Shown here: positions 1 through 59,885 of the stretch, in pieces
Layout of the letters: every line of letters begins with the position of its first letter
How positions within the stretch are numbered: position 1 is the first letter of the stretch
Virus record (IMG/VR): IMGVR_UViG_3300008952_000052
Location: 1-59,885 of that record
DNA: 59,885 nucleotides
Reading direction: 5' to 3' (one strand)
Source: a virus
Made by a program: the position numbers and the translations under genes
Notes under the pieces: generated by a model
What the model saw: only the letters and a program-made list of their open reading frames with translations
What the model was told of the DNA's origin: nothing
Database searches by the model: none

Positions 1-69
1 AGAATAGAGGCAGGTGTAGATATGGAGGTGGTCTTAAATGCCCTCAGAATGATGGAAAAGGTAGTATGA
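1..69 (+). CDS. C-terminal end of a truncated gene
   Basis: Frame 1 is open from the window edge and ends with TGA at 67-69, giving 22 residues that finish in LRMMEKVV. The start is outside the window. The length and frame fit the tail of a small + strand gene like its neighbours, but 22 residues are too few to identify a family or to be certain that it is coding. Confidence 0.45.
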   Translation, partial: RIEAGVDMEVVLNALRMMEKVV

Positions 70-75
70 GAGCCT

Positions 76-108
76 GTTTGGGGTAGAATTACCCTTAAAC
101 AAACGGAG
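76..108 (+). promoter_or_regulatory. Leader hairpin ending at the SD of the 115 gene
   Basis: GTTTG (76-80) pairs with CAAAC (100-104), and GGGTA (81-85) pairs with TACCC (90-94) around a GAAT loop, with five unpaired bases at 95-99. The GGAG Shine-Dalgarno of the next gene starts one base after the stem. Placement just before the SD resembles the hairpins before the genes at 1893, 2174, 2505 and 9900, but the sequence and stem layout differ. Confidence 0.45.
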
Positions 109-114
109 AGAACA

Positions 115-423
115 ATGACTAATCAAGAATTAATAAATATCATCCGTGAATGTAAGAAGTCCAAGACTGGAGAGGATTACGTTCAGGGAGTGTACCTTTC
201 TAATGATGGTATTCACTTTGTGGATTCCAGAAAAGAATACCCTATTGGAGATCAAGCGTATCCAGCGTGGTCTTTTTATATTCATCTCACATCAAAAGGT
301 GAAATTCTCCAGATCCAATCAGGTGACCTTGAAGATTTAGGAGAGAAAAAGGAGAGAGAATTAAACAACTCTTGCCCTACTTACCTTCAATTATCAGAAT
401 TTCTAAAGGAGGCGACATTATGA
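115..423 (+). CDS. Hypothetical phage protein, 102 aa
   Basis: A small soluble protein that I do not recognise. It starts with a helical, charged segment (TNQELINIIRECKKSK). A middle part rich in aromatic residues and strands follows (about residues 25-65), and the end is acidic and helical. No membrane segment or metal motif is visible. The start is supported by GGAGAG six bases upstream of ATG. It is the first gene of an ATGA-coupled trio with the genes at 420 and 677, so the three are probably co-translated. Confidence 0.75.
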   Translation: MTNQELINIIRECKKSKTGEDYVQGVYLSNDGIHFVDSRKEYPIGDQAYPAWSFYIHLTSKGEILQIQSGDLEDLGEKKERELNNSCPTYLQLSEFLKEATL

Positions 424-680
424 AATGTGATCGCTGTAATACGAAAACCAACACATTTATGATGTCTTGGTTCAACAAAGAGATGCTCTGTCAGGAGTGT
501 CAAGACACAGAATCCAAACACCCGAAATTTCAGGAAGCTAAAGAGACTGAAAGACAGGAATGTCTTTCAGGGAACCTCAACTTTGAGGGGATTGGGCTAC
601 CAGCAGATATCGGGAAAAGACAACGTGAAAAGTCCGATCTATTCGCCCTTAATTATTCTGATTATGAGGGTGTGAAATGA
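420..680 (+). CDS. Small zinc-binding protein, two CxxC pairs
   Basis: An 86-residue protein. The ORF stays open to 372, but the ATG at 420 is chosen because it has the strong SD AAAGGAGGCG and overlaps the previous stop as ATGA. Two pairs, C3xxC6 and a second CxxC near residue 25 (LCQECQD), lie about 20 residues apart and look like a four-cysteine zinc site. The arrangement, with MSWFN between the pairs and KHPKF after them, matches a small protein family that I recall as common in tailed phages and unassigned in function. The C-terminal half is charged and probably flexible. It may be a nucleic-acid or protein adaptor, but that is inference. Confidence 0.8.
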   Translation: MKCDRCNTKTNTFMMSWFNKEMLCQECQDTESKHPKFQEAKETERQECLSGNLNFEGIGLPADIGKRQREKSDLFALNYSDYEGVK

Positions 681-964
681 CGGAAAAAGAAACCCCCTAC
701 GGAACATTTTGGGGTTGTCCATCAAAGCCCTATGCTGGCTGGCTCCACAGAGCAGGGCATCTTGGGTATGTTCCATCTCCAAGAACAATTAATGTCATTA
801 TATGGGAAGATGGAACAGGTCGAGTGGAAGTCTTTCACACACTCCCCCCACCTTCCCTTAAAGAAAGAGCTACAGAAAGAATTCGATGGTCTTCAAAGAC
901 TATGCCAGTAGCAAAACTTATGGAATTGGTGCAAAACATAAGAGAATGGAGTGCTGAAAAATAA
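677..964 (+). CDS. Hypothetical phage protein, 95 aa
   Basis: It starts within the previous stop (ATGA at 677). The N-terminal half is rich in Gly, Pro and Trp (GTFWGCPSKPYAGWLHRAGH). A beta-rich stretch with WEDGTGRVEVF follows, then a basic helical C-terminus. No known domain is recognised. It closes the first operon segment: the next 200 bases are non-coding and contain a conserved promoter-like element and a structured leader. Confidence 0.75.
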   Translation: MTEKETPYGTFWGCPSKPYAGWLHRAGHLGYVPSPRTINVIIWEDGTGRVEVFHTLPPPSLKERATERIRWSSKTMPVAKLMELVQNIREWSAEK

Positions 965-972
965 ATTCATTA

Positions 973-1011
973 TTTTCCTGTGGGAGAAAACCTGATTTGT
1001 ATGATTATTAG
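973..1011 (+). promoter_or_regulatory. Conserved promoter-like element, copy 1
   Basis: First of five copies of a long intergenic motif. The core here is TTTTCCTGTGGGAG, then AAAACCTGAT, then TTGTAT, followed by GATTATTAG. From the T-tract to TGTAT is exactly 30 bases, as in all the other copies. It stands upstream of the structured leader and the genes at 1179 and 1466. It is probably a phage promoter, but the assignment of -35 and -10 boxes is not clear. Confidence 0.65.
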
Positions 1012-1146
1012 AAATGGAAATCACCTTGAGAAAGCTATGAAAAATTTCTCCACAATACTTGTGTCGGTGATTTAGAGGAAGCATTTGTTTTATTTTCTGC
1101 CTACAAGATAGGGGAAATCTTAAAACGGGGCTTCCTCTTCCATTTC
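1011..1146 (+). ncRNA. Highly structured leader RNA, branched fold
   Basis: Non-coding stretch directly after promoter copy 1. Nested pairings found by hand are: 1011-1019 with 1138-1146 (9 bp closing stem); 1020-1025 with 1066-1071 (6 bp), enclosing two hairpins, 1028-1033/1045-1050 and 1051-1055/1059-1063; and 1075-1082 with 1130-1137 (8 bp), continued by 1087-1091/1122-1126 and a hairpin 1105-1109/1117-1121. About 44 base pairs cover 136 nt, with helices that abut. A run of eight C (1156-1163) before the SD AGGAG could contact the GGGG loop (1111-1114). It may be a cis regulator of the gene at 1179, an antitermination element or a separate RNA. Only the pairing is observed. Confidence 0.6.
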
Positions 1147-1178
1147 GTTACCTCACCCCCCCCAAATAGGAGACATTT

Positions 1179-1469
1179 ATGTCTTTCCCTTATCGTCTTA
1201 CCCTCAAAGAGCAGCACAAAGCCCTTGGGTTGCTCTATATGGTCTGCATCAAAGCAGATGATTGCCTTGATGCAGAAGAATTTGAATACTGTATTGATGC
1301 AATTCTCTTCCCTCTCACAGAAGAAGAGAAATCCAGCCTCCAGAAAGGCTGTCAGGCTGGCGAAACCTATCCAGAGATAGAACAGTGGTCTGTCAGTAAG
1401 CTGGATGAATTCTTTTCATCCCTTCCTTCTGATGATGATTGTCTTGATCATATGGGGTTTTCACAATGA
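1179..1469 (+). CDS. Hypothetical acidic protein, 96 aa
   Basis: Starts at ATG after TAGGAGACATTT. It is an acidic, mainly helical protein with clusters such as DDCLDAEEFEYC and PSDDDCLDH. Four cysteines are spread without a clear metal-site pattern. No family is recognised. It is the first gene after the structured leader and is ATGA-coupled to the 1466 gene, so any leader regulation would act on both. Small acidic early phage proteins sometimes inhibit host DNA-binding proteins, but nothing here proves such a role. Confidence 0.75.
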   Translation: MSFPYRLTLKEQHKALGLLYMVCIKADDCLDAEEFEYCIDAILFPLTEEEKSSLQKGCQAGETYPEIEQWSVSKLDEFFSSLPSDDDCLDHMGFSQ

Positions 1470-1765
1470 CTTGGTTTAAACAACGAGTACCACCCTTCGA
1501 CAAAGCCAACCTTTCACTTAGAGACATTAAGAAAGCTCTAAGTGAAAGCGGTAGTGTCTGGATCTATGACTGGAATGGTGTGGAAATCCATTGGGATACT
1601 CCACATAAGAGTGGAACCCTTCACGAAACCAGAGTGAAGTCTGACCCTAACCAAATCCACGAATGGGATTTGGCTTGTTCTGACATGCCGTTCTTGGTAA
1701 TCAAGGAATGCCCTCCAGACTATAAAGCAATCAGACAGAGATTGAATTCTATGGGCTGGTATTAA
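1466..1765 (+). CDS. Hypothetical phage protein, 99 aa
   Basis: Translationally coupled to the previous gene (ATGA). It is rich in Trp, Pro and His; residues 30-50 look like a beta hairpin (VWIYDWNGVEIHW), and a YKAIRQRLN helix is near the end. The N-terminal coding region contains a perfect 13-bp inverted repeat (1511-1523 with 1536-1548), listed separately. No recognised domain. It is followed by a non-coding stretch with promoter copy 2. Confidence 0.75.
   Translation: MTWFKQRVPPFDKANLSLRDIKKALSESGSVWIYDWNGVEIHWDTPHKSGTLHETRVKSDPNQIHEWDLACSDMPFLVIKECPPDYKAIRQRLNSMGWY
1511..1548 (+). repeat. Perfect 13-bp inverted repeat inside a gene
   Basis: CTTTCACTTAGAG (1511-1523) is followed by a 12-nt spacer and its exact reverse complement (1536-1548). 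It covers codons 16-28 of the 1466 gene. No T-run follows, so it is not a typical terminator. It could form a strong mRNA hairpin shortly after translation starts. Confidence 0.7.
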
Positions 1766-1783
1766 ATTTTATTTTTCTCACTA

Positions 1784-1822
1784 TTTTTCTGTGAGGAAAA
1801 ACCTGACCTGTATAAGTATTAG
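1784..1822 (+). promoter_or_regulatory. Conserved promoter-like element, copy 2
   Basis: Core TTTTTCTGTGAGG, AAAAACCTGAC, CTGTAT, then AAGTATTAG. The T-tract to TGTAT distance is 30 bases. It lies between the stop of the 1466 gene and a two-hairpin leader ahead of the 1893 gene. Confidence 0.7.
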
Positions 1823-1824
1823 AG

Positions 1825-1851
1825 GGAGGGGGAACACAGTGTTCCCCCTCC
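1825..1851 (+). promoter_or_regulatory. Promoter-proximal 11-bp hairpin
   Basis: GGAGGGGGAAC (1825-1835) pairs perfectly with GTTCCCCCTCC (1841-1851) around a five-base loop. It starts two bases after the conserved element, so a transcript from that element would begin with, or very near, this hairpin. No T-run follows, so termination is unlikely. Confidence 0.65.
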
Positions 1852-1861
1852 GATTAACCTT

Positions 1862-1884
1862 CCGATCCTTTTAGGATCTATGGA
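1862..1884 (+). promoter_or_regulatory. SD-proximal hairpin, copy 1
   Basis: CC, then GATCCT (1864-1869), loop TTT, AGGATC (1873-1878), then TATGGAG with the Shine-Dalgarno. This is one of four elements with the same layout (CC, 6-bp stem, tiny loop, T-x-x-GGA) but varying stem sequence. The ATG at 1893 is 14 bases past the stem. Confidence 0.65.
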
Positions 1885-1892
1885 GTTTTATT

Positions 1893-2129
1893 ATGCGTAG
1901 AACCGCAGAATTTCGCAGAGCTAAAGCTGCTAAAGCTAAAGCTGCTGCTGCCAGAACAGCAAAACTTTGGGGCTGGAATCCCAATCCCCGTACTATTGGT
2001 ATTCTCACCTCTACGGGCTGTCGCCCCAAAAGTGGGGATACTAACCGTGAGATTTTTGGTGCTTCTCGTCAGGAGCGGAGAGCAGACATTGATGCTGCTC
2101 AACAAATCTCAGAAGCATCCCAACCTTAA
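1893..2129 (+). CDS. Small basic Ala/Arg/Lys-rich protein, 78 aa
   Basis: The N-terminus is a strongly basic helix built from AKAAKAKAAAAR-like repeats, followed by NPRTIGILTSTGC and a charged, helical end (SRQERRADID). The pattern of a basic helix followed by NPR and RQER recalls small phage proteins that carry a CxxC pair between these motifs, but that pair is absent here. DNA or RNA binding is plausible from charge alone. The SD TGGAG precedes the ATG and is itself preceded by the SD-proximal hairpin. The gene at 2174 follows with its own copy of that hairpin. Confidence 0.7.
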   Translation: MRRTAEFRRAKAAKAKAAAARTAKLWGWNPNPRTIGILTSTGCRPKSGDTNREIFGASRQERRADIDAAQQISEASQP

Positions 2130-2144
2130 AACAAACCCTTTTTT

Positions 2145-2167
2145 CCGATCCTTTCAGGATCTATGGA
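2145..2167 (+). promoter_or_regulatory. SD-proximal hairpin, copy 2
   Basis: CC, GATCCT (2147-2152), loop TTC, AGGATC (2156-2161), TATGGAG. It is nearly identical to copy 1 but precedes the second gene of the pair, without its own promoter element. This implies that the hairpin goes with translation or mRNA processing, not with transcription start. Confidence 0.65.
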
Positions 2168-2173
2168 GCAAAC

Positions 2174-2377
2174 ATGACTTATCGAATTTGGATACCTTCC
2201 CTTAAAAGAACCTTTTGGGCAAAGAAGCCCAAGGGTAGAAAGACTTGGTGGAAGGTTCAGTACCCTTCTGCCTGTGGGAAGTTCCTCTATCAGAGCGAAC
2301 ACGGTGGAACAGTCACCGATATGAAACGGGATGTCTTGAAAGAGCATCCTGATGCTGTCATTACCAAATGTAGGTAA
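2174..2377 (+). CDS. Small basic protein, 67 aa
   Basis: A lysine- and tryptophan-rich protein (FWAKKPKGRKTWWKVQYP) with beta character and a short helical tail. No family is recognised. Start ATG at 2174 with SD GGAG seven bases upstream, right after SD-proximal hairpin 2. It sits between the 1893 gene and promoter copy 3. Small size and positive charge suggest a nucleic-acid or protein-surface binder, which is inference only. Confidence 0.7.
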   Translation: MTYRIWIPSLKRTFWAKKPKGRKTWWKVQYPSACGKFLYQSEHGGTVTDMKRDVLKEHPDAVITKCR

Positions 2378-2395
2378 TGAATTCTTTTTCATCTA

Positions 2396-2436
2396 TTTTT
2401 CTGTGGGATAATTCCCAACCTGTATAGGAAGCATAG
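2396..2436 (+). promoter_or_regulatory. Conserved promoter-like element, copy 3
   Basis: Core TTTTTCTGTGGGA, TAATTCCCAAC, CTGTAT, then AGGAAGCATAG. The 30-base core spacing is kept; the last box is two bases longer than in the other copies. It precedes the 2505 gene. Confidence 0.65.
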
Positions 2437-2460
2437 AGGGGAGATTGGCTCCCTTCCTAT
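2433..2460 (+). promoter_or_regulatory. Promoter-proximal hairpin after copy 3
   Basis: ATAGAGGGGAG (2433-2443) pairs with CTCCCTTCCTAT (2449-2460) around loop ATTGG, with one G-U pair and one bulged C: 11 base pairs. It follows the promoter-like element at the same relative place as the hairpin after copy 2, with an unrelated sequence. Confidence 0.55.
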
Positions 2461-2473
2461 GTTCCTTTTTATT

Positions 2474-2495
2474 CCGACCTTTTAAGGTCTTTGGA
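2474..2495 (+). promoter_or_regulatory. SD-proximal hairpin, copy 3
   Basis: CC, GACCT (2476-2480), loop TTTA, AGGTC (2485-2489), TTTGGAG. The stem sequence differs from copies 1 and 2, yet pairing is preserved (G-A-C-C with G-G-T-C). It precedes the ATG at 2505. Confidence 0.65.
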
Positions 2496-2504
2496 GATTA
2501 CATT

Positions 2505-3794
2505 ATGAGTACATCAAAAACTCACCTCACTTTCGCTCTTGAGAAAAAAGGGCAGAAGCCCTCTGATTATTTTCCTACTCGTTCCAGCCTTATGGCAACG
2601 AATTGCTGCATCTGCGGCAAGAAGTTGGAAAAAGCAGATAGTGTTCAACATATGATCGGCCCTGTGTGCCGTGAAAAGTACATACTGAACCCCATCGGGG
2701 GATTGGCAGTACCTTCTAAAACGGCTGCTTTGGATGCCTTTTGGGGTTTCATCGCTACTGCTGCTCTGGACAGCGACCTTGAAGATTACCTTTTCAGCAA
2801 CGAAGATAATTTCGCTATGCTTGCGGATATCTTGATTGCTTACGGAAGCATTGTCACTCACCAGAAAGGTGGGCATGAAAAGATCCTTATCCTTGCTCAA
2901 GCCCTTCGGGAAATCGGATATGGTCTTGTAGCTGATAGATTGGAAGAAGACAGATGCAGCATCAAGCTTTACCCAAGTGAGCGAATTGGGAAAGAAGATA
3001 CTCACTTCAAACTCTTCATCCCTCTGAAGTCTGAGTTGAGCGTTTCCCAACTTTACAAATTCGTTGGGAAATCTAAGGTTGAGTATTTTCAGCCTCAGAA
3101 AACTCGTCGTGGTTGTTATTGGGAAATTCCCAAAGCTTCATCTGTTGAGATGTTGTTCTCTCTTTCCCTTCAATATGGAAGAGAACGCTTCTTTCAGAAG
3201 GGTATGAAGACCATTCAAACGGTTCCCACATTTTCCTCTTTCGGAGATATGGAGCCTTGTCAGGAGTGGCTTGATGCTCACATACCTGCTGTAACCATTC
3301 AGCAAGTTGGTGAGAATGTAACAGTACACTCCCCTGCCCCTTGGTCTTCTACTCAGGCTGGTAACTTCTCTGCCTTTGTGAAGTCTTTCAAGTGGAAGTG
3401 GGCAAGAGGATATGGTCTGATTGTGGATCACTCCCACCTGAAGGCTATTGAGGCTAAAGCAAAGGCTCTCTTCGCATCTTATGATGTGAAGGTGGACATT
3501 GTATCCAAGCCTGTTGCCAAGCCTGTACAGACTGCTGCTGCTCCCACCGTGGCTACTGTCAAGGCTGGTACTGCTACCTTGGTCACCTTCACTAAGGAAG
3601 GCAAGAGAATCCGTATGAAGTCACCTGCCCCTTGGACTTGTCCTTCTGCTGGAGCCTTGGTAGCAACTGTCAAGGCAACCAGAGGTCGCAAGTATGATGG
3701 TAAGACTTATACTTGGACTTTCCCTGCTTCCAAATGGGATGCTATCAAGGAGAAGGCTGAAGAGGTCTACACTAACCAATGGGTTCTGGTATAG
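2505..3794 (+). CDS. DUF6011-like zinc protein with HARP-like modules
   Basis: A 429-residue protein. The ORF is open from 2445, but ATG 2505 has the SD TTGGAG and the SD-proximal hairpin, so it is chosen. Residues 34-58 (CCICGKK ... IGPVCREKY) match the phage zinc domain known as DUF6011, whose ligands are a CxxC and a GPVC cysteine. Residues 257-332 and 360-429 are two related modules, each with SPAPW, a helix, a Lys/Arg-rich turn, an aromatic strand and a terminal helix. A third, more divergent copy may lie at about 160-235. These resemble HARP-type DNA-annealing modules, though only by pattern. A Pro/Ala linker spans 333-355. A DNA-binding role is inferred. Confidence 0.8.
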   Translation: MSTSKTHLTFALEKKGQKPSDYFPTRSSLMATNCCICGKKLEKADSVQHMIGPVCREKYILNPIGGLAVPSKTAALDAFWGFIATAALDSDLEDYLFSNEDNFAMLADILIAYGSIVTHQKGGHEKILILAQALREIGYGLVADRLEEDRCSIKLYPSERIGKEDTHFKLFIPLKSELSVSQLYKFVGKSKVEYFQPQKTRRGCYWEIPKASSVEMLFSLSLQYGRERFFQKGMKTIQTVPTFSSFGDMEPCQEWLDAHIPAVTIQQVGENVTVHSPAPWSSTQAGNFSAFVKSFKWKWARGYGLIVDHSHLKAIEAKAKALFASYDVKVDIVSKPVAKPVQTAAAPTVATVKAGTATLVTFTKEGKRIRMKSPAPWTCPSAGALVATVKATRGRKYDGKTYTWTFPASKWDAIKEKAEEVYTNQWVLV

Positions 3795-3815
3795 GACTTG
3801 TTGCTGTATTTATTC

Positions 3816-3844
3816 GGGAGAGAGGTCTAACCCACCTCTCTCCC
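3816..3844 (+). terminator. 11-bp hairpin with T-rich tail
   Basis: GGGAGAGAGGT (3816-3826) pairs perfectly with ACCTCTCTCCC (3834-3844) around CTAACCC. ATTCTTATTTT follows. The shape is that of a leaky intrinsic terminator between the 2505 and 3869 genes. The segment just upstream (TTCT at 3784, CTGTAT at 3804) weakly resembles the promoter element, so it could instead be another promoter-proximal hairpin. Confidence 0.5.
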
Positions 3845-3868
3845 ATTCTTATTTTCTGGAGTTGAAAA

Positions 3869-4138
3869 ATGTCGAAAAACAAAGCCCGTTACCATAAGCG
3901 GAAAACGCTCTTTAACATTGCTGATGCACTGGTAAAAGACCAAGCCTGTAGGGATCTTCTAATGGCTCTACTGGCTCCCATCAAGGGATCTAACAACGGT
4001 GTTCTCACACCAGAGCAAGTGCTGCAATGCAATGCGGTTCGTACCGCACTCATTCACACCTTGAAAGAGGGATCTTCTGTAAATGGTTTTATGCCTGACA
4101 AAGCTCAGAATGAATTCTCTAAAACTTGGAGGGGATAA
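3869..4138 (+). CDS. Hypothetical phage protein, 89 aa
   Basis: A small, predominantly helical protein with a basic N-terminus (SKNKARYHKRK) and two cysteines. No family is recognised. The SD TGGAG is nine bases before ATG. It begins a long string of coupled genes: its TAA overlaps the ATG of the 4138 gene (TAATG). The hairpin at 3816 separates it from the zinc-protein gene. Confidence 0.75.
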   Translation: MSKNKARYHKRKTLFNIADALVKDQACRDLLMALLAPIKGSNNGVLTPEQVLQCNAVRTALIHTLKEGSSVNGFMPDKAQNEFSKTWRG

Positions 4139-4326
4139 TGGTCAAAGAAATCTGGACTAAAAAAGAAGATGCTGAAGCTAAGAAATCCAAAGATGATTTT
4201 GAAAGAAGGCAAGCCGAATTGAAAGCAAAGTTAGGTCGTGATCTGACGAGAGATGAAACCCTTTCCTGTCTTGTAGAGGAATTGGATGCTTCTGAATTCA
4301 ACAAAGATTGGAGGAAATTCAAATGA
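4138..4326 (+). CDS. Short charged helical protein, 62 aa
   Basis: The ORF is open from 4126, but ATG 4138 has the SD GGAGGGG and the TAATG overlap. The protein is almost wholly charged helix (EDAEAKKSKDDFERRQAELK) and would form a coiled coil or helical hairpin. No enzymatic motif is present. It is coupled downstream to the 4323 gene by ATGA. It may serve as a small binding partner of a neighbouring protein, which is inference. Confidence 0.7.
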   Translation: MVKEIWTKKEDAEAKKSKDDFERRQAELKAKLGRDLTRDETLSCLVEELDASEFNKDWRKFK

Positions 4327-5009
4327 GAAATGAAATCCAAAAGTATCTCTTCAGACCTGATCTCATAGATGAAGCAATGAAGAGAATACGAGAGCTAACC
4401 TTCTTCTTCAAAAAGCATACGGAGATCAAGGTAGCTATGGCTGACGGATCAGCCAAGGTCACCATCCAAGAGATAGAACAGGAGCCTGACTTCTGGATGC
4501 CTTTTGTGAAAACAAAAGATTTCTCACAATCTGAAGAAGGTTGGGGAGATGGTTTTCAGTATGCTTGGGCAAATAACAAATACCAAGTCTTCACCAAGAT
4601 CCTGTTTTATGAACATGGAGATATGATCTGGCTTAGTATCAAAACCCACGGCAGAGATAGCAACCTGCCTTGGAGAGATTTGCAGAGGATTAAGAATGAC
4701 CTGTGCGGTACTGACTGTACAGGAGTAGAGATTTACCCCTCTTCTGACTGTCTGGTGGACACCTCCAACCAATTCCACCTATGGGTAATGCGACCCGGTA
4801 TGCGTGTTCCCTTCGGCTATCAGACAAGGGATGTCTGCCTCACCCAAGAAGAATTCGTTAAAACCCTTGGAGGCAAGCCTGTAGGCTTGGGGAAACAAGA
4901 TCCCTTCAAGCCTCACCACAAAGATGATGGTCTACCAGCCGTGGGGCTGGCTTGGCTCCAATACGAGAAAGATCATCCTGACCGCTACGATTCAGAGAGT
5001 GAAGAATGA
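4323..5009 (+). CDS. DUF7694-like phage protein, 228 aa
   Basis: ATG 4323 (ATGA overlap, SD TTGGAGG) is preferred over the upstream start at 4308. The second half contains WRDLQRIKNDLCG, then VEIYPSS, then TSNQFHLWV and VPFGY. This is the signature of a widespread small phage family (DUF7694) in which a WRDMQRIKN helix is followed by an ELYP strand and an NQYHLWV strand; its function is unknown. The N-terminal about 100 residues are specific to this protein. The end is acidic and disordered. The gene sits in the coupled cluster with a winged-helix-like gene next (ATGA at 5006). Confidence 0.85.
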   Translation: MRNEIQKYLFRPDLIDEAMKRIRELTFFFKKHTEIKVAMADGSAKVTIQEIEQEPDFWMPFVKTKDFSQSEEGWGDGFQYAWANNKYQVFTKILFYEHGDMIWLSIKTHGRDSNLPWRDLQRIKNDLCGTDCTGVEIYPSSDCLVDTSNQFHLWVMRPGMRVPFGYQTRDVCLTQEEFVKTLGGKPVGLGKQDPFKPHHKDDGLPAVGLAWLQYEKDHPDRYDSESEE

Positions 5010-5368
5010 GACTTACACCAAAAGAGAAAGAGGTGCTTAAACACCTCCACAACCAGCCTGTAATGCCTTCTCGGAGAGAACGTAGGCAACAGACAACCCA
5101 TTGGGTAGGAGCCATTAGAAGGGCTTTATACTCCCTTGAGCGCAAAGGTCTTGCCAAGCCTTTCAGTGACTATGAAGAGTTGAAATTACGACAAAAGGAT
5201 TGGTCTTACGGAAAAGATCGACCCTCCCTTGGTATTCTTCGTGAAAGGAAAATCTGGCATAACGGTACTTGGGTGAGCCAAGCAGAGGCTGAGAAGAACC
5301 CTGCCCAATTTGAATGGACACTTACCCCCGAAGGCTTGGAAGCCTACAATGAAAATTCTGGAGAATAA
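5006..5368 (+). CDS. Winged-helix-like protein, 120 aa
   Basis: Residues 1-55 read LTPKEKEVLKHLHNQP, a basic stretch, then IRRALYSLERKGLAKP. This is the layout of a winged helix-turn-helix, with the helix before LERKGL in the recognition position. The C-terminal half contains WHNGTWV and a charged segment ending in LTPEGLEAYNEN, reminiscent of MarR-type or phage replication-initiator wings. DNA binding is likely, although no operator can be assigned. It is coupled to the DUF7694-like gene by ATGA, and the next gene starts two bases after its stop. Confidence 0.75.
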   Translation: MRLTPKEKEVLKHLHNQPVMPSRRERRQQTTHWVGAIRRALYSLERKGLAKPFSDYEELKLRQKDWSYGKDRPSLGILRERKIWHNGTWVSQAEAEKNPAQFEWTLTPEGLEAYNENSGE

Positions 5369-5369
5369 A

Positions 5370-5765
5370 ATGAAAATAGGTAAACACACATTCGGAAATG
5401 AAACTTTCTACTATGTGAAAAGAGAAGAAGAATGGGGTTGTGAATACTGGCAGTCAGGATTTTGGGATGATTTCTCAAAAATAGATCCCTCCAGTCTGAA
5501 AGACCCAACCTTTCTTCATCTTGTAAAAGACTTCTTTGGATTAACAGAAACTCCCTTAGCTGCCTCTGCTGACTGCACCGTAGAATTCTATGTTCGATCT
5601 GCATGCAAAGACCTGATGGAGTGTGGCTTCTTCAAAACCCCCCAAAGCTTCATTGCTGTAGACCACAGAACCTCTGCTGTTGGTGTCTGCTATCGGTTCT
5701 CAAGAGTGATCTACGGTGCAAAAGTAAGACACGACTATTCGTGGAAACCATCAACCAATAGGTGA
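5370..5765 (+). CDS. Hypothetical phage protein, 131 aa
   Basis: ATG 5370 has the SD CTGGAG and lies two bases after the upstream stop; the longer reading from 5310 would overlap the previous gene by 59 bases. The N-terminus is rich in aromatic residues (FYYVKREEEWGCEYWQSGFW). Five cysteines are scattered, and the end is basic. No recognised domain and no membrane segment. Confidence 0.7.
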   Translation: MKIGKHTFGNETFYYVKREEEWGCEYWQSGFWDDFSKIDPSSLKDPTFLHLVKDFFGLTETPLAASADCTVEFYVRSACKDLMECGFFKTPQSFIAVDHRTSAVGVCYRFSRVIYGAKVRHDYSWKPSTNR

Positions 5766-5770
5766 AAACA

Positions 5771-6064
5771 ATGTTTAATACTATCTGTTTGAATTCCATC
5801 TTTGAAGGTGGAGATAGAACCTACGAATCTTATGAAAGAGATCCTTGGACTATCGCTCAACTTCAAAAGTTAGCCCTTCTTCTGGATGGTTACCACAATT
5901 TTGATAAGCACCATCTTGAAAAAGAAATAGTCAGCATCCTTGGCTATCCCTATGAGGGAGGAGTGACGATCACGGCTCTTAACAAATACACAGGCAAACA
6001 AGTCACCTTCATAGGAGACTACCACTCAAACAAAACCCACATACAAGCAGGGGCTGCACAATGA
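5771..6064 (+). CDS. Hypothetical phage protein, 97 aa
   Basis: ATG 5771 is chosen over GTG 5762 because AGGTG sits six bases ahead of the ATG, while nothing SD-like precedes the GTG. The protein has a helical middle (PWTIAQLQKLALLLDGY) and a beta-rich end (GGVTITALNKYTGKQVTFIGDY). The family is unknown. It overlaps the 6061 gene by ATGA. Confidence 0.7.
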   Translation: MFNTICLNSIFEGGDRTYESYERDPWTIAQLQKLALLLDGYHNFDKHHLEKEIVSILGYPYEGGVTITALNKYTGKQVTFIGDYHSNKTHIQAGAAQ

Positions 6065-6309
6065 CCCTTCAAGAAAGAAATGAATATCTCTCCAGCGTTG
6101 GAGAGGTGCAGAGAGAAACCCCCTTATCTCAATCAGAGACAGATGCTATCGGTTCTCATTGGGATAGCCTGATAGAAATAATGCTGAAGAGAGGGGCAAG
6201 CTTCAGTGAAGAGGAGCAAAGAATGATCAAAAAGATAGATCGAATTCTGGAACCCTCAAAAGAAACCCAAAAGAAATGGGCTGCTGAATGCAAAGCCCTC
6301 AAAGGATAG
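6061..6309 (+). CDS. Hypothetical helical protein, 82 aa
   Basis: A charged, helical protein; the segment EEEQRMIKKIDRILE is a strong amphipathic helix. No cysteine pair and no membrane segment. It starts inside the previous stop. The stop is followed by the next gene after four bases. No family is recognised. Confidence 0.7.
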   Translation: MTLQERNEYLSSVGEVQRETPLSQSETDAIGSHWDSLIEIMLKRGASFSEEEQRMIKKIDRILEPSKETQKKWAAECKALKG

Positions 6310-6313
6310 AACA

Positions 6314-6694
6314 ATGCACATTCAAGACTGTACTGTTGGACAGAGAGTTGTCTTTGGTCGCCCCAATGGGCAGAAGACTGAGGGAACCATAGTCAAGGTC
6401 AATCGCAAGACCGTCAAGATTCGACAGGTAGGAGCCAGAGGAACCACCAAGGATCACAGTGTGGGTACAATGTGGACTTGCTCCCCTGCCCTTGTGACCC
6501 TCCTGACTGCCTCTGAGCGATCAGAGAGTGAGATCCTCAAGGATCTGGCAAGGGTCATCATCAAGATACAGATACCCAGCACCAGAGACACTGGGCTGAA
6601 CAGCTTGAGGATGAAAGCCTTCAAACTTAGAGCGGAACTAACCAGAGAGGTTCCTGACACTGAAATCTGGAACCTCATACTGAAAGGAATATAA
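6314..6694 (+). CDS. KOW/SH3-like protein, 126 aa
   Basis: Residues 5-40 (CTVGQRVVFGRPNGQK ... GTIVKVNRKTVKIRQ) have the V-G-x-x-V-x-F-x-x-x-x-G, then G-x-I-V-K-V-N pattern of an SH3-like barrel of the KOW or Tudor type, and I recall similar small proteins in other phages. The second half is helical and basic (LARVIIKIQI, LRMKAFKLRAELTREV). Such folds bind RNA, DNA or RNA polymerase, so a nucleic-acid role is plausible but unproven. It is part of the coupled cluster; the next gene begins two bases after its stop. Confidence 0.75.
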   Translation: MHIQDCTVGQRVVFGRPNGQKTEGTIVKVNRKTVKIRQVGARGTTKDHSVGTMWTCSPALVTLLTASERSESEILKDLARVIIKIQIPSTRDTGLNSLRMKAFKLRAELTREVPDTEIWNLILKGI

Positions 6695-6696
6695 CA

Positions 6697-7086
6697 ATGA
6701 CTTTTACAAAGAGAGAGCAGCAAGCTCTATATCACTTGCTCACATTGCAGCAACACATCGGAAGCCTACCCTCTTTTGAGAGTAGGCTTATCTCAGATCA
6801 TATCAGTCATGCTATCTTAGTAGACTTGGAAAGCAAAGAGTGCTTTGAAGATATGTTGAGCAATGATGGTAACCCTACAACCCTCAAGTCCTTGACTGTA
6901 CTTGGGATGGAAAACGCTATCCCCCACCACGCTCTTAACCGCTTTACCATTCCATTCTCTGAGACAGAGTGGGGGAAGCTAATGAGAGGCTTCCCAAATG
7001 AACAGTGTCTCATAGCTTGGATTCGTGAACAAGCAATTGAGAACAGTGAGAAAACAGTCTTTATACGAAATCGGGTGGAACAATGA
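6697..7086 (+). CDS. Hypothetical helical protein, 129 aa
   Basis: A mostly helical protein opening with TFTKREQQALYHLLTLQQHIG. Two cysteines (ECFED and EQCLIAW) are too far apart for an obvious metal site. No recognised family. It is the last intact gene before the antisense gene; its stop overlaps an ATG (ATGA at 7083) that opens only a 20-codon reading frame. Confidence 0.75.
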   Translation: MTFTKREQQALYHLLTLQQHIGSLPSFESRLISDHISHAILVDLESKECFEDMLSNDGNPTTLKSLTVLGMENAIPHHALNRFTIPFSETEWGKLMRGFPNEQCLIAWIREQAIENSEKTVFIRNRVEQ

Positions 7087-7145
7087 GACTTTCTGTAGGA
7101 AAATCAGATTATACTTTCTCAATCATATATTCTTTCACACCATAA
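7083..7145 (+). pseudogene. 20-codon stub of a broken coupled gene
   Basis: An ATGA overlap, the arrangement used throughout this cluster, starts a frame reading MRLSVGKSDYTFSIIYSFTP and then TAA. The frame runs into the 3' end of the opposite-strand gene at 7109. It is best read as the N-terminal remnant of a gene cut off when the antisense gene was inserted. A chance ATG remains possible. Confidence 0.4.
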
Positions 7146-7435
7146 TTTGTTCCATTAAAAGAAACTGAGAGATTATTTGGTTTATCATAAGTAATTGTTC
7201 CAACAACACCCTTTCGATAAAAAGCCCCTAATTCTCTTGAATACTCATTAGAAAACTTAGTAGGTACTCTGTGCTTGTTGTATTCTTGCAATCCTTTCAA
7301 GGTGAGCATTACCTTATCCCCTTTTCTGAATGACGAACCAGCACTCTTAGTGACAAGTGGTAACAAATGCTCTCTTAATTCAGGCTTTTGGTGTGCAAGT
7401 CTGATAACTTTTGATCTTAATGATTTGTCTGACAT
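7109..7435 (-). CDS. Small phage protein with LIRLAH-LLPLV motif, antisense moron
   Basis: A 108-residue protein read against all its neighbours. The ATG at 7435 has the SD GGAG seven bases upstream; the open frame to 7468 adds 11 residues without an SD. The N-terminus (LRSKVIRLAHQKPELREH, then LLPLV) matches a short motif that I remember recurring at the start of many small phage proteins. A second half (FRKGDKVMLTLKG ... GVVGTITYDKP) looks like an SH3/KOW barrel. Orientation, isolated position and flanking broken frame suggest a moron with its own promoter in 7436-7590. Confidence 0.75.
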   Translation of the reverse strand: MSDKSLRSKVIRLAHQKPELREHLLPLVTKSAGSSFRKGDKVMLTLKGLQEYNKHRVPTKFSNEYSRELGAFYRKGVVGTITYDKPNNLSVSFNGTNYGVKEYMIEKV

Positions 7436-7591
7436 TGTTTTTTCTCCAAAAATAAAAAGTTTTCTCAATAAGTGAACTGTATAAAATGATTATTGTTTGG
7501 CTTTCAGGGTTTCAGGTCACGACCTAACTTTGCTTTCAATTCGGCTGGAAACGAAACTATCTCCATACTCGTCCTCGCTCATAGGAGAATC

Positions 7592-7629
7592 TTTTCTGTG
7601 GGGTAAAACCTCACCTGTATAGGTATTAG
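7592..7629 (+). promoter_or_regulatory. Conserved promoter-like element, copy 4
   Basis: Core TTTTCTGTGGGG, TAAAACCTCAC, CTGTAT, then AGGTATTAG. The core spacing is identical to the other copies. It lies after the antisense gene and restarts + strand expression for the 7650 and 7796 genes. No hairpin is visible in the short leader (7630-7649), unlike the other four copies. Confidence 0.65.
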
Positions 7630-7649
7630 CCCACAACCAAGGAGTAAGC

Positions 7650-7796
7650 ATGGAAAACGTAAAAGTAAGATGGATCAACTTTACTGGTCAAGAACAGGAG
7701 CGCATGTTCACCGAAAAACATGCTGAGAAATTCATTGCAATGCTGAAAAGCACAGGCTTGCCTGTACTATCAAAAACCAAACTCAAGGAGCAATAA
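7650..7796 (+). CDS. 48-residue hypothetical protein
   Basis: A short gene with SD AGGAG six bases before ATG. The product is a basic helical peptide (FTEKHAEKFIAMLKSTGLP) beginning MENVKVRWINFTG. Its TAA overlaps the next ATG as TAATG, which together with the SD and the upstream promoter-like element supports a real gene despite its size. No family is recognised. Confidence 0.7.
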   Translation: MENVKVRWINFTGQEQERMFTEKHAEKFIAMLKSTGLPVLSKTKLKEQ

Positions 7797-8128
7797 TGAG
7801 TAAGACAGGAGCATGGGTGCTTGAAATTCAGGAACAAATGACTGAAGAAGAATGGCATCAACAAAATCAACAAAACGACTACAGCCCTCACGATTGGGCT
7901 ACAAGCCAGCCTGAGTGGGATGCCACTCTTGGGAGGGCTATATCCCTCATCAGACAGGCTCTGAGTGAACAGAAGGGGTTAGACACTCCCCTGTGGAAAG
8001 CCTTCTCCTATGCAGAGGAATTGGCTGTCTATGCCCTCTGTGAGCAGGAAAAGCCAACCTTGAAAAAGGCTTATTCCATCTTGGGATATCCAGAGGAAGA
8101 AACGGAAACCTCAGAAATTCCGTTTTAA
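7796..8128 (+). CDS. Hypothetical acidic protein, 110 aa
   Basis: A Gln/Glu/Trp-rich N-terminus (EEWHQQNQQNDYSPHDW) is followed by helices (LGRAISLIRQALSEQ; WKAFSYAEELAVYALCEQE) and an acidic tail. No recognised family. It is coupled to the 48-residue gene by TAATG, with AAGGAG upstream within the previous reading frame. Confidence 0.75.
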   Translation: MSKTGAWVLEIQEQMTEEEWHQQNQQNDYSPHDWATSQPEWDATLGRAISLIRQALSEQKGLDTPLWKAFSYAEELAVYALCEQEKPTLKKAYSILGYPEEETETSEIPF

Positions 8129-8130
8129 AT

Positions 8131-8166
8131 TTCTATCAACCTCCCCCTGTCACTGTATAGGGGGGA
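8131..8166 (+). promoter_or_regulatory. Possible degenerate promoter with C/G hairpin
   Basis: TTCT (8131-8134) is followed 18 bases later by CTGTAT and AGGGGGG, which partly resembles the conserved element but lacks its GTGGGA and GTATTAG boxes. CCCCCT (8143-8148) can pair with AGGGGG (8159-8164). This is the only candidate promoter in the gap before the 8237 gene. Weak evidence. Confidence 0.3.
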
Positions 8167-8206
8167 TGTGAGAGGCAATCCGCTAATCACAAAATCAACA
8201 ATCTAT

Positions 8207-8220
8207 CAGACTTATGTCTG
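8207..8220 (+). promoter_or_regulatory. Small hairpin before SD of the 8237 gene
   Basis: CAGAC (8207-8211) pairs with GTCTG (8216-8220) around TTAT; TAAATAGGAGGAG follows and holds the SD. The position is like the SD-proximal hairpins at 1862, 2145, 2474 and 9871, but it lacks their CC prefix and has a longer distance to the SD. Confidence 0.45.
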
Positions 8221-8236
8221 TAAATAGGAGGAGCCT

Positions 8237-9004
8237 ATGGCTCAAAAAACTGGCATTGGTTGGACATCTTCTACTTGGTCACCTGTGGTGAACTGTACGA
8301 AGTGTTCACCTGAATGCAAAAACTGCTATATGTTCGATACTGCGAAGCGAATAAACGCTTCTGGTAAGGCATACCGTAAGAAACACGGAAAGCACCCTCC
8401 ACCTCAGATGGATGCGTATAGAAAGCTCAATCAGGGGCCTCAAATGGTTCCTGAGAGTATGAACATTCCTCGTAAGTGGAAGAAGGGTCGTATGATCTTC
8501 GTCTGCTCTATGAGCGATCTCTTTCATGCAGATATTGAAGACTGGTACATCAAGGCAGTCTTTCAAGTGATGAATGAGTGTCCACAGCATACCTTTCAAG
8601 TCTTAACTAAGCGTTCTGATCGTTTAGCTCAGATAGCTTCTCAGTTGACTTGGACAGATAATATCTGGATTGGTGTTTCTGTTGGTGTGAAAAAGTCTGT
8701 GTATCGTATTCACGATCTTCAAACGGTGAAGCAAGCTAAAGTCCGTTTTCTCTCTGTAGAGCCTCTTTTAGAGAATATCCCTAATATGCCTTTGGATGGT
8801 ATTGATTGGGTAATCTGCGGTGGAGAGAGTGGTTCAAAGCATCGTCCTATGGATCTGGCTTGGGCAAGATCTGTTCGTGATCAAGTCCTGACTGCTAAGA
8901 TTCCATTCTTCTTTAAGCAAATTGGAGGTCGTACTTCAAAGGCTAATGGAAAGATTTTGGATGGGAACACTCATTGCGATTTCCCGTATCACGCTATGCC
9001 GTAG
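8237..9004 (+). CDS. Phage Gp37/Gp68 family protein (DUF5131), radical-SAM-like
   Basis: A 255-residue protein, close to the usual length of the DUF5131 (Gp37/Gp68) family. The family hallmarks are present in order: GIGWTSSTWSPVVNC, a cysteine cluster C20xxC23xxxC27xxC30 followed by Y, FVCSMSDLFH, FQVLTKRSDRL, WIGVSVG, RFLSVEPLLE, the ICGGESG turn, and FFFKQIGG near the end. C23-C27-C30 is a canonical CX3CX2C motif of radical-SAM enzymes, so iron-sulphur binding is likely, although the reaction of this family is not established to my knowledge. SD GGAGGAG precedes ATG. It stands alone between two non-coding leaders. Confidence 0.9.
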   Translation: MAQKTGIGWTSSTWSPVVNCTKCSPECKNCYMFDTAKRINASGKAYRKKHGKHPPPQMDAYRKLNQGPQMVPESMNIPRKWKKGRMIFVCSMSDLFHADIEDWYIKAVFQVMNECPQHTFQVLTKRSDRLAQIASQLTWTDNIWIGVSVGVKKSVYRIHDLQTVKQAKVRFLSVEPLLENIPNMPLDGIDWVICGGESGSKHRPMDLAWARSVRDQVLTAKIPFFFKQIGGRTSKANGKILDGNTHCDFPYHAMP

Positions 9005-9015
9005 TCTCTTTCTCT

Positions 9016-9057
9016 GGTTCTCTTCGTAATTCTTTTTGCGGAGAGAACCTATTCTCT
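9016..9057 (+). promoter_or_regulatory. Leader with two competing hairpins
   Basis: GGTTCTCT (9016-9023) pairs with AGAGAACC (9042-9049). The same AGAGAA (9042-9047) can instead pair with TTCTCT (9052-9057) around CCTA. AATTCTTTTTGC (9028-9039) is nearly repeated as AACTCTTTTTGC further on. This mutually exclusive pairing lies between the DUF5131 gene and the 9102 gene and could be a switch, a terminator remnant or an mRNA processing site. Confidence 0.4.
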
Positions 9058-9101
9058 AACTCTTTTTGCAATTTTGTAATGATTTTATACGGAGACACAT
9101 A

Positions 9102-9404
9102 ATGTCTAATACTATCTCACTCGCAAGCACTGAAGGGTTCTTGGCTATGTCTCAATGGGCAATGGTCAATGATATGAACCGTCAGTTAGAACCAACAATT
9201 GAAGATGCCATTGATCCAAATGGTACTCACATCTGTACTACTGTTATCTTCCACAACCATCGTGCAGGGATCAAGGTTGATCCCCACCTTCGCACTGGAT
9301 GGATGGTGAAGATTAAAGAAACTATGGAGCCAGCCCAACTCTGGATAGATGTTTGCCCCAAGCTGTTTTCTCAACACACCACTAAAGAAGAGGTGTCAGC
9401 ATGA
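9102..9404 (+). CDS. Hypothetical phage protein, 100 aa
   Basis: ATG 9102 has the SD ACGGAG eight bases ahead; the open frame back to 9066 has none. The N-terminus is helical (TEGFLAMSQWAMVNDMNRQ), and the middle part is beta-rich with His/Cys (THICTTVIFHNHRAGIKV). No known family. It is coupled to the next gene by ATGA. Confidence 0.75.
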   Translation: MSNTISLASTEGFLAMSQWAMVNDMNRQLEPTIEDAIDPNGTHICTTVIFHNHRAGIKVDPHLRTGWMVKIKETMEPAQLWIDVCPKLFSQHTTKEEVSA

Positions 9405-9781
9405 TTGAAATGCCAGATCAATTCTATGATGATGTTCTGAGTATCTGTGGGAGCTTTGCCTACAAAGCTCAATTCGGAGACTTCCCAAAGAAAGACCTCA
9501 CTTCAGATGCCATTGATCCTAAGATGGTAGATATCTTCACTGAGTTTGGTCGCCTCACTATGCACTATCAAATAGCCCTGTTCCATGTAATGAAGGGTAG
9601 GCTGAAAGCAGAAGAGGAAACCTTCATCACTCATCAGAAAGCTTGGACAGAACAAGTGCGAAAGATACAGGAAGTGATCAGCACTGATGAAATCAATGAC
9701 TTTATCAGAGCAGAAGGAAATGTGATGAAAGCCTTTGGTCTGCCTGTCATTCCTTTAGCCGTTGGCTACGCAGAAAATTAA
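9401..9781 (+). CDS. Hypothetical helical protein, 126 aa
   Basis: An acidic, all-helical protein (VDIFTEFGRLTMHYQIALFHVMKGRLKAEEE is one continuous helical region, described here in part). No recognised motif. It is coupled to the 9102 gene by ATGA, with AGAGGTG upstream as SD. Its stop lies ten bases before promoter copy 5. Confidence 0.75.
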   Translation: MIEMPDQFYDDVLSICGSFAYKAQFGDFPKKDLTSDAIDPKMVDIFTEFGRLTMHYQIALFHVMKGRLKAEEETFITHQKAWTEQVRKIQEVISTDEINDFIRAEGNVMKAFGLPVIPLAVGYAEN

Positions 9782-9790
9782 ATTCATCTT

Positions 9791-9829
9791 TTTTTCTGTG
9801 GGAGGTTTCCTGACCTGTATGAGTATTAG
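9791..9829 (+). promoter_or_regulatory. Conserved promoter-like element, copy 5
   Basis: Core TTTTTCTGTGGGA, GGTTTCCTGAC, CTGTAT, then GAGTATTAG. The spacing is the same as in the other copies. In addition, GGGAGGTTTCC (9800-9810), inside the element, has its exact reverse complement at 9833-9843, giving an 11-bp dyad around the TGTAT box. At RNA level, 9828-9834 can pair with 9842-9848 (7 bp with one G-U). The element precedes the 9900 and 10305 genes. Confidence 0.7.
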
Positions 9830-9870
9830 GAAGGAAACCTCCCTTCTTTTATTCCCCCTTTTATTTTCAA

Positions 9871-9893
9871 CCGACTGCCTTGCAGTCTACGGA
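9871..9893 (+). promoter_or_regulatory. SD-proximal hairpin, copy 4
   Basis: CC, GACTGC (9873-9878), loop CTT, GCAGTC (9882-9887), TACGGA. All six pairs are kept although four of the six stem positions differ from copies 1 and 2. ATG 9900 is 12 bases past the stem. Confidence 0.65.
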
Positions 9894-9899
9894 ATTTTT

Positions 9900-10274
9900 A
9901 TGTTTATCAACCTTACTCCTCACAACCTTAATTTCCAAGATGCAAACGGTAAGATCCACACCATCAACACTTCTGAAACGATTTGTCGTGTGGGAACAAA
10001 GACTTCAAAGGAAGTAGGTAAGATCTCTTCCTCAGAATTACCTTGGGGATTCTCAGCCCCAATTTTCAGTGCGCCTGTATTTACAAGTATTATCGACCTT
10101 CCTGATGCTGAAGATGGAAAGGTTTTCATAGTAAGTGGCTTCGTAGCTGCTGCTATGAGAGCAGCAGGTCTGGATAGACCAGACGTTATCGTTCCCGGCA
10201 CAGGCCCCAAAGATGGCTGCATCCGTGAAAATGGTCGCATTGTTGCTGTCACTCGCTTCGTCAGAGCAACCTAA
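9900..10274 (+). CDS. Conserved phage/bacterial protein, NLTPH and PGTGP-DG family
   Basis: A 124-residue protein. The ORF is open back to 9762, but ATG 9900 is supported by CGGA, the SD-proximal hairpin and family length. It starts FINLTPHNLNF, includes VGTKTSKEVGK and LPDAEDGKVFIVSGFVAAA, then VIVPGTGPKDGCIRENGRI and ends VAVTRFV. I recognise this as a widespread small family in tailed phages and some bacteria, with the order NLTPH, a strand-rich middle, IVS-x-x-VA, and PGTG...DG. Its function is unknown. Regulation is probably from promoter copy 5. Confidence 0.85.
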   Translation: MFINLTPHNLNFQDANGKIHTINTSETICRVGTKTSKEVGKISSSELPWGFSAPIFSAPVFTSIIDLPDAEDGKVFIVSGFVAAAMRAAGLDRPDVIVPGTGPKDGCIRENGRIVAVTRFVRAT

Positions 10275-10304
10275 TGGGTATGATTAGCTGAAACGGGAGG
10301 GGCT

Positions 10305-10619
10305 ATGGATAACGTCAGGGATCATTTCAAGGAATTCTTTACTAAGAAGTATGACACCCTATTCCAAGACACCATAGACCCCGAACAAGTAGAGCAAGTG
10401 CTTCAGGAATGTATCACTATATGTATGTTCTTCGATCATCCTAAAGCAGACCACCCATATGAAAAGAGCCTTAGCAACCATAAAGACGTTGCTAAGGCTC
10501 TTGTTTCAGTTTTTGGGGCTGTTCCTCTGGTAGCAGCAGAGAGAAATCTACCTCTAAAGAATAGATGCCCATCTTTCCTACACTTCTGGTTACAACACTG
10601 TTCTCCAGACTGTCTCTGA
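10305..10619 (+). CDS. Hypothetical phage protein, 104 aa
   Basis: ATG 10305 has a strong SD (CGGGAGGGG). The protein begins with a charged helix (NVRDHFKEFFTKKYDTLF). A second helix follows (EQVEQVLQECITICMF), and the end is rich in Cys, Pro and Trp. No family is recognised. The coding sequence contains a perfect 15-bp inverted repeat with a T-rich trailer (10464-10502) that could act as an internal attenuator. It is the last + strand gene before the main terminator. Confidence 0.7.
   Translation: MDNVRDHFKEFFTKKYDTLFQDTIDPEQVEQVLQECITICMFFDHPKADHPYEKSLSNHKDVAKALVSVFGAVPLVAAERNLPLKNRCPSFLHFWLQHCSPDCL
10464..10502 (+). terminator. Intragenic 15-bp terminator-like hairpin
   Basis: AAGAGCCTTAGCAAC (10464-10478) is followed by a 9-nt spacer and its exact reverse complement (10488-10502), then GTTTCAGTTTTT. 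The shape is an intrinsic terminator inside the 10305 coding region, at codons 54-66. It could be a leaky attenuator, read through when ribosomes cover it. The coding frame is open across it. Confidence 0.5.
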
Positions 10620-10676
10620 GTTTATTTTACGCTCTATAACTAAACCAATCCTTCACTTCTATACAGAAAAGTAAAC

Positions 10677-10706
10677 CCCCCGATCCAATGGATCGGGGGT
10701 TTTTTT
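10677..10706 (+). terminator. Intrinsic terminator between convergent blocks
   Basis: CCCCCGATCC (10677-10686) pairs perfectly with GGATCGGGGG (10690-10699) around AAT, followed by seven T. It ends the + strand block 58 bases after the 10305 gene stop. On the - strand the same stem is followed by only TTT, so it may also stop the late operon, less efficiently. Confidence 0.92.
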
Positions 10707-10723
10707 CATTTTCTTAGAAGCAT

Positions 10724-11284
10724 TTAGGCGGTTGCTTCTTCTTCCTCTTTGGCTCCACCTAACATGTGCTTGAACACAGTCTCCCAAGAACCAACAGCAG
10801 CAAGACCAGCAGCCAACCCTTGCCAGATAGCATCAGGTACTGCTGTACCGCTTACAAGAGCTAATCCTGTAGTGGTTGCAACACCCACACCCAAAGCAAC
10901 CCAAGGAACAACCTTGGCTCCAACTTTATCCTTCAAGCCAAATTTATTAGCTAAGAAAACCAGCATCATCAAAATCAGACCTGCAACAACCGGCCAATTC
11001 TTAGCTTGAACAGCCTTAACCAAATCACTGGTTGTTTCCACTGCTTCATTGAAGTCTTCGGGTACTTCTGGTTTTTCGGTTTTTGCTTCCTCCCCCGTTT
11101 TTTTGTCATCAGATTTTTCACTTACATCTGTTTTCACATTCTCGGCTGGTTTTTCATCAGCAGGTGCTTCTACAGTTTCAGCAGGGGGGTTATCACCACC
11201 TTCTTCAGCATTACCTATAATGGGATAAAAGAAAATGGGGATAAAGATCACCATAAAAACCAGAGAGAGTATCTTCTTTTTCAT
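10724..11284 (-). CDS. Signal-peptide membrane protein, holin-like
   Basis: A 186-residue protein. Residues 1-26 form a clear signal peptide (MKKK, long hydrophobic core, end GNA before EEGG). Residues 27-80 are an acidic Pro/Glu/Lys linker. Hydrophobic segments lie at about 97-114 (WPVVAGLILMMLVFLANKF), 125-146 (VVPWVALGVGVATTTGLAL) and a Gly/Ala-rich amphipathic helix at 152-172, before an acidic tail. The two-helix core followed by a GLAAGLAAVGSWE helix resembles phage holin-like membrane proteins. SD AAGGAG supports the start. It is the last gene of the late operon, a usual place for lysis genes, but no endolysin is visible and a virion or inner-membrane role is possible. Confidence 0.8.
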   Translation of the reverse strand: MKKKILSLVFMVIFIPIFFYPIIGNAEEGGDNPPAETVEAPADEKPAENVKTDVSEKSDDKKTGEEAKTEKPEVPEDFNEAVETTSDLVKAVQAKNWPVVAGLILMMLVFLANKFGLKDKVGAKVVPWVALGVGVATTTGLALVSGTAVPDAIWQGLAAGLAAVGSWETVFKHMLGGAKEEEEATA

Positions 11285-11324
11285 AATTGTCTCCTTAAGA
11301 CTAAAAAACGGACATCATTGTCAC

Positions 11325-11534
11325 TTATGGTACTTGAATAGCACCAACGGGAAACGGAATATGATCCCCGTATTCTTTCGGCTTACCCAAAGTGTCCAAA
11401 CTTTTCTTTATTTGTTTGTATTGATCTTCTGTCAACGCAGGGTTGAGAAGTGCCTTTCTTAATTCCTTTTTCCGTTCTTCCAGATATGGTCTACGAATAT
11501 CCATATCTATATCTTGCTGGCTGATAAATGGCAT
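11325..11534 (-). CDS. Small hypothetical protein, 69 aa
   Basis: A short charged protein (LEERKKELRKALLNPALTEDQYKQIKKSL) consisting mainly of two helices with a Pro-rich end. The SD AAGGA overlaps the end of the upstream 1991-aa gene, two bases away. It is located between the last fibre gene and the membrane-protein gene. It might be a small chaperone or a tail-associated protein; no family is recognised. Confidence 0.7.
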   Translation of the reverse strand: MPFISQQDIDMDIRRPYLEERKKELRKALLNPALTEDQYKQIKKSLDTLGKPKEYGDHIPFPVGAIQVP

Positions 11535-11536
11535 AT

Positions 11537-14500
11537 TTATTCCTTAATGTAAGGTACGGGTGTAATCATTGGATCTGGATGATGTTGTGAATTTGGGGCG
11601 AACATGGGCTTTCCACAGATTCGATACCGATCACAAGCTGCATACCCATCACCATACCCACTTGGGGAAATTTTCCCTCCAATGTTGATACCCACATCTC
11701 TTATGGAAGGACTACCAAAGAAACCATAGGTCATAATTATCATCTGAAGCTCATCACCAGCAGATACTTGAGTAGGTTCTGTGAAAGCTGTCTCAGCAAA
11801 GTTTCTCACAAGCAGAGCTTTAGCTGCCAAGATTCCACCTTTAAGAACAGGTTGCAGAGAAGAAGAAAACGAACCACTAACCCAATCAATCGGGCCACCC
11901 GGATTCTGCCCACCCAAGAGCATTGCTGATCCACCACCTCTAAAGATACGGAATTTCTTTGTACCAGAAGGATTGTCTACATTGTGATACGGAGTGTACC
12001 CTAAGATCCCACCATCACACATTGTAATCATTTCACTTGGAATACTCAGAAATCTACTCACTTCTTCACCGTTTTCCGTCAATGGAAGAAGGGTCTGAAG
12101 AGGTCTGATGTTAGAAGGAAAAGTCTGAAGCGCACTGGCTTTGTCATTCAAGATGTTTTCACAAAGGAAATCACTATCATTCATAAGAAGACCAAGCGGT
12201 AGTCTTTCGGTCATTCCTGTCAGGTTCATCTGACAAACACCATCACCAGCATTGACAGGAAGGTCTTTTCCACCAGTGAAATTTACTTTTGTTACAATTG
12301 GCGCACCCACTTTCCTATTATCTCTTTTCGATATCAGCCTGATTAGCTGCGTAGGAGAAAAGCCAGCAGTTGGGTGGGTAATCTCCAATTGAAGATCATT
12401 CCCCTGCTCTCCTGTAACAATAGATTCAAACTCAACATAGGTTCCATCACTATGTGCAGTACAGGTTAGGTTTAGGTGTTCTGAGTTATTAACGACATAA
12501 GCCATTTTCTTAAAAGTAGCTTCCATATCAACAACTTCGGATACCATAGTGATGGTATACGAAACTGGTGGTAAGGTAAGAGGACCTATTTCAGTAGGAG
12601 CCGAAGAGGTGGCAGAAACTTTTAATTTTCCCATAGCACCTGAACCAGAACCATCTCCTGAGTCAACCCAAGCATGATAGATCACTGGTGGTGGGTACTG
12701 AGAAGATGAACCAAAAAGATTAGGTTCTATAGAGACTGAACAAGCGGTGTGAGCATAAGCATCAATGTTCATATCTGAACGGGAAATTGTAAAATCTCCA
12801 AACCCCTGATTGTCTATGGTTTTCATAGATTGGCTGTCATTTACTGCCAGAGGATCATCAAGGGGTTCTAAGGTTCCAAATTCAATATCTACTTCAGCAG
12901 TTTGAGTAATTGTCTTTGTTACCATTTTCACTTCATGGGTACGAATCGCAATTCCCCCTGAAAGATTTTCCAGCAACCTAACCCATACTTTTAGACCATC
13001 TAAACGAGTAAATTCAAAAGTAAGACCTTCTATTGCAGCAGCGTAACCTAAAGAAGCAGGAAACCAAGCATCGTTCCAGTCTATGGCAGAAGGCTCTACT
13101 GTTGGAACACTTTGAATAAGTGCAGTGGCTCTGGAAGTGTTGGTTAACTGGCTCTCAGAGAAAGCTCTGGTGACAGTCTGAAGCCTATTTGCCGTTGAAG
13201 AAGATGGGATACGAGACTTATCAGTTTGAAAATACCCTACGTCCATAAAGGTTCCGGGGTATAGCTGACCACCAAATTTCCCTGTTCCCATAGAAGTATA
13301 GAAGTCTACACTTGCCATAACCTGAAAGGCTCTTGCATTGGGTGTTTCGATTTGACCATTGCCATTACTATCGAATTGTTGAACGGGTGTTTTCACTTGG
13401 TAGGCTGAAGCTACTGGTATCTGACCATATCTTCTTTCACAATCAGTAATGGTTCTGGTTGATCCATTACGAGACATGTAGGGATCTCCCTGATAAACCG
13501 TTCTGGAATATGTCGTATAGAACCGATTGCTCAGAGCAGCAGCACAAGGGAACACCATATTTAAGTCTTCCAATTGGAAGTCTGTCGGGCCGCCACTTGG
13601 ATTTACAAAGTCGGTAAGTATATTGCCCTGTGCATCGTGATTTCTCATCAACACATAGTTATTGCCATTGATCCACTCTTTAGCGAAGCCAAAAATAACA
13701 CACTCTACAATGTAGTTGAAATCCTCAAATTTCTCTTTAACAGAAGTGCTGTCATTGAATTTATGGTTGGGAGATAGGGTTGTATCAATCACATTCTCAG
13801 GAATGATATATGTATGATCTCCATTCTCTCCAGTAAGATCCAAAGCACCATCTTGCATAATAAACAAGGTTTGCTTGTGATTATCCATACGAAGGAGGTT
13901 TGTGGCTGAGTCTGCCTCCATAGTGGTTCTATCAGCAGCAAATGTCACACCACCTTTGGCAATGTAATCATCATAATCATAGACCCCGTAAATTCTTGCT
14001 ACTCCAAGATAGGGAGGAAGCTGAATTCCTTTCAGACCAGCACCAAGATCACTACTTCTCACATTGGTGAATTTTGCGACAACAGCTTTCTCATTGTCAG
14101 TCACTGTCGCTATATCAGTAGACTTCCTTGCGTGATAGAAAGGTTTGTTAAGAACACCACCTATTGAGGTTCCGTGTACACCATAGGAAGCAGGGGTGTC
14201 TGTTCTAAAGAACAAAGGCTTTACCTGATTTCCTCCAGAGATATTATCCTCACCGCCAATAATCTTAAAGACTGGATTGTTCAGCGTGGTGCTGTCTACG
14301 AAAAGATGATTGATACCAGCAAGGAAATTACCTGAACCTGTATTCATCGGAATGTCTTGCCTACCGAATTTAGGCATTACTTCTGGTGGGAGAGCAAAAG
14401 CCATTTGCTTTCCACTGGTTGCAGTACCAGAGAATAGTGTCAACCCATCTTTAGATGTTCCATTTGGATAGGCATAGGAACCAATCAGGCTCATTGTATT

Positions 14501-17500
14501 AGTTGTGGCTGATGTGGCACAATGAACAGTCATTTGTCGTGAGCGATATGGTCTAATGACAAGGCTCTTAGAACCTCTGTCAAATAGAACCTCATTCTCC
14601 CTATCTTGCTCTGAGTTAGCAATAACTCTCCCACCATAGGAAGGAGCATCGGGTGCATGCCAGCCCAAAGCAGGTAGTGCATTCCAGAGTTGTGCTTGTA
14701 TCGCATCAAATTCAATGTTCGCAGCAGGGGTTCCTGTTGCAGCAGAGAAAGTACTGTCTAAACCACCCTTTGATTCTCTGAGATAATCACTACTCCCGTT
14801 TGTTAAGGCTACAGTGTGGATCTTGTCTGGAACCCTTGCCATCGCACCTCTGTTCGGTTCGTAAAGCAAGGTAGTCGAAATGCAAATCTTAGAAGGCATC
14901 CGACCTTTGTCTGTTCCGTCATTATTGGCAGTAGGAACAGAATAATCAAGAGGGGAACCACTACCAGCCTCCAATTCACTCTTCGCCCACCTATGTCCTT
15001 TCAGCCCCTGAATATCTGTAAGAGCAATACACAAGGCACTGGAACCCAAAGTGAAACCATTCCCATCAAGAGAGTGTGTGTGTTGAGATCTGAATTCTGC
15101 TGTTAGAGTAGCACTGCTGGTTGTTTCCCAATTCGTGAATTCTGTATCCAGAGCTTCTACAACAACAGAAGTGGCATTAGCTGCATCCCACATTGTGTAT
15201 CCAGCCGTACCAACACCCACCACCTTAAATACACCATTATTCTCTCTGGCATTAGCCGTATTATCACCATAAAGGACGAGATAAACCTCTGAGGACTGCC
15301 CTGTAGTATCCCTACCATAATCAGTCAGCATATCCCAAAGGGTGCGCTCACCGTGTATCATTGGAGAGGTTACGAGAGAGGCATCTGAGGTAAAATCATT
15401 ATTGCTGTCTTTGTGGTAATACCCACCAACAGTATCAAAGTTAATACCAAGATCGATCTCTCCCTTATTTCCAAAGGCATAGGTAGTAAAAGGAACCAGA
15501 TTTGTATTCAAAGTGGAAACAGTAGTCTTTAGCGTAGCGTGGAGAACACCACCTAAGACGATAAAGGGATACTCAAAATTATAAGCCCTGCTTGGATACA
15601 TTGGGCCGGGTCGCTTTAATGCGGCATTAGGATCAAAGCTCTCTTCACCATATGGTTTAGGATTGTGAGAAGGCAATTCCAACGCTCTTAAAGTCACTGG
15701 GTATTGGTTCCCATTCAGAGGATCGATAACAGGATACCCTGTCTTCCAGAATTCTCTTGGGGAAACAAACCGAACCGCCTTCTCACTTCCATCTCTGAAA
15801 GTATTTCTGGCTCCGCTGGTTCCATCTTCCCCTCCAATGTGAAGAAAGATGATTGAACCGTTTGTGAAAGTTCCATTGGCTCCTTCGTTATTCAAAAACC
15901 CACTTGGCTTAAAATCAGGAGCAACATCCCAACCCACATTAGTATCAAATTGATCTTGGGTTGCACCATTCAATAGGGTGACATCATTATCAAGTAGAAT
16001 TGTTACATCTCTCTGAAGAACCGCACTGTCAGAAAATACGGTACGAATTCCATCTGTTCCATCCATCGCTTCAGTTTGAAGAGGAACGTCTGTGGTTCCA
16101 TCAGAAAAGAGATAGGAAACCTCAGTAACAATGGGGCCTTCCGTATCTCCAACAGCAGCCCTCTTATATGTTGAGTGTAATTCTCCCTTTAATAACAACC
16201 CTAAATTATGCTGAAGAATTCTATGATAATCCCATTCCCCCATCGTTACCGATCTACGGAGGTCTAAAAGATCCTCTTTTGCTATCTCATCAGCAAATTT
16301 TCCATTTGGGTTTGTATTGAAAAATTGAATGGGTGATGAGGCTAAATGAGCCGTAGCAGAAGTACCATACCTTCCTCTTTGAGAGAGGGTTAAAGTCAAA
16401 TTTGGTGAGGTTATATTGATTGCAGAAAGCCCTATAATTTCCGATCCAATTCTTATGTGAAGATTTTCTACGGTATGTCTACTATCGTCCAGACCAGAGC
16501 CTATCAATCCTTCTACTTCTACCACTCCCGTAGCTGAAGAAGTAAGATCCGCTTTCAAAGTTGCTGATGTAAGAAGTTTAGCTCCTTCTCTTGGGTTTGC
16601 TAAATAAGCAGAAGATGGGGTTCTGTTCAAAGCTCCGTTCTGATTAGCATTACCACTAATGTTCACAGCCACAAAGGGGTTTGAATTTCTTCTGAAAACA
16701 GCGCAGATTGGAATAGCATAAACATATCCATCAACCGTTCCAAGACCATTATCAGGATTCCCATCCCCTGCTCTCCAAAGAGAGGGATCACTCAGAGTAT
16801 CTTGCATGTTTGCAAAGGGCAGTGCTGCTACTGGTGTGCTTGCCGTTCCTTGTCCAAGTATATTAGGGTCACCTAATCCATCAGGATGCTCCTGAAGGGC
16901 TACACCAGCCCCTAAACCAGCCCCTGAACCATAAACTCTGATACGGTATTGGATTTGTACTCTTTCAGAAGTTTCAAATCCAATGTTGGGATCTTCCAAA
17001 TCATCAACGATATTCGTACCACCATATTCTGTATTACCATATTTCCAAATGGTAGTGGCTGAAGGCTTGTTCACTGTTGAAGGATTAGGAGCAACGAGGG
17101 TCTTCCACACTTCTAAGAAAACAAAATCTACTCGACTGTCTGTAGCTGGAGGGGGATTAAGTTTAATTCGATTTGAGTATGCACCATGCTCTGTTCCACA
17201 AACAGGAACAATCATCCCTGCTACATTAGCATACAGAAAGGGTTGATTAGACCCATCTTCCTGACCCAAATAGAAATGATTACTCCAACCTCCCTTAAAC
17301 ATGAAGTCTTGTGCGGATCTGGTTGGATCAATAATAAAACCTGAATTCATACAGGAGCGAATTTGCTGCTGCATTTGTTCAACGTCCACCTGAGACATGA
17401 GGTTTAATTCACTATCAAGTGGTGGCTTCCCTTTCTGCCACACTACAGTTGAAAACTGTCTATCAATTGCAGATAAGGTTCTGCTTACACCATTTCCAAA

Positions 17501-17512
17501 TTTCTCAGACAT
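11537..17512 (-). CDS. Giant fibre-type structural protein, 1991 aa
   Basis: A very long, Gly/Ser/Thr/Asn-rich, beta-predicted virion protein, probably part of the tail-fibre or appendage set. The N-terminal about 420 residues contain WQKGKPPLDSELNL (25-38), DFVFLEVWKTLVAP (129-142), QIQYRIRV, GTVDGYVYAIPIC, and LLDLRR. All of these recur in the 1155-aa protein at 30971, so the two are paralogues with the same virion-attachment module. The C-terminus (AKALLVRNF ... DELQMIIMTYGFF) also resembles the end of that protein. A GG-x-D type domain (FTGGKDLP) lies near residue 1770. No enzymatic active site is visible. SD GGGG is eight bases before ATG. Confidence 0.85.
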   Translation of the reverse strand: MSEKFGNGVSRTLSAIDRQFSTVVWQKGKPPLDSELNLMSQVDVEQMQQQIRSCMNSGFIIDPTRSAQDFMFKGGWSNHFYLGQEDGSNQPFLYANVAGMIVPVCGTEHGAYSNRIKLNPPPATDSRVDFVFLEVWKTLVAPNPSTVNKPSATTIWKYGNTEYGGTNIVDDLEDPNIGFETSERVQIQYRIRVYGSGAGLGAGVALQEHPDGLGDPNILGQGTASTPVAALPFANMQDTLSDPSLWRAGDGNPDNGLGTVDGYVYAIPICAVFRRNSNPFVAVNISGNANQNGALNRTPSSAYLANPREGAKLLTSATLKADLTSSATGVVEVEGLIGSGLDDSRHTVENLHIRIGSEIIGLSAINITSPNLTLTLSQRGRYGTSATAHLASSPIQFFNTNPNGKFADEIAKEDLLDLRRSVTMGEWDYHRILQHNLGLLLKGELHSTYKRAAVGDTEGPIVTEVSYLFSDGTTDVPLQTEAMDGTDGIRTVFSDSAVLQRDVTILLDNDVTLLNGATQDQFDTNVGWDVAPDFKPSGFLNNEGANGTFTNGSIIFLHIGGEDGTSGARNTFRDGSEKAVRFVSPREFWKTGYPVIDPLNGNQYPVTLRALELPSHNPKPYGEESFDPNAALKRPGPMYPSRAYNFEYPFIVLGGVLHATLKTTVSTLNTNLVPFTTYAFGNKGEIDLGINFDTVGGYYHKDSNNDFTSDASLVTSPMIHGERTLWDMLTDYGRDTTGQSSEVYLVLYGDNTANARENNGVFKVVGVGTAGYTMWDAANATSVVVEALDTEFTNWETTSSATLTAEFRSQHTHSLDGNGFTLGSSALCIALTDIQGLKGHRWAKSELEAGSGSPLDYSVPTANNDGTDKGRMPSKICISTTLLYEPNRGAMARVPDKIHTVALTNGSSDYLRESKGGLDSTFSAATGTPAANIEFDAIQAQLWNALPALGWHAPDAPSYGGRVIANSEQDRENEVLFDRGSKSLVIRPYRSRQMTVHCATSATTNTMSLIGSYAYPNGTSKDGLTLFSGTATSGKQMAFALPPEVMPKFGRQDIPMNTGSGNFLAGINHLFVDSTTLNNPVFKIIGGEDNISGGNQVKPLFFRTDTPASYGVHGTSIGGVLNKPFYHARKSTDIATVTDNEKAVVAKFTNVRSSDLGAGLKGIQLPPYLGVARIYGVYDYDDYIAKGGVTFAADRTTMEADSATNLLRMDNHKQTLFIMQDGALDLTGENGDHTYIIPENVIDTTLSPNHKFNDSTSVKEKFEDFNYIVECVIFGFAKEWINGNNYVLMRNHDAQGNILTDFVNPSGGPTDFQLEDLNMVFPCAAALSNRFYTTYSRTVYQGDPYMSRNGSTRTITDCERRYGQIPVASAYQVKTPVQQFDSNGNGQIETPNARAFQVMASVDFYTSMGTGKFGGQLYPGTFMDVGYFQTDKSRIPSSSTANRLQTVTRAFSESQLTNTSRATALIQSVPTVEPSAIDWNDAWFPASLGYAAAIEGLTFEFTRLDGLKVWVRLLENLSGGIAIRTHEVKMVTKTITQTAEVDIEFGTLEPLDDPLAVNDSQSMKTIDNQGFGDFTISRSDMNIDAYAHTACSVSIEPNLFGSSSQYPPPVIYHAWVDSGDGSGSGAMGKLKVSATSSAPTEIGPLTLPPVSYTITMVSEVVDMEATFKKMAYVVNNSEHLNLTCTAHSDGTYVEFESIVTGEQGNDLQLEITHPTAGFSPTQLIRLISKRDNRKVGAPIVTKVNFTGGKDLPVNAGDGVCQMNLTGMTERLPLGLLMNDSDFLCENILNDKASALQTFPSNIRPLQTLLPLTENGEEVSRFLSIPSEMITMCDGGILGYTPYHNVDNPSGTKKFRIFRGGGSAMLLGGQNPGGPIDWVSGSFSSSLQPVLKGGILAAKALLVRNFAETAFTEPTQVSAGDELQMIIMTYGFFGSPSIRDVGINIGGKISPSGYGDGYAACDRYRICGKPMFAPNSQHHPDPMITPVPYIKE

Positions 17513-17525
17513 TATTTTTTCCCCA

Positions 17526-18359
17526 TTAGAACATCACACCATAGTGAGCAAGATATACTTTGGCTCCACTATCGTTTTTGAAAGCAATTTTGAGACTATC
17601 GACCTTGCAGCAAAAAGAGAGAGGTTCCAACCGCTTGGCACTATGCCAAGTGGTTCCACCATCTATAGAAAGATAGACAGAAAAATCAGTTGGCTCTTGG
17701 GCTATCTCTTTTATTTGACGGTGTGAAGGCTGGTTTTTTACACCGTGAACACCAAAATTAGTTGAAGAGAGAATATCGTGTGTGACCACAAACTCATAAA
17801 TTTTCCAGTAGACCATAAATTGATCCGCACCACCACCACTTGATACCGAACCAACATAGGGAGAGATATCAATTGCACTGGTAATCATCATCCCCGGCTT
17901 CACAGGAGACACTGTAGTATTAGCTGGAAGTATTGCAGTAGAGGTGGGGCTATTCCCATCATCTACACCAGAACCCACTCTTCCCGTTTGGTATCGTGGA
18001 TACCAAGTGTTTACCCCATCAGGAAAAGTAGCAGTGGGGTCAAAGCCTCCACTGGTTGAAACACTTAAATCTTGATCTGTTAAAATCGGGTTGAAGAAGA
18101 TGTACTCATACATAGGGTACTTCGCCAACAACTCAGCAAAGCCCCTACTACTTAAATCTCCACCATCAACAGGCAAAACATAGCTGTTAAGGTCTACAGA
18201 GAGGGAAACCCCATCTGGAGAGCAGAGAATATACCTACCATTTACAGGTGTTAGGGTTCCAAGATTCGGAGCCTTCATTTCCACCTGAGTTATCAGAGGC
18301 TTATTTGAAGGATTCTTCAAGGCTGATGCGTGGCTTGCTAAGTCTACATATGTTCTCAT
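17526..18359 (-). CDS. Fibre-associated protein, 277 aa
   Basis: A beta-rich soluble protein located between the two largest fibre genes, with 13-base gaps on both sides. It has sequences such as YILCSPDGVSLSVDLNSYV and VYLSIDGGTTWHSAKR. The SDGGTTW-like motif is typical of beta-propeller or BNR repeats, but only one copy is seen. The end (KVYLAHYGVMF) resembles the short receptor-tip or trimer-closing ends of tail proteins. A role as tail-fibre cap or connector is inferred from position. SD AGGA supports the start. Confidence 0.75.
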   Translation of the reverse strand: MRTYVDLASHASALKNPSNKPLITQVEMKAPNLGTLTPVNGRYILCSPDGVSLSVDLNSYVLPVDGGDLSSRGFAELLAKYPMYEYIFFNPILTDQDLSVSTSGGFDPTATFPDGVNTWYPRYQTGRVGSGVDDGNSPTSTAILPANTTVSPVKPGMMITSAIDISPYVGSVSSGGGADQFMVYWKIYEFVVTHDILSSTNFGVHGVKNQPSHRQIKEIAQEPTDFSVYLSIDGGTTWHSAKRLEPLSFCCKVDSLKIAFKNDSGAKVYLAHYGVMF

Positions 18360-18372
18360 AATAAATCCTAAA

Positions 18373-21300
18373 TCAGTTGTTTCCCGTTACTTTTTTTTCT
18401 GCTGTTCCAAAAGAGGTTTCAACATCAAAAGAACATCGAACAGGGCCAACCCAAACTCCATTATTAGAAAGAGCTTGGGAAGCGTGACCAATTTCACCAT
18501 AGTTTGTTGAAATTTCTAAAAATACCCTCGCTCCAGTTGGAAGCATAGATCCGTCCTGTTCTGGACTACCAAATACATTAAGAATATTTTCTAACCAAGT
18601 ACCAACTTTGTTATTTGGCATCCCTGCATTGTTTAATCTTCTACCAAAATGAGCAAATCTTTCATCCCCTGAAGCCTGACTACTAACAAATTGTTCTGTG
18701 GCTATGAAATCACTAATTCCAGAATTCCATTGCCATTTAGGAGCCATTGAGCCAATTGTTCCAGCAACAGAAATTCTTTCCCCTTTAGCATTTTTAGGTG
18801 GGTCAAATTTCTCTCCCACTGGTGTTAAAGCTATTGTAAAGCTATGAGGGCAAGTCTTCGTGTTTCGTCTATGAATATTTGGAATTGAAGATATTGCAGC
18901 ATCGTTCTTATCCACATTAAAAATTGTTGGTGCGAAATTGGTCGGAGATCCTTCTGACCACTGTCTTGGGTGGGGTGCTGTTGCTCTATGAGCTACCACA
19001 ATTCCAGTCATAGTAGCAGCACTAAGACTGGCTGGCCCCTCACCCACAGGCCCTCTAATAAACCCTGACCCATCTGTGCCTCTTGAAAAGATATCCCCAT
19101 TATTCACAATTCCACTTGTGAAAAAATCTCTCACCCCTCCAGAGGTTCTGGAAATTCTTGGGTAAATACCAGCTAAAGCAAGACTGGATTCTTGAGTGAG
19201 GAATGGAGCCGTAAAATTCTTTGTCCAAGATTGACCAAGAAAACCATCACCATCTACACCATAATTATTTTGGGAGTAGGTAGCATTTGCCATTACCATA
19301 GAGGTGCTATAATCATAGTTGGAGGCAGCAAAGAAATTAGTTGCAGTATCAAAGTCAATACCACCCCAAACTACAGGATAATGTGGGTTTCCAATACAAG
19401 AGTGGTGGATATGAGAAGATTGATGAGTAACCTGTTCCTGATATAGAGAGTGGAGAACACCTCTGGCATAAGACTTAGCATTCAATAAGCCATAATCAGG
19501 AGGATCTATAAAGCCGAAACCGCTCTCAGGGTCGCCACTCGCCCAATCAGAAGGTATTTGGGTTCCTACCGTCTGACTTCTGGATGCGGAACCCGTATCA
19601 ACAAACTGCTCCATTACATTAGGCATAAGATCACCTGACTCTCTATTCACATAGAGAGGGATCACAATGGTTCCACCACCAACCCCAGCACCAGCAGCAC
19701 CTACATTAAAGAAGGAATTTAAGTAGTCAATATTATGTGTCGCAATGGCATTAGGACAACGACCCCCCAACCCAAATCCTTCTGACCCACTATGGAGGTA
19801 TGTACTATTTAAATTCGTCCTACTTGCGAATGTGACAGCAAATCCAGTACCATAAGCCCCACCACCTAAAAATTCCCAACCAACCATCCCTGATCCTTGG
19901 AACACAATTGACCTTTGTTGGGAGATAGCTGGATTTGTACTTCTGTTTGTATTCCACTCCAACATTACGCAATCACCGATATGCTGTGCGCTAACCTCTA
20001 AAAGCGCACCTGAAGGGGTCAAAGAAGAATTCCTTGCAGCCAGATTAATTGCAAGAGCAATATTCTTTGCAATAGCATATCTTTCATACACTATTGCCGA
20101 ACCCATACCCTGCCACTGCCCTATGAAGAATTCATAGTCATTAGCACCAGTTACGGGGTCAAATGGGCTGGTTTGAGCAGTGAAGGATCTACATATGAAG
20201 TTCCATGCGTTTCCATTACCATCGTTTATTGTGAAAGCTACTTTTTGCTCATAATCTCCAGCCGCAAATTTAGCGGAGTCTGGCCTCTGCCTAACTCTAA
20301 AATAACACCTATCTATAGTAGGAATTCTGGATTGAGTAGAGGGTAGCTCAACAACAAGATTGAAAGCAATATGGTTTGTCCTCATAACCGCATTTGGTTG
20401 ACAGACAGGTAGCTCTTTATTTTGAGTTCCCGATACGGCTGAAGGTAAAACCTGCTCTGTTAAACCAGCTACCTCACGACCAGTTTCATACCAATCACTA
20501 TATTTCTTCCGATCTCCCCAAACACCGAAGTTTACCCAAAGCTTATTTAATCGAACACCTTTAGCATCAGCACCGCCTAATTGAAGGGCTTGCGTATATG
20601 CCTCTGTTAAATCTACACGAAGAGTTGGTGGGGGGCTGGAAGCATTGAATTGAACGGAATCACCACTTGGTTGTGGTAGTTGCAGTTGCCACCACTCACC
20701 AGAAGGACACCAATTATATAAAGAGTAATAAAAGAACGGCAGTGCTTTTTGTTCTGTATCATTGGTCATAAAGGTATTCAAATAACCAAGATCATCTCCG
20801 AAAATGTTATCCGCATTCCAAAGCTCTCTTTCATTTCTGGATCTCTCTGGATAGCTGGTATCTGGAAGACCAGCAGCGGTTATTGATGTGTTCCCCCAAA
20901 CATTAGTTCTTTGTATATTTTGACGAGACATCAACACCCAAGGGTTGATTCCTGTTAGCATAGTCTCAATATGATTGACGGAGTTAGTGATGATGTTGTT
21001 GAGGGTGATATGAGATAAATCAAGAATTTGCCCACCAACCCCAACACCACCACTGGCTCCAAAACTTTGATGTTGAGTAGAGAACATAGAAGTAGAGGAA
21101 GCCGAATTGGGAGAGATTGTAATAATCTTCTCTTTATTTATGAGTTGAAGACTGTATTGAATCGTAGAATTCAAACTCATTGTGCTTGGAGGGTTTTGAG
21201 TAAGAGTGTCTTCCCAAACACCACCAACACCCAATGGGGAATACATTATGGAGTGAAATTTCTCTTCTTGGATATGTACAAGCTCTGTTTGGTAAACTTC

Positions 21301-24300
21301 ACAATCCCCCCCTACAACCATCTGATTTGTAGCAGGACACTTATTCAACCTAAAAATATCAACTTCTTTTTCAATGTGAGTACCAACTTTTTGAGCAGGG
21401 AAATTTGTCCACCCACTTCCCATTGGGAAATGCATGTAAGGAGAATTCTTTTTAATGTTTAGATAAGAACCAATATGCCTATCCGTTAAAGGCTCACTAA
21501 AGACCCAACGTAGACCATTTGCAGCACTGTTAACTTCTCTGGTGCTTGGTACTAAAGAACCACCACCTGACACCGTATAAGGATTTATCTTTATGTGGTT
21601 ATTCGCATCCCCAAAGAAAGCCGCAACCTCTGAGCTATGTCCTCTGTGTGAAATGAAGCCAATAGCATCGGGTCTTCCAATTGCCACTTCGGGAGTTGCG
21701 CTTTGATTATTATCATAAAACCTACCGTCTACTCTGGACAAGAAATTGATCTGTAAGAAGCCTGCTGGCCCACAAAGAGATTGGGCTTGTGCTGTGGTTA
21801 AAGCAGTGTAATTTACACTAACTTCTAAAGAGCAACCATGTTCGTAACCACCCCTTGTCTCAACATCCCAATAAAGGAAGGATACTCCTGTTGTTCCATC
21901 CCCAAAAATAAAATAACTTCCATTCAAATAAGGATCTGAATTGGCAAAGGCAGCAAGAGTAGTAGCATCAACAACCCCACCACTTTGAAGAGTGGCAGCA
22001 ACAACTGCCACTTGTTGAACAGGGGGTTGAGCGCCGGGGTCTTGTAATTTAATGGTAACGTGAAGGTTTGTATATGGTGGGGTTCCTGTTCCATCCCAAG
22101 CTTTAAAGAAGCCAAAACACTTCAGATTGCTTAACAGTCCACCGTTCCCATTAGTACGAGCATCCATAGCCATTCTAACAGAACCACCCCTTGCTTTAAG
22201 TGGGAGGCTACCATCTTGAGTTAAACCTTGCCCTCCTCTCATTCCCATTGAAGTTAGACCTTTTCGGGCTTCAGCAGTACCCTTCATTTGAACAATAGCT
22301 ACTGTACGATTGGAGTCTAACCAAGGAATATTATAGTCTTTAAGAATTCCAACAATCTGCCACCAACCCACATAGTTATAGTTGTTTGTACCGCAAATAT
22401 AGACATACCTATGAAGATCCTCAATTTTGAAGTCATACAACCCATCGTATAAAAAAGCATGTGCTTCAGCAATGGCAGTGTTTTCATCCGTAGGATCTAC
22501 ATAAGGAGGAATTAAGCCACCCAACACACTGGACTCCATCCCACTATGAGAAGGAACAACTGGAACAAATTCTACATTTGGAACAATACGATATTTGTGA
22601 CCAGCCAAAGGATTTCTTGGAATGTTATTGTCTGTACGATCTCCAAAGCCTGTATCAGCAAACGGAATTTTTTCATGTTTCATATGGTCTGAAATATCAA
22701 ACCCTATTTCTGGATCGACACCACCACTTAGGAACCAAACATTAATTGAATCTGTTGTACCATCAACAAAAGATTGGGTGGAAATCTTGCCAGCCTCTTC
22801 CATATAGCCTCCACCATCGTGTGTACCAGAACCGCTTGGATAGTTCATTGACCACCAAGCAAGGCCGGATGAGGCATTAAGGATCATACTTTCAGCGAAG
22901 GTGTCAGTTACCAGATTATCTGCTAAGGGTGAGGCATTATGACCCAATACAGATTCATAGGTTGGATCGGTTTGGTCATGGGTAGCAATAAACCAGCGAT
23001 TACCATCAAGCCCAACAGTCTCATTTCTAAACATTACTGTTACACGGTCTATGCTTGTAACAGTATCTACTTCCCAATGGCTAATGATGGCCTCTAACCT
23101 GCCTGCTGTCTCAGGAAACCCAGCAGAAACATAGTCAGCTTCAGGGATATCGTTTATCTGGGTGCAGATAAATTCAAGGGCTTGTTTTATCGGAACAGTA
23201 GCATGCGCTGTAGCTCCAAGTTGTGCAAGGGTTCTTTTCATGACATAAACAGTTCCCGTATGCTTCTCAACATAACCCCAAGTAATCTGTCCTTTGTTTG
23301 AGAAATGCAGATGAGCAGTAGGATCTACTCTAAATGTCCAAAACAGTTTAGCCCTGTCTCCACCCGTAATAATAGGTGATGGCTCATAGGGGCGAAGTGA
23401 GCCATGTGAGGTAAGCCTCTTGTCTTCTACTGTATTATATGCCCAATGGGTGTATTCGGAAAATGAGTGGATTGAAACAGTAGCACCCTCATCTTCAAAT
23501 AGGGCTGTAGTAGTAGAAGTGGCATCACCAAAGATACTACCCCCTACTCCGTGGAAGCCCATAGCATCCACGTTATATTCACCGCCACCACCAACCGTAC
23601 CGACCCCATAAGGTGAAGTTGTAGGCCAGTAATACTTTTGATGGTAAACCATCAAACGGGGATGTTCATTTTGAATTTGCTCATCGAAATCAAGATGGAA
23701 CCCCCAAGATTGCGTTTCTGCGAGAGGGTTTGAATTTACTTTTTCTATTAAATTAATAAGACTTTTAATCGTAGAAGTGCCAAGTGGAACCTCCCAAATA
23801 GTACCAGAACCACCAGCAGGAATAAAAGTCCATATTAGTTGATGCCAAGTACCACCAGCATATTTTGATAAAGTGAAAGTATCGCCAACTATAATTGCCT
23901 GAGCCGTCCTTATCTTTGGACAAATAGCCTCTACTTTAAAGGGGATATAAACACTTCCCGGAGTTGCCTGATCACCCCTTACGTTGTACCCCCTACCAGA
24001 ATCTCCGATTGTGAAAAACAAACCTGAAGTCACATCTTCAATAACCATCCCCGGCAAAACACGGACTTGTTGTGACATACTCGCTGTGTGCGCCAACCAA
24101 GAAAGTTGGTAGCCCCCAAGCGTAGCTGTTCTTCTATAAGAAGAAGCCCCGAAATAAGGGGAGCAACGACTATTTATATGACGGTAGCCAACAAAAAAGT
24201 TGCCCGGATTAGAAGGTTTCTTCTGGTGCGTATATGAGGCATTTACTGCTCCAAAGGTTCCGTCATATCCTCCATATGGGGGTACATGTCTGCCCAAAAT

Positions 24301-27231
24301 ATCATTCCCACCATACGAATCTAAAAATTGGATAATTGCTGGCTTAATCGGATACCCTTGTGTCAAGAACCCGTTCCCATACCCCCCACTAAATTCATAA
24401 AGAGGAACGTCTGTGGGGAAATTCCCTTTGGGGTATTTAATTTCAGTTGGAAAATTATGATAGGGTTGACTAACTCCTTCGCCCTTTGCGCTCGTAGGCC
24501 CCTTGGGTAGAAGAAAAGCATTTCCTGATACGGGGATCTTATTGGTTTCTAACTCTACTTCATCATAATGAATTGGGTCTATCGTGATAGATCCATCAAA
24601 ATTCTGCTGGATCTTAGTCTTTGTGAATCTTAATGCGGAGAACCTTTTTGCATTCCCGTGTGTTGTATCTTCTTGGTATGGGGTCAGAGTAGCAAAAGCA
24701 TCTCCCCTTGGGGTAGCTCTTATGTTTTTCCGAAGAACCGCATAGTATTCATCATCATCCTTTGATGTTGTAATTGTATCAACACCGTGTTTAGCTCCAC
24801 CATACAAACCATGCAAAGCAGTATATGTTTCCCCACCCTCAACATGAGTTCCTTTTGAGAGGTATCCAAAAGTAGATGCTGGTGTGCGTGTTCCATTTAC
24901 ATCATATGTAAGAGCAGGGTGGCTTGGTTGATATGGATCTGTTGGGCTATGAATAATCTCTATGAAACCACTCTCAGGGAGCAGATGTTCTGAATCATAA
25001 GAGGATAAAATTAGAGAGTTTGTAGTTACTGTTGAAGTGGTGTTACCTCTGGAATGGATACTGTATGGAGTACCAGAATCAAGCCCTTTAATGCCAAAAG
25101 AAAGTCTCTTTCCATAAATATCTTCTTGGTCTTGAATTATATCAGGGGTGAGATTATTGTACCGACTACCTGTGACTCTAACAGATGCCCCTAACTGCCC
25201 TGCTTCTCTGGAATAAGGAACGCAGCAAGCGAATAAAACAATCTTACCAGATGGATCGAAAATGCCATTTGGATTTAGGTCACCGTAAGTTGAACCACCA
25301 GCGGATTTCTCTGGTGGTTCGTGAGAGAGGATGACCAGACCAGCAGAATAATCAATGTGGACATACTGTTTCTCATCAATAGAAGGGTCTATTACAAGCT
25401 CTCTGGAAGTAATGGGATTATCCCAATCAGGAATGCCTTCCCCTAAAACAAACCCCTTGCAAGGAAATAGCACTGCTCTAAAACCAAGATCCAAGAGACT
25501 TCCGGGATCTGCGTTATAGCCGTTTGCTCCATTCTGAGAAGAACGAGTATCGAAAACCGCCCGATCTGCTCTGGCATAGAAGGTATTCCCACCGTCAGAA
25601 AGATCTATAGAGTTTTCTGCGCTCTTTCCACTATTCTGAACCCAAGAAGGATCAATCAAATTATCCAAACGACTATGCTCAATTGCATCTATATCTAAGC
25701 TGTAGTTGTGGACTGGATCATTCCACAACTCAAAGAGGGAGTCATGCACCGTGAAAGAAATCTTATATGTCTTGTCGTGGAATTGAGGGTCTTTGACATT
25801 TTGAGCAATGCTGCTTCCGTAACTTTTCTTTCCTGTTCCCGGATGAACCTCAATTAACTTGAAAAGAATAGTAGTAAAGAATGGGGCTGACCCTACAGAA
25901 TGAACATGATACCACCCAAGCAAAGGATTTCCTTGTATTGGAATCTGTGCTGTAGCATCACTTTCAATACCCGTTATGTGAATAATTTTATTTACAAGAG
26001 ATGCACCATTTGGGATTTCTATCGGCCCCACTATTCTTGCAAAACCAGCCGCCATAATACCTAAGTTATCGGAGGTTTTCTCCATATAAGCCGTACCCCG
26101 ATAAAGTACTCTGGGGCAAGGTAAGCGCATTTTGTCTTGCAGCATATAGGAAGACGGTGTGGGGGCAACTCCCGTTATATTCTGAAATATGGGATCAAAT
26201 CCTCCACCAGCCCACGTTCCAGTAATTGAACCAGCACCAAGAGGCGGCATCAGATCGGATTTTAAAGAGAAAACAGGAGGAACAACTGCAAAAGCCCTCT
26301 CTCTCCCAACACTGCTTCCTGAAGTTGGAATGGGAGCTAAACGTGTAGCTTTTGGAGTAATAATTTTTATTGCCCGAATTATCGGGGTGGTTCCAGCAGC
26401 AAACGAGAAGTAGTCTTTCAGCCTCTTAGAGCAATCAAGGGTTATTTTACCACCGGGTACATCATCTTCTATGTCTACAATACGGAAGATTTCATATTTA
26501 GAGCTTGGTGTTCTCGCCACGGCTGCTGCTCTTGGGAGCGTGAAAGCAGCATTGGTAGGAACATGACCGTCAAGGGCGATCATCCCATCTCCAAGACCAA
26601 CTCCCGTAGTCACACCCTCTGCCCCATCTTCTCCTGTTTGTTCAATTATTAGATAAAGATTGTTATGATGGGCAGGTAGAGCATTGCTGTCGAAGCCATA
26701 CGCATGCTGATTATTATCACAATCTGGTGGAATGGCTGATGTTGGAAAAGTAAGATTTGTATCTATATCTATCTGAAGAGTATCGCCTTGAGTGGGAGTA
26801 GCACTGTTATCTACCACAATAAATTGCCAATTGACAGCAGAGGACTTTAATGTGGGGCCGACAAACTCAAAAGAAATGGGATGTCCAAGAAGAGAACACC
26901 CCTTTATGCCTGATCTATTCGTATTATGATCATAAGGAACAAAATTTACTTCAGGAACACCTGCCTGCCCCAACTTTGAGTATTCTCTATTGGCAGCAGG
27001 TGGGAATTGTGAATCTGGAAGCTGGTCTAACTGCTTTTTGCTAACATCCTTTGTGTAAACGGAAGCCCAAGAACCAGCAAAACCTTTAAGGATTTCAGCA
27101 GCTTGGAGACTTTTAGAAGAAACCGTAGTGTGTCTTGAAAGATGCTCTTGCCAAGACTCCCTTCCACTAAGGGTTTCTGTTTTATTCTCCAAAAGCTTCC
27201 TAATATATAAAAGCAGTTCGCTATCATTCAT
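18373..27231 (-). CDS. Giant virion protein, about 2952 aa
   Basis: The largest gene of the window. The frame also offers a TTG at 27237, but GAGG is eight bases from the ATG at 27231 and only two from the TTG, so ATG 27231 is chosen. The N-terminal about 60 residues are helical and charged (NDSELLLYIRKLLENKTETL) and could be a coiled-coil or docking segment. The remaining 2900 residues are Gly, Asn, Ser, Thr and Pro rich with short strands, typical of fibrous phage proteins. I recognise no enzymatic domain. Position in the fibre cluster, flanked by the 277-aa and 1224-aa genes, supports a virion appendage. No frameshift or stop interrupts 8.9 kb. Confidence 0.85.
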   Translation of the reverse strand: MNDSELLLYIRKLLENKTETLSGRESWQEHLSRHTTVSSKSLQAAEILKGFAGSWASVYTKDVSKKQLDQLPDSQFPPAANREYSKLGQAGVPEVNFVPYDHNTNRSGIKGCSLLGHPISFEFVGPTLKSSAVNWQFIVVDNSATPTQGDTLQIDIDTNLTFPTSAIPPDCDNNQHAYGFDSNALPAHHNNLYLIIEQTGEDGAEGVTTGVGLGDGMIALDGHVPTNAAFTLPRAAAVARTPSSKYEIFRIVDIEDDVPGGKITLDCSKRLKDYFSFAAGTTPIIRAIKIITPKATRLAPIPTSGSSVGRERAFAVVPPVFSLKSDLMPPLGAGSITGTWAGGGFDPIFQNITGVAPTPSSYMLQDKMRLPCPRVLYRGTAYMEKTSDNLGIMAAGFARIVGPIEIPNGASLVNKIIHITGIESDATAQIPIQGNPLLGWYHVHSVGSAPFFTTILFKLIEVHPGTGKKSYGSSIAQNVKDPQFHDKTYKISFTVHDSLFELWNDPVHNYSLDIDAIEHSRLDNLIDPSWVQNSGKSAENSIDLSDGGNTFYARADRAVFDTRSSQNGANGYNADPGSLLDLGFRAVLFPCKGFVLGEGIPDWDNPITSRELVIDPSIDEKQYVHIDYSAGLVILSHEPPEKSAGGSTYGDLNPNGIFDPSGKIVLFACCVPYSREAGQLGASVRVTGSRYNNLTPDIIQDQEDIYGKRLSFGIKGLDSGTPYSIHSRGNTTSTVTTNSLILSSYDSEHLLPESGFIEIIHSPTDPYQPSHPALTYDVNGTRTPASTFGYLSKGTHVEGGETYTALHGLYGGAKHGVDTITTSKDDDEYYAVLRKNIRATPRGDAFATLTPYQEDTTHGNAKRFSALRFTKTKIQQNFDGSITIDPIHYDEVELETNKIPVSGNAFLLPKGPTSAKGEGVSQPYHNFPTEIKYPKGNFPTDVPLYEFSGGYGNGFLTQGYPIKPAIIQFLDSYGGNDILGRHVPPYGGYDGTFGAVNASYTHQKKPSNPGNFFVGYRHINSRCSPYFGASSYRRTATLGGYQLSWLAHTASMSQQVRVLPGMVIEDVTSGLFFTIGDSGRGYNVRGDQATPGSVYIPFKVEAICPKIRTAQAIIVGDTFTLSKYAGGTWHQLIWTFIPAGGSGTIWEVPLGTSTIKSLINLIEKVNSNPLAETQSWGFHLDFDEQIQNEHPRLMVYHQKYYWPTTSPYGVGTVGGGGEYNVDAMGFHGVGGSIFGDATSTTTALFEDEGATVSIHSFSEYTHWAYNTVEDKRLTSHGSLRPYEPSPIITGGDRAKLFWTFRVDPTAHLHFSNKGQITWGYVEKHTGTVYVMKRTLAQLGATAHATVPIKQALEFICTQINDIPEADYVSAGFPETAGRLEAIISHWEVDTVTSIDRVTVMFRNETVGLDGNRWFIATHDQTDPTYESVLGHNASPLADNLVTDTFAESMILNASSGLAWWSMNYPSGSGTHDGGGYMEEAGKISTQSFVDGTTDSINVWFLSGGVDPEIGFDISDHMKHEKIPFADTGFGDRTDNNIPRNPLAGHKYRIVPNVEFVPVVPSHSGMESSVLGGLIPPYVDPTDENTAIAEAHAFLYDGLYDFKIEDLHRYVYICGTNNYNYVGWWQIVGILKDYNIPWLDSNRTVAIVQMKGTAEARKGLTSMGMRGGQGLTQDGSLPLKARGGSVRMAMDARTNGNGGLLSNLKCFGFFKAWDGTGTPPYTNLHVTIKLQDPGAQPPVQQVAVVAATLQSGGVVDATTLAAFANSDPYLNGSYFIFGDGTTGVSFLYWDVETRGGYEHGCSLEVSVNYTALTTAQAQSLCGPAGFLQINFLSRVDGRFYDNNQSATPEVAIGRPDAIGFISHRGHSSEVAAFFGDANNHIKINPYTVSGGGSLVPSTREVNSAANGLRWVFSEPLTDRHIGSYLNIKKNSPYMHFPMGSGWTNFPAQKVGTHIEKEVDIFRLNKCPATNQMVVGGDCEVYQTELVHIQEEKFHSIMYSPLGVGGVWEDTLTQNPPSTMSLNSTIQYSLQLINKEKIITISPNSASSTSMFSTQHQSFGASGGVGVGGQILDLSHITLNNIITNSVNHIETMLTGINPWVLMSRQNIQRTNVWGNTSITAAGLPDTSYPERSRNERELWNADNIFGDDLGYLNTFMTNDTEQKALPFFYYSLYNWCPSGEWWQLQLPQPSGDSVQFNASSPPPTLRVDLTEAYTQALQLGGADAKGVRLNKLWVNFGVWGDRKKYSDWYETGREVAGLTEQVLPSAVSGTQNKELPVCQPNAVMRTNHIAFNLVVELPSTQSRIPTIDRCYFRVRQRPDSAKFAAGDYEQKVAFTINDGNGNAWNFICRSFTAQTSPFDPVTGANDYEFFIGQWQGMGSAIVYERYAIAKNIALAINLAARNSSLTPSGALLEVSAQHIGDCVMLEWNTNRSTNPAISQQRSIVFQGSGMVGWEFLGGGAYGTGFAVTFASRTNLNSTYLHSGSEGFGLGGRCPNAIATHNIDYLNSFFNVGAAGAGVGGGTIVIPLYVNRESGDLMPNVMEQFVDTGSASRSQTVGTQIPSDWASGDPESGFGFIDPPDYGLLNAKSYARGVLHSLYQEQVTHQSSHIHHSCIGNPHYPVVWGGIDFDTATNFFAASNYDYSTSMVMANATYSQNNYGVDGDGFLGQSWTKNFTAPFLTQESSLALAGIYPRISRTSGGVRDFFTSGIVNNGDIFSRGTDGSGFIRGPVGEGPASLSAATMTGIVVAHRATAPHPRQWSEGSPTNFAPTIFNVDKNDAAISSIPNIHRRNTKTCPHSFTIALTPVGEKFDPPKNAKGERISVAGTIGSMAPKWQWNSGISDFIATEQFVSSQASGDERFAHFGRRLNNAGMPNNKVGTWLENILNVFGSPEQDGSMLPTGARVFLEISTNYGEIGHASQALSNNGVWVGPVRCSFDVETSFGTAEKKVTGNN

Positions 27232-27292
27232 AGCCAAGACCTCAAATTCATTTCATCTATCTATCAACGGATGGATATAAGAATTCTACCGA

Positions 27293-30200
27293 TCAAGATG
27301 AAAATGGTAAAACCTTAACTCCAATAATTCCTTTTATGTCTCCTGATCTAAGATCAGAAGAGGAAACTCCAGAGGCATTAGATGGGTGGGGGTTATCAAC
27401 TCTTAGATTGTATTCTTTCGTCTTTGCAAAGTCATACATTCTGACTTGGAACAAAATGGGTATACGGTAATTGTCTAAGTGATTAGCAAATAAATTCGCT
27501 GTCGTGCCGACATTTATTTTCACTTCACAATAAACCATACCCGTTTGTGGATCTATCCCATCCTTAGTTTCAGGACACACAACCTGACAACCTGCACCAT
27601 CTAAGTTTAGATCCTGCTTAGAGGGGCCATCCCCATCTCTTCTACCAATGTCCATCCAAGTAGTGAGGCCGGGAACCTTCACGAAGATTGCCATAGCTTC
27701 ACTTCCGAAAGCACCATTTGGGTGGGGGTAGTAATTAAAGTCTTCTAATTTAATTCCATCTATCCGTATGCTGAAAATTGGTTGTCCAGCAACCTGATCT
27801 ACACCATTTCGACCAACATCAAAGACCCTTGTGTATCTTCTTGTTCCTGTTAAACCAGAATAATCCCGTTGTGGGTACTGAAGATCAGAATCAACATCAG
27901 AAGGTCTATGATTAAGACTATAATTTTCCTGTGGGTACTGCAAAAGACCAGTAGAAGGAAACGGTACGATAACCCCTTCCTCTATAGGGGGATTTCTATC
28001 TGGAAGCCCTGAGACTTGTAGCTCATTTGGATATAAACTAAGGTCTTGTTTATGAGCATCATTTTGAAGCCAAGAAATTTCCTTCCACAAATAAGGAGAA
28101 GATATAGAGACTGCTCTCCCAAGACTAACAGGAATAAGAATGGGTTTTGGTGTTCCCGTCAAAGTAAGACCAGGGCCAGCAAGAAGTTTTCCAAAAGCAG
28201 GATCAGCAGCCACAATATTAGCAAAAGTAGACTCACATCGGTAAACTTCGTCCAAGAACCTCTCATTATAAAGTCTATCTAAAATTTCAACAGAAGGAAT
28301 TGCTCTCGTATCTGTAAGAGGTTCCATCTGTAAATTTCCAAACATAGTATTCCCACCAATAGAGGTGTATAGAATTCTCTTTCCATCTACGGGATTGAGA
28401 GGAAACCCTTGTTTTGGAAGAAGGGTAAAGTCTACATCACTGTGTCCGATTGGTTTCTTTGCAAAAGTCCTCATTCTTGCGTTGGTTGAAAAGGTTGGAG
28501 TTTTGTTTTCAGCAAACAAATTAATATCGTTAATGAAAACAGATACTGGATCTGAAGGGGTTGGGGCTGTCACAGCAGGGTCGTACCCTAAACTTTCCAT
28601 ACCAAGATCAACCCTCTGCCTACGCTCTGTTCCAAGGGAAGATGTAAAAGTAGGAGGATCATGCTCATAACTAAAAGGAGCAAGACCCAAGGTTACAGGG
28701 CTTGGGGAAATTTTATTATAAGCCCTTTCTGAAACCCGATAAGAGTTATCAAATAAGCCAGTGATCTGAAAAGCCACATTCTTTAGGGCAAAAGTATTCG
28801 GGTATGTATTTGGGTAGCTTTTAGGTGGAGAGGAAATTTGGTATTGAGAAGAAGGGCAGAAATAATAGATACCTGAAACTGGAACAGAAGACTGTTCTGT
28901 GCGGTTATACTCAAATTGACCAGAGAAATTAGGAATAAGGTCTGATCCCACTAAATTTTCGCCAAAAATAGAAGATCGAACAACGTGGTAGGAAGCAGCA
29001 GAAGTTTCTATATGGGGGCTTGCTGATTTGATAGAATTTCCCAGATGTTCAGGAGTATAGGGGCTATTAGCACCCCACATTTCTAAATTTATAGAGTAAA
29101 TTTTATCCTGAGTTGGGATAATTCCATCTCGCACAAGTTCTTCAAAGTAAGCCTCTTTCTTAAAGTGAATCAAGACGTAAGAGCCTAAATCAAAACCATC
29201 TGCGGTAGCTGGGTCTGCACAGGCAGGATCATGCACTTCAAATCTATGACGATATCTTGCCATTTGAAAGGGCCAATAATCTTTCACAAATGGAGAATAG
29301 TCTCCAGCCTGAAGAAGATCAATTCCAGCAGAAGAAGCCACCGTTGGCTTTTTGAAGTATCTCCATCTCTCATCTTCAGGTGTCCATTTAAGATGTTTTG
29401 GAGAGGCAAATTCATAATCATCTAAATAAGGCAGTCTATATCGAAGGAAATTGTTATCATCCCCACCACCTCTGGCATATTGACCACCACCAAGAATAGG
29501 GATTCCTTCTGGTACTACAGGAACACCAGCATTAGGGTCAGAGCCTAATCGGACTTGGCCGGGATATGGCTTATCTGCATCAAAAATCACATAGTCAGCT
29601 TTGTTACAACCAATCTCTCTCTTAACGATTCCCCCTGCCCCAACTACAGTGGTTGCAAGAGGAATTCCATCAGATTTAGCAAGACTAAATTCTGTAGTTG
29701 AAATAACAGTAATTATGAAGGTACTATTCACTGCATTGTTTGTATGTCCTGTTATTTTTACGATATCTCCATCAGAGAATCCGTGGGGGATACTTGTTGT
29801 GATTTCACAAGGATTAGAAGCAAGACTACTACTTACTCCAATAGGGCCGTAACTAAGACCATCAAAATTAAAATATGGATCATTGGAGGTAAAAAATTCA
29901 GTGTTCTCTGAAATACCTCTATGCAATTCATAGAGAGATCCTTGACCTGAAGCCTGACCCGGCCACTCATAGGGGTCATAGTCTCCATTACTATCGGAAC
30001 CCATCAGGAAAATCCCTCCCGGATCTCCATCACAAGGACACTTATCTCCTAAAATCCCCTTACCAAGCAAAGTAGCAGCCACCACTCTCTGGTTTAATGC
30101 TTTAGCTAAAAACCCATTTTTATCCACACCATTAGGCCAATGAAGAAGTGCTAACACCCCACGATCTGCTGGATAAACCACACCAGACACGACAACATTA

Positions 30201-30967
30201 AAATGACTACTTTGACCAATTGGATAGATCCGAAGGGTCTGTACAACCCCTTTACTATGAAGCCCTGAGTAATAGAAAGCAGTGTCTCTGGTAAAACCAC
30301 CAGAATAGACATTTCCAGCACCACCACCATTATATCCAGAACCTGTAGTATCTATAACATTGAAGGTGGGATCGGTTTGGGGATCTTTACCTCCTTCATT
30401 CCATGTCTCAGTAATATAATGACCATCAAAAGAGTCTGTTCCATCAGGCTCAAAGACAGGGTTCTTCCAAGCAGGGTTGGGTGGATACCAATAGTAAGGA
30501 TAAATTTTACTTGGGTCGTTTGTTGCGTGGTGGTTTGTTCCTTGAGCATTCAGATAAGTAGAGAATCGATCATACAAAAAGCTCTCATTCAACTTCAGAA
30601 CACCCCAATCAGGAATTCCTGAAACCGTCATATACCCTTTGCGTGTTCCAATCTTAGGAGGCTTTGGAGGTATTAAAGCAGAAAGCTCATCCAAGGCTCC
30701 TTCAACATGCTGCGAAGTGAAAGTCTCTTTAGGCTTTCCATCTATGGAAATATTTGAAGCCGTATGAGCTATCACATCTGGATCAAGGTGGGTGTTCAAA
30801 GGAGAAGAAACCCCGTCCAAAGGATGATCATTCTTAGCTTCATCATAATCCGCAGCAGCCTCATCAACCTTCCCTGTTGGTGGGGTAGTTAATGACCAAT
30901 TGGTTGCCTCTGTCGGCTTAACTCCGCTACCAGATTTGATAGAAGAGGGGTTCTTCTTAACTGGCAT
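27293..30967 (-). CDS. Fibre-type structural protein, 1224 aa
   Basis: The N-terminus (residues 1-100) is low-complexity and charged. It holds SPLNTHLDP and the phage-fibre signature SQHVEGALDEL (85-95), seen before the shaft of many tail fibres. Around residues 380-445 is a module reading IPHGFSDGDIVKITGH ... STEFSLAKS, a small beta domain (pHG-x-x-x-GD-x-V pattern) common in phage tail proteins. The rest is Pro/Tyr/Gly-rich beta sequence. The product is probably a tail-fibre or baseplate-appendage subunit. SD GGAG precedes ATG, and the upstream gene ends three bases before. Confidence 0.8.
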   Translation of the reverse strand: MPVKKNPSSIKSGSGVKPTEATNWSLTTPPTGKVDEAAADYDEAKNDHPLDGVSSPLNTHLDPDVIAHTASNISIDGKPKETFTSQHVEGALDELSALIPPKPPKIGTRKGYMTVSGIPDWGVLKLNESFLYDRFSTYLNAQGTNHHATNDPSKIYPYYWYPPNPAWKNPVFEPDGTDSFDGHYITETWNEGGKDPQTDPTFNVIDTTGSGYNGGGAGNVYSGGFTRDTAFYYSGLHSKGVVQTLRIYPIGQSSHFNVVVSGVVYPADRGVLALLHWPNGVDKNGFLAKALNQRVVAATLLGKGILGDKCPCDGDPGGIFLMGSDSNGDYDPYEWPGQASGQGSLYELHRGISENTEFFTSNDPYFNFDGLSYGPIGVSSSLASNPCEITTSIPHGFSDGDIVKITGHTNNAVNSTFIITVISTTEFSLAKSDGIPLATTVVGAGGIVKREIGCNKADYVIFDADKPYPGQVRLGSDPNAGVPVVPEGIPILGGGQYARGGGDDNNFLRYRLPYLDDYEFASPKHLKWTPEDERWRYFKKPTVASSAGIDLLQAGDYSPFVKDYWPFQMARYRHRFEVHDPACADPATADGFDLGSYVLIHFKKEAYFEELVRDGIIPTQDKIYSINLEMWGANSPYTPEHLGNSIKSASPHIETSAASYHVVRSSIFGENLVGSDLIPNFSGQFEYNRTEQSSVPVSGIYYFCPSSQYQISSPPKSYPNTYPNTFALKNVAFQITGLFDNSYRVSERAYNKISPSPVTLGLAPFSYEHDPPTFTSSLGTERRQRVDLGMESLGYDPAVTAPTPSDPVSVFINDINLFAENKTPTFSTNARMRTFAKKPIGHSDVDFTLLPKQGFPLNPVDGKRILYTSIGGNTMFGNLQMEPLTDTRAIPSVEILDRLYNERFLDEVYRCESTFANIVAADPAFGKLLAGPGLTLTGTPKPILIPVSLGRAVSISSPYLWKEISWLQNDAHKQDLSLYPNELQVSGLPDRNPPIEEGVIVPFPSTGLLQYPQENYSLNHRPSDVDSDLQYPQRDYSGLTGTRRYTRVFDVGRNGVDQVAGQPIFSIRIDGIKLEDFNYYPHPNGAFGSEAMAIFVKVPGLTTWMDIGRRDGDGPSKQDLNLDGAGCQVVCPETKDGIDPQTGMVYCEVKINVGTTANLFANHLDNYRIPILFQVRMYDFAKTKEYNLRVDNPHPSNASGVSSSDLRSGDIKGIIGVKVLPFSS
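29620..29835 (-). other. pHG-GD beta module in the 1224-aa protein
   Basis: The encoded segment has P-HG-F-x-x-GD-I-V-x-I-x-G, then STFIITVISTTEFSL. This fits a small beta module known from many phage tail and fibre proteins, sometimes annotated as FCCH-like. It marks a separate domain between the N-terminal attachment part and the shaft. The recognition is by pattern only. Confidence 0.5.
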
Positions 30968-30970
30968 CTT

Positions 30971-33900
30971 TTAATCTCCTACCAATAACAGCAGGTTCTT
31001 TGTTCGATAAACCGCAGCACAAGTCCTATTATCGGGAGCATCTATGAATTTAACTGTGTTATCAGCATCCAATTCAGCAAACCTGCTAATGACTATCAAC
31101 AACAATTCATTCTTTCTATAGAGAACCCCTCCTGTAGAGGTTATTGCATCAGCCGTAGCCCTCGCCAACATTGGAATGAAAACCTTATGTCTCACAGCCC
31201 CACTCAAAGGCTGAGTAAGGATTGTGGGTCGATATGTAGTATTATCTGCAAGGGGGTAGTAAAGCCTGAATTCCATATCCTTTCTTGGCTTTTCTACATT
31301 GGTGGAGCCACCTAATTTCAAATACTCTGTCCTATCTTCCTGAACAAAAGGATGGAGCGCAAGAAGCCCTGTATTAGCATCAAAATCATCTATCTCAATC
31401 TGAGATGTTGCACAGAAGAACCATTCGTGGGTCATTCCAGCTACCCAAGATGAAGTGTCTAAAGTACTCCCATCGTTTATAGCTATTTGATCTAATGAAG
31501 CAGCATAAGGGAAAGATCCTTCGACTGCTCCCATACCAATCTGACCTGTCCAGATATTATCATCTACCAAAAGAGGCTCTACTTCCAGAGTAGAAGGAAC
31601 AACATCATTGATATCCCCTTCTTTTACACCACAAGTCTGTGGGGCATTGGTTCTAAAATAAGCAGCTATCTGGTAACCACCACCTTTAGCTCCGTAATTT
31701 GGAATGGGGTCTTGGGCGAAATAAGTGATTTTACAAAGCGTGTGTCCGTTGCCATTCAGGTTCCCTGACAGAACCACCTTTCTTTCACTTGAACCGTATG
31801 TTGATTGACTGTCATCAATACCCATATTCGTGGTATTAGACTCATCTGTGACCGTCAGTAATTGATATTTGTCTCTGTATACTCTACGGGGGAAGTGAAG
31901 GTTAGTCCTATTGGCACTTACAATGTACTGTTCTGTTCCAGATACAGATCCAATTGCAGCACCACCACCGTTTTGACCAGCTACATATTCCAGAGAGACT
32001 TCTCTATATCCTTCTCTCCATTGAGGATTTAAAGGGTATTCCATATCATCAGGTCGTTGTGAAATTCCTCCACACTCAACAATCTCCCCATAAGGGTAAG
32101 GCGAGTTGGCTGATATATCAGGAGTGACTTGATGATCTGGAGTATCAGTTAAACCATTACCAAGAGGATAGGTCACTTCAACTTCTACAAAGATCCTTCT
32201 TGGAGATCCATCGGTGGCAGCACTGGTAGCTATCATTTTGTATTCTGGGTTGGGGCCTGTAACTGGCATACCACCCGATACCAATTGATCATTAGTATCT
32301 AAAGTGATTTCAACATGTGTTGTTCCCAATCCAGAGATGTGCTTTATCTGAACGTCTTGGACAGTAGAATTCACAAAGTGACCATCATCATGTTTCACAT
32401 TCAGAATGTCTGTAATGAGCATCCCACTTGGGGCAAAATTCACAACTGAAGGATCTCCAATACCAGTGGCTGAAGCCTGTAATGTTAATCCATCGTATAC
32501 AAATCCATTAGAAGAAGCATCAAAGCTGGAAAGATCAACGTGAAGTTTGTCTCCTTCACACCAACGGATTGTACTAACCCCTGTCTTAGTGACATGTTTC
32601 CCATCGTTTATTGTACCCAACCCTTGTGCTGGAGCCGTAGCCGTACTTCTATCTCCCGGATAGAAAGCAAACACTGCTCTTTCTACTACGGGCTGGTCAC
32701 CAAATCTTCTTGCGATATGATCAAAGGAACGAATTGTTTGACCACGATTAGTATCTCCACTGAAGGGGGGGTTTCCATCTTTTCCCTGCTCTCTACCAAC
32801 TTCGTTACAAACTAAAAATCTGGTTGAGACATCCCCACTTGAACCGCCAAGAGTATTCTTGGAAGAAGCATCTATAGCCCAAGACCTGAATTTCCCATCC
32901 AATAGGGATTGCATCTGATACTGAATTTCTGCTTTGAGATCAAGATGCCCAAAGGAAACGTGTCTCCTCAAATCCAAAATGTCATTCTCATTAATCGCAT
33001 CACAAAACGCATTGTCTGGTCTATCCGAAAGACCAGCAGGAATAGCACCTAATGGGCCTGTATATCCAGTATGATTATAGGTCGGTGCGCCATTCGTATT
33101 ATTGACAGGATCAAATCCCTTATGTGCTAACGGACTATTAAAAGTATCACTTCTTCTGAAAATGAAGCATATAGGAATAGCATATACAAACCCATCAACA
33201 GTACCCAAAGCTGCTGCTGATGATGCAGAACCATCACCAGCGATAAACAATCCTTGGTCTACAATGTCATAATTTACTGCACTGGAAGTATCTCTTGTGG
33301 AGGCTCCATCAGCAGGTACGAAAGGATATAAATCTACTGGAGAGGTTTGTGACCCTTGTGCGTTTATCTGACCTGTCGGGCCAACAATATTTCTTGGGGT
33401 TGTGAAACCATCAGGGTGCATCTTATGATTCACACCCTCATCATCTCCCGTTACCCGAATACGGTACTGAATTTGTACTCTCTGAGTACTTTCAGTATCA
33501 ATGATTGGGTCAACTAAATCATCATCAAGCCAAGTAGCTGTTGGAGATAAAACATTTCCGTGTCGATAAATCTTATCTTGGGCTGGCTTGTTCAAGCGGT
33601 CTTCACCACCTGTAAAATTACCAGCCAAAGTGAGACACCCAGCATTTACCATTGTGACAGAAATCGCTGTGGCATTACCACTGGCTCCCGGAAGATCCAC
33701 TTTTATTGTGACCGTAGAGGTTCCATTATTATCTGCGGTAACCCCTGCCGAACCTTGATTAATCGCTGCTGCTATGTTCGCAGCAGTAGCTATATCAGTG
33801 CCTCCGATTTCCCAATTTACAGAAGAGGGAACAGTGGGTTGTCCAGTACCAGCAGCAACACAATCAAAAGGAGCCGTTGCAATCTCTATTCTGTCTCCGA

Positions 33901-34438
33901 TTGTAAGGGCATTAACAGAAGTATCTACAACAATGGTAGTGCTTGCTTTCACACTTGGAGCTATCAGGGTTTTCCATACCTCCAAGAAAACGAAATCTGT
34001 TCTTTTAATGGTTGTATTTGTTCCATCATAGACCTTTGGGATCTGTAATGTAATGAGATTGTCTTCATCAACAACCGTAGTGGAATATTCCACTACTATT
34101 GGACAACCAGCTACCATCACTGTAGCTCTTTTCATATGAAAGCCATTAGCTACAAATGCAGCATCAGCGATATCTCTGAATGTGAAATCAGAGTATCCAT
34201 CTCTAAATGTCGTTCCTCTGACAAATCCTGATTGAATCTGAGAGCGACCTATCAAAGTACGAAGATAGTTAGAAATATCTCCAGAGATATTTAGCTCACT
34301 GTCTAATACAGGCTTTCCTGATTGATAGACAACATGATCATAAGACCTTTCCCCTGTCTTAAGATGTCTGGAAACTTGATTGGGCAGACCTGATGAATTG
34401 AGGTCGCCATAAAACTTATTGTGATCTTTTAAAGCCAT
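30971..34438 (-). CDS. Fibre-type protein, 1155 aa, paralogue of the 1991-aa protein
   Basis: Shares a linear series of motifs with the 1991-aa protein: YQSGKPVLDSELNI (38-51), DFVFLEVWKTLIAP (148-161), NKPAQDKIYRHGN (283-295), QIQYRIRV, GTVDGFVYAIPIC, ILDLRR, and a similar end (ELLLIVISRF ... CAAVYRTKN). Between WKTLIAPS and NKPAQ it has about 119 extra residues (164-282) that form a GG-x-D type beta domain, absent at that place in the paralogue. It is a probable virion appendage protein using the same attachment module. SD GAGG precedes ATG. Confidence 0.85.
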   Translation of the reverse strand: MALKDHNKFYGDLNSSGLPNQVSRHLKTGERSYDHVVYQSGKPVLDSELNISGDISNYLRTLIGRSQIQSGFVRGTTFRDGYSDFTFRDIADAAFVANGFHMKRATVMVAGCPIVVEYSTTVVDEDNLITLQIPKVYDGTNTTIKRTDFVFLEVWKTLIAPSVKASTTIVVDTSVNALTIGDRIEIATAPFDCVAAGTGQPTVPSSVNWEIGGTDIATAANIAAAINQGSAGVTADNNGTSTVTIKVDLPGASGNATAISVTMVNAGCLTLAGNFTGGEDRLNKPAQDKIYRHGNVLSPTATWLDDDLVDPIIDTESTQRVQIQYRIRVTGDDEGVNHKMHPDGFTTPRNIVGPTGQINAQGSQTSPVDLYPFVPADGASTRDTSSAVNYDIVDQGLFIAGDGSASSAAALGTVDGFVYAIPICFIFRRSDTFNSPLAHKGFDPVNNTNGAPTYNHTGYTGPLGAIPAGLSDRPDNAFCDAINENDILDLRRHVSFGHLDLKAEIQYQMQSLLDGKFRSWAIDASSKNTLGGSSGDVSTRFLVCNEVGREQGKDGNPPFSGDTNRGQTIRSFDHIARRFGDQPVVERAVFAFYPGDRSTATAPAQGLGTINDGKHVTKTGVSTIRWCEGDKLHVDLSSFDASSNGFVYDGLTLQASATGIGDPSVVNFAPSGMLITDILNVKHDDGHFVNSTVQDVQIKHISGLGTTHVEITLDTNDQLVSGGMPVTGPNPEYKMIATSAATDGSPRRIFVEVEVTYPLGNGLTDTPDHQVTPDISANSPYPYGEIVECGGISQRPDDMEYPLNPQWREGYREVSLEYVAGQNGGGAAIGSVSGTEQYIVSANRTNLHFPRRVYRDKYQLLTVTDESNTTNMGIDDSQSTYGSSERKVVLSGNLNGNGHTLCKITYFAQDPIPNYGAKGGGYQIAAYFRTNAPQTCGVKEGDINDVVPSTLEVEPLLVDDNIWTGQIGMGAVEGSFPYAASLDQIAINDGSTLDTSSWVAGMTHEWFFCATSQIEIDDFDANTGLLALHPFVQEDRTEYLKLGGSTNVEKPRKDMEFRLYYPLADNTTYRPTILTQPLSGAVRHKVFIPMLARATADAITSTGGVLYRKNELLLIVISRFAELDADNTVKFIDAPDNRTCAAVYRTKNLLLLVGD
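33593..33949 (-). other. Inserted GG-x-D domain of the 1155-aa protein
   Basis: Codes for residues 164-282: VDTSVNALTIGDRIEI, ATAANIAAAINQGSAGVTA, TVTIKVDLPGASGNATAIS, then LAGNFTGGED. This matches a recurrent phage tail domain in which a hydrophobic helix with an AIN turn precedes GxxGN and TGG-x-D. In the paralogue at 11537 the flanking motifs are directly joined. Confidence 0.6.
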
Positions 34439-34450
34439 TTCACAACCTCA

Positions 34451-35086
34451 TTAAAAAGACAAACGCCATGTAAGGGTGAGAATAGCGGTTGAGGGTTTGG
34501 TTACAACACTGAAGGTCAAATAATTCACAAGCGTATCATACAGCGAAGTATCAATTGTACTGTCATACGATGCTGGTGGATTATTTGTATTCTTATTTGT
34601 CTGAGAATTATGCTTAGTGGATAACAGACCCATCTCATTCAAAGGCCCAACTGCCTCTGCCTCTCCAAAGGTGGTCGTGAAGTCTACTATGTTAGTAGGA
34701 TAGGAGACTGCTACACCACTTGAAGTCCTAAAGGTCGTAGACGAAAAAGCTTTGCGAGCAATTTCATTGTTCAACGACCTCTGGTCATTGCTTGGAGCAT
34801 CAGGAGAAAGGATAGCCCCTGTAGCCCCCGTACCTACTGCAAGCATATTCAGACCATGTAGTGGTTCTGAGTTATTTCTAAAAAGACGGGCTGCTAAAAT
34901 CCCAGCATCTTTTGTGATAATATTATCTTTTTCCCAATGTTCTAAGACCTCTCCTGTCCTCGCATCCTCCATATGAAGAATAAATCTTCCTTTTGGAAGA
35001 AGGAGAGATTCACTATGGGAAAGCCCTAATCCAACCTTCACAGCTTGATTTGCCCTTTTAATTCTTTCATTATAAGGCTGTCGCAT
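34451..35086 (-). CDS. Tail-associated protein with N-xIT-DAG motif, 211 aa
   Basis: The motif KDNIITKDAGILAARLF, followed by LNMLAVGTGATG, LNNEIARK and a Gly-rich beta half, belongs to a family of small tail or fibre proteins in tailed phages (pattern N-x-I-T-x-x-G-x-x-x-L-A, then V-G-T-G, then L-x-N-E). The end (STAILTLTWRLSF) is a terminal strand pair. Position between the 1892-aa and 1155-aa genes fits a fibre connector or tip protein. SD TGGAG precedes ATG 35086. A 61-base gap upstream is one of the larger gaps in this operon. Confidence 0.75.
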   Translation of the reverse strand: MRQPYNERIKRANQAVKVGLGLSHSESLLLPKGRFILHMEDARTGEVLEHWEKDNIITKDAGILAARLFRNNSEPLHGLNMLAVGTGATGAILSPDAPSNDQRSLNNEIARKAFSSTTFRTSSGVAVSYPTNIVDFTTTFGEAEAVGPLNEMGLLSTKHNSQTNKNTNNPPASYDSTIDTSLYDTLVNYLTFSVVTKPSTAILTLTWRLSF

Positions 35087-35147
35087 GTTTTCTCCATTTA
35101 CATATATCTCTACTTGTATTCATAGATAGAATTACTATCGTGATTTT

Positions 35148-38100
35148 TTAATTTGCAGACTGTAATACTTGTTCGTGTGAGGTTGAGGTTGGTAGTAATG
35201 ATCCCCCCTGCAATACTATACCGTTGGAATACGAACCCCCATTCAAAAGAGAGCCTGTTGTAAATAGTGATCCAATAGGATTAGAAGTGACACCATCACC
35301 AATTTCTATTTGCTGATTACCATCTGGAGTAAGGGAGGGAAGCCCACCCCACGGGCCCAGTCTTGGATAATTCCCAGCCTGAGAAACTGAAAGATAGCAA
35401 CCAGCATCAGCCGAATTTGGTGCTGTCGGAGTATTAGAGTGTCCTGTTGGAGCATAGGGAGACAGTGGTACGGGTGCATCCTCCTGTAAATCTGTATCCG
35501 CTCCTTGTGAATTCACTTGGTTTAGCTTGAATACCCACAATGTCCTTCTTTGATGGTTCCCAGCAGCCAAGGGATAGGTAAGGGTAGAGGTGCTATTCGT
35601 CAGACCACCCAAAGCCCTTTTACCACCACTGGCAAAAAGCAAAGTTTGAGGCATTCCCCCAAGTTGTTGAAAAGAAGGAATTAGTGGGAGATTATTTCCG
35701 TTCTCCGTGAAAGGTCTTCCCTCTAATGCAATTTCTCGGAATCCATGTTCAGGATAGGGTGAGTCACATATCGAAGTGATTAAACCAGCTTCTCCATCAT
35801 TTTTCACATCGTAAAAATCCATACTATCATACTGAGCCTGAGCCTCTTCTACGAAGGTGACTGCTGTGTGGGGATCGTTTAAGACAAGACCACCAAGAGC
35901 ATTTAAAGGATTATATGGATCTGAAAGGGGGGAGCCTGACTGTAGTACTCTCTCTGCATCTGCAATTCTATTCTTGGCAAAAGAAGGAACCCCCTCATTC
36001 AAGAGAGTGATACTGTCTAAGAGGGGTTGAGCTTTAAGATAGGTATCTGTGATCTTGTCTTTCACCGCACAAACTACGGTTGTGATTTCATGTTCTTGTG
36101 AAAGTATCCCAAGCTCTAAGGTGATAAGTTGAGCTTCTTCATTAAAGGACCAGCTTGTCATTGGAACAATCTGATCTCCCACAATAACTTTGAAGATGCG
36201 ATCAGCATAAATATGTGCTGGGTGTAGGGAGATATGTGTGGAATCCATACTCTTAATGGAAAGGACTTCAGGGGTTATATCTTCAGTAGCCTCCCCACTA
36301 TGGATCATATTGTATTGGTTTAGAACCATATTCTCTGGTGATCTATAATCATCTATTGGATGATCAAAGATGCGGTATCTCAACCATTCCCATCGTTGTT
36401 GTGATAGAGAAGTGGTTCCAAAACTAAGGTATCCCAAGGATCTTGGAGAAGTCTTCACAGGAAGTTGTGAGTACTCTACATTTATCCAACCAGCACTTGG
36501 CTGCGTAATGTCGGTAGCATAATCTCCATTAAAATAAGGTGGTGGGCCAAGCGTGTCTATAAGTATAGTTACTCCCCACTCCATATCTCTGTGAATTCGG
36601 AAGTCCACCCAATCCGACCAATTGACTTCTTGTATCTGTACCTCTGTCAAAGAAGAATTCGGCTCCCTACTGGCATCTATCCTTGGCAATTCCCAAGAGT
36701 TTATATCTGTAGGATTTCTACCAAGCCACACACCAAGAGTTTTCTTCATCCCTGCTGGTGGAGACATTTGATAGAACATAGAAGTGAAGTGAATTTCAGC
36801 CCCTGTCTGATTCCAAATGATTTTCTCTTCATTAGCAGAAGGTGTTGAAATCAAATTCGCCCAAGTGACAGTAGTTAAAACTGCTCCGTCTACGGATAAA
36901 CTTAAAGCCCCATTTGCTTTTACAAAGCGATAGGTGTGCTGTTTTTTATCTGTCCAGTCAAAAGCTGCTGAGAAGAGAGTCTGTGAAGACCCTTGGAAAG
37001 CTATCCCACCATCATAAAACAGGACTTCGATAGGAGTGTCTTTGAAATTTAATGTGAAAGTGAAATCAGCATAGCCAGCATTCAAAGTGTAGCTCTCAAC
37101 CGAAAACCTCAATTCCACTTCACGATTTGTTGGATCTGTGAAGCCTAATCCAGTTGTTGATAGTGCTTCTGTTGAAAAAGTATGCGTACCTGACAGAATC
37201 GCCAGAGAGCTTTCAATCTTAGCTGCTGTGATCTGTCCATTGTGAGAAACAAAGGGAAGAGTGATTATTCGTCTTTTCTCTGAAAAACCAACTCCCTGCT
37301 CCTCGGTATAGGCAATAGGAGCTACTTCAACTGCTCTGATCGTATCCCATATTTCTATGATTTTGTAAGGCTTACAGAAATTCTCTACCCTCATTTTGAT
37401 AGCAACATCAAGATTCACTTTGTTTGTGAGAAAGGGTTCAATTCTGGTGTAGATCCTCCCATCACTTCCTACTGTATCTTTCAGTAATAGGGCATCTCTG
37501 CTACTATCAATCTCAGCATATCCACCATCCTTTTCCAAAAACCATTCACTATGTGGATTTTCTTGAGGGAGATCCCCCAATTCTGTAAAAACCCTATGAC
37601 CAAGAGAAGTCTCTTTATGTTTGGACGGAGACACACTATATCTGAAGAAAGACCAAGAGGAATTACTCACCGCATTGGGGTCTATCGCCCCCCAAATGAC
37701 CTGTCCTTCCTTAGAGGTGTCTAACCCCAACAATACTGGCTCAGTCAACTCAGGAGGCTCTGAGATGGTCAGACACACCCCTGAGATATGTCCTGAGATA
37801 TAGACCTCACAAGTCTTTTCGTGATGGAGAGAGGTCATTCTATAGGTATTTCTATCTGAATATAAAACCTCAAAAGAAATCTTAAAGAAGGCATTTCCAA
37901 AAATGGTGTGGTCTACAGGAAAAGCCTCTTCAATAACCAAAGTGGTTGTACCAAAGATTTTATCTTCAACAATTTCACTTATGGTATACACCCCTGCTTG
38001 GGTTCCTTCAAATATCTGAAACCGTCGATCTGGCTCTAATGATGTCGGAAGATCTGTTGAAATGACTTTAATAGTGTTCTTACGAGTTATTTCACAATCT

Positions 38101-40826
38101 ATTGTGAAACCAATCTCCCAAGATTCAAACAAATCCTTTCTGGCAGCATCCTTGAGGAACCCTATGTGTTCCACGGAATTGATTTTTAATGCTCCCACAA
38201 AGAACAGGTTGTGATTGTTGTGGAACCCAAAGCCTGTTCCACAGAACACACCGTTGGGAGTATAAGAAAGCATCTCAAAACGAGAGACTAAATTCACTGC
38301 GCTATCAAAAGAGAAATCTTGATCTTTATAGTAATAAGCAAGGGAACCATCCACCGCATAGGTTCCCTCCCCAATCTCTATGGAGCCGTTGTCTGTTCCA
38401 ACTAACCCCCACCCATCTGTAGCTGGACTAATTAAACCCTCATAGACACAAGTATATCCTTCCAACTCTCTCTCAAATTTATCCACAGAAATGTTGTTGG
38501 GGTTTTGATTGAGCAGCAGTGTCACAGGACTATTTAGACTGGCTGTATAATCTCGCTCAAACCCTAAGTACCGGTGACCTATGTATAAAGGATCTCTCCT
38601 CTTAGACATGGGTAGGGTGATACCCATTGGAAATCTTGCAGTATCAGGAGATCCTTTGTTGGGAGAAGCTTGTGAAGCTCCGTGGTTTCCTTTTCTCAAA
38701 TCCCACTTGTTGAGTACTGCTCCTTCTGTATTCAACCCTAAAATCTCTACTGGAGGAGTGGGAAACCACTTATAGTCAGTGGTAACTGCCATTTCTCCCA
38801 TTGGCATCAAAGGAACAGGAACCGCCAAAGAGACTTTTCCCATATATGGATTAACTGTCTCTATCTCTACTTCTTGTTTTGGGTTGGAGAGATACTGGAG
38901 ATAGACTTTCACATCTTGTTTTGTGGCAAGGGTGTTGTCTCCCCACCCTTTCACTAATGGGCCTCTCTCCGTCAGAAGATGATCTCTTGTAAATTCAGCG
39001 GAGCCAATAAAAGTAGAGGGTGTATTATGCATGAAATTCCATGCCTTGGAATACACCGTTGCAGAAGAATTCACATTGAGACTATGAAAGTGAAAATTGA
39101 TTACTTTATAGGCGGCTGCAAGCTCTACCTTCGCTCCAGTATAACTTCCAGCAGTCACAAAGCTGGCTACACCAAAGGTTCCAATAGGAATCCCGTCTAC
39201 CAAGAACACATATACATCAGCCTTCTTATTTCTCAGAACGGTGACTGTTTTTGTTCCCGTAGACCAATTCACTGCAATGGTAGAGATGCCAAGTATGTTG
39301 AGGTATTCCTGACCCCCCGTTTTCTGTAGAGCCATCTGTACTTCTATAGCTCCATCAGAAGTAGAGAAAGTGCAAAAGGTTCCGTTAATAGCAGGGTCTG
39401 TAAGAGTATTCTCAGCATTGAAAGTAAAATCTACACGGTAAGTGCTGTTCGGGGCTGTCAACTTGCCGCTGGTGTCCTCAAATTGCCACCCGTAAGGGTT
39501 TCCAGCCTCTTTAGAGAGGGATAGGAAAGTGCTGGAATAGGACGTTCCTGTTCCTAATTCTGAGCCTGTAAATGAGGTGCTTGCAGAAGGGAGATATGAC
39601 CCATCATATTCTATTGCAGTAGCATCAGAAATCAGAGAAGTGTAATTAAGAGAAGTCATTCCCTTAACAGCTAACTTCACTTTCTTGAAGTCATTTCCAT
39701 AACGAGGAACCCCGTAATGCGTAGCAGTAGTAACTGTGATTGGTATTGGATAGCTTGGTGTAGAATTGAAGCTATAAGAAGTAGGGTTTTCAACACCATT
39801 GGGAAATTCACTTTCTGACAGAACATCTTGTGAAAACTGAACCAGAAGCGTATTTCCAGATGTTGGAGATACAGTATACGAAGGCTGAGAGCCTTTTGTG
39901 AGAAGTTGAATTTCATTAGACTGAATTCCATAACTCTCATCCACATCAACAGGGATAACAATCTCATTTCCAGAAACATCTGTAATAGGATTGGTTATCC
40001 GTATTTTGTAGAAGCCACCCAACATTGTTCCAGTATGGGTGATAATCACACTGAGAACACCACCAGAATAATCTCCAGAGCCAGCATTGAAGGTGTCTCT
40101 GCTTCCTACTCTCACTGATACTGTATCGCTTGCTCCACCTGTTACTGCTGTAATTTCATAAGTAGACACTTGAAGGAGGTGGGGGTTTTCTTCATCCATA
40201 GCTTCTGAGAAGAATATCTCAATCTCAAAACCATTGAGAGAAGTGGCACTTGCCAGAGTGGGGAGGGTTAATTCTGTGGAACCGTAGTGCCAAAGACCAT
40301 AGGGGTCACCACCATAACCACCGCTTATCGCAAAAGTGACAGCAGGGAATTGACCGTTTCCATAAGGGTCTTCACCATGTGGAGATTCCCCATAACCACC
40401 AACAATCTGTTCAGGGATTTTACCAAGCAGCCCATTCCCATAAGCAAAATGACCAAAGAAACTACCCCCATACCCCTCAGAAATGCTTTCTGGTTGGTGT
40501 GAATAGGGTGGGGATACAGAGGATGGGGTTGGGAAAGCCCATACACCATAAGGGTTGTTTCCGTATTGCTGACCCCCGTATCCTTGATTAACGAAGTTGC
40601 TGAGTTTGGGTTCTTCAGCACTCCAATCTACACCACCGTATGCTCGTAACCCATATGCAGATCCTGAACGGACTTCTTGGGAATAATGCACACCTCCGTA
40701 TCCAGCAGCCTGTGGGTGTGCTGGAGGAACAAAGAGAGCAACGAAGTCATGTTCAAAAGGGCCGAAGCCATAAACGGAACCTTCAAAGCTCTCCGAAGGG
40801 TCAAAATAATTAGGAGGATAGGGCAA
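35148..40826 (-). CDS. Modular virion protein with Gly-Tyr repeats, 1892 aa
   Basis: The start is a TTG at 40826, with SD GAGGTGA six bases ahead and the previous stop just upstream. The N-terminal 185 residues carry at least five imperfect repeats built on GYGG and PYG (about 42-182). Then comes an Ig-like domain (about 190-300) with FSEAMDEEN, SYEI-like strands and TDVSGNEI, as in Big_5/SbsA-type Ig domains. Later parts look like concanavalin/LamG-type jelly rolls (FRYS, FRIHRDMEWG). The architecture is that of an adhesin-like tail protein. Host-surface binding is inferred. Confidence 0.85.
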   Translation of the reverse strand: MPYPPNYFDPSESFEGSVYGFGPFEHDFVALFVPPAHPQAAGYGGVHYSQEVRSGSAYGLRAYGGVDWSAEEPKLSNFVNQGYGGQQYGNNPYGVWAFPTPSSVSPPYSHQPESISEGYGGSFFGHFAYGNGLLGKIPEQIVGGYGESPHGEDPYGNGQFPAVTFAISGGYGGDPYGLWHYGSTELTLPTLASATSLNGFEIEIFFSEAMDEENPHLLQVSTYEITAVTGGASDTVSVRVGSRDTFNAGSGDYSGGVLSVIITHTGTMLGGFYKIRITNPITDVSGNEIVIPVDVDESYGIQSNEIQLLTKGSQPSYTVSPTSGNTLLVQFSQDVLSESEFPNGVENPTSYSFNSTPSYPIPITVTTATHYGVPRYGNDFKKVKLAVKGMTSLNYTSLISDATAIEYDGSYLPSASTSFTGSELGTGTSYSSTFLSLSKEAGNPYGWQFEDTSGKLTAPNSTYRVDFTFNAENTLTDPAINGTFCTFSTSDGAIEVQMALQKTGGQEYLNILGISTIAVNWSTGTKTVTVLRNKKADVYVFLVDGIPIGTFGVASFVTAGSYTGAKVELAAAYKVINFHFHSLNVNSSATVYSKAWNFMHNTPSTFIGSAEFTRDHLLTERGPLVKGWGDNTLATKQDVKVYLQYLSNPKQEVEIETVNPYMGKVSLAVPVPLMPMGEMAVTTDYKWFPTPPVEILGLNTEGAVLNKWDLRKGNHGASQASPNKGSPDTARFPMGITLPMSKRRDPLYIGHRYLGFERDYTASLNSPVTLLLNQNPNNISVDKFERELEGYTCVYEGLISPATDGWGLVGTDNGSIEIGEGTYAVDGSLAYYYKDQDFSFDSAVNLVSRFEMLSYTPNGVFCGTGFGFHNNHNLFFVGALKINSVEHIGFLKDAARKDLFESWEIGFTIDCEITRKNTIKVISTDLPTSLEPDRRFQIFEGTQAGVYTISEIVEDKIFGTTTLVIEEAFPVDHTIFGNAFFKISFEVLYSDRNTYRMTSLHHEKTCEVYISGHISGVCLTISEPPELTEPVLLGLDTSKEGQVIWGAIDPNAVSNSSWSFFRYSVSPSKHKETSLGHRVFTELGDLPQENPHSEWFLEKDGGYAEIDSSRDALLLKDTVGSDGRIYTRIEPFLTNKVNLDVAIKMRVENFCKPYKIIEIWDTIRAVEVAPIAYTEEQGVGFSEKRRIITLPFVSHNGQITAAKIESSLAILSGTHTFSTEALSTTGLGFTDPTNREVELRFSVESYTLNAGYADFTFTLNFKDTPIEVLFYDGGIAFQGSSQTLFSAAFDWTDKKQHTYRFVKANGALSLSVDGAVLTTVTWANLISTPSANEEKIIWNQTGAEIHFTSMFYQMSPPAGMKKTLGVWLGRNPTDINSWELPRIDASREPNSSLTEVQIQEVNWSDWVDFRIHRDMEWGVTILIDTLGPPPYFNGDYATDITQPSAGWINVEYSQLPVKTSPRSLGYLSFGTTSLSQQRWEWLRYRIFDHPIDDYRSPENMVLNQYNMIHSGEATEDITPEVLSIKSMDSTHISLHPAHIYADRIFKVIVGDQIVPMTSWSFNEEAQLITLELGILSQEHEITTVVCAVKDKITDTYLKAQPLLDSITLLNEGVPSFAKNRIADAERVLQSGSPLSDPYNPLNALGGLVLNDPHTAVTFVEEAQAQYDSMDFYDVKNDGEAGLITSICDSPYPEHGFREIALEGRPFTENGNNLPLIPSFQQLGGMPQTLLFASGGKRALGGLTNSTSTLTYPLAAGNHQRRTLWVFKLNQVNSQGADTDLQEDAPVPLSPYAPTGHSNTPTAPNSADAGCYLSVSQAGNYPRLGPWGGLPSLTPDGNQQIEIGDGVTSNPIGSLFTTGSLLNGGSYSNGIVLQGGSLLPTSTSHEQVLQSAN
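40283..40703 (-). repeat. GYGG/PYG coding repeats
   Basis: About five imperfect repeats of 25-35 residues at the start of the 1892-aa protein: AGYGGVHYS, QGYGGQQYGNNPYG, EGYGGSFFGHFAYG, GGYGESPHGEDPYG and GGYGGDPYGLWHYG. Gly/Tyr-rich sequences of this type are flexible or self-associating. The function here is unknown. Confidence 0.7.
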
Positions 40827-40838
40827 ACGGTCACCTCA

Positions 40839-43800
40839 TTAACTTTCTTGCTTGAATTTAGCTGTCACCCTACCAACCATATGAGGGATTCGGTCATTTG
40901 TTCTTCCAGATGGGAAAGCAATATTTATAGTCACTCGCAAAGTATCTCCAGCGTTGGGAACGGTTGCCAAACTACTAAGATCAAGATCCGCATTTGAATT
41001 TTCAAAAAGATAGTTGTTAATGGTTCCTACATTCACACCAGCATTTATTGTCGTAGCCGTATTAGCTTTAGCTTCCTGTCCAATTAGCACTCCATCAGCG
41101 GTGTTGTGAAGGCTCAGAGTGATGGTGGGTCTGTCTGAAGCATCTATATCTACAATAGATCCCATGATGTCATCACATTGTCCGTAATACCAGATTTTCA
41201 CTTCAAACAGTGCATTTGTACCACCAAAATCACCACCCATCTTATTAGCTGGATACGGAATAGCTATCTCAGTGTAGTAATTTAAATCTGAGGTAATCGC
41301 TTGCGCTTGGGTGTTTGTAAGGAACCAACCAACCATTTCTTCAGAAGAAGATGTGTCGGATTTAAGTGTTGGGGTATAAAGGTGTCTGCTGTTTCCAATA
41401 CTTTGAACAAAATCCACCTCGTTTGTTGAAGGGTTAATATCATCTGGATAAGCTATGTCTCTCCCCTTTCTTACAACAACAAGCTCTCTGGCATCAATAA
41501 TCTGAGATTTCTTAGAAGCCGTGTATTGATGGTGTAGGGTTGAGGTTAATGGTGATCCAGTTTCAGTGGCTGAGATAGTAGATGGTTCTTTCGCACCAAT
41601 TACCCAAGCAGCCCCATCCCAAACATTAGTAGTAGTGCTGGCATCTACACCAATCTTGATAGCTTTAGCAAAAGTAGTTTTCCCAGCAGAAATAACCAAC
41701 GAGGCTGTAGAAGTACCATTAATAAGGGTCTTAATAAAACATTGGGAATCCTCTTGACCATTTGAAGCATCTGTCAACTGGAAATTAAAGAAGCCCAATC
41801 CCTTATTGTTAAATTCGTATTTGGTTTCTATCCCCCCACCCTTATCAGGGGCAGCTTCTGTCTCATGTTCGATCTGGAGAATTCTACAAATCTCAGAACC
41901 GTTAGTAGCGGTACTATCAGAATTCCCCTGCACTTTAAATGTAGTCTTATTTGTAGCAGCGGCAGCCTGTATCGTTGCAGTCTGTTCCTCAGAAAACTGA
42001 AGTAAAATACCGTTAACACCATCGTCTAAATTTGAAAGCTGGAATGACCCGTTGTTCATTCGGAGCATTCCATATGCGGTTGGTATGGCTGGATCATTAC
42101 CAAAAATAACAAGACCATTGGCTCTTGTTGTTCCGTTCGGAAAAGTTGAATCGAAAGGTGTAATGTCTCCAGAAGTGATTTTTATGATATTGCTTCCAGT
42201 AGCCTTTCCAAAGATAAACTGGTCTTCTTGCCAGAGATTTCCATAAACCCCCTGCAAACCTAAATTATGTCTTGCTCCTCTTGCCGTTTCTTCAGTATCA
42301 ATATGTAATACCGCTTTCCATCCGAAAGGTTGGAGAGTATACGAGATGCCTCCACCAGCATCATTTTCCATCGCAGTACCAGAGACAGCAATATCGTAGG
42401 TTGCTGTGGGGTTAATGGCTTGAAGAAGAACGTCATAGTATGGTTGATTCGGCCCAGTATTTGTAGTCTCAACACTACTACTGTAATTGGTGATTAGAAC
42501 CAACAATGTATTGATAGCACCAGCTAAAGCCACCTTAGTAGTAGTAATAGTTGCAACATCAATATTCGCTGATGCTACCGTGGGTGATACAACACTCCAA
42601 GTATTGTCTGTGGCTCCATTGCTATTAAGATTAATGGTATAGGTGGCAGATTGAATTCCAGCCCCGTTACCATTATCAACTTTAAGAATCAATTCTTGTG
42701 GTAGGCTGGCAATCGCTGGAACCCCTTCAACCATCAGAGTAGCAGCAGAGAGATCCTTACCTTGGTGGTCTATTCTAAAGACACCATACTGATCTCTACC
42801 AACTCTCCACTCATCTTCATTGGCTCCAACACCAGAATTCGTAAGCTCTAAATAGGAAGCCATATTTGAATTGGAACTGTCAACCGTGAGGGTCTTATTG
42901 GCACTATCAAACAAAAGCTCTGCCTGTCCAACAACATTTCCAGCACCATCAAAGACACCTACTTGTTGGGCTGACCCACTACCAGAAAGGTTTCCACTAC
43001 CTGTCAAACCATTCCAAATCCCACTATGCTTCACCTTTATTGCATTAACAGTAGTATCAAAAACGAGCGCACCATCTCTGTACTCAGTAGCAGTTGGAAG
43101 GGAGGCTGTTGGATAGGAATTCAGGGCAAGAGGTGTTTCAAATCTGACTTGTGCTGCTTGAGTACTGGAGGTATCCTTAAAGAAGGAGAACATAGTTGTC
43201 CAACCCGGATTATCACCATAATCAAAATCTACCTGACTCTCCAGATTAGCAATGTCTGTGAAGTTGCTAATCTGTCTCATTATATAGACAGCCCCGTCAG
43301 TAGCCTCACCTCTCCAAACAACCCCCGTTCCATGTCCAGTTGTGAGGTTTGCCTTTGTTTCAGCATAGGTGGATGCGAAATGGTGGGAAGATTTACCATA
43401 AGAATTCGACCCCTCCATTACATGGAATCCTCTTTCACTACCTCCACTGTCAGCAAAGTGAAGACCTTTATCCTTGGTTCCACCTTGGTCTGATTGCACA
43501 AATATAGTTTGAACAGTGGAAGCAACCTCTCCAAATGTCTGAGTAGCAGTGTTAGGAACGAGGTTCGTACTGTTCTCTGACCAGTTAGTCAGACCGCCAC
43601 TACCACCCATAGCAGACCAGTTACCACCATCCCACACCTTCACTTCGTTAGTAGTGCTGTCATAGGCGATTGTGCCAGCTAAGATCGTTCCTGATGAGGG
43701 CAAGCTGCCTGTAGCATAGTTTTTCAAGAGAAGGGGAACTTCAAACCTAACTTGAGCGATTTTGGAATTCGCAGTGTCTGCAAACAAAGAGAACATTGTT

Positions 43801-46800
43801 TGCGGTGTAGCACTGTTGTTTTGATAAAGATCAAAATCAATAGTAGACTCAAGATTGGCTGCATTGATGAGATCCCCTTTAATTCTAAACATCGCCAAAG
43901 CTGCATTGTTAGTATCCACCCCAGCTATATTTAAGGTAATGCTTTGACCCGAACCAGCGACATTAGCTAAAGTATCATCATACTGTCCAAGAAATTGAAG
44001 GGTCTTATCGTATGGGGTTATTCCATGAGCATAAGCATGGAGAATCCCAACAGGTACAGGAGTACCAGAAGGGTCTTCAGTGAAATTAATTCCACCAATC
44101 AGCCCAGAGTCCACTCCTTGAACTTGTAAAAATCGAACAGGTTTTGTTGTTGTTCCCAAATCTTGACCAACAGCATCAGGAACCAAATTAGTACTAATCA
44201 CTGACCAGTCTGCGAGAGCTACAGCATTGGCATCCACATAGGCTTTGACACTCTCTGAAGTAGACAAAGTATCAGCAGAAGCCGAAGACATAGTATCATC
44301 ATCAATAATTCCTGTAATAACAACACTTGCAGAAACACCAACCTTCAAAGATGTTCCAACATGAACCACTCCAGAAGCGTGATCTATGGTAATCCCTTTA
44401 GCGAGATCAGAAGCATTAGCCATAGTGAACATGTCTGTACTGTTGTCATAATGAACAGTAAACATAAACGTGGCGAGGTCATAAAAATCTATGGCTGCTT
44501 TTTCACTTGTTCCAGCCTTAATAGCCATTTTAGAATGAGAAGCATTGTAAATCTCAAACTGGTGAGTGGCTACCCCACTACCACCGCCCATAACACCTTG
44601 TAGCTTACCAGTATTATCAATCTGCCAGTACAACGTATTGTCAGTCATAAAGTCTATGGTATCAGCAGTCTGCGCTATAACTTTTGTGGTTTGAGCAGCG
44701 TTCTCAATTCTATCTCCAGAAGAAGCCAAACCAGAAGAAGTAGCAATCAAGACAGGAGTAGCATCACTTTCTGCTTTGTAATACAGACCATTGTCTGTCA
44801 AAGAAGCAGATCCATCACTAACAAACAAGGCTCCCTGATTAGCAGCAGTCGGAACATTAGCATTCGTATATGCCACTTCATCAAAGATCATTCCCTTGGG
44901 ATCGATAAGGCCGGGTACTGTGAGCTTTCCAGTTACAGCATCATAGATCATCGGCATTGTGCCAGCAGCAGCACCTCCGATTGTGATTTCTTGTGTGTTG
45001 GAACAGTGAAGGTTCACAAACTCTGGAGCAGTACCAGCTACATACACAGCACCACTGGAAACTTTGAATTCTCCAAGATTAAGATTGAGGTCGTTAGCTA
45101 CAGCAGGTGATGTGGGTTCATCTGAAACATAAACAACGTCAGCCAATTCTCCCTTGGCAGTGGTTGTTACAACCACCTTTCCAGAGGTTTCTGAGAATAC
45201 CAGAAGACCAACTCCTCTCAATACTCCTTCAGTACCATTATGAGCAGTATTGAGAGCAGAGAGTAAGAGAGACATATTAGCGTAGCCAGTCAGCAACTCA
45301 ATGACTACCTCTCCCATCGGAGTAGCAAAAGTGATATTCCCAGCACAAGTCGTTGGAAGTGTTGCTGCTGCATTTGCTGTCAGTGTGGCAGCAGTCATAG
45401 CAAGGGGGTTGACCAGTCTCATCCAACCATAAGGTTCATCAGCACCAGCAGCAGTAGAGGCTCCCGGAATAACGAAAATCGTACCTGCTGGACAATTAAT
45501 TCCACTACTCTGTGTAGCAGGTAGATATGAACCACCCTGAAGGAAGACATCACCAGAATGAGGCCCCGCAGTGGCTCCATCTGTTTCTAAAGTATCACCA
45601 CCTTGAATAATGACCCAACCAACACTACCATTACTGGTTGTTGTTGAAGATTGAGTTTGAAGTCTAAGATTATAGCTATGAGAAGAGTCTCTTGAATTCC
45701 CTTGAATGATACCAGCAGGGAGAGAACGTCTGTCTGCATTAGCAGCAATATCAGAAGGCCAAACCGTATGACCAAGATTTAATCTTGGCCCCATTGCGAG
45801 ATAATTGGGATCAAGCTCTATTTCAGGAGCAGAAATTCCACCAACCTCAATACTTCCTTCAATTTGTAAGTGTCCGTGTCTTGGATCATTTGCACCAAAT
45901 TTATCAACACCAGCACCAGAAAGGTTAGGAAGGGCTGGTGTAGAAGAGGCTTGGATAACCACAGGCCCCGCATCAGCAGAGATTTTTCTACCAGCACCAG
46001 AACCAGCTACAGGAGGGTTTACCGAAGTGAAACCATCATAGGCAACATCAAGAGAGCCGTAAGCATTAAAGGCTCCTTGAGTAGTAGCAAAGAAAGCCAG
46101 ATCATCAATCGCATCCTGAACATCCTCTGCACCCAATTGGTTTGCAAGGGGGATAGCAACGACCCCACCACTGAAAGGATCAGGATAATTGTTCTGATAG
46201 TGAATACTCTTGGCTTGGGTGTGTGTGGCAAAAATGTTGGGCTTTGTACCAGCAAATACATAACCCGGCGCTGCTGCACCAGAAGTAGGATCTCCATATT
46301 TACAAGAGGAAACATCCAAAACAGTATTTGCTAAAACCATTCCTGTAGTGTCGAAGTGAATGGGTGCAATACCAAAATCAGAGAAGGAAAGATAGACTTT
46401 CACATCACCAGCTTTTGCTAATGAACCACCCTCTCCAATGTGAAGAGTGCGACCTACAAAGGAAGAAGTGACTTCAGACCAACGAATTCTGGTTGTTGAA
46501 GCGTTTGTGAGAATACCATATCCATTAGAACCATTCTTTCCAGCGACAACAGATCTATCAACCAGAAGGTCAAAAGTCTCCGCTACAACATTAGCAATAA
46601 TCGGATTGGCTTTGATAGCACTATCTCCAAAGACAGTACTGCCAATGATAAAAAGCTTTCCACAATAGCAGTTAGCAGTAATCGCTGTCTGACCAGCCGT
46701 GGAAAGTGAATTGTAGACATAGGAATCTATGATGTAGGTTTCAGCCGTAAAGGTAGTGCTGCTGACAGGATCTGAGACTGCAAAGATAGCAGAAGTGCCT

Positions 46801-47819
46801 GATCCAGCCGTGTGTAATACCGCACAGTCAATGAGGTACATTTTCCCACGTTTATGGGTAATCGTTGGTTGGGTAGAGGCTCCATCATCGGTTTCAAACT
46901 GAATTCCCATACAGACGAGAAGGTCTGCATTAGCACCAGCATCAAATAGATGACCTGCATTTGATTTTGTTCTCGCAACAACACCTTTTGTCTGTGCTGT
47001 AGGAGATGGGTTAATGAGATCAGCAGCTACAATGTGAATATGAGGCTCAAATACAAGGCTCTCTTCGTACAGTCCATTCCTCACCAAAATCACATAAGGT
47101 TGATCTGCTGATGGTGCTGGCTCCCCACGGGTTGCTGCCGTATTCGCATATGCGATAGCATCTTGAATTTTGAAAAAGTCAGCGAAGCCTTCTGCATAAG
47201 TAGTCACCCCACTCGTTGCTAAAGAAGCGGAGTCGGGGCCGGGCATAGAGACTAAATTTGTAGTGTGATCATTTGGAGCTTGAGAAGCATCGTAAGATTT
47301 TCGCCCCCTGTTCGCATCAACATAGAGAACACGACCACTGGTGCTAACCCTTCTCACATAAGCCAGAAGTCTTTGGAGGTTTTGGTTCTGGTTGTCAGCC
47401 CAACCAACGATATCTATGTCAACAGGAATGGAACCAACCGTATCTTTTCGTTCACCAGCAGCAGGGAGTTTAAGATCACCAAAACGGGTTTGACTACGAA
47501 CCCGTAAAAAAACCGTATCCTCATTGGATGTGCCTAAATCTGTGATCAAACGAACAAGGTAGGAGCCTTCGTGATCTACATTAAATTTACACCAATACTG
47601 AGTAGATCCCGGCGGACTAATTAAAGCTGCTGATGATGCTACGGCACTTGGACTGTCTGGAGTGAAAACGATTGTCCAATTGTAAGTAGAAATACCTGAT
47701 GTGCTTGCCACCTCACACTTGATTTCATCACCCTTACGGGCAGTTTCTACACTTTGATTTGTTGGATGGGATGTTGGGGTTCCATTATGGGTGACCGTAA
47801 TACTAAAATTGGCTGACAT
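40839..47819 (-). CDS. Beta-helix tail-fibre/spike protein, 2326 aa
   Basis: Residues 1-108 form an Ig/PKD-like domain (GDEIKCEVAS, YNWTIVF, GSYLVRLI). From about 160 on, VLYVDANRG, FKIQDAIAYA, QPYVILVRNGLYEESLVF and later GKLFIIGSTVFGDS show the repeating short strands of a right-handed parallel beta-helix of the pectate-lyase type. No catalytic triad can be named. AEDVQDAIDDL (about residue 570) is a fibre-shaft signature. About 1204-1612 is a tandem duplication. The protein is a probable receptor-binding fibre or spike, possibly polysaccharide-binding. SD TGGAGAG precedes ATG. Confidence 0.85.
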   Translation of the reverse strand: MSANFSITVTHNGTPTSHPTNQSVETARKGDEIKCEVASTSGISTYNWTIVFTPDSPSAVASSAALISPPGSTQYWCKFNVDHEGSYLVRLITDLGTSNEDTVFLRVRSQTRFGDLKLPAAGERKDTVGSIPVDIDIVGWADNQNQNLQRLLAYVRRVSTSGRVLYVDANRGRKSYDASQAPNDHTTNLVSMPGPDSASLATSGVTTYAEGFADFFKIQDAIAYANTAATRGEPAPSADQPYVILVRNGLYEESLVFEPHIHIVAADLINPSPTAQTKGVVARTKSNAGHLFDAGANADLLVCMGIQFETDDGASTQPTITHKRGKMYLIDCAVLHTAGSGTSAIFAVSDPVSSTTFTAETYIIDSYVYNSLSTAGQTAITANCYCGKLFIIGSTVFGDSAIKANPIIANVVAETFDLLVDRSVVAGKNGSNGYGILTNASTTRIRWSEVTSSFVGRTLHIGEGGSLAKAGDVKVYLSFSDFGIAPIHFDTTGMVLANTVLDVSSCKYGDPTSGAAAPGYVFAGTKPNIFATHTQAKSIHYQNNYPDPFSGGVVAIPLANQLGAEDVQDAIDDLAFFATTQGAFNAYGSLDVAYDGFTSVNPPVAGSGAGRKISADAGPVVIQASSTPALPNLSGAGVDKFGANDPRHGHLQIEGSIEVGGISAPEIELDPNYLAMGPRLNLGHTVWPSDIAANADRRSLPAGIIQGNSRDSSHSYNLRLQTQSSTTTSNGSVGWVIIQGGDTLETDGATAGPHSGDVFLQGGSYLPATQSSGINCPAGTIFVIPGASTAAGADEPYGWMRLVNPLAMTAATLTANAAATLPTTCAGNITFATPMGEVVIELLTGYANMSLLLSALNTAHNGTEGVLRGVGLLVFSETSGKVVVTTTAKGELADVVYVSDEPTSPAVANDLNLNLGEFKVSSGAVYVAGTAPEFVNLHCSNTQEITIGGAAAGTMPMIYDAVTGKLTVPGLIDPKGMIFDEVAYTNANVPTAANQGALFVSDGSASLTDNGLYYKAESDATPVLIATSSGLASSGDRIENAAQTTKVIAQTADTIDFMTDNTLYWQIDNTGKLQGVMGGGSGVATHQFEIYNASHSKMAIKAGTSEKAAIDFYDLATFMFTVHYDNSTDMFTMANASDLAKGITIDHASGVVHVGTSLKVGVSASVVITGIIDDDTMSSASADTLSTSESVKAYVDANAVALADWSVISTNLVPDAVGQDLGTTTKPVRFLQVQGVDSGLIGGINFTEDPSGTPVPVGILHAYAHGITPYDKTLQFLGQYDDTLANVAGSGQSITLNIAGVDTNNAALAMFRIKGDLINAANLESTIDFDLYQNNSATPQTMFSLFADTANSKIAQVRFEVPLLLKNYATGSLPSSGTILAGTIAYDSTTNEVKVWDGGNWSAMGGSGGLTNWSENSTNLVPNTATQTFGEVASTVQTIFVQSDQGGTKDKGLHFADSGGSERGFHVMEGSNSYGKSSHHFASTYAETKANLTTGHGTGVVWRGEATDGAVYIMRQISNFTDIANLESQVDFDYGDNPGWTTMFSFFKDTSSTQAAQVRFETPLALNSYPTASLPTATEYRDGALVFDTTVNAIKVKHSGIWNGLTGSGNLSGSGSAQQVGVFDGAGNVVGQAELLFDSANKTLTVDSSNSNMASYLELTNSGVGANEDEWRVGRDQYGVFRIDHQGKDLSAATLMVEGVPAIASLPQELILKVDNGNGAGIQSATYTINLNSNGATDNTWSVVSPTVASANIDVATITTTKVALAGAINTLLVLITNYSSSVETTNTGPNQPYYDVLLQAINPTATYDIAVSGTAMENDAGGGISYTLQPFGWKAVLHIDTEETARGARHNLGLQGVYGNLWQEDQFIFGKATGSNIIKITSGDITPFDSTFPNGTTRANGLVIFGNDPAIPTAYGMLRMNNGSFQLSNLDDGVNGILLQFSEEQTATIQAAAATNKTTFKVQGNSDSTATNGSEICRILQIEHETEAAPDKGGGIETKYEFNNKGLGFFNFQLTDASNGQEDSQCFIKTLINGTSTASLVISAGKTTFAKAIKIGVDASTTTNVWDGAAWVIGAKEPSTISATETGSPLTSTLHHQYTASKKSQIIDARELVVVRKGRDIAYPDDINPSTNEVDFVQSIGNSRHLYTPTLKSDTSSSEEMVGWFLTNTQAQAITSDLNYYTEIAIPYPANKMGGDFGGTNALFEVKIWYYGQCDDIMGSIVDIDASDRPTITLSLHNTADGVLIGQEAKANTATTINAGVNVGTINNYLFENSNADLDLSSLATVPNAGDTLRVTINIAFPSGRTNDRIPHMVGRVTAKFKQES
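42985..44209 (-). repeat. Tandem duplication of about 200 codons in a fibre gene
   Basis: Repeat 1 (43587-44209) starts DWSVISTNLVP, and repeat 2 (42985-43586) starts NWSENSTNLVP. Both contain IANLES/ANLES-x-x-DFD, TMFS-F-DT, AQVRFE-PL, a SLP turn, GT/GA-x-x-YD/FD-T-x-N, and a closing GSG-L. Identity is partial, so the duplication is not recent. Confidence 0.75.
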
Positions 47820-47860
47820 TTGTAACTCTCCATAAAAGATCGGTAGTCATATAAAACAAG

Positions 47861-49372
47861 TCATAGATAAAATAGGGAAGAAACATCCTCTCCAATCCTA
47901 TCTTTTGGTGTCCTTACTCCCAACCTATCTACCGTAAGACGGTATGATTGTGCTGTTGCTGTTCCTTTCATCCTTTGATCTAAACGAATAGTAGAAAGTC
48001 CTAATTTCACTTTGGTAGATGACCCCGAAGTGAAACCAACCCTTCCACCATTAGATTCCAATAGGAACTCCATTCGATAATTTCCTTTATTTTGACCATC
48101 TATAATGGTCAGGATCGTGCCTTCTCCACAAGAAGAGAAGTCTTGATCAAGGTCTTTTATAGTGTTTCCATTGAGAACCGTTAATTTCCCACTCAATCCA
48201 TTAGAGGTTGTATAGGATCGTGGAGTGTTATCTGCTCCCAAAGGAAAGCAAAGAACATCCTTGACCCTGTAGGTTCCCTTGTTCACACCACTCAGAATCT
48301 CTAAGGAAGCACCTATTGGTACGCTCTGAAAGTTTTTTGAAGTGTCCGTAAACAAAGATCTGTCTGTAAGGGTAGCTCCGTACCCTGTTATTTCTTTTGC
48401 CCCACTACAAAATTTGCGAAAATCCTCATAATAAGAGAGGTCATAGTCCATAGATAAGACATCTGTAAAAACTTGCTGATAGACCTCTCTGAATAAATGT
48501 CTGAATTCATAGAGCGTGTGGGCTGGTTTCAGAATCTGCATCACCAGCGGTAAATTATTGAAAATCTTTTGGATATTCTCTGAGAATTCTGAAACAAGAT
48601 GATGAGTATGCCCTCCGTCCTCAGAAGCTAAAACCTTGAATTGATATATTTCATGGGTGTGGGTTTCACCCTCTCCATCAAGACTGATAGTCTTCCCATT
48701 ACCATCACTATCCATTCGTATCGTATGATAATGATCTTCATCTGAAGAGGTGGTTTTCACATTCAAAAGGGAAACTTCAAATTCAAACTGATCTGCAAGT
48801 CTGTAAGCTGAATTAGGTGTCCTCTTCATCTCCATAGATTTCTCTATGATCTGAATATCCCCTTCAGTCAAGAGCCTAATCCCTTCTTTAACTGTAGAAA
48901 GTCTTGAACCATTTAGAAGAAGAACAATCATCTTCTTCAGAAATGTTCTGTGTTCTATGTCGCTGTCCAACTTGAATGTGAAATCACGATAATGAGGATT
49001 GACCAGCCCACCAAGGATCTGGTAGAGAAATTCTGGTCTTGTGAAATCAAAATCACTGTCTGAATAGACCTCTTGTGCTACTACCTGTATCTTAGCTATT
49101 TGCTCGGCTGCACTTTGAAGTTGCAAGGTATAGAAAGGCCCCTTCACCTGAGAGATATAATTGCTTGGTAGCAAAGACATCAAGACTTCCAGTATTCTCT
49201 CAGTCTGAATCCTAACTCCCCTGTACCACTCCTGACCTGTCTCCTCTATAGGAGAGGGGTTTATGGCTACGCTGTTGGGAAAGGTCTTCTCAGAGCCTTC
49301 TACATAGTCTGTTTCTGGAAGCTTTGATCCTTCACTATTATATGGAACAAAAGGGTCTTTCTTTATCGACAT
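47861..49372 (-). CDS. Probable baseplate wedge/tail protein, 503 aa
   Basis: The N-terminal about 180 residues are helical (ERILEVLMSLLPSNYIS ... YQILGGLV), as in phage tail protein I/Gp48-type wedge proteins that bridge baseplate and fibre. Around 215-262 are histidine motifs DHYHTIRMD, THTHEIYQF and GHTHHL, which look like metal-binding HxH strands known from trimeric tail fibres. The C-terminal third has two tandem modules with D-x-x-x-x-F ... GxxLxI-x-G-x-NKGxYR. It is located directly after the J-like gene and before the fibre genes, the expected place for a fibre-connecting baseplate protein. The assignment is inferred from layout and motifs. Confidence 0.7.
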   Translation of the reverse strand: MSIKKDPFVPYNSEGSKLPETDYVEGSEKTFPNSVAINPSPIEETGQEWYRGVRIQTERILEVLMSLLPSNYISQVKGPFYTLQLQSAAEQIAKIQVVAQEVYSDSDFDFTRPEFLYQILGGLVNPHYRDFTFKLDSDIEHRTFLKKMIVLLLNGSRLSTVKEGIRLLTEGDIQIIEKSMEMKRTPNSAYRLADQFEFEVSLLNVKTTSSDEDHYHTIRMDSDGNGKTISLDGEGETHTHEIYQFKVLASEDGGHTHHLVSEFSENIQKIFNNLPLVMQILKPAHTLYEFRHLFREVYQQVFTDVLSMDYDLSYYEDFRKFCSGAKEITGYGATLTDRSLFTDTSKNFQSVPIGASLEILSGVNKGTYRVKDVLCFPLGADNTPRSYTTSNGLSGKLTVLNGNTIKDLDQDFSSCGEGTILTIIDGQNKGNYRMEFLLESNGGRVGFTSGSSTKVKLGLSTIRLDQRMKGTATAQSYRLTVDRLGVRTPKDRIGEDVSSLFYL

Positions 49373-49374
49373 TC

Positions 49375-52300
49375 TTAGTATCCCCCACTGGAGGAATATG
49401 AAGTACCTGCTGACAGACGATTGGAAACACTGTCAGAATCGTATAAAAATTCAAAGGTTCCCGGAATTAGATACTCAATCGGCCCAGTTTCAATACTGGA
49501 AACACCTTCACTTCTACCTACAAAATAAGTCACATCGTAAGTATATGAAGTTGGAATTTCTTCATAGGACATCGTGACCAAAACCCTGTTGGCTGTCATA
49601 CTAACAGCAAGATCGTTTATTTCATTCTCTGTCTTTGAAGGATAAAGAGCCTGTAGTGTCTCCTGATCTGAGTATCCTTGGATAGACATCCCTTCATATC
49701 CTATGATGAAAGCCCTTCCCGATTTCTCTACAAAAGGAAGCCCCTCACTATTAGGAATATCTACAATTATTTCTAACGGAGTGGTTCCTTGATACACGGC
49801 TCTGAATTCATTTACTGATCCACCACCTGTTAAGGTATCTGAGTTTAGGGGGTCTTTGATGAGATATGTGCAGACCTCATTTGTAGACCAAGCATCTATT
49901 TTCACAATGTCAGCATCTTCACTGGCATCTATAGCTTCTCTTACAACATAGGATTCTTCTGTTCTACTCACCTTTGTAAGAGGAACCACCACATAAGAAA
50001 CACCAGTGGTATTATCTATCACTTCAATAATATCAGATTGTCTAAGGGGTGTTCCGAAAGATAGAGAATTAAAGAGGTTGTATAATCTTCCTCTGAGTAA
50101 TCGATCCACTACGGACATTTCAGCCCCTTGTGAAAGAATGACCGTTGCAGAAATATCTACAATATTCCTAACAGCCTCTTTCACAACAACATCGGCTGTT
50201 AAATGCTTCATATTGTTAATGCTGTTCTGAGCCACACTCAACATAGAATTCACCGAATACGTCACAGTGTAATTCTCATCATGCTTATAGGAAGCTATAA
50301 CCACAGATCCTGACGGAATAGCACTGTTTTCGGTTCTCTGAATACCAAGAGGGGTATTATCATCTCCTTCAATAACTCTATAATCAGGAAAAGAAGAAGT
50401 AGGTGAAGCGTACTCCGTACCCTCAGAATCTGTGATAACTATCGTCAAAGGGTTAATCCCTAAATACCGAAGATAATCAACAGTATTTCCAACCAAGATA
50501 TGTTCTTCATCAGTAACAGTTGTGACTGAACCAAGATCCTTCTCTGTACTTATTTGTATGTGGTCAGCAGCTAAGGTTGAGTACCCCATTTCCAGAATAG
50601 ATTGTTTGCGGTATAGGGCATATTCGGTATCGGTAAGAACCACATTACTTCCAGAAACGTCAATCAAAGAAAGTACTGGCTGTCTGGACATTGTGAAAGC
50701 ATTGCTGGTGCGGTAGCGGTAATCTCCCATGACGACATCTGTTAAATCAAGATCAGCAGGGTCATTATATTGACTGGAAAGCTGAATTCTATTGTAAGAA
50801 AGAATGGTCAGCCCTGTTAAAACGAAATTCGTACCTTCACTGTGGTTTCGGATACCATAAGGAGGAACCTCATCAGGCAAATCTAAAACTTCTATCAAGG
50901 GATTGTCCAGCGTAAGATTTTGATCTTGGATTTCAAAAATAAGATCCTGCGGATCACCAACCACTTCAAATTGAACATCCCTCTTTGTTTCAAAAGAAAA
51001 GGCAAAATTGTCTGTAACGATTGAATCTTGCGACCCCCGTATATAAACATCAACCTTCCCACCTTTGTGTTGTTGAAGGGTGTTGTCATAATCTCTCTTC
51101 ATCAGGCTCTCTCCAGAACCAACAATCTTACTTTCAGCCACACCAGCCAAACCTGAAACCAACTGCCGATAGCCTTGAAGGGTTCCTGTATCTACAGAGG
51201 AAAGGGTGTGCTGCGCCCTTACAGCCAATTCTCTATTACTCTCTTGATCTCTACCTCCAAAGAAAGTCTCTTTATTCCTCACAAGTACGTTCAAACCCGT
51301 AACAGTAGTGATTTTCCCCACCGAAACATTTCCAACAAGCCCAGAAGAATTGCAGATAGCAAATGTCGTAACCTCATACCACCCCGTAGAAGGGTCGTAG
51401 TGTGAGATCAAATTCCGTAATGAAATTTCAGTATAGGCTGTCGTTCTAAAGGAGAGGCTTCCAGCAGAAATTGTCGTACCAAGAGGGATACTATGCGTTG
51501 TTGTTGGTTTTGAAGTTACATAGAAGGTGACTTGACCTCTGGAGGGAGTGCCACCTCTTCTATAAACCCCAACATTAGAAGCCAGTTTTTCAAAAGCAGC
51601 ATCTATAAGATTCTGCGCTTTCATTGAATTTTTGAGGTAAAAAGACTGAGCTAAAGCCTGTTTGTATGGTGAAGAGGCTGGTGAGATTGAAAACCCTGAA
51701 TTTGTAGGATCATCAATCTCTAATAGAGTGCTGAAAGACTGTGTACGAGAAAGGAAATCAATAAGAAATCGTAACCTCACGCTCTCAGCAGACATTGGAT
51801 CTATAAAAGTATCTCTTAATACCGCACCGGGCTGAACAGCTATGTTTTCATTGGCTCTGTGAATGGAGGTAACAATTTCCCTAACTACCTGTCTTCTGGA
51901 AACAGTGGGCAATGAGGCAGTATTCAAAGAAAGCTGTATCGGATATCCAACAACCTCTAAAGAATACGGACTTTCAAACTCCACACCAGAAATCGTATTG
52001 TAATAAACCGCAGTTACTACATAATATAAAGGTCTATCCAAAGGAGTAGAAGAGAACTCATTATCAGGTACTGTAGAAGGAGTTGAATTTATGCTCCCAA
52101 GCCTATTGTGAGTGAAAGAGTATCGGTTTTTCTTGGCAATGCTCTCTACTGTAATCGAAGTCCTAAATTGTGTGGTCGCTTCATTAACCGCCATTCTCTC
52201 GTTAAATTCAACAGATACGGTATCTCCTTTAGTGTCTTCCTGATACCCAAAAACCCGAAAGTAAAGGGGGTCTACAGTAAGATCTCCATTAGCATCCACA

Positions 52301-52881
52301 GATGGAGTAGAGTCTACTGCCAGTTGTCCAATTATGGTAGTATCCTCAATCACTTTATCAACATCTCCTATGGGAGATGGATTAAGGAGTTTATACCCTA
52401 TTGATCCACCACCCTCTGAAGTAGCTGCGTAGTAATTCATACCAAGGAACTGTCTTTCATAGGAATTGGAAGCAGCTATCTCTGCGGAAAGTCTCACAAG
52501 TCCAGTTAATCTTTCTACCCTTACTCCAACAGGAATCCCCGACACAGCAGGTAGCTCTTCACTCTGCAATAGAGTGACCCTAATTAATGCTTCCTCCGTG
52601 ACTGAACCATCTGTTAGGATAGACCTAACCTTTATTATGTTTTCCCCTATCATTAAAAGGTATCCATCTGGATACTTAGAGGGGCTTGGTATTGAAAAAG
52701 TCTCCCCTTCAAATGTGATTAGGTCTGGATTATCTTCAAAATCCCTCCCCAAAACAGAAATCTGTAAGTAGGCAGTGTTAGGATCTATTTTGCCTTGAAA
52801 AAACCTACTTTCTATAGATGTGGAAAAGCTAAACTCCTCTCTATACTTCCCATCTGGACATAAAAAACTTGGTGATATCAT
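49375..52881 (-). CDS. Baseplate J/gp6-like wedge protein, 1168 aa
   Basis: The middle region (about residues 330-600) has the baseplate-J order: RQVVREIVTSIHRA ... LRDTFIDP ... LRFLIDFLSRTQSF, then a beta domain with IPLGTTISAGSLSFRT, GLVGNVSVGKITTV, and finally FFGGRDQESNRELAVRAQ with TGTLQGYRQLVSGLAGV. This last motif, GG-x-D-x-E-x-x-x-x-x-x-R and the following helices, is typical of Mu gp47/T4 gp6-type wedge proteins. The protein is longer than most J proteins (usually 350-660 aa) because of extra N- and C-terminal beta domains, as in large myoviruses. Neighbours are gp25-like and fibre-connecting genes. Confidence 0.85.
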   Translation of the reverse strand: MISPSFLCPDGKYREEFSFSTSIESRFFQGKIDPNTAYLQISVLGRDFEDNPDLITFEGETFSIPSPSKYPDGYLLMIGENIIKVRSILTDGSVTEEALIRVTLLQSEELPAVSGIPVGVRVERLTGLVRLSAEIAASNSYERQFLGMNYYAATSEGGGSIGYKLLNPSPIGDVDKVIEDTTIIGQLAVDSTPSVDANGDLTVDPLYFRVFGYQEDTKGDTVSVEFNERMAVNEATTQFRTSITVESIAKKNRYSFTHNRLGSINSTPSTVPDNEFSSTPLDRPLYYVVTAVYYNTISGVEFESPYSLEVVGYPIQLSLNTASLPTVSRRQVVREIVTSIHRANENIAVQPGAVLRDTFIDPMSAESVRLRFLIDFLSRTQSFSTLLEIDDPTNSGFSISPASSPYKQALAQSFYLKNSMKAQNLIDAAFEKLASNVGVYRRGGTPSRGQVTFYVTSKPTTTHSIPLGTTISAGSLSFRTTAYTEISLRNLISHYDPSTGWYEVTTFAICNSSGLVGNVSVGKITTVTGLNVLVRNKETFFGGRDQESNRELAVRAQHTLSSVDTGTLQGYRQLVSGLAGVAESKIVGSGESLMKRDYDNTLQQHKGGKVDVYIRGSQDSIVTDNFAFSFETKRDVQFEVVGDPQDLIFEIQDQNLTLDNPLIEVLDLPDEVPPYGIRNHSEGTNFVLTGLTILSYNRIQLSSQYNDPADLDLTDVVMGDYRYRTSNAFTMSRQPVLSLIDVSGSNVVLTDTEYALYRKQSILEMGYSTLAADHIQISTEKDLGSVTTVTDEEHILVGNTVDYLRYLGINPLTIVITDSEGTEYASPTSSFPDYRVIEGDDNTPLGIQRTENSAIPSGSVVIASYKHDENYTVTYSVNSMLSVAQNSINNMKHLTADVVVKEAVRNIVDISATVILSQGAEMSVVDRLLRGRLYNLFNSLSFGTPLRQSDIIEVIDNTTGVSYVVVPLTKVSRTEESYVVREAIDASEDADIVKIDAWSTNEVCTYLIKDPLNSDTLTGGGSVNEFRAVYQGTTPLEIIVDIPNSEGLPFVEKSGRAFIIGYEGMSIQGYSDQETLQALYPSKTENEINDLAVSMTANRVLVTMSYEEIPTSYTYDVTYFVGRSEGVSSIETGPIEYLIPGTFEFLYDSDSVSNRLSAGTSYSSSGGY

Positions 52882-52892
52882 ATCTTCAAACC

Positions 52893-54017
52893 CTAATAAG
52901 TATTATTGTTGGATACCAACTGTGCTGATCCCATTCTTGCTATGACTTTACCGTCTTGTAAGATACTACTCACAGTACTTGGGTTGCTATATAGTACTGT
53001 TACTTGCAGTCTCTGAGAACTGGCACTTTGAACTACCACATCAATAAGGAAAGTTGTTGGGTCTGTTGGGGAGGGGATTGTCTCAACGCTTAATATCCTG
53101 TAAAGCCTTTCTTTTAGAGTGAGCTTTTGATATTTCCCACTCATAGTCTGATACTCCTGTATCTGAGACAAAGCTCTCCTTACTTCAGCAGAGACTGCTG
53201 AAGAGACTGCTCCAAGAGCCTTTCTTCCAACCTTCTGCCTAAGACTTGTGCCATATCCTTTATAGAAAAGATTGGAGCCTCTATCTGTGAGCAAGATTTT
53301 CAAGCAACTTTGGTAGAGAAGATTCTCATTGTCTACAAATAAAAGCCCCCCATTAGGCCCGAATCTAAAGTCATTTTCTATTTCATTTGCTTGACACCTG
53401 CGGCATTGGTTTGGGTGTGTAAAATAAGAGAGCCTGAAAGAATGGTTGCTCTTTACGGTTTGTGAAAACTGTATCCCTCTTGTGAAAAAATATGTTTCTT
53501 CTTGATTAAGGCTCCATGAGGGGAAAACTTTTTTTCCTCTCGCCCCTGCCTGTAGGTCAAAGCCAATATGTGGAGCAGCTTTGCCCAAGACCTGAATAAT
53601 AGAACTTGAGCCATGTGTTGCAAGATCAGTCAGAGACAAAAATCCGTTGTTATTTTCAACCAAAAGACTTGTAGCCCTTTTCCGTATTTCTTTGACCAGA
53701 TCCTTAATTGACAAGCGGTTTTGAAAAGAAGAAGTTTTCAGCGTTAGCTCTATGTGATCTTCCGTAGAGGAAATTATAAGAGTGTTTTCATATTTGGGAA
53801 TAAAGAAGGGGCCAGCAATTCTGGATTTTATAGAAGCAGGGGTGTAAAGACCTCCTGACGGAATAACCATATCGTTTGCATAGAGGATTGTTCCTCTGGT
53901 TGGGCTGCTAAAGATAGGCTGTCTGGTTGAGATAGTCCTACCATCCCCACTCAAAGTAACTGCTTCTTCAATAGTTTGGTGGGGGCAGGAAAAAGCTAAT
54001 TGGATATCAAAAGACAT
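52893..54017 (-). CDS. Baseplate wedge protein, gp25-like C-terminal domain, 374 aa
   Basis: The gp25/W-type domain occupies about residues 229-350: LLYQSCLKILLTDRGSNLF, GYGTSLRQKVG, a long helix (SAEVRRALSQIQEYQ), then ERLYRILSVE and strands to TVLYS. The order (helix with LLT-x-x-G, G-T-x-L, helix, strand) is the gp25 pattern of contractile tails. An extra N-terminal 220 residues contain a strand-helix repeat (IPSGGLYTPASIKSRI) and a C205xxC208 pair that may bind zinc. Position immediately before the J-like gene is the classic myovirus order. SD GAGAGAGGA precedes ATG. Confidence 0.85.
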   Translation of the reverse strand: MSFDIQLAFSCPHQTIEEAVTLSGDGRTISTRQPIFSSPTRGTILYANDMVIPSGGLYTPASIKSRIAGPFFIPKYENTLIISSTEDHIELTLKTSSFQNRLSIKDLVKEIRKRATSLLVENNNGFLSLTDLATHGSSSIIQVLGKAAPHIGFDLQAGARGKKVFPSWSLNQEETYFFTRGIQFSQTVKSNHSFRLSYFTHPNQCRRCQANEIENDFRFGPNGGLLFVDNENLLYQSCLKILLTDRGSNLFYKGYGTSLRQKVGRKALGAVSSAVSAEVRRALSQIQEYQTMSGKYQKLTLKERLYRILSVETIPSPTDPTTFLIDVVVQSASSQRLQVTVLYSNPSTVSSILQDGKVIARMGSAQLVSNNNTY

Positions 54018-54069
54018 AGGTATTCCTCTCTCTCATAGGAATACTCTTATAGACAAAAACCCACAAAGA

Positions 54070-55050
54070 TCAAAACATCATACTCAAAGCACCTTCAGTC
54101 TTATCATCTTTATATGCCCAAACCTCATTGATAACGAACCTCGGCATAGAAAGTACTGGCTGATTCTCTTCGTCTGTATGAAAGAATGTCCTATCGTAGT
54201 CATAAACAAGAGACTGAACACGGCTTTTTAAGAAATATTTTGCTGAAGGATCAAAAATAGCATCTTCTTCTCCACCCAATTCACTTTCATCAAAACTACC
54301 AGACAACCAAAAGGGCAAGAGAGCAGACACAGCACCCCCAAAGGCTTTGGTTAAAGTTTCAATTTCTTGTTCTAATTGTTCAGAGAGGTCACAAAGCTTA
54401 ATGATCTTATGTTCCAAAAGGTGTAGTTTTTCCGCAATTTCCTGATTTGCCCAACCTCGTAGCTTATGCATGGCATCTGCCATAATAGTGTGTTCTTTGT
54501 TCCAGACTAAACGAGGCTGACCTGTTTTGTCCACCAATCTTGCAGGTTGGTACTTTTTCACATTCAACATCCCACCAGCATCAGAACCCCAATCCAATTC
54601 TTCAATAGTCTCTTCTGTCTTACTAATATTAGATTCGTGACGGGAAGAATTCGGGTGAACTCTGGAAACAGGAGCTATTAGCCCCCCATAGGGATATTTC
54701 TCCACCTCTTTTATCTCCCCATCTCCTATTACTTCAATGGCTTTGGTTTCATTGGGGTGCATAAACATAGAGATATCATATGGGTTCCCCCCAACCATTA
54801 TGTAAGCCATTACAAGACCTTCTAAGGAAGAACCTTCGGTAACAGAGAAATTCAACCTTTTCTCTGTTCTATATTTTCCAGTATCGGTTTCGATAGCCTC
54901 ATAGGTCACAGTAATGTATCCAATCCTATCCCTCTCTACTTGTATGCTTTTAATCCTGTGTGGAATATTCACGGCTTCTCTTAGAAGCCACTCTCGTATT
55001 CCAAGCCAATAGCCCGTTCTAAAACGAGTAAAACCACCAAAACTACCCAT
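54070..55050 (-). CDS. Structural protein of baseplate region, 326 aa
   Basis: An unrecognised protein in the baseplate gene string. The N-terminus is beta-rich with TGYWLGIREWLLREA. The middle contains a long coiled-coil-like helix (EKLHLLEHKIIKLCDLSEQLEQEIETL), and the end is beta again (RVQSLVYDYDRTFFH). No signal or membrane segment. Synteny and tight spacing (three bases from the 952-aa gene, 52 to the gp25-like gene) suggest a baseplate hub or wedge component. SD GGGTGAG is in the previous stop region. Confidence 0.7.
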   Translation of the reverse strand: MGSFGGFTRFRTGYWLGIREWLLREAVNIPHRIKSIQVERDRIGYITVTYEAIETDTGKYRTEKRLNFSVTEGSSLEGLVMAYIMVGGNPYDISMFMHPNETKAIEVIGDGEIKEVEKYPYGGLIAPVSRVHPNSSRHESNISKTEETIEELDWGSDAGGMLNVKKYQPARLVDKTGQPRLVWNKEHTIMADAMHKLRGWANQEIAEKLHLLEHKIIKLCDLSEQLEQEIETLTKAFGGAVSALLPFWLSGSFDESELGGEEDAIFDPSAKYFLKSRVQSLVYDYDRTFFHTDEENQPVLSMPRFVINEVWAYKDDKTEGALSMMF

Positions 55051-55053
55051 ATC

Positions 55054-57912
55054 TCACCCCGTTGTTTCCAAAGCAGAGTCATTCATGTCTTTCCCTGAGA
55101 ACATTTCAATAATATCCATAATAATAGCCCCACCCGGAACTGGTACAAGACCCATCGCACTGAAGCCCCAATGAGTAGAACCAGAATCAGGCTTATCCTC
55201 TGATGTTATCAAATCCATCAAAACCCCATCTGTACCCCTTGAAAAGAAATACAAAATCTTAGCCTCTGGCAATTCAAACAACCCCAAGGATTGAATAATA
55301 GCATTGATCCTTCTGATAAGGTTTTGAACTTCCTTAATTCTCTGCTGCACCCATTCGATATATCGAAGAATTACGTCAATAACGCTCTGCATAGCTTTCA
55401 TTATCATCTCAATAAAATTGAGAATATAGTTAAAAACCTTTTCTATTCCCAAAGATCTACCAAGCCTTATATATTCCCAATTCTCAGAGCTACCATATCT
55501 GTTGATATCAAGCCCTGCGGTTGCAATTTTAAGGATGAGTGCAGCCTCTGGTATTACAGCAGAATCAGAGAGTAAAGCTGTTCTACAAAAAACAGCCCTA
55601 CTTGGTCCTGATGTGTCTGGATCTTCTACCAGATCCTCAATATCAGTATAAATAATGGGTAGATCTGTCCTATCAGGCTTTGCAACACCCCCCACTGGCT
55701 TTTTTCCCAACTGCCAGCAGTTTACTATTAAGCCATTCCTACCATTCTTTGTTTTTAAATTTCCATTTATATCTCTGAGAAAACCACCAACACTCGGATC
55801 AGTAGATTCCATCCATTCCAGTTGATCTTCAGCAGCCTTCTTTGTTTTCGTAGTTACTTTTGAATCTGCTATTATTAGCTTTAAACTCTTCAATTGAGTA
55901 GTATAAACATCAAGAGAAATATCATTTGGGTACGATATAGAATCGTGTGTGCCTCCCGTAATATCCTCTTCCCAATTGTACAAAGGGCTAAGAATGTGGG
56001 TCAAAACAAGCTCAGTGTTTTTTGTCTTGCCTTGAGAGACAAATAAAGACTTCCAATTGGGGGCTAATCCTGAATCGGCATTTGTATTGGCAGATTTTTT
56101 TAAGCCAACACTTTCTAAGAGGGTGAGATCTGGAAGCTCTAAATCATAATCTCTCCACTTCCATTCTCTAAGGGTAGTAGTGTTGTCAATAGTAAGTTGC
56201 TCAACCGTTATAGGTAGTGGTCCTATGAAATCTATAATTTTTGAAGCCATTCTCTTTACATGTCGCTTTAACTTCCTCTCAAAAGCTTTGGGGTCTTCAA
56301 CATTTTTGAAGAATTTCACTCCAGACATTCGTAAAACTTTATTGAGAATTTCAAGGGTTCCATTCTTATCAAAGCCTGTTGATCTTATGGTGTACCGACC
56401 CTCCGTACCATCATCAGGATCAAGATCAGGACGAGACAGGATTAAAACCAACAAAGCAGCTTGAAGGGTTTCCATAAATAGCTGGGTGTTTTCCCTCGGA
56501 ATAACCACATTCACAGGCTTACAGAATTTCTCTATCTTCCCAATAGGTTCAATCACAACTCTCTCTTCACTATCAACATCTGACTTAGGAACCTGATAAG
56601 AGAGGTCATAATCAAGGGGTTCAAACTTACCATCATTATAGTCTGCACCTCTCATTTTAAGATCATCGGGAACTGCTGCTATCCTGATAGCAAATGTGGC
56701 AGGGGGGTTCTCCGTATCTTCAACTAATTTCATATCAGAACCCTTCCCTTCAATTTTTGCGTTCACAGGAAGTTGTTCATGCTTAATAGTGAAGCTATGA
56801 GGCGCACCCGGCCCTGTCTTCATAAAACCAGTTGCTGTTGAATAGATAAAGGATCTCTGGAAAAAATACTTCGGCAGATCGGGGTTGGAGACATCCTTCA
56901 TCAATTCAAGAGGAACTAATGCGGGGCCAATCCCCTCTGAGGAAGGCACTGCCCTATGAGAAGCCACCACATAAGAGTATCCATTCTTCCTTTTCCCTTC
57001 TTTATCCGTGGCATTTGTATATTTTAACATTTCAACCAGACCTACCCTGTCGTGTCCACCATACAAGACAACGGGGTGTCCATCTTTGCCATATAAAGGA
57101 ACCAACTCTTCTTGTGAAGCCCCACTCTGTGCTGGCTGGGCAGTGTTCTTCTTCCGACAAAGCATCAGGGGCATCCCAGCAACTTCTGTAGAGACTTCTA
57201 TAATAAAGCCCTCTGCTGGTATTGTAGGAAGGGTCACTCCCATTGCCGAATATCCACTCGCCTGTTTCCAAGAAACTTCTATTTCGGCAGGTTTATTAAA
57301 GATTTTACCGTGAGTTGGAGCGTATGTTGGGTCGTTTGACATATAAGAAACTGTGACATTCGTTATGGGAGATTGAACATCTCCCAATCTTCCGAATTTA
57401 AGCAATTTCATAATTAGCTCAATCGTTTTAAGTAGAGAGCCAATCATTTCACTATCTGCACTGGCAAACAACATAAACCCAAAAACATAAGAACCACTGG
57501 ATAGATTAGGGCGACCCGGATCAGATCGATCTGTTAATCTTCCAATCATTCTTTTTTCAGCACCAGAATAACCACCAAGAAGATTTTTCATTCGTTGTGA
57601 AAATCTTCCTTGTTGTAGTACTTTCCAATCTCCCGTAGCGTAAAGACCTAATTGTGAGAGATCCCTCAATAGCTTTTTGATCTCCTCCATTAACTTTTTA
57701 ATCAAAGCAGAAAGAGGGTCAGCGATACCTACAAGAAAAGCCTTAATGACTTCCATTATGGTATTAACCACTTCCAAAGCTGCTATTAGAAATTTAGCAA
57801 TTGTGTCTACTTTTGCTTTAAATTTCTCCAACCAAGGAGGGGGCCAAGGCTCAATTAAAAGCTTTTGCTCCCACTTATTCTCCCATTTATTTTCATCTTC
57901 AAAATCGCTCAT
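55054..57912 (-). CDS. Large structural protein with terminal amphipathic helices, 952 aa
   Basis: Residues 30-90 (PPPWLEKFKAKVDTIAKFL, then IMEVIKAFLVGIADPL) and about 835-890 (FNYILNFIEMIMKAMQSVI, then IEWVQQRIKEVQNLI) are strongly amphipathic, nearly transmembrane helices at the two ends of an otherwise beta-rich protein. The core includes Fn3-like or Ig-like strands (about 205-330: PAEIEVSWKQASGY) and no catalytic motif. Such end helices may insert in membrane or pack into a helical bundle of the baseplate hub. Its TAATG overlap with the coiled-coil gene indicates coupled synthesis. Confidence 0.75.
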   Translation of the reverse strand: MSDFEDENKWENKWEQKLLIEPWPPPWLEKFKAKVDTIAKFLIAALEVVNTIMEVIKAFLVGIADPLSALIKKLMEEIKKLLRDLSQLGLYATGDWKVLQQGRFSQRMKNLLGGYSGAEKRMIGRLTDRSDPGRPNLSSGSYVFGFMLFASADSEMIGSLLKTIELIMKLLKFGRLGDVQSPITNVTVSYMSNDPTYAPTHGKIFNKPAEIEVSWKQASGYSAMGVTLPTIPAEGFIIEVSTEVAGMPLMLCRKKNTAQPAQSGASQEELVPLYGKDGHPVVLYGGHDRVGLVEMLKYTNATDKEGKRKNGYSYVVASHRAVPSSEGIGPALVPLELMKDVSNPDLPKYFFQRSFIYSTATGFMKTGPGAPHSFTIKHEQLPVNAKIEGKGSDMKLVEDTENPPATFAIRIAAVPDDLKMRGADYNDGKFEPLDYDLSYQVPKSDVDSEERVVIEPIGKIEKFCKPVNVVIPRENTQLFMETLQAALLVLILSRPDLDPDDGTEGRYTIRSTGFDKNGTLEILNKVLRMSGVKFFKNVEDPKAFERKLKRHVKRMASKIIDFIGPLPITVEQLTIDNTTTLREWKWRDYDLELPDLTLLESVGLKKSANTNADSGLAPNWKSLFVSQGKTKNTELVLTHILSPLYNWEEDITGGTHDSISYPNDISLDVYTTQLKSLKLIIADSKVTTKTKKAAEDQLEWMESTDPSVGGFLRDINGNLKTKNGRNGLIVNCWQLGKKPVGGVAKPDRTDLPIIYTDIEDLVEDPDTSGPSRAVFCRTALLSDSAVIPEAALILKIATAGLDINRYGSSENWEYIRLGRSLGIEKVFNYILNFIEMIMKAMQSVIDVILRYIEWVQQRIKEVQNLIRRINAIIQSLGLFELPEAKILYFFSRGTDGVLMDLITSEDKPDSGSTHWGFSAMGLVPVPGGAIIMDIIEMFSGKDMNDSALETTG

Positions 57913-58142
57913 TATTGACCACCACCATGCTTCAAGCGGTCTACTTTCTCATGCAATTCTATGACCAACTCCTGATCTTTTTTTACCTGCGCTTCCAGCA
58001 ACTCAGACATTTTCTTTAGAAGCAAAATCTGAGGCTTCAACATTGCATGCTCCTTCTGACCAGCCTCTACATCAGACCATTCACCAAGATTGACACCGCA
58101 CTCTTTGAGCTTTTTCATCACATCTTCTAATTCTTTATCCAC
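57912..58142 (-). CDS. Small coiled-coil protein, 76 aa
   Basis: Begins with GTG at 58142, with SD GGGGGTGA six bases ahead. The product is nearly one continuous helix with heptad-like hydrophobic spacing (LLLKKMSELLEAQVKKDQEL, VIELHEKVDRL), one cysteine at residue 15 and a Gly-rich end. It overlaps the ATG of the 952-aa gene by TAATG. A trimeric or dimeric coiled coil in baseplate assembly is plausible. Confidence 0.75.
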   Translation of the reverse strand: MDKELEDVMKKLKECGVNLGEWSDVEAGQKEHAMLKPQILLLKKMSELLEAQVKKDQELVIELHEKVDRLKHGGGQ

Positions 58143-58153
58143 CTTTCACCCCC

Positions 58154-59885
58154 TTATCCTTGTGACAACATACGAAGGACATATTCTCTCATTTCTTTCA
58201 ACCTCTTGGACAACTGCCTATCAAACTGACGGATTTGAGCCAAAAGCCCCTCTGTCCTATGAACCCGATAGTTAATCCAAGTGTTACGAAGGTCACGGAA
58301 TCGATCCCTATCATTTAATACTACCTCAACATGATCTAATAATAGAGGTCTTACCAACGATCCCGATTGACCATTCAATGAAGAAGCCCGATCTTCATAA
58401 GCAGTGTAGGGGGTTCCACCAAGATTCGACACCAAGCCTGAGCTAATCCCATTTGCTGCTGGACACATTTCATCCAACTGCTCATCTTGAATAAAGAACC
58501 GTCTATCCAACAATGAGAGAGCATCACTGTCGCTTGTAAAGGGTGAGTTGTCTACTCTCCCTAAGAGGTCTTCCAAAATAGCATTGTGGGCTACACCCAA
58601 CCCACTCTCAGCAATCAGAGGACTGCCAAGGTCTTCTATGTGCTGATTATCTTGAAAGACATAATAATCCCCACTCTTCTCTAAAAGCATAATGGCTCTA
58701 AAGTGTTCAATTAGAGACAGGGTGCGTTCTCTTAGCATCAAAACCATTTCAATAGTATCTTCAGTGAATAGCTTTGAGGGTCTGATTACTCTGTATCCAA
58801 AAGGTCTTATGGAGAAATCATTTGTGGAAAAGGAATTTGCTTTATCTGTGTCACCGTGTTCTGAGCCATCATTGGTCAAATAAGCCTTCATTGTTGGTCT
58901 GAGATCCATCTGCCCCTCATCGTTCGTTGGAGAGGCAAAGAAATAAGAATGGTTGAGATTAGAAGCATGGATTGTTGGATAGATGGTGTAACCAAGAACC
59001 GTTTTAGCCACGGCATCTGAAGGAAAGGTCACATCAGCACCATAAATTCCAACAAAGTTATTCTTGTACCCCCCTTCAACTACTAAATGATCCCCCTCTA
59101 CTTTCTTGACCTTATAGAAGCCCCGATTATCGTCTAAAGAAGAAGGTTGACCAGCTTGATAAGGGTTTTCTGATATGACAGAATTGGCTCCTGACGGATC
59201 ATTTCTCTCAATAATTCCTTGATCTCCAAAGGGTCTGGAACCTCTTTCTTCTGGATTGTGAAAACCACCAGCACCTTGAAGAAGCCCAATGGGATCTATG
59301 ATAACAATATCATCTTCTTGAATTCCAGCAGCAGCAAAATCACCAGAATTAGTGGCATTTAGATCATCATAGAGGAGATTAGAATAGCTTTCCCATGTCT
59401 TAACCTGTCCTGTATCTGGATCTATTTCACCTGCGGAACTGGGAGTGTTTGCTAATGCAGGGATCTCTGGAACATAGCCTCCTGTCTGATTTGCAAAATC
59501 AGGAACCGTTGTGAAAAGAGTTTTCTCTGTAATCAAAGATAGTAGCTGCTCATTGGTCTGTTCATGCGGTACGGGAGCCTGTCGAAGATAAATCTCAAAA
59601 GAGTATCCCGTAAAATTAGAAGAGGCAGCAGCAGCAATGAAAGCCTCATCCGTGAAAGCTGGTGATCGAAGACGAAGGACTTGATCCTTCTTGATATACT
59701 TAAAAATCCCAGCCTCTTGTAAGTCTCTCACTTCTTCCATCGTTTGAGGGTCAGCCGCCACCCAATCAGGGTTTAATTCTCCAAACCCAAGAACCTCTGC
59801 GGTATCAACCAAGACTCCGTCTTTCAGAAGTCTCACATCATCCCCAGTATTTATATTCACATCCCGATCTCTAAAATCTCCTAAT
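58154..59885 (-). CDS. Structural protein, 5'-truncated at the right window edge
   Basis: The frame is open to the window edge and continues upstream of GTG 59860 with coding-like sequence (LGDFRDRD), while that GTG lacks a convincing SD. The real start is therefore probably outside, and the visible part has 576 codons. It contains repeated short beta modules (DVRLLKDGVLVDTAEVLG; GFYKVKKVEGDHLVVEGG), a helical region (TLSLIEHFRAIMLLEKSG), a helical end (LAQIRQFDRQLSKRLKEM) and no enzymatic motif. It is the first visible gene of the baseplate-fibre operon, so a virion protein is inferred. Confidence 0.75.
   Translation of the reverse strand, partial: LGDFRDRDVNINTGDDVRLLKDGVLVDTAEVLGFGELNPDWVAADPQTMEEVRDLQEAGIFKYIKKDQVLRLRSPAFTDEAFIAAAASSNFTGYSFEIYLRQAPVPHEQTNEQLLSLITEKTLFTTVPDFANQTGGYVPEIPALANTPSSAGEIDPDTGQVKTWESYSNLLYDDLNATNSGDFAAAGIQEDDIVIIDPIGLLQGAGGFHNPEERGSRPFGDQGIIERNDPSGANSVISENPYQAGQPSSLDDNRGFYKVKKVEGDHLVVEGGYKNNFVGIYGADVTFPSDAVAKTVLGYTIYPTIHASNLNHSYFFASPTNDEGQMDLRPTMKAYLTNDGSEHGDTDKANSFSTNDFSIRPFGYRVIRPSKLFTEDTIEMVLMLRERTLSLIEHFRAIMLLEKSGDYYVFQDNQHIEDLGSPLIAESGLGVAHNAILEDLLGRVDNSPFTSDSDALSLLDRRFFIQDEQLDEMCPAANGISSGLVSNLGGTPYTAYEDRASSLNGQSGSLVRPLLLDHVEVVLNDRDRFRDLRNTWINYRVHRTEGLLAQIRQFDRQLSKRLKEMREYVLRMLSQG

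Follow-up and report, generated by a model that had tools for sequence, protein, structure and literature searches.

Genomic setting of the leader

The window analysed here is the whole of virus record IMGVR_UViG_3300008952_000052, 59,885 nt in length. On the right, very large virion proteins are encoded in a long block on the minus strand. This block is largely collinear with the 485-kb uncultured phage LR745208 and with IMG/VR contigs. Contigs carrying relatives of one of these virion proteins reach 619 kb. Given the collinearity with LR745208 and the size of these contigs, the window probably represents a jumbo-phage fragment. A protein of a 20-kb contig (IMGVR_UViG_3300007513_000248) is 100% identical, in its best segment, to the baseplate protein encoded at 49375–52881 of the window, indicating at least two samplings of the same phage or of one very close to it. 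The left 10.7 kb consists mostly of small plus-strand genes, largely without relatives. Found there as well are a 35-nt inverted repeat (97% complementary; 4212–4246 and 7512–7546, 3.3 kb apart) and, according to a terminator scan, a strong terminator-like hairpin at 3816–3844 (GGGAGAGAGGT/ACCTCTCTCCC, then ATTCTTATTT).

Near the left end, ORFs 677–964 and 1179–1469 are separated by 214 nt, a distance that for adjacent early genes called with confidence is mostly –4 to 127 nt. The gap holds 1011–1146, a segment that had been described as non-coding; it is indeed intergenic and contains reading frames of only 8 and 12 codons. These tiny frames, 1014–1040 (MEITLRKL) and 1037–1075 (MKNFSTILVSVI), overlap and are joined by ATGA, possibly by chance. 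Attenuation through such leader peptides was set aside, because there is no terminator for the peptides to control; the terminator scan lists none in this leader. Downstream on the plus strand lie a gene for a 96-aa acidic protein (1179–1469; pI 4.2) and the second gene of the predicted transcript (1466–1765; 99 aa). Searches for protein relatives of these two genes returned none, and the predicted structure of the 96-aa protein is of low confidence (pLDDT 58).

A repeated promoter in the early region

The intergenic segment is preceded by a copy (P1, 970–1011, plus strand) of the repeated promoter TTYCTGTGRGR-N5-CCYVAYYTGTATR. The window contains five copies, P1–P5 (at 970, 1781, 2393, 7588 and 9788), each of them in the early region and in plus orientation, compared to 0.01 expected with up to three mismatches allowed, the pattern itself having been derived from these copies. 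The phage promoter copy that the original prediction placed ahead of 1011 is thus real and belongs to a five-member family. Taking TATNNN after TG as the –10 box sets the predicted +1 at 1011/1012, 1822/1823, 2434/2435, 7629/7630 and 9829/9830 for P1 to P5, respectively; the –10-like element of P1 is TATGAT (1000–1005). We infer that these are early promoters. The pattern was absent from the 50 relatives scanned and, in an exact-pattern scan, from IMG/VR. At ~8140–8175 there is a possible sixth promoter (CCCCCTGTCACTGTATAGGGGGG), the –10 of which lies within an inverted repeat.

A predicted branched fold beginning at the putative +1

A structured RNA had been proposed to lie directly after P1, with folding against shuffled controls suggested as a check. 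The minimum free energy (MFE) of 1011–1146 is –47.5 kcal/mol, compared to –26.6 for shuffled sequences (z = –5.95, none of 200 shuffles being as good), and a repeat run gave z = –6.31 (0/500). Among 3,985 windows covering both strands, this is the most extreme 136-nt fold after correction for GC content. The right and left arms folded alone give z values of –5.0 and –3.1, respectively. Moreover, the first base of the fold coincides with the +1 predicted from the –10 box. Fold energy and fold start both support the proposal.

The MFE structure has 53 pairs in 8 helical segments, with mean pair probabilities of 0.88–0.98, and every pair stays within 1011–1146. The anticipated topology is recovered, with a closing stem (1011–1018/1139–1146), a left arm (1019–1072) that splits into hairpins 1028–1050 and 1051–1063, and a long right arm (1074–1138) of 27 nearly continuous pairs. 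The closing stem comprises 8 bp rather than the 9 bp claimed, and the helices abut at 1050/1051 as proposed, whereas the abutments given as 1019/1020 and 1137/1138 are each one base off (1018/1019 and 1138/1139 in the MFE structure). The original prediction also envisaged a pseudoknot between a run of eight C (C8) downstream and a GGGG loop. Neither GGGG run forms a loop, as both are paired, and freeing either one would cost 7.1–7.4 kcal/mol, compared to about –6.9 for the GGGG/CCCC duplex; the pseudoknot was rejected.

The P1 leader runs 167 nt to the AUG at 1179, opening with the branched fold and continuing as a C-rich single-stranded spacer (1147–1178) that contains C8 and the Shine-Dalgarno (SD) sequence UAGGAG (1167–1172). 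With folding from +1, the probability that C8 is unpaired is 0.84–0.99. The SD falls outside the branched fold, with only a weak local hairpin at the start codon (1169–1186) predicted nearby, and folding of the growing chain yielded no competing long-range structure. A fold this self-contained could belong to an independent small RNA, a riboregulator or a decoy, that the leader releases. There is no terminator at 1146 and an open SD lies 20 nt downstream, however, so 1011–1146 looks like a leader, and we regard a released small RNA as quite improbable.

A cis-regulatory or processing element—an operator for a phage protein, a ligand sensor, or a site for RNase III within the long right arm—is a minority possibility that does deserve weight. 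The near-continuous pairing and low z of the right arm would fit such a role, as would the weak start-codon hairpin and a large branched shape that exceeds what end protection needs. Because a simple hairpin would be enough for end protection, the 136-nt fold may serve a different or additional purpose. Yet the fold offers no alternative structure that sequesters the SD and no terminator switch, and it lacks an Rfam match: against Rfam 15, nothing in the window reached the gathering score, and 900–1250 gave sub-threshold chance matches only.

Leaders behind the other promoter copies

P2, P3 and P5 each head a plus-strand cassette in which the promoter is followed by a leader of exactly 70 nt, arranged as a 5′-terminal hairpin, an unpaired stretch and a hairpin abutting the SD. 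The 5′-terminal hairpin has 12 bp in P2 (cassette 1781–1892; hairpin ~1825–1851), 8 bp in P3 (2393–2504; ~2436–2456) and 5–6 bp in P5 (9788–9899; 9829–9847), and the SD-adjacent hairpins span 1864–1878, 2476–2489 and 9873–9887, respectively. In all three leaders, pairing begins 0–3 nt from the predicted +1. P4 (7588–7649, plus strand) is the exception, with a bare, unstructured leader of 20 nt. Compared to shuffles, the leader folds give z values of –4.3 for P2 (0/300), –2.7 for P5 (2/300), –1.4 for P3 (29/300; not significant for the whole leader) and –0.06 for P4. Windows over the P2 and P3 leaders are also within the top ten GC-corrected folds of the 3,985.

A criterion of 6 bp or more, with pairing that starts no further than 3 nt from +1, has a background of 30% and is non-discriminating, so hairpin energy was used as the statistic. 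By this measure, the 5′-terminal hairpins rank in the top 0.1% of early-region positions for P2, the top 2% for P3 and only about the top 16% for P5. Of all 70-nt stretches preceding plus-strand ATGs, 3.8% show the two-hairpin layout, compared to three of the five promoter copies. So high a share is unlikely by chance, though the criterion was formulated after the leaders were seen. The 5′-terminal hairpins are unrelated in sequence, suggesting that their position, not their sequence, is selected. By contrast, the SD-adjacent hairpins of P2, P3 and P5 (GATCCTtttAGGATC, GACCTtttaAGGTC and GACTGCcttGCAGTC) stay paired despite changes on both sides, providing within-genome support for the second hairpin. 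Hairpins of this family are also seen at 2147–2161 and 8207–8220, with compensatory changes among the copies and a pattern of CCGA...TC followed by GGAG or GGA before ATG, which the 8207 copy fits more loosely.

The recurrence of promoter plus stem-loop between small orphan genes, and the UUUUAUU that follows the P5 hairpin, could point to a PeSL-like promoter-terminator cassette, with stem-loops that would halt transcription arriving from the gene upstream or act as sites of recombination. However, the P1 and P2 structures are not followed by a U-tract and are not listed by the terminator scan. With no U-tract behind it, the P1 structure is unlikely to act as a terminator, and we rate the PeSL-like explanation as rather unlikely overall.

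The original prediction offered the HK022 put RNAs as a model. Antitermination by put acts via the zinc-binding domain of the RNA polymerase β′ subunit; a put-like nascent RNA would bind the polymerase, which would then ignore terminators in the early operon. The location directly at +1 resembles putL, the P1 RNA is compact and multi-helix, and terminator-like hairpins lie downstream. A covariance model built from seven putL-type sequences recovered the held-out putR (37.5 bits, E = 1.6e-7) but gave no match in the window, where the best score was 1.9 bits, on the wrong (minus) strand, and alignment of the P1 RNA to putL was no better than shuffled. Homology to put was rejected, and the model brought no gain. 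The P1 RNA is also about twice the length of put, and the operon immediately behind it is short. The other four promoter copies carry an unrelated simple hairpin or none, which makes it unlikely that the promoter set shares a specific RNA that binds polymerase. We therefore consider a put-like antiterminator unlikely, while a similarity of action without homology is possible. Equally unlikely, in our estimation, is a new class of phage leader RNA in one jumbo-phage lineage, in which the branched 136-nt fold would act directly on polymerase or a host factor, put-like in action and unrelated in sequence.

Search for relatives

A covariance model of the P1 RNA, which scores its own sequence at 170 bits, gave no further match in the window, in five relatives or in 80 related jumbo-phage records. 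Pattern scans of IMG/VR for the P1 RNA and for the SD-adjacent hairpin found none, nor was DNA similarity to phage records detected. The closest relative that a query protein identified, at 70% identity, is an 85-kb contig (G002). It carries its own repeated and unrelated promoter, GTTACTTTTCGA-N5-GAGGGTAGACG, in about 11 copies, and the leaders behind it are not unusually structured. This repeat (L110 17057–18470, L111 14744–17048) is reminiscent of sigma-B-type promoters. As the RNA and promoter are absent from the relatives searched and G002 has a different promoter, the promoter–stem-loop cassette appears, on present data, to be lineage-specific.

With no homologues found, the P1 fold is without covariation support. 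It is a single copy, and its closing stem can be read as terminal inverted repeats, as might be expected of a chance or DNA-level feature with no RNA role, such as a mobile hairpin element or its remnant. Against this stand the energy and first rank of the fold and its start at the predicted +1. In addition, all four wobbles are G-U on the plus strand, which folds better than the minus strand (–47.5 versus –44.4), and no target-site duplication abuts the element. These data make a chance or DNA-level origin very improbable.

A model for the leader

RppH and 5′-sensing RNase E need single-stranded 5′ ends, and 5′ pairing blocks both, which explains the long-known stabilizing effect of 5′ structures (PMC3997798). 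The structured leaders have in common a predicted paired 5′ end at +1 and an open ribosome site downstream. Taken together, these considerations make stabilization the likeliest role, and we tentatively favour the view that the P1 RNA is an ompA-like leader that sequesters the 5′ end and stabilizes the mRNA, as part of a promoter–stem-loop cassette. The 136 nt would form the 5′-terminal part of the mRNA from P1. The closing stem would pair the very first transcribed bases and so render the 5′ end double-stranded, leaving the SD region outside the fold and open to ribosomes. Such an end would shield the transcript from 5′-end-dependent decay (pyrophosphate removal and 5′-end-sensing RNases) and thereby increase the output of the early genes downstream. 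The P1 RNA would then be the most elaborate of this phage's promoter-plus-stem-loop leaders. We infer all four elements of this model, namely P1 firing, +1 at 1011/1012, 5′-end-sensitive decay in the host and the stabilizing function.

Consistent with a stabilizing leader are the excess folding energy, the fold start at the predicted +1, the P2, P3 and P5 hairpins, and the lack of a competing structure or leader terminator. The unlike sequences of the 5′-terminal hairpins also count in its favour, since generic end protection predicts them. On the other side, P4 has no hairpin, the whole P3 leader falls short of significance, and the promoters of the closest relative have unstructured leaders.

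To our knowledge, little is known about how jumbo phages protect and tune their early mRNAs. In the design seen here, a single promoter recurs in fusion with a 5′-terminal stem-loop and an SD-adjacent hairpin, the leader being fixed at 70 nt, and one copy (P1) is enlarged to a branched 136-nt RNA. This design is amenable to direct reporter tests.

Comparison with known systems

HK022 put is a structured phage RNA of about 70 nt with two stem-loops and conserved sequence (PMC9378689). The P1 RNA likewise lies immediately downstream of an early promoter but is unmatched by the put model. PeSL cassettes of T4-like phages are reported to combine an early promoter with a stem-loop described as a terminator (Arbiol 2010, Comeau 2014; both cited in PMC4503421). 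The cassettes described here share with them a repeated, presumably early promoter and a stem-loop directly after it, at four of five copies, between small orphan genes; they differ from the terminator stem-loops of those accounts in that P1 and P2 lack a U-tract, and the phage is unrelated.

The 5′ UTR of E. coli ompA and its kind is reported to have a stabilizing 5′-terminal stem-loop (Emory 1992, Bouvet and Belasco 1992, Arnold 1998; cited in PMC3997798 and PMC7509114). Unlike ompA, the P1 element is a single 136-nt branched fold of unrelated sequence, and its stabilizing effect is a prediction. Like ompA, it has a ribosome site in open RNA downstream, and it would share a paired 5′ end at the predicted +1. 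The order of the ompA leader, hairpin–spacer–hairpin–SD, is also that of the P2, P3 and P5 leaders.
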